Shown here one piece after another: positions 1 to 25,451 of a stretch of DNA of 25,451 nt (position 1 is the first letter of the stretch; every line of letters begins with the position of its first letter). The stretch is from a virus, in the IMG/VR virus record IMGVR_UViG_3300031851_000162, positions 1-25,451 of that record, one strand, 5' to 3'. Both the position numbers and the translations under genes were made by a program. The notes under the pieces were generated by a model. That model was not told the origin of the DNA. It did not search any database and saw only the letters and a program-made list of their open reading frames with translations.

Positions 1-156
1 CGTCTTATGTCTCTACCAGAAGACTATAAACTTACTGGTACTTTTGATCAGAAAGCCGAACGCATTGGGCGCATGGTCGCTCCAAAGATGATGGCGGCTC
101 TTGCTGATTCGATCTATGAGAAAGTTATAAAACCATATTATGAGGTAACAAAATGA
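1..156 (+). CDS. C5-cytosine DNA methyltransferase, C-terminal fragment (5' end outside window)
   Basis: Only the last 51 codons are visible; the reading frame is open at the left edge and stops at 154-156. The fragment has the layout of the end of a C5-cytosine DNA methyltransferase: a Leu-Pro-Glu-Asp-Tyr stretch with a following Leu-Thr-Gly, then Glu-Arg-Ile-Gly and a helix like the one after motif X (usual form Ile-Gly-Asn-Ser/Ala-Val-Pro-Pro). Here the motif reads Ile-Gly-Arg-Met-Val-Ala-Pro, so the usual Asn is Arg (codon 70-72). This family transfers the SAM methyl group to carbon 5 of cytosine. The stop overlaps the next start (ATGA), so it is coupled to the CmoA-like gene. The catalytic Pro-Cys and Glu-Asn-Val motifs lie outside the window, so activity cannot be judged here. 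Confidence 0.72.
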   Translation, partial: RLMSLPEDYKLTGTFDQKAERIGRMVAPKMMAALADSIYEKVIKPYYEVTK

Positions 157-854
157 GTGATTTTACATTTGCACATCGTGAAGAAGGGTTCGACAACCAC
201 ATCGAACAAAGTATCCGTGGGTATAGCAACCTACACCAAGACGTAGTAGATTTATCAAGATACTTCGTAGATGAAGAGAGTAACGTGTATGACGTTGGTA
301 GTTCAACTGGTAAGACTATACAAGCTATGGCTGATCAGAACTATGAGTTTGCACCGAAGGCTAACTACATCGGTGTTGAGTTTGCAGAAGGTTTCAAGGG
401 CGACATGGAGAAGCGTGTCCGAAGTGTAGAGAAAGCACACCCAGGTACTACTGTAGAATTTATCTATGATGATATTCGCAATGTTGAAATTGAGAACGCA
501 TCACTAGTTACATCTCTCTTTACGTTACAGTTCATGCCACCCATTAGTAGACGTGCCGTTGTATCGAAAATCTATAAGGGTCTGAACACTGGTGGTGCGT
601 TTATCTTCGCAGAAAAGACTGTAGCCAAAGATGCACGTTTGCAAGAGATGTTGACATTCAACTTCTATGACTACAAGCGTAAGTCGTTTGATACAGAAGA
701 TATCATGGACAAAGAACGTACTCTTCGTAACATGTTGAAGCCTAACACTTGGACTGAGTTGTGTTCAACTCTTTCATGTTCTGGGTTTGACTTGTACAAG
801 ATACAACCGTTCTGGCAGAACCATCTATTCGTAGGTGCGATTGCTATAAAATAG
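153..854 (+). CDS. CmoA-like carboxy-S-adenosylmethionine synthase
   Basis: The 233-aa protein matches CmoA over nearly its full length (E. coli CmoA is 247 aa). It has an N-terminal Phe-Asp then Ser-Ile-Arg-Gly-Tyr-Ser-Asn (20-26), SAM motif I Tyr-Asp-Val-Gly-Ser-Ser (46-51), acidic residue Glu76 at the ribose-binding position, Asp-Asp-Ile-Arg (106-109), Glu-Asn-Ala-Ser then Phe-Thr-Leu-Gln-Phe (114-127), and Lys-Ile-Tyr-Lys-Gly-Leu-Asn-x-Gly-Gly-Ala (139-149). CmoA converts SAM plus prephenate to carboxy-SAM (Cx-SAM), normally used by CmoB for tRNA uridine-34. Arg189 lies within one residue of the position of E. coli Arg199, which contacts the Cx-SAM carboxylate; the exact alignment needs checking. 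No CmoB is present in the window. The gene overlaps the DNA methyltransferase stop by 4 bp, which points to DNA rather than tRNA as the final target. It could also be a diverged ordinary methyltransferase. Confidence 0.85.
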   Translation: MSDFTFAHREEGFDNHIEQSIRGYSNLHQDVVDLSRYFVDEESNVYDVGSSTGKTIQAMADQNYEFAPKANYIGVEFAEGFKGDMEKRVRSVEKAHPGTTVEFIYDDIRNVEIENASLVTSLFTLQFMPPISRRAVVSKIYKGLNTGGAFIFAEKTVAKDARLQEMLTFNFYDYKRKSFDTEDIMDKERTLRNMLKPNTWTELCSTLSCSGFDLYKIQPFWQNHLFVGAIAIK

Positions 855-877
855 TTGAGTAAACACCAAAATAAGCC

Positions 878-906
878 TTGACAATGTACGTGAAATAAGT
901 TATATT
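878..906 (+). promoter_or_regulatory. Early sigma70-like promoter
   Basis: TTGACA (878-883), a 17-bp spacer, and TATATT (901-906) lie in the 120-bp gap before the DUF262-HNH gene. The same 17-bp architecture recurs at least eight more times in this window. Confidence 0.85.
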
Positions 907-974
907 AATACACAAGTGATCAGAGCAATTCAGCCAGCATCACTGTATAAAGCAAACAGCAAAGTGAGAATACT

Positions 975-2360
975 ATGACTAACGAAAAAATTTCAACAGC
1001 CAGCTGGGATATTGAAATCTGGACTGTACGGGACTTCTTAGAGAAGTCTCAAACGATTGACTGTAACCCTGTAGGGCAACGTCCATCTGTATCGCCTAAT
1101 CCACTTGGCGAGAACAAACCTTCTAAGCAACAAAGTATCGTAGACACCATGATGTCTGGTGGGGATATCGGCGAGATAAAGATCGTCCGAGAAAACGGCA
1201 GATATGCATTCGAATCAATCGATGGCGGCAATCGTAAGCGTACTATTCTAGAGTACATGCGAAACAATTTTCCGTTACATAAATCATCTGTACTGGGCGA
1301 AGTTTTAGCATCAGAGTTGTCAGATGCTACACGTGAAAAGTTTATGAACTACAAGTTGCGTGTTGTCATTTATGATCACTTGACTACCCGACAGAAGGGT
1401 GAGTTGTTTCGTGATACAAACAACACTACTCCAGTGAATGCCCAAGAGACATTGAACTCATACGGTGATATTCCTATCGCAAATCTAATTCGTGAAACAG
1501 CACGTTCTATTAGTGGTTATGATAGTATGCCTCATGAGTTGTTCACTTGCTACACTACACCATCGGGCAATATTACTTACCCAAACGTAGCGACAAATAA
1601 CACTCGTTTACGACTTGATGAAATCGTAGCACGTATTACCTATATGATCTATGCGGGTGAGAAGCCTGTAGTAGCACCTTTTGATGCACTGCAATCTATG
1701 TACGATGATGCTAGTTTAACACAGAAAGAAGTCAACAAGATTGCCAAGAAGTTGAAAGCAGTTCTTGACTTTATTCTTAAGTGTTCAGTGTGGCGTAGAG
1801 ATCAAGTTGGTCGTGGACTTTTGCAAGGTCAAATCGTTATGTTGTACCGTTTGTATTTTCACTTTAAGTCAACACACGGCTCAGTAAAAGTAGAAAACTT
1901 TGAAGCATTCTACAATGAGTTTAGCAAAGCGTATAACGCATTCAATGCATCTAACCCCAAGTTTCCAAAGCGAATTGTTGAGAACAATCGTTTGATACAT
2001 GAGGCATTCAATCAACACTTGGGTGAACACAAGACCCAGTTTAAGTTTGATAACACTGTCACTTGGATTCTTGAAGGTATGGATTTAGAGAGTGCAACTC
2101 TTGTTGTACTTGATAGCAGGCGTGTATTTCCACGTGAGATGGTTGAGTTGAAACTTGCAGAGCAAGGGTTCAAGTGTTGGGTTACTGGTGAGAAGTTAAC
2201 AATGAAAGATGCCCAAGGTGGTCATATTGTTGCGCACTCACAAGGTGGTAGCACGTTATATGCTAACCTAGTTGTTATCAGCGCAGAGCATAACCGTCGT
2301 ATGCAAGACATGAATGCTAATGACTATAAACAATCTGTATTACTTGAGGGGGTAGCGTGA
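975..2360 (+). CDS. DUF262 and HNH domain nuclease (GmrSD-like)
   Basis: The 461-aa protein has an N-terminal DUF262/ParB-like region (about residues 15-210). It includes Gln-Gln-Ser-Ile-Val-Asp (52-57) and Ile-Asp-Gly-Gly-Asn-Arg (82-87), the counterpart of the Asp-Gly-Gln-Gln-Arg motif of the family. The C-terminal 60 residues are an HNH nuclease: Cys401, Gly-His417-Ile-Val-Ala-His421, Gly-Gly and Asn431-Leu, and His-Asn440-Arg-Arg. The second Cys of the usual CxxC is Thr404. DUF262 plus HNH is the architecture of GmrSD-type modification-dependent restriction enzymes and of many uncharacterised phage proteins. It follows its own promoter, directly downstream of the DNA-modification pair, and overlaps dexA by 4 bp. 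Whether it attacks modified competitor DNA, unmodified host DNA or something else is not shown by the sequence. Confidence 0.8.
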   Translation: MTNEKISTASWDIEIWTVRDFLEKSQTIDCNPVGQRPSVSPNPLGENKPSKQQSIVDTMMSGGDIGEIKIVRENGRYAFESIDGGNRKRTILEYMRNNFPLHKSSVLGEVLASELSDATREKFMNYKLRVVIYDHLTTRQKGELFRDTNNTTPVNAQETLNSYGDIPIANLIRETARSISGYDSMPHELFTCYTTPSGNITYPNVATNNTRLRLDEIVARITYMIYAGEKPVVAPFDALQSMYDDASLTQKEVNKIAKKLKAVLDFILKCSVWRRDQVGRGLLQGQIVMLYRLYFHFKSTHGSVKVENFEAFYNEFSKAYNAFNASNPKFPKRIVENNRLIHEAFNQHLGEHKTQFKFDNTVTWILEGMDLESATLVVLDSRRVFPREMVELKLAEQGFKCWVTGEKLTMKDAQGGHIVAHSQGGSTLYANLVVISAEHNRRMQDMNANDYKQSVLLEGVA

Positions 2361-2989
2361 AGCAAGACTTTATTATAGACTTTGAAACGATAGGGCAAAA
2401 CGCTATGAAGTGTCCTATCGTAGATGCCGCTTTTGTAGTGTTTGATTGGGATCGGTTTCTTACTGATCCCTACACATTCGAAGAGTTAACTGGTATGGTT
2501 CAAACGACTAAGTTTGATGTCAAAGCGCAGTGTGACAATGGGTGTTCATTCAGTAAAGATGATCTAGCTTGGTGGCAAGGTCAATCAGAAGAAGCCAAAG
2601 TAAATTTAAAACCTTCTGAAAATGACTTGACAATACAGGAGTTCTCTGCTATAATATTCAAATATCTGAGAGAAGTCGGTAAGATTGAACACTGGTGGTC
2701 ACGTGGTAATACGTTTGATCCAGTGCTGATAGAAAGAGTAATGAATGAACTTGGTCAACATCACTTGATGAACGAGTATCTAAAGTGGTGGCGTGTAAGA
2801 GACATTCGAACTTGGATTGATGCGAAGTTGAACTTTCCTAAACGTAACGGATTTATACCAGTAGCAGATATTGAGTATTGGGAAAACACGTTTATCGGTC
2901 ACGACAGTACACATGACGTATCGGCAGATGTGATGAGGTTGCAAACTTTGCACCGAGTAGAAAATGATTATGAACAGCCGAAGAGGTAA
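2357..2989 (+). CDS. dexA: DexA-type 3'-5' exonuclease
   Basis: The 210-aa protein resembles T4 DexA (227 aa), a DEDDh exonuclease that helps to degrade DNA. Visible catalytic residues are Asp8 and Glu10 (Ile-Asp-Phe-Glu-Thr), Asp121 in a Thr-Phe-Asp-Pro segment, and His186 and Asp191 in the His-Asp-Ser-Thr-His-Asp-Val-Ser-Ala-Asp segment. Trp-Trp near residue 72 and the Arg-Asp-Ile-Arg-Thr motif (148-152) also match T4 DexA. The start is GTG at 2357, overlapping the upstream stop and preceded by a purine-rich GAGGGGG site. Pairing with the DUF262-HNH gene would link an endonuclease to an exonuclease in one transcript. A full consensus promoter lies inside the gene. Confidence 0.88.
   Translation: MKQDFIIDFETIGQNAMKCPIVDAAFVVFDWDRFLTDPYTFEELTGMVQTTKFDVKAQCDNGCSFSKDDLAWWQGQSEEAKVNLKPSENDLTIQEFSAIIFKYLREVGKIEHWWSRGNTFDPVLIERVMNELGQHHLMNEYLKWWRVRDIRTWIDAKLNFPKRNGFIPVADIEYWENTFIGHDSTHDVSADVMRLQTLHRVENDYEQPKR
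2627..2655 (+). promoter_or_regulatory. Internal early promoter in dexA
   Basis: TTGACA (2627-2632), a 17-bp spacer ending in TGC (extended -10), and TATAAT (2650-2655). Both hexamers are perfect consensus. It would drive the pyrophosphohydrolase-like gene and those behind it. Confidence 0.8.
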
Positions 2990-2991
2990 AA

Positions 2992-3504
2992 ATGCTTACT
3001 ATGAAAAAATCAATAAATGACGCAACACCCGAAGAGTGGGATCGTGTGGCAAAATTAAGTACATCTTATAATGCATCAAAGTCTGGCGCACAGCGAGAAG
3101 CACTTGGCGTACCTTATATGAAACAGTTACCTTTAGAAGCACTAGCCGCAGGTGCAACAGCACTTGAGTACGGCGCTATGAAATATGCTGATCGTAACTG
3201 GGAGAAAGGTCTACCTTGGCAACAGATGATTGATAGTTTGAAACGTCACATCGATGACTTTGAACGTGGCAAAGATTATGACGATGGTCCTGATGGCTCA
3301 GGTCTACCTCATATCTGTATGATCATGGCAGGTGCTATGATGCTTTCTTCTTCTGTCATGCGTAGCATTGGTGAAGACGATAGAATGCCTCCTACTAACG
3401 AAGAAGCATTGAGCGCAAAAGAATGTGCCAAGTGGATGCAACATCAGTTAGAACGTGCTACAGAATTTAAATCACTTAGAGAGGAATATAAAGTTGGAAA
3501 TTAA
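2992..3504 (+). CDS. DUF5664-like dATP/dGTP pyrophosphohydrolase
   Basis: The 170-aa protein has the pattern of phage DUF5664 proteins (dATP/dGTP diphosphohydrolase N-terminal family): Glu59-Tyr-Gly-Ala-x-Lys-Tyr and Arg-Asn-Trp-Glu-Lys-Gly (59-73), Lys-Arg-His (84-86), Glu91, an acidic Asp-Tyr-Asp-Asp segment and Ser-Gly-Leu-Pro-His (103-107). These MazG-fold enzymes remove pyrophosphate from dNTPs and adjust phage nucleotide pools. The best known relatives work in 2-aminoadenine genomes, but no purZ-like gene is seen here, so ordinary pool control is more likely. The first ATG (2992) is 5 bp after AAGAGG; a second ATG at 3001 is less well placed. It overlaps the glycosyltransferase start by 11 bp. 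Confidence 0.68.
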   Translation: MLTMKKSINDATPEEWDRVAKLSTSYNASKSGAQREALGVPYMKQLPLEALAAGATALEYGAMKYADRNWEKGLPWQQMIDSLKRHIDDFERGKDYDDGPDGSGLPHICMIMAGAMMLSSSVMRSIGEDDRMPPTNEEALSAKECAKWMQHQLERATEFKSLREEYKVGN

Positions 3505-4429
3505 ACTAGACCCCGTAGAACTAGCGAAGAAGAAACTCTTTGTCGCTACACCTATGTACGGCGGTCAATGTGCAGGTCTGTATACTAAATCTATGACAGA
3601 CCTGACATCGGTGTGTGCTAAACATGGTATTCCGCTTAGACATTATTTTTTGTTTAACGAGTCCTTGATTACACGTGCTAGAAACTATTGCGTAGATGAA
3701 TTTCTACGTTCTGATTGTACGCATCTTTTGTTCATTGACAGTGACATTGGCTTTGACTTTCGTGATGCGCTAACTCTATTGCACTTAACAGATAGTGAGA
3801 CTGGTCACGATGTTGTTACTGGTCCATACCCTAAGAAGACTATATCTTGGGAGAAAGTTAAGCAAGCAGTAGACGGTGGATTTGCAGACAAGTCCCCATT
3901 CGAATTAGAGAACTTCGTAGGCGACTACGTGTTTAATCCAGTTGGTGCTGGCTCTTTCAAGATCAATGAAATGGCAGAGATCAAAGAAGGTGGCACTGGC
4001 TTTATGATGATTACACGGGAAGCTTTTGAAAAATATGCAGAAGCGTATCCAGAACTCAGTTACAAACCAGATCACATTCGTACAGAACAGTTTGATGGTA
4101 CTAATGAGATAACTGCGTTCTTCGATACTATCATTGATCCTGAGACCAAACGCTATCTATCTGAAGATTATATGTTCAGTCAGTATGCACGTAAGATCGG
4201 TCTTAAGATTTGGATGTGTCCTTGGATGCGATTGAAGCATATAGGGTCTTATACTTTTTCAGGTAGTTTAGGTCACATTGCCGCAGTTGGTGCTTCACCC
4301 ACAGCGACAAAAGAATCTAATGAAAAAAATTATAAGAAAGACTTGACAAAACCGCTAGAAGATGATATAAATAAGTCTGCTAGTAATATGAATAGGCAAC
4401 AACGCCGAGCGATGAAAAAGGGTAAATAA
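3494..4429 (+). CDS. Glycosyltransferase, GT-A fold
   Basis: I take TTG at 3494 as the start (311 aa). It sits 9 bp after AGAGGA and just overlaps the previous gene; an in-frame ATG at 3455 lies deep inside that gene with no good ribosome site. The protein begins a Rossmann-like strand (Leu-Phe-Val-Ala-Thr-Pro-Met-Tyr-Gly-Gly, 15-24) and has Arg-Ala-Arg-Asn (61-64). A DxD metal and sugar-nucleotide motif, Phe-Ile-Asp-Ser-Asp-Ile (80-85), is diagnostic of GT-A glycosyltransferases. The C-terminus ends in a basic Arg-Gln-Gln-Arg-Arg-Ala-Met-Lys-Lys tail that is frequent in phage proteins. The acceptor is unknown: modified DNA, host lipopolysaccharide or a virion protein are all possible. The 3' end carries a composite promoter for the clamp gene. 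Confidence 0.72.
   Translation: MEIKLDPVELAKKKLFVATPMYGGQCAGLYTKSMTDLTSVCAKHGIPLRHYFLFNESLITRARNYCVDEFLRSDCTHLLFIDSDIGFDFRDALTLLHLTDSETGHDVVTGPYPKKTISWEKVKQAVDGGFADKSPFELENFVGDYVFNPVGAGSFKINEMAEIKEGGTGFMMITREAFEKYAEAYPELSYKPDHIRTEQFDGTNEITAFFDTIIDPETKRYLSEDYMFSQYARKIGLKIWMCPWMRLKHIGSYTFSGSLGHIAAVGASPTATKESNEKNYKKDLTKPLEDDINKSASNMNRQQRRAMKKGK
4343..4373 (+). promoter_or_regulatory. Composite early and late promoter before the sliding clamp
   Basis: TTGACA (4343-4348), a 17-bp spacer and TATAAA (4366-4371) form an early promoter. The same -10 extends to TATAAATA (4366-4373), the T4 late promoter consensus. The site lies inside the glycosyltransferase gene, about 55 bp before the clamp gene. 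A continued supply of clamp late in infection would fit, because in T4 the clamp also activates late transcription. Confidence 0.65.
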
Positions 4430-5082
4430 TGATGAAATTTAGTAATGAAACTTTGAGTGTATTGAAGAACTTTTCACAGATCAATCCGAGTGTGATGTTC
4501 AAACCAGGACAAACCATTCGAACTATATCTCCACAGAAAACAGTGATGGCAGCCGCCACAGTAGGTGAGACTTTTGACAAGCCTGCTGGCATTTATGATG
4601 TATCTCGTTTTCTCGCAACACTGAGTTTGTTTGAAGAACCAGATGTAAACTTTGGCGAAAGTCAGTTCAACATCAAAGGTGGCAAGCGAACACTGAAGTA
4701 TACATATACAGCCGAGAACATGATTGTAACGCCACCAGAGCGTGACATTCCAGTTCCTGATCCTGAAGCAACACTAAATATCTCTTGGGATGATCTTGAG
4801 AGTGTAGTACGTGCCGCAGGTGTTCTGGGCTTACCAGAGATTGCTTTCAACGCAGAAGGTGATACTATATCACTAGCCGCTGTTGATAGTAAGAACCCCA
4901 CAGCCGACAACTACAGCATTACGGTTGCTGAAGGTGGCGACTACGGGGAATTCCGTATGATTATCAAAGTTGATAATCTAAAACTAATGCCTACCAATTA
5001 TGAGGTTGCACTTTCTTCTAAGGGTATGGCACATTTTAAATCTGATAAAGTGCAATATTGGATTGCAATCGAATCACGTTAA
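4429..5082 (+). CDS. 45: Sliding clamp, T4 gp45-like
   Basis: The 217-aa protein resembles T4 gp45 (228 aa), the trimeric processivity clamp for the polymerase that also activates late transcription. Matches include the N-terminal Thr-Leu-x-Val-Leu-Lys-Asn-Phe-x-x-Ile-Asn segment, Ile-Tyr-Asp-Val-x-x-Phe-Leu (about 54-61), a Val-Thr-Pro-Pro-x-Arg-Asp-Ile-Pro-x-Pro stretch, and the C-terminal Met-Pro-x-Asn-Tyr and Tyr-Trp-Ile-Ala-Ile-Glu. The start is one of two tandem ATGs (4429 or 4432), overlapping the upstream stop. It heads the replication cluster that continues with gp44 and gp62. Confidence 0.93.
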   Translation: MMKFSNETLSVLKNFSQINPSVMFKPGQTIRTISPQKTVMAAATVGETFDKPAGIYDVSRFLATLSLFEEPDVNFGESQFNIKGGKRTLKYTYTAENMIVTPPERDIPVPDPEATLNISWDDLESVVRAAGVLGLPEIAFNAEGDTISLAAVDSKNPTADNYSITVAEGGDYGEFRMIIKVDNLKLMPTNYEVALSSKGMAHFKSDKVQYWIAIESR

Positions 5083-5102
5083 TATTAACATAGGAGTACA
5101 AT

Positions 5103-5375
5103 ATGACTGAAGCAACTGAAACTCAAGCACCAGAGGGTGCGCCAGACCAGGGTCCTGGTCTTTCACTAAATGACATCTCTGCCGCAGTGCAGATCATTGA
5201 TGCGTCTAGTGCTAGAGGCGCTATTCGTGGTGAAGAGATGGTGGCCGTTGGCACTGTCCGTGAGCGTTTTATGGCGTTCTTGAATCACGCTAAAGACCAA
5301 GGTCAAATCGATCAGGTCCCAGGCGATGAGCCTACAGCACCAGCACCAGAAGCGGATCCAGCAGACGCCGCTTAA
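5103..5375 (+). CDS. Small acidic protein between gp45 and gp44, unknown function
   Basis: The 90-aa protein has low-complexity Pro/Ala/Glu-rich ends and a central conserved-looking core (about 20-68) with Leu-Ser-Leu-Asn-Asp-Ile, Gln-Ile-Ile-Asp, a Gly-Ala-Ile-Arg-Gly-Glu-Glu turn and Val-Arg-Glu-Arg-Phe. Small proteins of this kind sit between the clamp and clamp-loader genes in marine T4-like phages (from memory). A good GGAG site precedes the ATG. The position suggests a role in replication or late-transcription factors, but nothing in the sequence shows an enzyme activity. Confidence 0.8.
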   Translation: MTEATETQAPEGAPDQGPGLSLNDISAAVQIIDASSARGAIRGEEMVAVGTVRERFMAFLNHAKDQGQIDQVPGDEPTAPAPEADPADAA

Positions 5376-5383
5376 TCAAAGTG

Positions 5384-5413
5384 AAAAGGGGCTCTTGACG
5401 GAGTCCCTTTTTT
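5384..5413 (+). terminator. Rho-independent terminator with the next promoter's -35 in its loop
   Basis: An 11-bp stem (5384-5394 with 5401-5411, one G-T pair) closes a 6-nt loop TTGACG and runs into a T-tract up to 5413. The loop is the -35 hexamer of the gp44 promoter. Confidence 0.8.
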
Positions 5414-5423
5414 CTGCTATACT
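5395..5423 (+). promoter_or_regulatory. Early promoter for the clamp-loader operon
   Basis: TTGACG (5395-5400), a 17-bp spacer ending in TGC (extended -10), and TATACT (5418-5423). It overlaps the terminator of the preceding unit and lies about 30 bp before the gp44 start. Confidence 0.85.
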
Positions 5424-5453
5424 GTGACTTTAATTTATATGATGAGGTAAACT

Positions 5454-6395
5454 ATGCAAGAAGAATTCTTGTGGGTAGAAAAGTATCGCCCAAAAAATGT
5501 GAACGACACAATCTTACCCGAAACACTAAAAGAAACCTTTCAGCAATTCGTAGAACAAGATAACGTACCAAACTTACTACTAACAGGTCGTGCAGGTGTA
5601 GGTAAGACTACTATCGCCAAAGCAATGCTTGAGCAAATCGGTGCAGACTACATAACTATCAATGGTAGTATGAATGGTAACATCGACACACTACGAACAG
5701 AGATATCGTCATTCGCATCTAGCGTTTCGTTCTCTGGTGGTCGTAAGTATGTTATACTTGACGAAGCTGATTATCTAAACCCAAACTCAACACAGCCTGC
5801 CTTGCGCAACTTCATGGAAGAGTTCTCTAAGAACTGTGGGTTCATTCTCACATGTAACTTTAAGAACCGTATCATTGAACCATTGCACTCACGGTGTAGT
5901 GTTGTAGAGTTTAAGATCGCTAACGAAGACAAACAAGCAATCGCTGGTCAGTTCTTTAAGCGAGTGAGTAGAATTTTAGAAGAGGAAAACATTGAATATG
6001 ATAGATCAACTGTGGCAGAAGTCATTAAGACTTATTTCCCTGATTGGCGCAGAGTCCTTAATGAACTACAGCGTTACTCTTCTACTGGTCGGATTGACAG
6101 TGGTGTCCTGGCTAACAAATCTGTAGACAATATGAATGCTCTCATCACTCTGATGAAAGAGCGTAACTTTACAGATGTTCGTAAGTGGGTTGCTGAGAAT
6201 ACAGATATCGATAGTGCAGTATTGTATCGTCAACTGTATGATCTATTACCAACTAAGATAAGTAGCACACAAAGCGTAGCAGATGCTATTATCATTCTTG
6301 CTGAGTATCAGTACAAAGAAGCATTTGTTGCTAACAGCGAAATCAATCGTGTAGCCGCACTTGCTACACTCATGGCAGAGGTAGAATGGAAATGA
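5454..6395 (+). CDS. 44: Clamp loader large subunit, T4 gp44-like AAA+ ATPase
   Basis: The 313-aa protein resembles T4 gp44 (319 aa), which with gp62 loads the sliding clamp onto primer ends. It has Trp-Val-Glu-Lys-Tyr-Arg-Pro (7-13), Walker A Gly-Arg-Ala-Gly-Val-Gly-Lys-Thr (45-52), Walker B Val-Ile-Leu-Asp-Glu-Ala-Asp (100-106), a sensor-1 Thr-Cys-Asn and the Ser-Arg-Cys arginine-finger motif. All are intact. The gene is followed by an overlapping MazG-like ORF. Confidence 0.95.
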   Translation: MQEEFLWVEKYRPKNVNDTILPETLKETFQQFVEQDNVPNLLLTGRAGVGKTTIAKAMLEQIGADYITINGSMNGNIDTLRTEISSFASSVSFSGGRKYVILDEADYLNPNSTQPALRNFMEEFSKNCGFILTCNFKNRIIEPLHSRCSVVEFKIANEDKQAIAGQFFKRVSRILEEENIEYDRSTVAEVIKTYFPDWRRVLNELQRYSSTGRIDSGVLANKSVDNMNALITLMKERNFTDVRKWVAENTDIDSAVLYRQLYDLLPTKISSTQSVADAIIILAEYQYKEAFVANSEINRVAALATLMAEVEWK

Positions 6396-6700
6396 ATAGA
6401 CTACAACAACTTATGGTAATCACAATGGAAGAGTGTGCTGAGTTGATACAAGAGTGTAGCAAGACGCTCAGAACATGCGATACTATCGAAAGTGTGCCTC
6501 AGAGTACCCGTGAGAAGCTCCTGGATGAAGCTGGAGACGTTCTCGCCATGTTACAGTTACTAACGCACTCCCGATTCTTTGACAATGTTCAATTAGAGAT
6601 AAGTGCAAAGAAAAAACATGAGAAGTTGAAACTATGGAGTAATTTATACGATGAAAAGCCTCTTCAAAAAGAAACCCAACTTGAGTTGTTTGATCTGTAA
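6386..6700 (+). CDS. MazG-like nucleotide pyrophosphohydrolase
   Basis: The 104-aa protein has the metal-binding pattern of single-domain MazG pyrophosphohydrolases: Glu-Glu-Cys-Ala-Glu (15-19) and Asp-Glu-Ala-Gly-Asp-Val (47-52). This family hydrolyses NTPs or dNTPs (or, in some phages, alarmone-type nucleotides) to monophosphates. It overlaps the end of gp44 by 10 bp; the in-frame ATG at 6392, which overlaps the gp44 stop as ATGA, is an equally good start. It is a second pyrophosphohydrolase of a different type from the DUF5664-like protein at 2992. The substrate cannot be told from sequence. Confidence 0.8.
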   Translation: MEMNRLQQLMVITMEECAELIQECSKTLRTCDTIESVPQSTREKLLDEAGDVLAMLQLLTHSRFFDNVQLEISAKKKHEKLKLWSNLYDEKPLQKETQLELFDL

Positions 6701-6836
6701 GAAGAAGTGTGGTGATAAGTACACCACGTTTCAATATAAGTATGAGGGCGGCAAGATAGGTGAGACCTATATTTGCGAGACATGCTCTGAACAATATGAT
6801 GTAGAGGAAATGAAACCCAATGAGCAACCCATTTGA
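6651..6836 (+). CDS. Small four-cysteine (zinc ribbon) protein
   Basis: The 61-aa protein is Lys-rich at the N-terminus and carries Cys-Leu-Ile-Cys and Cys-Glu-Thr-Cys (two CxxC pairs 26 residues apart), a probable zinc ribbon. It overlaps the MazG-like gene by 50 bp and gp62 by 17 bp. There is no strong ribosome-binding site, so translation is probably coupled. The function is unknown; nucleic-acid binding is a guess from the metal motif and charge. Confidence 0.65.
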   Translation: MKSLFKKKPNLSCLICKKKCGDKYTTFQYKYEGGKIGETYICETCSEQYDVEEMKPNEQPI

Positions 6837-7215
6837 ATATGTAAATACAATCACGCAGAGTAAGAAGAACATGATGCGTGACAGTGAAAACGACACCCTT
6901 GCTGAGAAGGGTTACAGTGGCTTTCTTGTAAACAAGGCTCTGTCATATTTCCCAGACACATTATTACACGCAAATCTAATGAATCATTACCACCAGCTTG
7001 AGGATCGTCCTCAGTATGAGTTTTTACTAAATAGTATTAGACCTAAGAAGCGTTTCGCAAAGTGGGTTAAAGATGCTGGTGACAAAGATTTAGATGTTGT
7101 TTGTGAATATTATCAATGCAATAGAAATCTCGGGAAAGACTACCTTTCGTTGTTGTCCAGTGAACAGTTGAACATTATGAAACAACAACTAGAAACAGGT
7201 GGAATTAAAAAATGA
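6820..7215 (+). CDS. 62: Clamp loader small subunit, T4 gp62-like
   Basis: The 131-aa protein is shorter than T4 gp62 (187 aa) but shares its core: Asn-Lys-Ala-Leu-Ser-Tyr-Phe-Pro, a Met-Asn and Leu-x-Asp segment, and Lys-Lys-Arg-Phe-Ala-Lys-Trp. gp62 completes the clamp loader with four gp44 subunits. Its position between gp44 and RegA is the T4 order, which supports the call despite low overall similarity. The stop overlaps the regA start (ATGA). Confidence 0.87.
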   Translation: MSNPFEYVNTITQSKKNMMRDSENDTLAEKGYSGFLVNKALSYFPDTLLHANLMNHYHQLEDRPQYEFLLNSIRPKKRFAKWVKDAGDKDLDVVCEYYQCNRNLGKDYLSLLSSEQLNIMKQQLETGGIKK

Positions 7216-7607
7216 ATTTAGTAGAGAGACTTGTAGAGGTCGAACTACCCAATGATGAAAGCTTTCTAAAGATTAAAGAGACGCTAACTCGAATTGGTAT
7301 TGCCTCACGAAAAGATAAAAAATTATATCAATCTTGTCATATCTTGCACAAGCAAGGTAAGTATTATATTGTTCACTTCAAAGAACTATTCATGCTAGAC
7401 GGAAAGATTAACAACTTCTCTGATGAAGATCAGGGTCGTAGAAACACGATTGTAAATCTGTTAGAAGAGTGGGGTTTGATCAAAGCCGTAAACTCATCAC
7501 AGACACAAGATCCCGTTGCACCTCTGTCACAGATTAAGATACTTCCTCACAAAGAAAAAGAAGAGTGGGATCTTGTCGCTAAGTACAGTATCGGGAAGAA
7601 GAAATGA
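7212..7607 (+). CDS. regA: RegA translational repressor
   Basis: The 131-aa protein matches T4 RegA (122 aa): Phe-Leu-Lys-Ile-Lys-Glu-Thr-Leu-Thr-Arg-Ile-Gly-Ile-Ala, Leu-Tyr-Gln-Ser-Cys-His-Ile-Leu, Tyr-Tyr-Ile-Val-His-Phe-Lys-Glu, Leu-Leu-Glu-Glu-Trp-Gly-Leu-Ile and a Glu-Trp-x-Leu-Val-x-Lys-Tyr end. RegA binds start regions of early mRNAs and blocks their translation. The gene overlaps gp62 (ATGA) and the next small ORF (ATGA). Confidence 0.95.
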   Translation: MNLVERLVEVELPNDESFLKIKETLTRIGIASRKDKKLYQSCHILHKQGKYYIVHFKELFMLDGKINNFSDEDQGRRNTIVNLLEEWGLIKAVNSSQTQDPVAPLSQIKILPHKEKEEWDLVAKYSIGKKK

Positions 7608-7789
7608 CTTCTAAAGAATATCAAGATGGTAAGTCTTTTGTTATTCACGTTCATGATATTGCTAGAAAGTACGAGAGCGACTTCTTAAGAGGAGTTGCTG
7701 ATAGAATGGACGAGAGTATAGAAGAGATTAAGATGGACCAACGTCTAAAACAAAAGAAACTCACCGAGTTAAATTGGGATGGCGATTAA
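7604..7789 (+). CDS. Small charged protein after regA, unknown
   Basis: The 61-aa protein is rich in Asp, Glu and Lys and mostly predicted helical, with no motif I recognise. Its start overlaps the regA stop (ATGA), which favours a real, translationally coupled gene. Confidence 0.65.
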   Translation: MTSKEYQDGKSFVIHVHDIARKYESDFLRGVADRMDESIEEIKMDQRLKQKKLTELNWDGD

Positions 7790-7805
7790 CGAAAGATGAC
7801 ACAGG

Positions 7806-8009
7806 ATGCTAAGTAAACAGTGCAAGCAACACTTAGAAGAAGCAGGCGAGACTGGATTTGAACATGCTAAAGAAGCAGTAAAGATTGCAGTCAAACTACA
7901 GTTGTTAGTACCTGTAGTATTAATTCACGCAGTAGCACCAAGATTTTTTACACACACTGCTACAGACGTTATGACTAAAATATTGAAAGACCGTGAACAA
8001 AAGGAGTGA
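7806..8009 (+). CDS. DUF6356-like small hydrophobic protein
   Basis: The 67-aa protein has a His-Leu-x-Glu-Ala-Gly-Glu start, a hydrophobic stretch (about 29-48) ending in His-Ala-Val-Ala-Pro, and an amphipathic tail. This matches the DUF6356 pattern (His-Leu, His near 20, and a His-Ala-x-x-Pro in the hydrophobic segment), a family common in marine phages and proteobacteria. The role is unknown; one membrane-associated helix is likely. Ribosome-site spacing is poor. Confidence 0.65.
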   Translation: MLSKQCKQHLEEAGETGFEHAKEAVKIAVKLQLLVPVVLIHAVAPRFFTHTATDVMTKILKDREQKE

Positions 8010-8014
8010 ATGAA

Positions 8015-8530
8015 TTGAGTGACAATCTATATGTATGGAAACTTTGGGATGAAGCACACTTACCAGTATATGGTAGCGAATGGGCGGCATGCTTTGATCT
8101 AAAGGCAAGTTTGCGAGTTGATGACATAGTAACTGTCTACTCAACCGTAGCTGGTAATGAAAAAGTAAAACGTAAAGTAAGTAAAGAAGAAGGCTTAATT
8201 ATTTATGGTGGTGAACGTGTTCTAGTGCCGACAGGGCTAGTATTCGATCTCGACCCAAACACAAGTTTACGCATTCATCCCAGATCAGGTCTAGCATTAA
8301 AGAACGGCATCATAGTCGCTAACTGCGAAGGTGTTGTTGATGCAGATTACGTACAGCAAACTTATGTGATGCTGTATAACATATCAGGTGCGCCATTTAT
8401 AGTTACAGATGGTGACAGGATAGCACAAGGCGAAGTGGTTCCTTTGAACCAAACACCCATCGTCTTGGCTGATAGAGAACCAGGTAATAAAACGTCACGT
8501 AGTGGCGGCTTCGGTTCAACGGGTGTATAA
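8015..8530 (+). CDS. dut: dUTPase
   Basis: The protein has dUTPase motifs in order: Ala-Cys-Phe-Asp-Leu (motif 1), His-Pro-Arg-Ser-Gly-Leu-Ala (motif 2), Asn-Cys-Glu-Gly-Val-Val-Asp-Ala-Asp-Tyr (motif 3), Gly-Asp-Arg-Ile-Ala-Gln (motif 4) and Arg-Ser-Gly-Gly-Phe-Gly-Ser-Thr-Gly (motif 5). It hydrolyses dUTP to dUMP and pyrophosphate. I choose TTG at 8015 (171 aa) because AAGGAG at 8001-8006 is 8 bp upstream; GTG at 8006 overlaps that site, although it would give a TGA-overlapping start and three more residues. There is a roughly 30-residue insertion between motifs 1 and 2 with Lys-rich character. A late promoter sits over the last codon. Confidence 0.9.
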   Translation: MSDNLYVWKLWDEAHLPVYGSEWAACFDLKASLRVDDIVTVYSTVAGNEKVKRKVSKEEGLIIYGGERVLVPTGLVFDLDPNTSLRIHPRSGLALKNGIIVANCEGVVDADYVQQTYVMLYNISGAPFIVTDGDRIAQGEVVPLNQTPIVLADREPGNKTSRSGGFGSTGV

Positions 8531-8533
8531 ATA
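8526..8533 (+). promoter_or_regulatory. Late promoter before hsp20
   Basis: A perfect TATAAATA, the T4 late consensus, overlaps the dut stop and lies 64 bp before the hsp20 ATG. Confidence 0.75.
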
Positions 8534-8538
8534 GAACT

Positions 8539-8559
8539 GTAAGTGCCGTTAGGGCTTAC
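8539..8559 (+). other. Imperfect hairpin in the hsp20 leader
   Basis: GTAAGTGCC and GGGCTTAC pair around a 4-nt loop with one bulge, 37 bp before the hsp20 start. There is no T-tract, so it is not an ordinary terminator; a leader structure is possible but weakly supported. Confidence 0.4.
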
Positions 8560-8596
8560 GTATATTAATTCTTGCTTAAATAAAAGGAGATAAGCT

Positions 8597-9049
8597 ATGA
8601 CATTAGCAGACCAACTAACTCGTAATGACCCATTTATGGTTGGGTTTGATCGAATTTTCGATAGAATGCACACGTTGAATCTATCACATCAAAAACAATC
8701 CAACTACCCACCTTATAACATCGTCAAGAAAGACGATGAAGTGTATGTTGTTGAGATCGCTGTTGCAGGTTTCAAGCAAAGCGAAATTGACATCACACTA
8801 GAAGACGGTGTACTCAAAGTAGTTGGTGAGAAAAAAACGGAAGACACTACTGATACGTTTATTCATAAAGGTATCGGCGCACGTGACTTTATTCGTTCTT
8901 TCACACTATCGGATACTATCGTAGTTCAAAGTGCAGACTTGACTAGCGGTATCCTCTCTATCACACTAGAGAACGTTATTCCTGAAGAGAAGAAGCCACG
9001 TAGAATCGAAATCGGTTCTAGTGAAACTGTTTTCTTACAAGAAGACTAA
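8597..9049 (+). CDS. Small heat shock protein, Hsp20 family
   Basis: The 150-aa protein has an alpha-crystallin domain (about 40-140): Tyr-Asn-Ile-Val-Lys-Lys, Glu-Ile-Ala-Val-Ala-Gly-Phe, Leu-Lys-Val-Val-Gly-Glu-Lys, and the typical Gly-Ile-Leu-Ser-Ile-Thr-Leu-Glu followed by Ile-Pro-Glu-Glu-Lys-Lys-Pro-Arg. It resembles IbpA-type holdases, and T4-like marine phages often carry one near their replication genes. A strong AAAAGGAG site, a late promoter and a downstream terminator suggest it is expressed late, perhaps to keep virion proteins soluble. Confidence 0.93.
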   Translation: MTLADQLTRNDPFMVGFDRIFDRMHTLNLSHQKQSNYPPYNIVKKDDEVYVVEIAVAGFKQSEIDITLEDGVLKVVGEKKTEDTTDTFIHKGIGARDFIRSFTLSDTIVVQSADLTSGILSITLENVIPEEKKPRRIEIGSSETVFLQED

Positions 9050-9055
9050 ACCACT

Positions 9056-9084
9056 GAGGGAGGGGAAACTCTCCCTCTATTTTA
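9056..9084 (+). terminator. Terminator after hsp20
   Basis: A 9-bp stem (9056-9064 with 9069-9077, one G-T) closed by a GAAA tetraloop is followed by TATTTTA. The U-tract is short but the stem is strong. Confidence 0.75.
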
Positions 9085-9109
9085 CACACAAACACACAGG
9101 AGACATATT

Positions 9110-9343
9110 ATGTCCAATAAAAACCCATTCGAGATCCGTGCAGAAATGCTACAACTAGCTAAAGAGTACATGGATCAACAATATCATATGAACATTCAAT
9201 TCTTTGAGAACATGATTGCAGAAGGCGACAAGCAACGTAAAGACGTTGAACAAAGCCTAACAGAAGCATACAAAATGTATTCAACAGAAGAGTTAATGGA
9301 GAAAGCAAAAGAACTGTACGCTTTCGTATCTAAGAAAGACTAA
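9110..9343 (+). CDS. Small helical protein, unknown
   Basis: The 77-aa protein is rich in Glu, Lys, Met and Gln and predicted to be largely helical or coiled coil. A good AGGAGA site precedes the ATG. The N-terminal Asn-Pro-Phe-Glu-Ile-Arg-Ala-Glu-Met-Leu segment resembles conserved small proteins of marine T4-like phages (from memory). The function is unknown. Confidence 0.75.
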   Translation: MSNKNPFEIRAEMLQLAKEYMDQQYHMNIQFFENMIAEGDKQRKDVEQSLTEAYKMYSTEELMEKAKELYAFVSKKD

Positions 9344-9346
9344 TCA

Positions 9347-9454
9347 ATGCATGGCGATAGGGGTAACATAAGAATAGTTTGGCTTATGTTAGCCCTATGC
9401 GTCATTCTACACGTTGTAGTAATACCAATCTGGATGTGGAGTTTAGGTCTATGA
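9347..9454 (+). CDS. 35-aa single-span membrane peptide
   Basis: This short ORF begins at ATG 9347, has a charged start (His-Gly-Asp-Arg-Gly), and then one hydrophobic helix (about residues 9-33) rich in Val, Ile, Leu and Trp. It ends in TGA overlapping the next start as ATGA, which is the main support for translation. It has no clear ribosome site, and a long hairpin covers its first codons, so translation may be controlled by that structure. An alternative start is the in-frame ATG at 9386. Confidence 0.55.
   Translation: MHGDRGNIRIVWLMLALCVILHVVVIPIWMWSLGL
9357..9398 (+). repeat. Long hairpin over the start of the membrane peptide gene
   Basis: The arms 9357-9372 and 9383-9398 pair over 15 bp with a single G-G mismatch, around a 10-nt loop. 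There is no T-tract. It begins 10 bp after the start codon of the 35-aa ORF. Confidence 0.8.
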
Positions 9455-9633
9455 AGCCCAATACAAGTTTCAGTTTATCAGTTACAGACATAGATTACAT
9501 CGAAGCCGCCTTGCACAGAATGCAAGTAGACATGGATAACGATGAAGACAAGAAGAATATTGTAGAACTTCTTGCAAAGATATATCACCAAAAGGTTTGG
9601 TACAGACCAAAGAAAAATTACGTTAGTGGTTGA
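9451..9633 (+). CDS. Small protein before DNA polymerase, unknown
   Basis: I choose ATG 9451 (60 aa) because it overlaps the stop of the membrane peptide gene and has a GGAG about 10 bp upstream; a longer in-frame start (TTG 9379) lacks a site. The protein has a Thr-Asp-Ile-Asp-Tyr-Ile-Glu-Ala-Ala-Leu segment, an acidic middle and a basic Tyr/Lys-rich end. The family is not recognised. Its stop overlaps the polymerase promoter. Confidence 0.7.
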   Translation: MKPNTSFSLSVTDIDYIEAALHRMQVDMDNDEDKKNIVELLAKIYHQKVWYRPKKNYVSG

Positions 9634-9658
9634 CAAACTGTTTCATATCTGATACAAT
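9630..9658 (+). promoter_or_regulatory. Early promoter for DNA polymerase
   Basis: TTGACA (9630-9635), a 17-bp spacer, and TACAAT (9653-9658), about 30 bp before the gp43 start. Confidence 0.8.
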
Positions 9659-9688
9659 GCCAACTATAAGATACATTATGAGGTACAT

Positions 9689-12178
9689 ATGAGTTTTTAC
9701 ACTTCCGTACATCGTTATGGCAACAAAATGCTGTTTCGAGGCTACGATGCAAATGGTAATCGCATTCACAAGAGAGTGCCATTCAAGCCTACATTCTACC
9801 TGCCTACAAAGAAATCGTCTGAGTGGACAGCACTAGATGGTAGTTCAGTCGAGCCGATGACAATCGACAGCATGAGCGAAGCACAAGACTTCGTTAAGCG
9901 TTATGAAGACGTAGACAACTTCAAAGTTCATGGCAACAATAACTTTGTCGCACAGTTTATTTCAGAAGCATATCCAGGTGACATCAAGTATAAGTTACGT
10001 GACATCTGTGTTGGTAACATCGATATCGAAGTCGCATCAGATGACGGCTTTCCTCACCCAGAGCAAGCTGATCATCCTATCATCTCTATCGCATACAAAG
10101 ACAGCAAGAGCAAAGTCTATCATGTATGGGGTCTAGGTCATTATGACTCTACTAAGAGCGAACTAGATAACATTGAGTTGATTCAGTATCGACACTGTGA
10201 CAACGAGAAAGACCTCATTGAGAAGTTTCTTATCTTCTGGCAGAGTAACACGCCTGACATCATTACTGGTTGGAACATTCGCTTGTTCGATATACCGTAC
10301 ATGATCAATCGTACACTCAAGGTCTGCGGTGAAGAGACTACTAAACTATACTCGCCTTGGAAAATATACAAGTATCGACAGATTGGTATCAAGGGTAAGT
10401 CGATGGATGCGTATGAGATTTATGGTGTGTCGCAAGTTGACTACTATGATCTATTTCAGAAGTTCGGCTACACATATGGTACACAAGAGAGTTACGCACT
10501 CAATCATATTGCCCACACAGTTCTCGGTGAGAAGAAGCTATCATATGAAGAGCATGGGTCGCTTCATGGGTTGTACAAAGCAGATCATCAGAAGTTCATT
10601 GACTATAACATCAAAGACGTTGACCTAGTTGATCGTATCGACAAAGAGACTGGTCTCATGGATCTAGCACTTGTTATTGCATACAAAGGTGGTGTAAACT
10701 TCCCAGACGTATTTGGCACAACTGCTATATGGGACAGCATCATCTATCGATATCTAAGAGAACGTAAGATTGCTATTCCACCTAACAAGCGTAAGAACAA
10801 GAGTCCTTACCCAGGTGGCTATGTGAAAGACCCACGTGTTGGCATGAGTGAGTGGATTACATCGTTTGACTTGAACAGTCTGTATCCTAACTTGATTGTA
10901 CAATACAACATGTCACCAGAGACATTGGTGCGTGGTGATATGGTTTACCCATCTGGCGTAGATCATTTCCTAGATGCTGATACTGAAGACTTTGGTAGCT
11001 TTGCAGTTGCGGCAAATGGTTCTAAGTATCGTAAAGACAAACGTGGCTTCATGCCCGAGATCATTATTGGTCTGTACGATGAGCGTAGAGCAACTAAGAA
11101 CCAGATGCTTGAGATACAGCAACAGAACGAGAACTCTTCTAGTTCAGACTTGAAGCGTGAGATCAACAGACTGAACAACACCCAACAAGCAGTAAAGATT
11201 TTGCTCAACTCACTTTATGGTGCGCTAGGCAATCAGTACTTCAGATACTTTGATCAACAGATCGCAGAAGGTATCACACTGTCTGGTCAGCTATCAGTTC
11301 GATGGGCTGAGAAAGCAATGAACAAGTACATGAACAAAATTCTCAAGACTGAGAATGAAGACTTCGTTATTGCAATTGACACCGACTCATTGTACGTTGA
11401 TATGAACCCATTGGTCAAGAAGGTCAATCCCGAAGACCCAGTTAAGTTCATTGACAATGCATGTCAGAAGAAGTTCGAGCCAATGCTTGAAGAGGCGTAT
11501 GCCGAGTTGTTTGGTAACATGAACGCATTCGAAAATCGTATGGAGATGGCACGTGAAGCTATTGCTGATCGTGGTGTATGGACAGCGAAGAAGCGTTACA
11601 TTCTAAACGTTCACAACAACGAAGGTGTGCAGTACGCAGAACCTAAACTAAAAGTCATGGGCATTGAAGCAGTGAAGTCTTCAACACCACAAGTTGTACG
11701 TGACAAGTTCAAGCAAGCGTACAAGATCATTCTTGAGGGTAGTGAGAAAGAACTACAAGAGTTCGTAGCAAAGTTCTATGAAGAGTTTACTAGTCTACCA
11801 GCAGAGAAAGTTTCGTTTCCACGTGGCGTATCTGATTTACGCAAGTGGGTTGATCGAAATACAACGTACAAGAAGGGTACACCTATTCATGTGCGTGGCG
11901 CTATCATGTTCAATAAGATGTTGAAAGAGAACAAGCTAGTTGTCGAAGAAGTTAAAGATGGCTCGAAAGTGAAGTTCTGCTATCTGAAGACACCTAACCC
12001 ATCGATGGAGAATGTGATATCGTTCTCTACGTTTCTACCTAAAGAGTTTGGGCTAGATGAATATATTGATTATGAGATGCAGTTTGATAAGACATTCAAA
12101 GACCCACTGAAGTTGGTTACTGATGCTATCAACTGGAATGTTGACCAAATAAGTACACTGGAGAGTTTCTTCGCATGA
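9689..12178 (+). CDS. 43: DNA polymerase, family B (T4 gp43-like)
   Basis: The 829-aa protein is close in length to marine T4-like polymerases (T4 itself 898). The exonuclease domain has Asp-Ile-Glu (112-114), the Exo II motif with Gly-Trp-Asn and Phe-Asp201, and a Tyr-Asn-x-Lys-Asp-Val-Asp Exo III motif. The polymerase domain has motif A Asp394-Leu-Asn-Ser-Leu-Tyr-Pro, motif B Lys503-Ile-Leu-Leu-Asn-Ser-Leu-Tyr-Gly, and motif C Asp564-Thr-Asp-Ser. The C-terminus (Ser-Thr-Leu-Glu-Ser-Phe-Phe-Ala) fits a sliding-clamp-binding tail. All catalytic acids are present, so both polymerase and proofreading activity are expected. The stop overlaps the ligase start (ATGA). Confidence 0.97.
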   Translation: MSFYTSVHRYGNKMLFRGYDANGNRIHKRVPFKPTFYLPTKKSSEWTALDGSSVEPMTIDSMSEAQDFVKRYEDVDNFKVHGNNNFVAQFISEAYPGDIKYKLRDICVGNIDIEVASDDGFPHPEQADHPIISIAYKDSKSKVYHVWGLGHYDSTKSELDNIELIQYRHCDNEKDLIEKFLIFWQSNTPDIITGWNIRLFDIPYMINRTLKVCGEETTKLYSPWKIYKYRQIGIKGKSMDAYEIYGVSQVDYYDLFQKFGYTYGTQESYALNHIAHTVLGEKKLSYEEHGSLHGLYKADHQKFIDYNIKDVDLVDRIDKETGLMDLALVIAYKGGVNFPDVFGTTAIWDSIIYRYLRERKIAIPPNKRKNKSPYPGGYVKDPRVGMSEWITSFDLNSLYPNLIVQYNMSPETLVRGDMVYPSGVDHFLDADTEDFGSFAVAANGSKYRKDKRGFMPEIIIGLYDERRATKNQMLEIQQQNENSSSSDLKREINRLNNTQQAVKILLNSLYGALGNQYFRYFDQQIAEGITLSGQLSVRWAEKAMNKYMNKILKTENEDFVIAIDTDSLYVDMNPLVKKVNPEDPVKFIDNACQKKFEPMLEEAYAELFGNMNAFENRMEMAREAIADRGVWTAKKRYILNVHNNEGVQYAEPKLKVMGIEAVKSSTPQVVRDKFKQAYKIILEGSEKELQEFVAKFYEEFTSLPAEKVSFPRGVSDLRKWVDRNTTYKKGTPIHVRGAIMFNKMLKENKLVVEEVKDGSKVKFCYLKTPNPSMENVISFSTFLPKEFGLDEYIDYEMQFDKTFKDPLKLVTDAINWNVDQISTLESFFA

Positions 12179-13290
12179 AATATTTAAAAATGATGAACCC
12201 CGCATACAAGAGAGATACAAAGGGTAAAGTTAGAGTATGGCAGTTAGAGTTAGGTTGGGATGATGTGCAAGCGTATCATCGTGCCCATACAGGTATTAAA
12301 GATGGTGCTATAGTTACGTCTGAGTGGAAGCTATGCTTACCAAAAAACGTTGGAAAGATAAACGCAACGACCAGTCTTCAACAAGCACACAGTGAAGCTT
12401 GTAGTCTATACACTAAGAAGCTTGACACTGGTTACTTTTCAGATGTGAATGACATTGATACATTTGAGAAGTTCAAACCTATGCTTGCTGTAGAGTACAA
12501 AGAGGATAATATTGACTTTGAAGAAAGTGACTATTATAGCCAACCAAAGCTAGATGGGATTCGTTGTATAGCCCGTAGAGATGGGTTGTACACTAGATCG
12601 GGTAAACCTATCACTTCATGCCCACACATTGTTGAAGCACTGAAGTCTGTGTTCGATGACTACCCAGACGCTATTCTTGACGGTGAACTATATAATCACG
12701 TGTACAAAGATGACTTCAATAAGATTGTATCTATGGTACGAAAGACTAAGTTGAAAGACGAAGACTATGAAGAAAGTCGTAGGCTTGTTCAGTATCATGT
12801 GTATGATTACTTTGTAGACAGTGACTTTAATGAGCGATATGACGCACTGGCGAAGCTTAAGTTAGAAGACCCAGTGATTACTGTTAAGACTGATCGTGTA
12901 TCATCTATGCAGAAGTTAGACTTTCTCAACGGAGAATATCTTGCAGAAGGCTATGAAGGGCAAATGATTAGACTAAATAGTAAATACCAGAACAAACGTT
13001 CTAAGTATCTGATGAAGCGAAAAGAGTTCCTATCTGATGAGTTTAAAGTCATTCGTACTGAGCAAGGTCAAGGCAACTGGGCAGGATATGTAAAGAGATT
13101 TATATTAGAACTGCCTGACGGAACTCAATTTGGTGCTGGTGTACGTGGCAACCAAGAAACAATGAAAACATTATATGAAAGTAACAACACACCCGACTGG
13201 GCTACGTTGAGGTATTTCACCCCAACACCAGACGGCATACCCCGTTTTCCTGTCGTAGTAGATTGGGGCAACGGTCAAAGAGAGGACTAA
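12175..13290 (+). CDS. ATP-dependent DNA ligase with a WGR-like N-terminal domain
   Basis: The 371-aa protein has the ligase motifs: motif I Gln-Pro-Lys125-Leu-Asp-Gly-Ile-Arg (adenylated Lys), motif III Asp-Gly-Glu-Leu-Tyr, motif IV Glu-Gly-Tyr-Glu-Gly-Gln-Met-Ile-Arg, and motif V Leu-Met-Lys-Arg-Lys, then an OB-fold with Phe-Gly-Ala-Gly-Val-Arg-Gly. Residues 1-95 form an extra domain with Gly-Lys-Val-Arg-Val-Trp, an Ala-x-x-Glu-Ala helix and Lys-Lys-Leu-Asp-Thr-Gly-Tyr, which resembles a WGR nucleic-acid-binding domain. T4 gp30 has a different N-terminal domain, so this ligase is of another lineage. It is translationally coupled to the polymerase (ATGA). Confidence 0.9.
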   Translation: MKYLKMMNPAYKRDTKGKVRVWQLELGWDDVQAYHRAHTGIKDGAIVTSEWKLCLPKNVGKINATTSLQQAHSEACSLYTKKLDTGYFSDVNDIDTFEKFKPMLAVEYKEDNIDFEESDYYSQPKLDGIRCIARRDGLYTRSGKPITSCPHIVEALKSVFDDYPDAILDGELYNHVYKDDFNKIVSMVRKTKLKDEDYEESRRLVQYHVYDYFVDSDFNERYDALAKLKLEDPVITVKTDRVSSMQKLDFLNGEYLAEGYEGQMIRLNSKYQNKRSKYLMKRKEFLSDEFKVIRTEQGQGNWAGYVKRFILELPDGTQFGAGVRGNQETMKTLYESNNTPDWATLRYFTPTPDGIPRFPVVVDWGNGQRED

Positions 13291-13291
13291 T

Positions 13292-13555
13292 ATGGACGAT
13301 ATATTTGACTTTGGTTTCACGGCTGTAGACGAAGATGAACTGAGCGCAGTACAAGAAGCTAAATCGACAATCACACAAGTCTCTTCGACAGCGGAGACAA
13401 CACAAGAGCAACTTGATAAGCTGTACAATGCTATCATGCCTCTGTTAAACAACTTGAAAGCGAACCCTGAGAAAGAGTATATCTTATGGCCTGATCGCAC
13501 AGCAAAAATTGAATTATTTGAGGCGAAATTACTTGACATTTACCGTGGAAAGTGA
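13292..13555 (+). CDS. Small protein before uvsX, unknown
   Basis: The 87-aa protein begins with Asp-Ile-Phe-Asp-Phe-Gly-Phe-Thr-Ala-Val-Asp-Glu-Asp-Glu-Leu, followed by a coiled-coil-like helix and a Pro-Leu-Leu-Asn-Asn-Leu-Lys-Ala-Asn-Pro-Glu-Lys segment. Its place before uvsX and these segments match a conserved small gene of marine T4-like phages (from memory). A good AGAGG site is present. The acidic, helical N-terminus may bind a replication protein, but this is a guess. The uvsX promoter lies in its last codons. Confidence 0.8.
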   Translation: MDDIFDFGFTAVDEDELSAVQEAKSTITQVSSTAETTQEQLDKLYNAIMPLLNNLKANPEKEYILWPDRTAKIELFEAKLLDIYRGK

Positions 13556-13561
13556 TATTAT
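13533..13561 (+). promoter_or_regulatory. Early promoter for uvsX
   Basis: TTGACA (13533-13538), a 17-bp spacer, and TATTAT (13556-13561), about 30 bp before the uvsX start. Confidence 0.85.
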
Positions 13562-13592
13562 ACCAACTATTAACTATGCAATGGAGAAATGA

Positions 13593-14678
13593 ATGTCGTT
13601 AATTGAAAAACTAATGAAGAACTCTACCAGCAAGATGACGGCTCCTATTATGGATTCGAAAGTCTTTGGTAAAAAAGACATGGCTACAACACCAGTACCA
13701 ATGGTGAACGTAGCACTATCTGGTCGTGTCGATGGTGGTCTAACACCTGGCTTGCTAATGCTTGCTGGTCCATCTAAACACTTCAAGTCAGCATTTGCAC
13801 TGATGATGGCAGCCGCATATCAAAAGAAGCACGATGACTCCGTTATCTTGTTCTATGATAGTGAGTTCGGTACACCACAGTCTTACTTCGAAAGTTTTGG
13901 CATTGATATGGCACGTGTTGTACATACGCCTATCACTGATGTCGAAGAGTTGAAGTTTGATATTATGAAGCAACTTGATGGTATCGATAAGAAAGACAAG
14001 GTTGTAATTCTTATTGACTCAATTGGCAATCTTGCATCTAAGAAAGAAGTCACTGATGCGATGGATGGTAAGTCTGTTGCTGACATGTCACGTGCAAAGC
14101 AAATGAAGTCTTTGTTCAGAATGATTACACCACACTTGAACTTGAAAGATATTCCACTCGTAGCAGTCAATCACACTTACAAAGAGATTGGTCTGTTTCC
14201 GAAAGATATCGTATCTGGTGGTACTGGTGCATACTATTCTGCCGATGCTATCTGGATCATTGGTCGTCAACAAGAGAAAGTTGGTCAAGAGATTGAAGGG
14301 TATCACTTCATCATTAACATTGAGAAGTCTCGACATGTGCGTGAGAAGTCTAAGATTCCTGTGACTGTGACATTCGAAGGCGGCATCAGTAAGTGGTCAG
14401 GGTTACTTGACATTAGTGAGAAGTTAGGTTATATTACTAAGCCTAAAGTTGGTTGGTACGAAGCAGTAGACCCAGAGACTGGTGAAGTGCTAAGTGACAA
14501 GCTGATGAGAGCGAAAGATATCAACTCAAACTCAGAGTTCTGGAAGATGATGTTTACCAAAACAAAGCTTGCGGAAGCAATCAAATCCCGCTATACTATA
14601 GGTGGAACTTCTCTTATGGCAGACGATGATGTTGCCAAAGAGACAAATGAGGAAATCGACCAAGTAGTAGGTGAGTAA
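13593..14678 (+). CDS. uvsX: UvsX recombinase (RecA-like)
   Basis: The 361-aa protein matches T4 UvsX (391 aa): Walker A Ala-Gly-Pro-Ser-Lys-His-Phe-Lys-Ser (58-66), Tyr-Asp-Ser-Glu-Phe-Gly-Thr-Pro, Ile-Asp-Ser-Ile-Gly-Asn-Leu (Walker B), Val-Asn-His-Thr-Tyr and a Ser-Gly-Gly-Thr-Gly DNA-binding loop. It promotes strand exchange in recombination-dependent replication. The acidic C-terminal tail is as in UvsX. The stop and the gp41 start overlap by one base. A further early promoter lies inside the gene. Confidence 0.96.
   Translation: MSLIEKLMKNSTSKMTAPIMDSKVFGKKDMATTPVPMVNVALSGRVDGGLTPGLLMLAGPSKHFKSAFALMMAAAYQKKHDDSVILFYDSEFGTPQSYFESFGIDMARVVHTPITDVEELKFDIMKQLDGIDKKDKVVILIDSIGNLASKKEVTDAMDGKSVADMSRAKQMKSLFRMITPHLNLKDIPLVAVNHTYKEIGLFPKDIVSGGTGAYYSADAIWIIGRQQEKVGQEIEGYHFIINIEKSRHVREKSKIPVTVTFEGGISKWSGLLDISEKLGYITKPKVGWYEAVDPETGEVLSDKLMRAKDINSNSEFWKMMFTKTKLAEAIKSRYTIGGTSLMADDDVAKETNEEIDQVVGE
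14407..14435 (+). promoter_or_regulatory. Internal early promoter in uvsX
   Basis: TTGACA (14407-14412), a 17-bp spacer, and TATATT (14430-14435). It would give extra transcripts of gp41, whose start is about 240 bp downstream. Confidence 0.7.
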
Positions 14679-16099
14679 TGATTGAGAACACGATTCTATC
14701 CGGGCTAGTCTTCAATGAAGATTACGCCCGACAAGTGTTGCCGTTTCTAAAAGACGAATACTTTGATCAGCAAAGTGAGAAGGTCGTCTACACAGAGATT
14801 GCAAAATACATTGACAAGTACAATGGGCTTCCAACAGCAGAAGCCCTGCGTATTGCAGTAGGTGAGAAAGACAACCTAAATGAAGAGATGTTCAAACAGG
14901 TCAATGACATCATTGATAATATCAAGTATGATGACAAGACCGACAACGATTGGCTTGTAGACAAGACTGAGAAGTTCTGTCAAGACAAAGCAATCTATAA
15001 TGCTGTACGTGAATCCATTCTAGTTCTAGATGGTAAACACAAAAACTTAGACAAAGGTTCTATCCCAGAACTTCTGTCTGGTGCTTTAGGCGTATCTTTT
15101 GATAGTAACATTGGTCACGACTTCGTAGAGAATGCTGATGATCGATATCAGTTCTATCACACAAAAGAAGACAAGATACCTTTCGACCTTGATCTGTTTA
15201 ACAAGATCACTAAGGGTGGGTTGTCTCGTAAATCTCTGAGTGTTGCACTCGCAGGTACTGGTGTTGGTAAGACATTGTTTATGACACACTGTGCCGCCGC
15301 CAACATGATGGAGGGGTTGAATGTTTTATATATAACAATGGAGATGGCGGAAGAACGAATTGCAGAGCGAATCGATGCTAATCTTCTTGACTTGACAATT
15401 GATGAACTCAAAGAAGTTCCGAAAGAAGTCTACGTCAAACGGCTTGACAGAGTAAAGTCTAAAACAACAGGCAAGCTCATTGTTAAGGAATATCCAACTG
15501 CTAGTGCTGGGTCAGCACACTTCCGTCATCTCCTTAACGAACTACGCCTAAAGAAGAACTTCACACCTGATGTAGTCTATATCGACTATCTAAACATCTG
15601 TACAAGTTCTCGCATGAAGTATGGTGCGAATGTAAACTCATACACCCTTATCAAAGCCATTGCTGAAGAGTTACGTGGTCTTGCTGTAGAGTTTAATATT
15701 CCTATCATGTCTGCAACTCAAACTACAAGGACTGGTTATAGTAGTTCAGACTTAAATCTCGAAGACACCTCTGAGAGTTTTGGTCTACCTGCAACAGCCG
15801 ACTTTATGTTTGGTTTGATATCTACTGAAGAGTTAGAAGGTCTAGGTCAACTACTCATCAAACAACTGAAAAATCGATGGGGTGATACGAACTATCTCAA
15901 ACGATTTGTAGTAGGTATCGACAGATCAAAGATGCGTTTATTTGATGCAGAAGAGAATGCACAAGACGATCTAGTAGATGATACACCTACAATGGATCGT
16001 GGCGCAGTGGGTGAACGAGTAAACTCTGAACGTGATGACTTTGGTGGCGTAGTTAATTTTCGCAAGAAAAACAAACCAAAGTTTGAAGGGTTCAAATAG
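14678..16099 (+). CDS. 41: Replicative DNA helicase, T4 gp41-like
   Basis: The 473-aa DnaB-like helicase is nearly the same length as T4 gp41 (475). It has an N-terminal helical domain with Trp-Leu-Val-x-Lys-Thr-Glu-Lys, Walker A Ala-Gly-Thr-Gly-Val-Gly-Lys-Thr (192-199), Ile-Thr-Met-Glu-Met-Ala-Glu-Glu, Arg-Ile-Asp-Ala-Asn-Leu-Leu-Asp, an Ile-Asp-Tyr-Leu Walker B and Gly-Leu-Pro-Ala-Thr-Ala-Asp-Phe-Met. It unwinds the fork and works with a gp61-type primase that is not in the window. The C-terminal 60 residues are charged and probably flexible. Confidence 0.96.
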   Translation: MIENTILSGLVFNEDYARQVLPFLKDEYFDQQSEKVVYTEIAKYIDKYNGLPTAEALRIAVGEKDNLNEEMFKQVNDIIDNIKYDDKTDNDWLVDKTEKFCQDKAIYNAVRESILVLDGKHKNLDKGSIPELLSGALGVSFDSNIGHDFVENADDRYQFYHTKEDKIPFDLDLFNKITKGGLSRKSLSVALAGTGVGKTLFMTHCAAANMMEGLNVLYITMEMAEERIAERIDANLLDLTIDELKEVPKEVYVKRLDRVKSKTTGKLIVKEYPTASAGSAHFRHLLNELRLKKNFTPDVVYIDYLNICTSSRMKYGANVNSYTLIKAIAEELRGLAVEFNIPIMSATQTTRTGYSSSDLNLEDTSESFGLPATADFMFGLISTEELEGLGQLLIKQLKNRWGDTNYLKRFVVGIDRSKMRLFDAEENAQDDLVDDTPTMDRGAVGERVNSERDDFGGVVNFRKKNKPKFEGFK

Positions 16100-16296
16100 T
16101 GAGTTACAAAGTAGAACAGAACAAAAGAAATAACCACATCGTAGAGAAAGCGACAAAGCTTACAGTAGGCATTTACGAATGTCAGAAACAGGCTAGAGAT
16201 GTGTGTAGAGGTCTTAACTTAGGATCAGGGTTCAATGGACTGACCCCTGCATTCTTTTGTTTAGGGATTCGACAAGCCAAGAAAAAAGGCAACTGA
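16099..16296 (+). CDS. Small basic protein after gp41, unknown
   Basis: The 65-aa basic protein starts at GTG 16099, overlapping the gp41 stop by one base, with GAAGGG about 10 bp upstream. It has a Cys-Gln-Lys-Gln-Ala-Arg-Asp-Val-Cys-Arg-Gly-Leu-Asn-Leu-Gly-Ser-Gly-Phe segment and ends Arg-Gln-Ala-Lys-Lys-Lys-Gly-Asn. I do not recognise a family. It faces the minus-strand mini-gene tail to tail and shares the hairpin that follows it. Confidence 0.6.
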   Translation: MSYKVEQNKRNNHIVEKATKLTVGIYECQKQARDVCRGLNLGSGFNGLTPAFFCLGIRQAKKKGN

Positions 16297-16317
16297 TCTT
16301 TTACGACCAATTGCCTT
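16284..16317 (-). terminator. Convergent terminator, best in the minus direction
   Basis: AAGGCAA (16286-16292) and TTGCCTT (16311-16317) pair around an 18-nt loop. Read on the minus strand the stem is followed by six T's, a normal U-tract; on the plus strand the tail is ATTTCTT. It overlaps the stop of the minus-strand ORF and the end of the plus-strand gene. Confidence 0.7.
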
Positions 16318-16402
16318 ATTTCTTAGCTTGATACGTGGCAGGTCCGAACCCCACGGACATACTTGATGTGACACCTGCTGTTCCTGTTGATTGATTACTC
16401 AA
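16316..16402 (-). CDS. Minus-strand 28-aa late peptide, unknown
   Basis: A TTG start at 16402 (minus) has AAGAGG 7 nt upstream and opens a 28-codon frame rich in Ser, Thr, Gly and Ala, ending Tyr-Gln-Ala-Lys-Lys. A perfect late promoter (16449-16456) and a U-tract terminator frame it, so promoter, ribosome site, ORF and terminator are in the right order. The frame stays open upstream for about 15 more codons (including Val-Arg-Val-Val-Arg-Glu-Asn-Asn-Val-Arg-Gly-Lys), so a longer protein from GTG near the transcript start is possible. A non-coding late RNA is the main alternative. It is the only minus-strand gene seen in this window. Confidence 0.5.
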   Translation of the reverse strand: MSNQSTGTAGVTSSMSVGFGPATYQAKK

Positions 16403-16448
16403 ACACTTGCCTCTTACGTTGTTTTCACGTACTACACGCACCCATGCT

Positions 16449-16456
16449 TATTTATA
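16449..16456 (-). promoter_or_regulatory. Late promoter on the minus strand
   Basis: The minus strand reads TATAAATA here, a perfect T4 late consensus, directed toward the 28-aa ORF about 47 bp away. Confidence 0.7.
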
Positions 16457-16460
16457 CAAA

Positions 16461-16517
16461 AAAATATCTCAATATCTAATAAATAAAAATTTATTTTATT
16501 TTTTTGGTATATTGTCC
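16461..16517. other. AT-rich spacer with inverted repeat and T-run
   Basis: Almost pure A/T, with AAATAAA (16481-16487) facing TTTATTT (16490-16496) and then a run of T's to about 16505. It lies between the divergent minus-strand late promoter and the plus-strand early promoter at 16518. It may be a weak terminator, or an easily melted promoter-flanking region. Confidence 0.45.
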
Positions 16518-16546
16518 TTGACAAACACCTCAACTTAGTTTATATT
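16518..16546 (+). promoter_or_regulatory. Early promoter for the small-gene block
   Basis: TTGACA (16518-16523), a 17-bp spacer, and TATATT (16541-16546), about 45 bp before the next start. Confidence 0.85.
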
Positions 16547-16589
16547 GAATAAATAAGCATTACCTGGTAATAGCAAGAAAGGCTAACTA

Positions 16590-16904
16590 TTGGAACATTG
16601 TAATCTAATGGCAATCGATAAGGCTTGCCTTGATAATGTTGATAACGATGTAAGCACATCGATACCTTGGTATATCTTGGGATCGTATGGTCGTAGTCAT
16701 GACGATCCGATCCTAACTGATTCAAGACTAGAAAGATTGTCAAAAACAATAATTGACAATTGGGATAAAATTGATCATGAGTACAAAGAATATTTAAGAC
16801 ATGAGGATTTGCGGTACATAAAGTATACTGGTGAATATCCGAATCGAACACAGCAGAAACTTAAAACTATCAAAGAGGTGTATTGTGGTAGAGAAAAGCA
16901 TTAA
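16590..16904 (+). CDS. Small early protein, unknown
   Basis: The 104-aa protein starts at TTG 16590, with GAAAGG 7 bp upstream; an in-frame ATG at 16608 is an alternative. It has Asp-Asn-Val-Asp-Asn-Asp-Val, a Tyr-Ile-Leu-Gly-Ser-Tyr-Gly-Arg turn and a charged C-terminal half with many Tyr and Lys. No family is recognised. It is first in a block of orphan genes behind an early promoter, the usual place for host-takeover proteins. Confidence 0.6.
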   Translation: MEHCNLMAIDKACLDNVDNDVSTSIPWYILGSYGRSHDDPILTDSRLERLSKTIIDNWDKIDHEYKEYLRHEDLRYIKYTGEYPNRTQQKLKTIKEVYCGREKH

Positions 16905-17052
16905 AGACCTGATCGAAGAAGCACTCGCTGAAGCGCAGATTCTTGAAGGTGCATTAGAAGAGCCTGATGAGGAACATATGCTGTACACTGCTCAAAAACT
17001 GAGTGGTGCGCCATACTCTTTTATCTGCGATATATACCAAAATAAACCTTGA
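16885..17052 (+). CDS. Small acidic early protein, unknown
   Basis: I choose GTG 16885 (55 aa) because AAAGAGG lies 7-8 bp upstream and the overlap with the previous gene is only 20 bp; an in-frame ATG at 16831 has no such site. The protein is acidic (many Glu) with an N-terminal helix Ile-Glu-Glu-Ala-Leu-Ala-Glu-Ala. The function is unknown. The next promoter's -35 overlaps its stop codon. Confidence 0.6.
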   Translation: MVEKSIKDLIEEALAEAQILEGALEEPDEEHMLYTAQKLSGAPYSFICDIYQNKP

Positions 17053-17077
17053 CAAATGCATTTGATCGTAGTATAGT
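17049..17077 (+). promoter_or_regulatory. Early promoter
   Basis: TTGACA (17049-17054), a 17-bp spacer, and TATAGT (17072-17077), 29 bp before the start at 17107. Confidence 0.85.
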
Positions 17078-17106
17078 ATACACATAATGACAAGGAGCGA
17101 TTCGCT

Positions 17107-17514
17107 ATGACACAGTACACATTTGAAGCCGACATCTTTTCTGATTTATACAAAGAGACGTATGGGATACGCCCTCGGCATCATGCGTTCTATGATGAAG
17201 ATACAACTGATGCAGAGCGTCAGGAGATTTGGGACTACACGTGTAAAGCCCTCGATGAAGCTGTTATTGAGCGTGAGGCAGAGAAGCAAGCCGATCTTAA
17301 TGACTTCAAAGCACTAGTTGAAGACACCATTCAGATGGGTGCTAAAGACGAAGAAACTGCTCTTCGGTGGTTACTTCAAGGTGAAGACTTTTACTCTGGT
17401 CAGTGTGTTGAGCATTGGGTCTGGAATCAAGGTATCTTGTTCACCGACTACGGTCGTAAGTTAGTTGAGCGTTTGCTCGACTTAGTTGATTATAAAGAAA
17501 TGGAGACTATATAA
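17107..17514 (+). CDS. Acidic early protein, unknown
   Basis: The 135-aa protein is acidic and rich in Asp, Glu, Trp and Tyr, with no known motif that I can see. AAGGAG precedes the ATG. It is directly behind an early promoter and overlaps the next ORF by one base (TAATG). The strong negative charge could suit a DNA-mimic or inhibitor protein, but nothing specific supports that. Confidence 0.75.
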   Translation: MTQYTFEADIFSDLYKETYGIRPRHHAFYDEDTTDAERQEIWDYTCKALDEAVIEREAEKQADLNDFKALVEDTIQMGAKDEETALRWLLQGEDFYSGQCVEHWVWNQGILFTDYGRKLVERLLDLVDYKEMETI

Positions 17515-17648
17515 TGTGGTATGTTAAAGCCCAAGTGGGTGACGAATGTGAGCGTTGGGAATGCTTGACAGAAGATCAAGCAATTGCTGTTGTGCAGTCA
17601 TATAGCAACAGAGGCATCTCAGATGTCAGTACTGGGCAGATGCAATGA
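17514..17648 (+). CDS. 44-aa protein, unknown
   Basis: This 44-codon ORF begins in the stop of the preceding gene (TAATG) with a GGAG 9 bp upstream, and ends overlapping the next start (ATGA). It has Trp-Tyr-Val-Lys-Ala-Gln-Val-Gly-Asp-Glu and an Asp-Gln-Ala-Ile-Ala-Val-Val-Gln-Ser helix, a small alpha/beta-like pattern. Tight overlaps on both sides are good evidence that it is translated. Confidence 0.65.
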   Translation: MWYVKAQVGDECERWECLTEDQAIAVVQSYSNRGISDVSTGQMQ

Positions 17649-18079
17649 CAATGCATCTTATTCGAGGCATGTCTAGCCTCAATACAAAGAAGCGCAAAAG
17701 CAAGATGTCTGCCAAGAGAATGAAAGAGGTTGAAACAGAGTGGCGTAGATACAATAAAGACATGCGCAGAAAGAGTATGCATTCCTGTCAGTTCGAGAAA
17801 CTAGAAGACTATATATCATATGTAAGTGGTAATCTTAAACTAAAGAAGAGGGAATTCGTACCATATGAATCGAAGACAACAGCGCCAGTTTCAAAACAGG
17901 ATTATCCATCAGTCTCGCCGAAGAGCCCAGTTCATGGAATCCCAGAGGCAGGACGAAGAAAAGAGTCCCCAAAGTACACAGGAGACTACATCGTCGGTAT
18001 CGCAACAATGCACAAGTCAAACGCTGTTCCCATCACTAACAGAGAACAAGCAACAGAAATAGCAAGAATGGCTAAATGA
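17645..18079 (+). CDS. Conserved basic phage protein, unknown
   Basis: The 144-aa protein is Lys/Arg-rich in its first half (Asn-Thr-Lys-Lys-Arg-Lys-Ser-Lys, Arg-Arg-Tyr-Asn-Lys-Asp-Met-Arg-Arg) and has Lys-Tyr-Thr-Gly then Gly-Ile-Ala-Thr-Met-His-Lys-Ser-Asn-Ala-Val-Pro near the C-terminus. That last segment, followed by Gln-Ala-Thr-Glu-Ile-Ala-Arg-Met, recurs in many T4-like and other marine phages as a protein of unknown function (from memory). It is coupled to the 44-aa ORF and ends at a strong terminator. Confidence 0.82.
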   Translation: MTMHLIRGMSSLNTKKRKSKMSAKRMKEVETEWRRYNKDMRRKSMHSCQFEKLEDYISYVSGNLKLKKREFVPYESKTTAPVSKQDYPSVSPKSPVHGIPEAGRRKESPKYTGDYIVGIATMHKSNAVPITNREQATEIARMAK

Positions 18080-18080
18080 C

Positions 18081-18105
18081 AAAGGGCGCTTCGGCGCTCT
18101 TTTTT
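18081..18105 (+). terminator. Strong terminator with UUCG tetraloop
   Basis: A 9-bp stem with one G-T pair closes a C(TTCG)G tetraloop and runs into a T-tract (to 18105). It separates the early small-gene block from the late operon. Confidence 0.92.
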
Positions 18106-18112
18106 CGTAATA

Positions 18113-18120
18113 TATAAATA
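18113..18120 (+). promoter_or_regulatory. Late promoter for the capsid-targeted operon
   Basis: A perfect TATAAATA immediately after the terminator and 29 bp before the next start codon. Confidence 0.85.
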
Positions 18121-18148
18121 CTCTTGTTAATAGACAACAGGTATTGAA

Positions 18149-19096
18149 ATGGCAATCACATTCGCCCAATATATAAACGAAGCATCAATCACTACTGATG
18201 AGATGGAAAATCGTTTAAAGCTGATGGGGTTCAAAAATCTTAAGCGTGAGTCCTCTCGCACAATAAGCGTTCTGATTGACACTAACCGAGTTGACGCTTT
18301 AGAGAAGATTGCTAAAGAGATGAAAGACTTGAATGCAGTCTATGATCCTGATAAAGGTTCATCTTCTGTTGGTGCAGTCGTAGCAGGTATCTACACTATC
18401 AAAGCACGACCAGCATCGAAGCAAGGTAAGAAGTCAGCAGGTCTTGATAACGAAGACACGATGATTGCAGGTATCACACACTTTACTAAAGGTGGACCGA
18501 TGACTGTTAAGATTTCTGATGGTCGTAAAACATATACATACAAAGATGTTGTAGACGTAGAAGAAGTCGGACGTGATACATCTAATCGTAAGAAAGCAGA
18601 TGTACGATTAGTATTAGAAGATGGTACGAAGATACCAATTTCTATTAAGAAAGATAACGCAGAGATGTGGGAGTCAGCAGATAGTTACTGGGCACCTACA
18701 GCAAAGAAGATTGTAGATAGACTAGAAGCAAGCGGTGAGATAACCATCACTAAAAAAGGCGCTGTTAATTACATGAAGCCTAACGTTGGCGTTCTAGCTA
18801 CAAAAAGAGAAAAAGAAGCAGTCGTATTTGGTAGCGATGTATTAGGAAAAGGCTTTGTTATAGTAAGAACTTTTAGAAGTTCAGACTTTACATTGTCAAA
18901 GAATGGTGATATATTAGAAGTCACTGCTACTAAGATCATAGATAAAATGACAGACCTAAAGGGAAAATCTGATATCTATTTTCTAATACGTAATGATAGT
19001 TCACGTAAGGGGTCGAAGATACGACCAGGTTTGCGTGTTCTTGCAGTTGCGGCGACACGAATTAATAAGAATGTAAAGGTAGTAACGACCCGATGA
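18149..19096 (+). CDS. Putative capsid-packaged protein with nuclease-like core
   Basis: The 315-aa protein begins with an 11-residue leader, Thr-Phe-x-x-Tyr-Ile-Asn-Glu then Ala12, similar to the T4 internal-protein capsid-targeting sequence, which ends in Ile-x-Glu before the cut by the prohead protease. It has Lys-Ala-Arg-Pro-Ala-Ser-Lys-Gln-Gly-Lys-Lys-Ser-Ala-Gly-Leu-Asp-Asn-Glu (85-102). Then Asp151 in a beta strand is followed 14 residues later by Ser-Ile-Lys-Lys (165-168), which is like a PD-(D/E)XK nuclease core with Ser in place of the acidic residue. The nuclease reading is tentative. It is the first gene after a late promoter, and its stop overlaps the next start (ATGA). Expected role: entry with phage DNA; the activity is unproven. 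Confidence 0.6.
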   Translation: MAITFAQYINEASITTDEMENRLKLMGFKNLKRESSRTISVLIDTNRVDALEKIAKEMKDLNAVYDPDKGSSSVGAVVAGIYTIKARPASKQGKKSAGLDNEDTMIAGITHFTKGGPMTVKISDGRKTYTYKDVVDVEEVGRDTSNRKKADVRLVLEDGTKIPISIKKDNAEMWESADSYWAPTAKKIVDRLEASGEITITKKGAVNYMKPNVGVLATKREKEAVVFGSDVLGKGFVIVRTFRSSDFTLSKNGDILEVTATKIIDKMTDLKGKSDIYFLIRNDSSRKGSKIRPGLRVLAVAATRINKNVKVVTTR

Positions 19097-19881
19097 CACT
19101 AACGTTTAAAAACTATATTGTTGAGACAGTAGGAACACAAGGACTTGAGTACGAAAAGAAAGTATACAAGGCAATGGTTGATGCTGGTATACCAGGACTG
19201 AACGTTGGTGATAAGCCAGCGGCAGGTTTCAGCAATCAAGGTGCTGGTGACATTGAAGCAAGTTACAATGGCAAAGCATTCAACATCGAAATCAAACTAA
19301 GTTCTAAAGAACAGATGGGTGGTACATCATTTAGATATGACATGGACACTAGTACGTTCACACCTACAAAAGAAATGGACTTAGACGATTTAGATTTGTT
19401 CATGCCTATTATGAAACAGAAAGCTAAAGACGTTGACAACTATATTAAAGCTAGTCATCAAGAAGAGCCTAAAGAGTTTCACAAACAAAATCGTGGCGTA
19501 CCGATCAAAGTATCAGTAGAAGCACGTAACAATTTAAAGAAGAAGGGTCTTACAGGAAAGATTGCTACAAACATCAAAGCTCCTATTAGTTTTATCATTA
19601 AACACTACAACAAGAAAGGTGTTTATTATATTAACATCGGTGGTGCAGGATTGTTTTACATGGGTAAGAATCCGTTCAACTTAGATGTACCTGAACTAAA
19701 AGCAGAGATACAAGTTGAACTTGGTTTACGTTTTGGTGGTAGTAAGTTATCATTCCCGACAGAACCTAAGACTCCTGCGAGAACAGCAGGTTTAAGAATA
19801 CAAGGTCGAATGCTAACAAAAGCAAAGTCTAAATATAACTTAGACAACCCGACAGACGTAAAGAAATTATTTGGAGCATAA
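19093..19881 (+). CDS. Putative capsid-packaged PD-(D/E)XK nuclease
   Basis: The 262-aa protein has the same kind of leader: Thr-Phe-x-x-Tyr-Ile-Val-Glu then Thr12. The core reads Gly-Leu-Glu-Tyr-Glu (17-21) in a helix, Gly-Ala-Gly-Asp53-Ile-Glu, and then Phe-Asn-Ile-Glu66-Ile-Lys68, spaced as in PD-(D/E)XK endonucleases (Asp, 12 residues, Glu-x-Lys). A Glu in the N-terminal helix and Ser-Ser after the Lys also fit. The C-terminal half is a beta-rich domain with many Lys residues, perhaps for DNA binding. The gene overlaps the previous one by 4 bp. I infer a nuclease delivered with the genome to cut host or competitor DNA; the target is unknown. Its own DNA would need protection, for example by the modification at 1-854. 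Confidence 0.6.
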   Translation: MTLTFKNYIVETVGTQGLEYEKKVYKAMVDAGIPGLNVGDKPAAGFSNQGAGDIEASYNGKAFNIEIKLSSKEQMGGTSFRYDMDTSTFTPTKEMDLDDLDLFMPIMKQKAKDVDNYIKASHQEEPKEFHKQNRGVPIKVSVEARNNLKKKGLTGKIATNIKAPISFIIKHYNKKGVYYINIGGAGLFYMGKNPFNLDVPELKAEIQVELGLRFGGSKLSFPTEPKTPARTAGLRIQGRMLTKAKSKYNLDNPTDVKKLFGA

Positions 19882-19882
19882 G

Positions 19883-21112
19883 ATGAAACGCTTATCATCA
19901 TTCTTAGTTGAAGACAAGAATACTCACATGGAACACATTGAGGACAACATTCTCAATGCGGGTATTGACGGCACAAGACAAGCAATCAACTATCTAAGAG
20001 CGTTGCGTGATATGTTAGCAGGAGATGCAAAAGCACCTGTGAATGTGACTGTTAAATGGGATGGCGCACCAGCTATCTTTTGCGGTCAAGATCCTAGTGA
20101 TGGTAAATTCTTTGTTGCAAAGAAAGGTATCTTTAATAAGAACCCGATGGTTTATAAAACTAATGCCGACATTGATGCAGATACAAAAGGTGATTTGAAT
20201 ACAAAATTGAAACTAGCGTTGAAACACATACCAGCGTTAGGAATTGAAGGAGTTGTGCAAGGTGATTTCCTATATGCGAAAGAAGATTTACGAAAAAAGA
20301 CTATTGATGGAGAGTCGTATATTACTTTCCATCCTAACACCATTGTTTATGCGATACCAGAAAAAAGCGATCTTGCTAAGAAAATATTGCGATCAGAGAT
20401 CGGAGTGGTATGGCACACTACTTACAGAGGAGACTCTTTTGAATCAATGTCAGCAAGTTTTGGAAAAGAGATCGCAAGTAAACAAAAAGAATCGAAAGCA
20501 GTCTGGTCAGTAGACGCAATGTATAAAGATGTGTCAGGTCAAGCGACTATGACAAAGAAAGAGACTACCGCAGTAACGTTGCTATTGTCAGCCGCTGGTA
20601 AGCAGTTCAATAAGATTAAGCGTAACACGTTTGAAGACATCGCTAATAACGATGCACTTAAAGAACGTATAAAAGTATACATCAACTCAAAGGTACGTGC
20701 TAACGAAAAGATTAAAGGCATTCCTCGCTTCATCGATGATATGGTAGATCATATTTACGGCTACTATCAAAAAGAAATCGATAGCAAGAAGACAGCAAAG
20801 TCTAAAGCGAACTGGGAAGACAAACGTAAAGACGTTTTAAAGTATTTCTCTAATACACCCAAGAGCCAGATCGTTGCATTGTTTGAGTTGTACAACATGA
20901 TTGCAGATGTTAAGTTACATCTGATTAAGAAGCTAGATAAAGCAAAACGTATTGACACGTTCCTCAAGACAGCCGATGGTTATAAGATTACAGAGCAAGA
21001 AGGCTTTGTCGCTATTGATAGAATGGGTAAGAATGCAGTTAAACTAGTTGATAGACTAGGCTTCTCAAAAGCTAACTTCTCTGATGAATTCATAAAAGGC
21101 TGGCAGAAATAG
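19883..21112 (+). CDS. Putative capsid-packaged nucleotidyltransferase (DUF6267-like)
   Basis: ATG 19883 is used because a GGAG lies 6 bp upstream; an in-frame TTG at 19871 is upstream of that site. The 409-aa protein starts Leu-Ser-Ser-Phe-Leu-Val-Glu then Asp11, a leader like those of its two neighbours. Residues 56-63 (Thr-Val-Lys58-Trp-Asp-Gly-Ala-Pro) resemble motif I (Lys-x-Asp-Gly) of DNA/RNA ligases and capping enzymes; Gly-Val-Val-Gln-Gly-Asp-Phe (123-129) resembles motif III and Ile-Thr-Phe-His-Pro-Asn-Thr motif IIIa. Motifs IV and V are not obvious. Such proteins are conserved in marine T4-like phages as DUF6267 (from memory). A ligase-like or nucleotide-transfer activity on host RNA or DNA is possible. 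Confidence 0.6.
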   Translation: MKRLSSFLVEDKNTHMEHIEDNILNAGIDGTRQAINYLRALRDMLAGDAKAPVNVTVKWDGAPAIFCGQDPSDGKFFVAKKGIFNKNPMVYKTNADIDADTKGDLNTKLKLALKHIPALGIEGVVQGDFLYAKEDLRKKTIDGESYITFHPNTIVYAIPEKSDLAKKILRSEIGVVWHTTYRGDSFESMSASFGKEIASKQKESKAVWSVDAMYKDVSGQATMTKKETTAVTLLLSAAGKQFNKIKRNTFEDIANNDALKERIKVYINSKVRANEKIKGIPRFIDDMVDHIYGYYQKEIDSKKTAKSKANWEDKRKDVLKYFSNTPKSQIVALFELYNMIADVKLHLIKKLDKAKRIDTFLKTADGYKITEQEGFVAIDRMGKNAVKLVDRLGFSKANFSDEFIKGWQK

Positions 21113-21217
21113 GTGTCTAACTTCAACTACAAAGATCCCGAAGAATGGAAGCAACTAGCAATAGTACTTTTAATTTTTGGTTCTATTCTCTTTTTAGCAT
21201 TTAGTAGACCAATATGA
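21113..21217 (+). CDS. 34-aa single-span membrane peptide
   Basis: GTG at 21113 directly follows the upstream stop codon and opens a 34-codon frame. It has a polar start (about 13 residues) and one hydrophobic helix (about 15-30: Leu-Ala-Ile-Val-Leu-Leu-Ile-Phe-Gly-Ser-Ile-Leu-Phe-Leu-Ala-Phe). It overlaps the next start as ATGA. The ribosome site is weak, so coupling to the upstream gene is likely. Confidence 0.55.
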   Translation: MSNFNYKDPEEWKQLAIVLLIFGSILFLAFSRPI

Positions 21218-21414
21218 TTGTGACCTCTGTGGATAGCGTCTATCAAGTATATGCAGACAGCATGAAAGTATTAACATACAAGACTGTACTTGATCCAGAG
21301 ATTAACAAGACGTATACAAGGATCACTTCATACGAAGTAGACATCTACAATGCAAAAGGTGATATTACGAGGTTACAAGAGACTACTGGGTCACTTATTA
21401 ACATAACCGCATAA
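21214..21414 (+). CDS. Small protein, unknown
   Basis: The 66-aa protein is a beta-rich, Thr/Tyr/Val-containing sequence (Tyr-Gln-Val-Tyr-Ala-Asp-Ser, Tyr-Glu-Val-Asp-Ile-Tyr-Asn-Ala-Lys-Gly-Asp). No family is recognised. It is coupled to the 34-aa membrane peptide (ATGA) at the end of the late operon. Confidence 0.65.
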   Translation: MIVTSVDSVYQVYADSMKVLTYKTVLDPEINKTYTRITSYEVDIYNAKGDITRLQETTGSLINITA

Positions 21415-21533
21415 CGGGCTTACCAATTCCGTATATCTAAAATTGGGATTTCTCTGATAAATATTAGTGTAAGAAAAGGATTAAACTCGACATGGGGTCG
21501 AGATCGGATCATACACACACATGGAGAAATATT

Positions 21534-21788
21534 ATGACACAGGCTATCCTTGCCGCACACGGTTACAGCACAAAAGTTATCGAAGCATTATTCGATCTAA
21601 TGAGATATGCAAATGATGCACGTAGAGAGCGTAGAGCAATCCGTGAAACAGAAAAAGCTTTAGCAAAACTTTCTAACGCCGAACTAGACGATATTGGTAT
21701 CGCTCGAGGCGACATCTATTCAATCGCACGTAAAAAAGAAGTTATCTATAATTGTATTGAAAACAATAATTTGCGGGGGTGGGTCTAA
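21534..21788 (+). CDS. DUF1127-family small protein
   Basis: I use ATG 21534 (84 aa), with GGAG 7 bp upstream; an in-frame ATG at 21492 lacks a site. The protein has a charged Arg-rich helix (Ala-Arg-Arg-Glu-Arg-Arg-Ala) and then Leu-Ser-Asn-Ala-Glu-Leu-Asp-Asp-Ile-Gly-Ile-Ala-Arg-Gly-Asp-Ile, the DUF1127 (YjiS-like) hallmark. In alphaproteobacteria such proteins affect RNA turnover and metabolism; a phage copy may act on host RNA or regulation. It overlaps the next gene by one base. Confidence 0.82.
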   Translation: MTQAILAAHGYSTKVIEALFDLMRYANDARRERRAIRETEKALAKLSNAELDDIGIARGDIYSIARKKEVIYNCIENNNLRGWV

Positions 21789-21964
21789 TGACAGCTTTAG
21801 TAGCAAACTATGTATTTTCACCGTTGTCGGGATTCTGGTCATCAGTAGATCGTTATTCGCAGATAGTGGGGTACTCACGGGCGGCATCGGAACTCGCAAG
21901 ACAGGGTTACCACGAGGAATCGAAACAGTGTATGTTAGAGATTACGAAGTTACAAAATAAGTAA
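21788..21964 (+). CDS. Small protein coupled to the DUF1127 gene, unknown
   Basis: ATG 21788 overlaps the preceding stop (TAATG) and follows a G-rich site. The 58-aa product has a mildly hydrophobic start and a helical second half (Ser-Arg-Ala-Ala-Ser-Glu-Leu-Ala-Arg-Gln-Gly-Tyr-His) that also resembles segments of bacterial DUF1127-type proteins. It ends just before a double hairpin terminator. Confidence 0.65.
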   Translation: MTALVANYVFSPLSGFWSSVDRYSQIVGYSRAASELARQGYHEESKQCMLEITKLQNK

Positions 21965-21970
21965 CACTAA

Positions 21971-22018
21971 ATAGACTTGAAGTCTATTGTGAACAGAGGG
22001 GCTTTGCTCCTCTTTTTT
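21971..22018 (+). terminator. Double-hairpin terminator
   Basis: A perfect 7-bp hairpin (21971-21977 with 21981-21987, 3-nt loop) is followed by an 8-bp stem with one G-T pair (21995-22002 with 22006-22013) and a T-tract to 22018. The second hairpin is a standard rho-independent terminator. Confidence 0.9.
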
Positions 22019-22026
22019 ATTGGGTA

Positions 22027-22608
22027 ATGATTATGCGACAAGAAAAATTAAAACTATTATACAACATATCAACATGGGATAAGATTGGTCTAAACTTTTG
22101 GGGTATACCCAAAGCAGGCAATACATCAATCAAATATCTATTGCATCAAGTATCTAGTAATGATATACTAGAATCAGATGAAAAAACGCAGTGGGTTCAT
22201 GACCACGAATATACGACATACATCTCACCAGATCAAGCACTCAATAATGAGTTTGCTAATATTGCTGTTACACGTAACCCGTATAAAAGGTTTATCAGCA
22301 TGTGGAAAGATGTTAAAAGAAGAGGTCCTGAGTTTGCAGTATCATGTAAAACTGTAGATGAATTCTTGTTTTACTTAGAAAATACACTAGACAAGAAACG
22401 GAACGTTCACTTCAGAACTCAGAGATACTTTTTACATGAAAATGTGAAGTGTATAGATATTACTGATACAGACGCATTACAAACTTATTTGAATCATCCT
22501 ATACCACATAAGAATATACTTGAGGGTGACATACAATTGAGTGACAGCCAAAAAGAAAGGGTATACAATGTATATAAAAATGATTTTGAATTTTTGGGAT
22601 ATAAATGA
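22027..22608 (+). CDS. Sulfotransferase family protein
   Basis: The 193-aa protein has the two PAPS-binding signatures of sulfotransferases: Gly-Ile-Pro-Lys-Ala-Gly-Asn-Thr-Ser (26-34, 5'-phosphosulfate loop) and Ile-Ala-Val-Thr-Arg83-Asn-Pro-Tyr-x-Arg-Phe-x-Ser91-Met-Trp (79-93, 3'-phosphate site). It would transfer sulfate from PAPS to a hydroxyl or amino group. It is short, but both ends look natural. ATG 22027 or 22033 may be the start. The next gene overlaps it (ATGA) and may act on the same substrate, perhaps a surface glycan or a virion component. Confidence 0.82.
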   Translation: MIMRQEKLKLLYNISTWDKIGLNFWGIPKAGNTSIKYLLHQVSSNDILESDEKTQWVHDHEYTTYISPDQALNNEFANIAVTRNPYKRFISMWKDVKRRGPEFAVSCKTVDEFLFYLENTLDKKRNVHFRTQRYFLHENVKCIDITDTDALQTYLNHPIPHKNILEGDIQLSDSQKERVYNVYKNDFEFLGYK

Positions 22609-23183
22609 ATAAAATTTTATTACTAGCAAGTGGAATGTCTGCCAATGAAGTACATGACTATGATTACAAAGCAAACGGCTGGACTATCGTAGCGATTAAT
22701 AATGGTTGGCAAGTGACAGAAGATTGGGATCTATGGGTTCGACCAGGTGACTTCGATGGTAAAGTACCAGAGGTGATCAAAGATACTCAAGAAGTGTGTG
22801 CGAAGTATGCAGAAAGCCTAAACCACTTTGGTGGACATAAAGAGTGTGGATTCTCAATTACCTTATGTGCGTCTTACTATGCTCTTTGGAAATATAAGCC
22901 TAGCGTTATAGGGTTCTTGGGTGCTGATATGAACTACACACCTGATGCAGATGGTAATACTCATATCTATGGTGTAGGTAGCGATATTAAGAAGCGTGGT
23001 ATACCTGATCCAGACAGAATGGTTCGACAGTATGCAAAAGGTAATGAGAACTATCTAAATGACATCTATATGCGCCTTGTAAGCGAAGCAGAGCGATGGT
23101 CTAACTGTAAGGTATACAATCTATCAAGTGTTATTGACACTAGATTACCATATAATAAAGCGAAACCATTTGACTTTCAGTGA
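22605..23183 (+). CDS. Putative glycan-active protein (GT42/DUF115-like pattern)
   Basis: The 192-aa protein begins Ile-Leu-Leu-Leu-Ala-Ser-Gly-Met-Ser-Ala-Asn-Glu and Val-Ala-Ile-Asn-Asn-Gly-Trp (nucleotide-binding-like), then has Trp-Asp-Leu-Trp-Val-Arg-Pro-Gly-Asp-Phe-Asp and Ile-Gly-Phe-Leu-Gly-Ala-Asp-Met-Asn-Tyr. This pattern resembles sialyltransferase-like (GT42) and DUF115 proteins, but the similarity is weak. It overlaps the sulfotransferase gene by 4 bp, which suggests one pathway. The function is unproven. Confidence 0.55.
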   Translation: MNKILLLASGMSANEVHDYDYKANGWTIVAINNGWQVTEDWDLWVRPGDFDGKVPEVIKDTQEVCAKYAESLNHFGGHKECGFSITLCASYYALWKYKPSVIGFLGADMNYTPDADGNTHIYGVGSDIKKRGIPDPDRMVRQYAKGNENYLNDIYMRLVSEAERWSNCKVYNLSSVIDTRLPYNKAKPFDFQ

Positions 23184-23195
23184 GACATCTGATAT

Positions 23196-23203
23196 TATAA
23201 ATA
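23196..23203 (+). promoter_or_regulatory. Late promoter for the multidomain protein
   Basis: A perfect TATAAATA, 50 bp before the start at 23253, in the only gap between the glycan-active gene and the long ORF. Confidence 0.85.
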
Positions 23204-23252
23204 TGTCTATAAACTTGTAGTAAGTCTACGGAAAACCTACCAAGAGGAAAAC

Positions 23253-25451
23253 ATGGCAGATAAAGATGAAGACATCAAGGCAGATGACGTGCCTGAAAAA
23301 GATGACAAAAAAGTAGAAAAGAAGCCTGAGCCTAAGAAGAAATCTAAGGCTGATAAGGAAGATGAAGTTCTAGTAAAGAACTCTATCGAAATCAACCCAA
23401 AGCTAGAAGAAGCTAAAGGCGACACAGTTGTCTTAGGTTGGGGTCGTATGAATCCTATCACTTCAGGTCACGAAAAGCTTGTGAATAAGATTAACGATGT
23501 TGCTCGTAAAGAGAGTGGCAAGCCAGTTATCTATCTTACACACTCACAAGACCCTAAGAAAAATCCCCTATCCTACAATGACAAAGTAATGCTTGCAAAG
23601 AAAGCATTCGGTAGTGCTATTCAGAAGTCAAAAGCTAAGACTATCATGCAAGCACTAGGTGAACTAGAGAAGAAGTTTACTAAAGTCATTCTAGTTGTTG
23701 GTGCTGACCGCATCAAAGAGTTTGAAACTCTACTTAACAAATACAACGGCAAAGACTACTCGTTTGACAGCATCAAAGTTGTAAGCGCAGGAAGTCGTGC
23801 TGATCCAGATTCCGAAGAAGCAAAGTCACTATCCGCAGATTCTATGTCCGCATCTGTAATGCGTAAACTAGCAAGCGAAGGTGATTTTGAATCATTCAAA
23901 AAAGGTCTACCTAAGAAACTAGGTCGTAACGCAAAAGATGTTTACGATATGGTACGTGCAGGTATGAAGATTGCAGAAGAGATGGAACTAGACGAAGCAG
24001 TTCTATCACTACAGCAACGTAGACAACGTGCATTGACAATGCGTAGATACAAGAGTAAACTATCTGCGGCTCGTAAGCGTATGGCTAAGAGAGTATCTTC
24101 TAAAGCTAAGTTGCAGAAGAAAGCACGTAAGAAAGCAATCGCTCTTATTCGTAAGAAAGTTGCTGGTGCAAAAGGTGGATCATATAGTTCACTGAATCCT
24201 GCTGAAAAGATGCAGATCGATAAGCGTGTTGCAAAGCGTAAAGGTGCTATTGATCGTATCGCTAAGAAGATGTTACCAGTAGTACGTAAAGCAGACATTG
24301 CACGTGTATCAGGTAGAAAGATGAACGAAGAGTTTGAGAACCTTTTTGAAGTGGCACAAGATGCAGACATCAAAGATAAAAAAGGTACACAGCCAGCGAA
24401 GTATCATGCTGGTCTATCAAAGTCTACAAAAGATAAGCGTGACGCACACTTTAAAAGAGGTGCTAAGATGGATGATGATAACGATGCGGCGTACAAGCCC
24501 GCTCCAGGCGATGCAGAAGCGAAGACAAAGCCTTCTACGCATACTAAGAGATATCATCAGATGTTCAGTAAAGAAGGCAAGATCAAAACAGATGGTCGCT
24601 TTCGTGCTTTCCGTAAGAAGGTAACAGAAGACGCAGAACAGCGTCTACGTGATCAGCACAAAAAAGAAAAAGAAGATCAAACATCTGAACACGATAGAGA
24701 AATGGATAGAGTAAAAGCACGTAAGATGCGTACTCAGATCCGTGATCTAAAGAAAGAAGAGAACGAACAAATACTAGAGTGGATCACAGATATCGCAGAC
24801 GAAATCTTTGACTCTATTGAACTAGAAGAAGCAAAGGGCGATGAAGGCTTAAAGAAGAAAGCAGAGAAGTCTGGCATGCCACTTGGCATATTGAGAAAAG
24901 TTTACAACAGAGGTATCGCCGCATGGAGAACTGGACACAGACCAGGTACTACTCCTCAACAGTGGGGCTTTGCACGTGTTAACTCTTTCATCACTAAATC
25001 ATCTGGTACTTGGGGCAAAGCAGACGCAGACTTAGCCGCTAAAGTACGTAAAGAAGAAGTTGAAGAAGGCGCAGTGTCTCCTGCACAGAGAGCCGCAATT
25101 GCTATTTCTAAGAAAGCTAAGGCTGGTAAGCCTGGTTATGACAGCGAAGGCAAAGCGTTGAAAGAAGATTGTTGGAGTGGTTACAAGCAAGTTGGTATGA
25201 AGAAGAAGAACGGCAAAGACGTTCCTAATTGTGTACCAGAAGAAGAAAATGATCCAGCAATCGAAAAGCAGAAAGACGGCACGTACTCATATAAGCGTCA
25301 AGTCATCAAAGAAGAAATCGATGAGTTGTTTGAAGGATTCATGGCTAACAAAGTTAAGTCTGTTTCAATCAATAAAAAGATGTATGACCATGCACTAAAG
25401 ACATTGAAAGATGTTCTTACTCGCAAGCAGAAAGAAGCTAAAGCGAAGAAT
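23253..25451 (+). CDS. Multidomain cytidylyltransferase-like late polyprotein (3' end outside window)
   Basis: The frame runs 733 codons from ATG 23253 (AAGAGG upstream) to the window edge with no stop. Domains: 1-52, Asp/Lys-rich; 56-240, a nucleotidyltransferase with Gly-Arg-Met-Asn-Pro-Ile-Thr-Ser-Gly-His (64-73), Gly-Ala-Asp-Arg (150-153) and a Ser-Ala-Ser-x-Met-Arg end; 250-350, very basic helices; 372-500, charged linkers; 528-600, a DUF5824-like domain (Leu-Lys-Lys-Lys-Ala-Glu-Lys-Ser-Gly, Gly-His-Arg-Pro-Gly-Thr-Thr, Gly-Thr-Trp-Gly); 640-662, Cys-Trp-Ser-Gly-Tyr-Lys-Gln-Val-Gly-Met with Val-Pro-Asn-Cys. Sites of (Leu/Ile)-x-Glu type occur between domains: Leu-Glu-Glu/Ala at 51-54 and 524-527, Leu-Asp-Glu/Ala at 247-249, Leu-Phe-Glu at 364-366 and 692-694. 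I infer late expression and cleavage by the prohead protease into capsid-resident pieces. Confidence 0.75.
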   Translation, partial: MADKDEDIKADDVPEKDDKKVEKKPEPKKKSKADKEDEVLVKNSIEINPKLEEAKGDTVVLGWGRMNPITSGHEKLVNKINDVARKESGKPVIYLTHSQDPKKNPLSYNDKVMLAKKAFGSAIQKSKAKTIMQALGELEKKFTKVILVVGADRIKEFETLLNKYNGKDYSFDSIKVVSAGSRADPDSEEAKSLSADSMSASVMRKLASEGDFESFKKGLPKKLGRNAKDVYDMVRAGMKIAEEMELDEAVLSLQQRRQRALTMRRYKSKLSAARKRMAKRVSSKAKLQKKARKKAIALIRKKVAGAKGGSYSSLNPAEKMQIDKRVAKRKGAIDRIAKKMLPVVRKADIARVSGRKMNEEFENLFEVAQDADIKDKKGTQPAKYHAGLSKSTKDKRDAHFKRGAKMDDDNDAAYKPAPGDAEAKTKPSTHTKRYHQMFSKEGKIKTDGRFRAFRKKVTEDAEQRLRDQHKKEKEDQTSEHDREMDRVKARKMRTQIRDLKKEENEQILEWITDIADEIFDSIELEEAKGDEGLKKKAEKSGMPLGILRKVYNRGIAAWRTGHRPGTTPQQWGFARVNSFITKSSGTWGKADADLAAKVRKEEVEEGAVSPAQRAAIAISKKAKAGKPGYDSEGKALKEDCWSGYKQVGMKKKNGKDVPNCVPEEENDPAIEKQKDGTYSYKRQVIKEEIDELFEGFMANKVKSVSINKKMYDHALKTLKDVLTRKQKEAKAKN

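Follow-up and report, generated by a model that had tools for sequence, protein, structure and literature searches.

A marine T4-like phage fragment that probably opens inside a cytosine hypermodification cluster, with a linked nuclease-like gene behind a covarying leader

The closest described system is that of Synechococcus phage S-B43, in which CmoA makes carboxy-SAM, the C5-methyltransferase homologue CmoX uses it to convert cytosine in GC motifs to 5-carboxymethylcytosine, and CmoY joins glycine to this base (Yang et al., Nat Commun, 7 Dec 2025; PMC12783734). Wild-type S-B43 CmoX accepts carboxy-SAM as its sole cofactor, its modification blocks HhaI, and S-B43 virion DNA contains the glycine amide with no detectable 5cxmdC (PMC12783734). 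The specificity of CmoX was traced to Arg350, which replaces Asn304 of HhaI (structure PDB 8YF3); the same study listed 5,615 CmoX candidates with SPPC and Arg350, and associated a ParBc (PF02195) protein of unclear role with the pathway (PMC12783734). The engineered M.MpeI N374K is like CmoX in having a basic residue for the motif-X Asn and in accepting carboxy-SAM; it is, however, an engineered and CG-directed enzyme, whereas phage CmoX is natural and that of S-B43 recognises GC (PMC12783734). The bacterial CmoA/CmoB pathway for tRNA cmo5U34 is related to the phage systems through CmoA homology and the shared cofactor; it differs in that no CmoB was found in 14 related phage records and the partner of their CmoA is a DNA C5-methyltransferase homologue. 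In E. coli CmoA, Arg199 holds the carboxylate of carboxy-SAM in a salt bridge (PMC3663124).

Here we analysed a 25,451-bp virus fragment (the window) from a marine, T4-like phage. The window starts inside a gene, and the remainder of this methyltransferase and anything upstream of it lie beyond its edge. With a probability of about 0.9, it opens inside a CmoY-CmoX-CmoA hypermodification cluster of the known phage type, with the pathway running as follows. CmoA would convert SAM and host prephenate to carboxy-SAM. CmoX would bind the carboxylate through its motif-X Arg and carboxymethylate the cytosines of phage DNA at C5. CmoY, whose gene stands immediately before cmoX in the nearest relatives, would probably link glycine or a similar amine to the carboxylate as an amide, and the resulting bulky base would protect phage DNA from restriction. 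This chemistry has been demonstrated in S-B43 and is ascribed to the window phage by homology and key residues. Genes downstream match a T4-like replication set that comprises the sliding clamp, the two clamp-loader subunits, RegA, dUTPase, Hsp20, DNA polymerase, ligase, UvsX and the replicative helicase. Cyanophage S-CRM01, with a similar replication set, has its own CmoA-CmoX pair between the clamp-loader genes and regA. The window also encodes a sulfotransferase-family protein at 22027-22608 (Pfam E 1.4e-12).

Table 1. Positions of the features in the window
Feature	Position	Strand	Basis
cmoX, C-terminal 51 codons and stop	1..156	+	only PDB match 8YF3; 51/51 identical in L002-L004
Diagnostic Arg codon (IG-R-MVAP)	70..72	+	8YF3 alignment; equivalent to S-B43 CmoX Arg350 and M.HhaI Asn304
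ATGA stop/start overlap coupling cmoX and cmoA	153..156	+	sequence
cmoA, carboxy-SAM synthase of the phage (S-B43) subfamily (predicted)	153..854	+	56% identity to SpCmoA; PDB 1im8/4gek/4iwn
Sigma70-like promoter TTGACA-17-TATATT, upstream of N	878..906	+	11/12 consensus matches
Leader hairpin AGTGAT-CAGAGCAATTCAGCCAGC-ATCACT	915..944	+	covariation; covariance-model match
N, GmrSD_N (ParB/DUF262-like) and HNH putative endonuclease, 461 aa	975..2360	+	Pfam in family, invariant residues, model

The first open reading frame (ORF 1-156) is open at its 5' end and encodes 51 residues, RLMSLPEDYKLTGTFDQKAERIGRMVAPKMMAALADSIYEKVIKPYYEVTK, followed by a stop. Compared with all PDB chains, these residues gave a single match, 8YF3 (S-B43 CmoX), at E 2.6e-10; the match to Pfam DNA_methylase (PF00145) was weak (E 0.034) and under the curated cut-off. 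GRMV of the window aligns with GRMV of 8YF3, which places the CmoX Arg in the fragment. The full-length cmoX genes of three near-identical relatives (L002-L004) end in the same 51 residues, and their products have SPPC, ENV and the diagnostic Arg. Across the 97 long CmoX homologues compared, SPPC and ENV were found in all and an equivalent of Arg350 in 96, the sole exception being a frame-broken copy. ORF 1-156 is the C-terminus of a CmoX-type protein, a predicted DNA cytosine C5-carboxymethyltransferase. The catalytic Cys, ENV and the cofactor-binding part of the window phage's own CmoX would be encoded beyond the window edge, as would its cmoY. As the SPPC region is missing from the window, this record could not have been among the 5,615 published candidates.

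ORF 153-854 is complete (233 aa, ATG start). It matches CmoA structures from E. coli and H. influenzae (4gek, 4iwn and 1im8; E 1e-26 to 1e-28) and, with 56% identity over 231 aa, the experimentally proven S-B43 CmoA (SpCmoA). Where the E. coli protein has Arg199, phage CmoA has Glu, with an Arg four residues on: position 199 is Glu in 105/105 aligned phage CmoAs, the window protein and the active SpCmoA among them, and position 203, one helical turn further, is Arg in 104 of the 105. As Glu replaces Arg199, we class the window protein as a phage CmoA and not as an E. coli-type CmoA. A reasonable inference from these alignments is that the carboxylate-binding Arg may have shifted by one turn in phage CmoA. 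In this region, the E. coli CmoA sequence used for both residue alignments is consistent with that in the 4gek alignment. The CmoA of a Staphylococcus SPbeta-like phage has Ser199 and Arg203, and those of phage PaBG and an Erwinia phage retain Arg199.

The two genes are joined by a 4-bp overlap, the TGA of ORF 1-156 sitting in an ATGA shared with the start of ORF 153-854. Among the best 80 of 349 relatives in IMG/VR, which were the ones examined, CmoX lies directly 5' of CmoA in nearly all. The CmoX-then-CmoA order occurs in 95 loci with the gene ends mostly overlapping; the commonest junctions are overlaps (-4 in 13 loci), and the arrangement is far beyond chance. In L002-L006, the closest among the IMG/VR matches examined, CmoA is 97-98% identical to that of the window and cmoX is upstream. 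The gene order is Y-X-A with overlapping genes in L002-L005, cmoY being directly upstream of cmoX; from these near-identical relatives we infer a cmoY in the window phage as well. All three genes (Y, X and A) are present in about 60 of the 101 related loci. A search for CmoB (TIGR00452) in 14 related records, which include S-B43 and S-CRM01 and of which two are complete phage genomes, gave no match. These results bear out the first-pass annotation, which had reported the 4-bp overlap of the end of a C5-methyltransferase with a CmoA-like gene and the absence of CmoB from the window, and had proposed looking for conserved adjacency of the two genes and for Pro-Cys and Glu-Asn-Val motifs in the missing part of the methyltransferase, which are found as SPPC and ENV in the full-length near-identical copies.

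Compared with the S-B43 system, the locus shares a homologous CmoA (56%), a CmoX with the carboxylate-binding Arg and a T4-like phage, and the nearest relatives of the window also share CmoY. The gene order differs, being A-Y-X in S-B43 and Y-X-A in the relatives of the window. As CmoX of this subclade is only ~47% and CmoY of the near-identical relatives ~46% (46% for the ligase) identical to the S-B43 proteins, the target motif and the ligated amine may differ from those of S-B43. The S-B43 target dinucleotide GC is not depleted in the window (observed/expected 1.04). A further difference is that no GmrSD_N-HNH homologue was detected near the cmo genes of S-B43, whereas the window has one after cmoA.

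Some loci elsewhere show other combinations. A 42-kb contig without detectable CmoX (L154) encodes a CmoY-like ligase at 1200-2123, which suggests that there are ligase homologues with another substrate. In the Staphylococcus SPbeta-like phage (L291, 3947-5646), cmoA adjoins an HhaI-like methylase in which a script-based check detected no PPC motif and no CmoX Arg pattern; this is possibly a variant, possibly an ordinary methylase. In Pseudomonas phage PaBG (L293, 821-5991), genes for a Vsr-like endonuclease, a ParB-like nuclease, a C5-MTase, cmoA and an asparagine synthase are clustered, and the C5-MTase carries a GRSV Arg.

We considered two other readings of the chemistry. CmoX might be an ordinary 5mC methyltransferase, with CmoA serving tRNA cmo5U34 together with a host CmoB and the adjacency of the two genes incidental. 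Bacterial CmoA homologues do serve tRNA, and some annotators label the phage genes tRNA methyltransferases; yet the motif-X Asn is replaced by Arg in all but one of the 97 CmoX homologues, the genes adjoin and overlap in about 95 loci, cmoB is missing from the 14 related records, and wild-type S-B43 CmoX takes only carboxy-SAM (PMC12783734), so that we regard this reading as highly improbable. We rejected a tRNA cmo5U role on the absence of CmoB from the 14 related records and the carboxylate-binding Arg of CmoX, and an ordinary 5mC methyltransferase on the same Arg. Alternatively, the phage could stop at bare 5-carboxymethylcytosine, without a ligation step. Only X-A is seen in 33 of the 101 loci with X or A, cmoY being missing from the retrieved stretch, and S-CRM01 has A-X without an annotated ligase beside it. 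However, many of the loci without cmoY are short contigs, and in each of the near-identical L002-L005 cmoY directly precedes cmoX. We consider a pathway that ends at the bare base unlikely.

The preferred reading thus remains the full CmoA-CmoX-CmoY route. As cmoX of the relatives lies behind cmoY, an amide derivative is likelier than bare 5-carboxymethylcytosine in the virion DNA, and by analogy with S-B43 both an amide end product and protection from restriction would be expected in the window phage. As S-B43 virion DNA contains the glycine amide without detectable 5cxmdC, a search for 5-carboxymethyl-dC alone could mislead. The first-pass annotation had proposed that the phage makes its own carboxy-SAM and uses it on its DNA, with a modification that could block host restriction. 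For the homologous S-B43 genes both the mechanism and resistance to HhaI have been shown biochemically (PMC12783734); the interpretation as a carboxymethylation system was therefore essentially right, but it is already published and not new. Its suggested end product, bare 5-carboxymethylcytosine, is probably not the final base, given cmoY in the nearest relatives and the amide in the S-B43 virion.

Downstream of cmoA, ORF 975-2360 (N) has no Pfam match on its own, and PADLOC lists for it a model of a type II restriction enzyme (E 6e-6). Among 47 N homologues, Pfam detected HNH (PF01844) in 10 and GmrSD_N in 3. Residues D83, G84, G85, R87, R89, N149 and T152, which include the DGGxR and the Asn of the ParB/GmrSD_N domain, and H417, N431 and N440 of an HNH site are invariant in the 47 sequences, and Q35 and R36 are nearly so. 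An AlphaFold2 model built from the 47 sequences (pLDDT 89) took the place of a 7-sequence model (pLDDT 67) that we dropped as too poor. It matches ParB, BrxU and HNH-domain structures, weakly (E about 0.01 to 0.3); the match to the HNH-domain fold 4h9d has prob 1.0 but E 0.04. An analysis of GmrSD names the motifs QR, DGQ(Q/H)R and FxxxN and an HNH domain (PMC4619093). N resembles the type IV enzymes GmrSD and BrxU in its ParB/Srx-like N-domain with a QR pair, DGGxR and FxxxN-type motifs, and in its C-terminal HNH domain, whereas it differs from them in being encoded by a phage, in its linkage to a modification operon and in its very low sequence similarity. Pfam found HNH families and no DUF1524 (GmrD) C-terminal domain among the N homologues. 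As DUF1524 is missing, we term N 'GmrSD-like' and do not file it as a GmrSD member.

N homologues occur alongside Y, X and A in the orders Y-X-A-N, N-Y-X-A, X-A-N-Y and X-N-Y-A, and junctions of N to Y are -4 bp in 9 loci and +3 bp in 7 loci. No match to N was found in GenBank phages. That N is the published ParBc protein is not supported, as PF02195 was found in 0/32 records; the main text of the S-B43 study nowhere mentions HNH (PMC12783734). In PaBG, the annotated ParB-like gene is a separate one, next to the genes for its MTase, CmoA and asparagine synthase.

All 10 sequences compared have a promoter-like site between cmoA and N that matches at 10/12 positions or more, and behind the promoter-like site of the window stands a hairpin with the conserved internal motif CAGAGC...GCCAG. 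In 18 leaders from divergent N loci, 96.5% of the cells were paired and the covariation was 0.871, against 0.310 ± 0.041 for shuffles and at most 0.221 for slid controls. An extended set gave 79 double changes against 21, this set being itself fitted to the model. The window hairpin scored 38 bits (E 1.3e-7) with the covariance model. Run over 845 kb, the model matched 36 sites at E < 0.01. An N gene follows each of them (truncated by the end of the contig in L009), except for a second site in L101. As a control for specificity, we took 80 IMG/VR loci with an exact match to the 14-base core motif. These contained no N homologue, and the best leader-model match in them had E 0.015; exact 14-base matches in IMG/VR are thus mostly chance. 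As the single window leader folds no better than its own shuffles (z -0.13), the case for the leader rests on covariation and not on folding energy. Nothing points to a known riboswitch, as Rfam gave no match to the leader. Overall, the hairpin almost always precedes the N nuclease family and is family-specific, and its role is likely post-transcriptional control of N. By eye, L126 and L133 have two tandem leader hairpins just upstream of N. Elsewhere in the window, positions 2627-2655 hold a perfect 12/12 sigma70 consensus with TG, within the exonuclease-like ORF 2357-2989.

What N does beside these genes can be read in two ways. It might be a functional partner of the modification, sparing hypermodified phage DNA and cutting unmodified DNA of the host or of competitors, or attacking differently modified rivals in a type-IV-like manner. 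Its place in the same operon as Y, X and A in several orders, with 4-bp N-Y overlaps or 3-bp gaps in 16 loci, the invariant HNH residues and the resemblance to GmrSD/BrxU restriction enzymes are consistent with this. However, X is absent from 31 of the 34 contigs that have N and no nearby X (all fragments), many cmoX loci show no N, and N stands in a replication-gene region, which could bring genes together anyway. A restriction-modification-like pairing of the modification with N is plausible, and the partner role itself we hold only tentatively, at less than even odds. HNH genes are common phage passengers, and N could instead be an HNH endonuclease with a homing or housekeeping role and no relation to the modification; that it occurs also without CmoX fits this. 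The repeated stop/start coupling to cmoY, a ParB/GmrSD_N domain typical of restriction enzymes and the family-specific structured leader speak against a mere passenger, which we think doubtful. That the whole cluster might be a phage-borne restriction-modification-like weapon, in which self-marking hypermodification is combined with a leader-controlled N that would destroy unmodified DNA of the host or of competitors, is a speculative proposal that we would sooner doubt than accept.

The nuclease-like gene N, the coupling of its homologues to cmoY, and its own sigma70-like promoter and covarying leader go beyond the main text of the S-B43 study (PMC12783734). With the cmoX-cmoA pair, the carboxymethylcytosine pathway reaches one more clade of T4-like phages, whose CmoX and CmoY have diverged and in which new target motifs and amide side chains could be sought. 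The adjacent nuclease-like gene and its RNA leader suggest a function, open to experiment, for such genes around this pathway.
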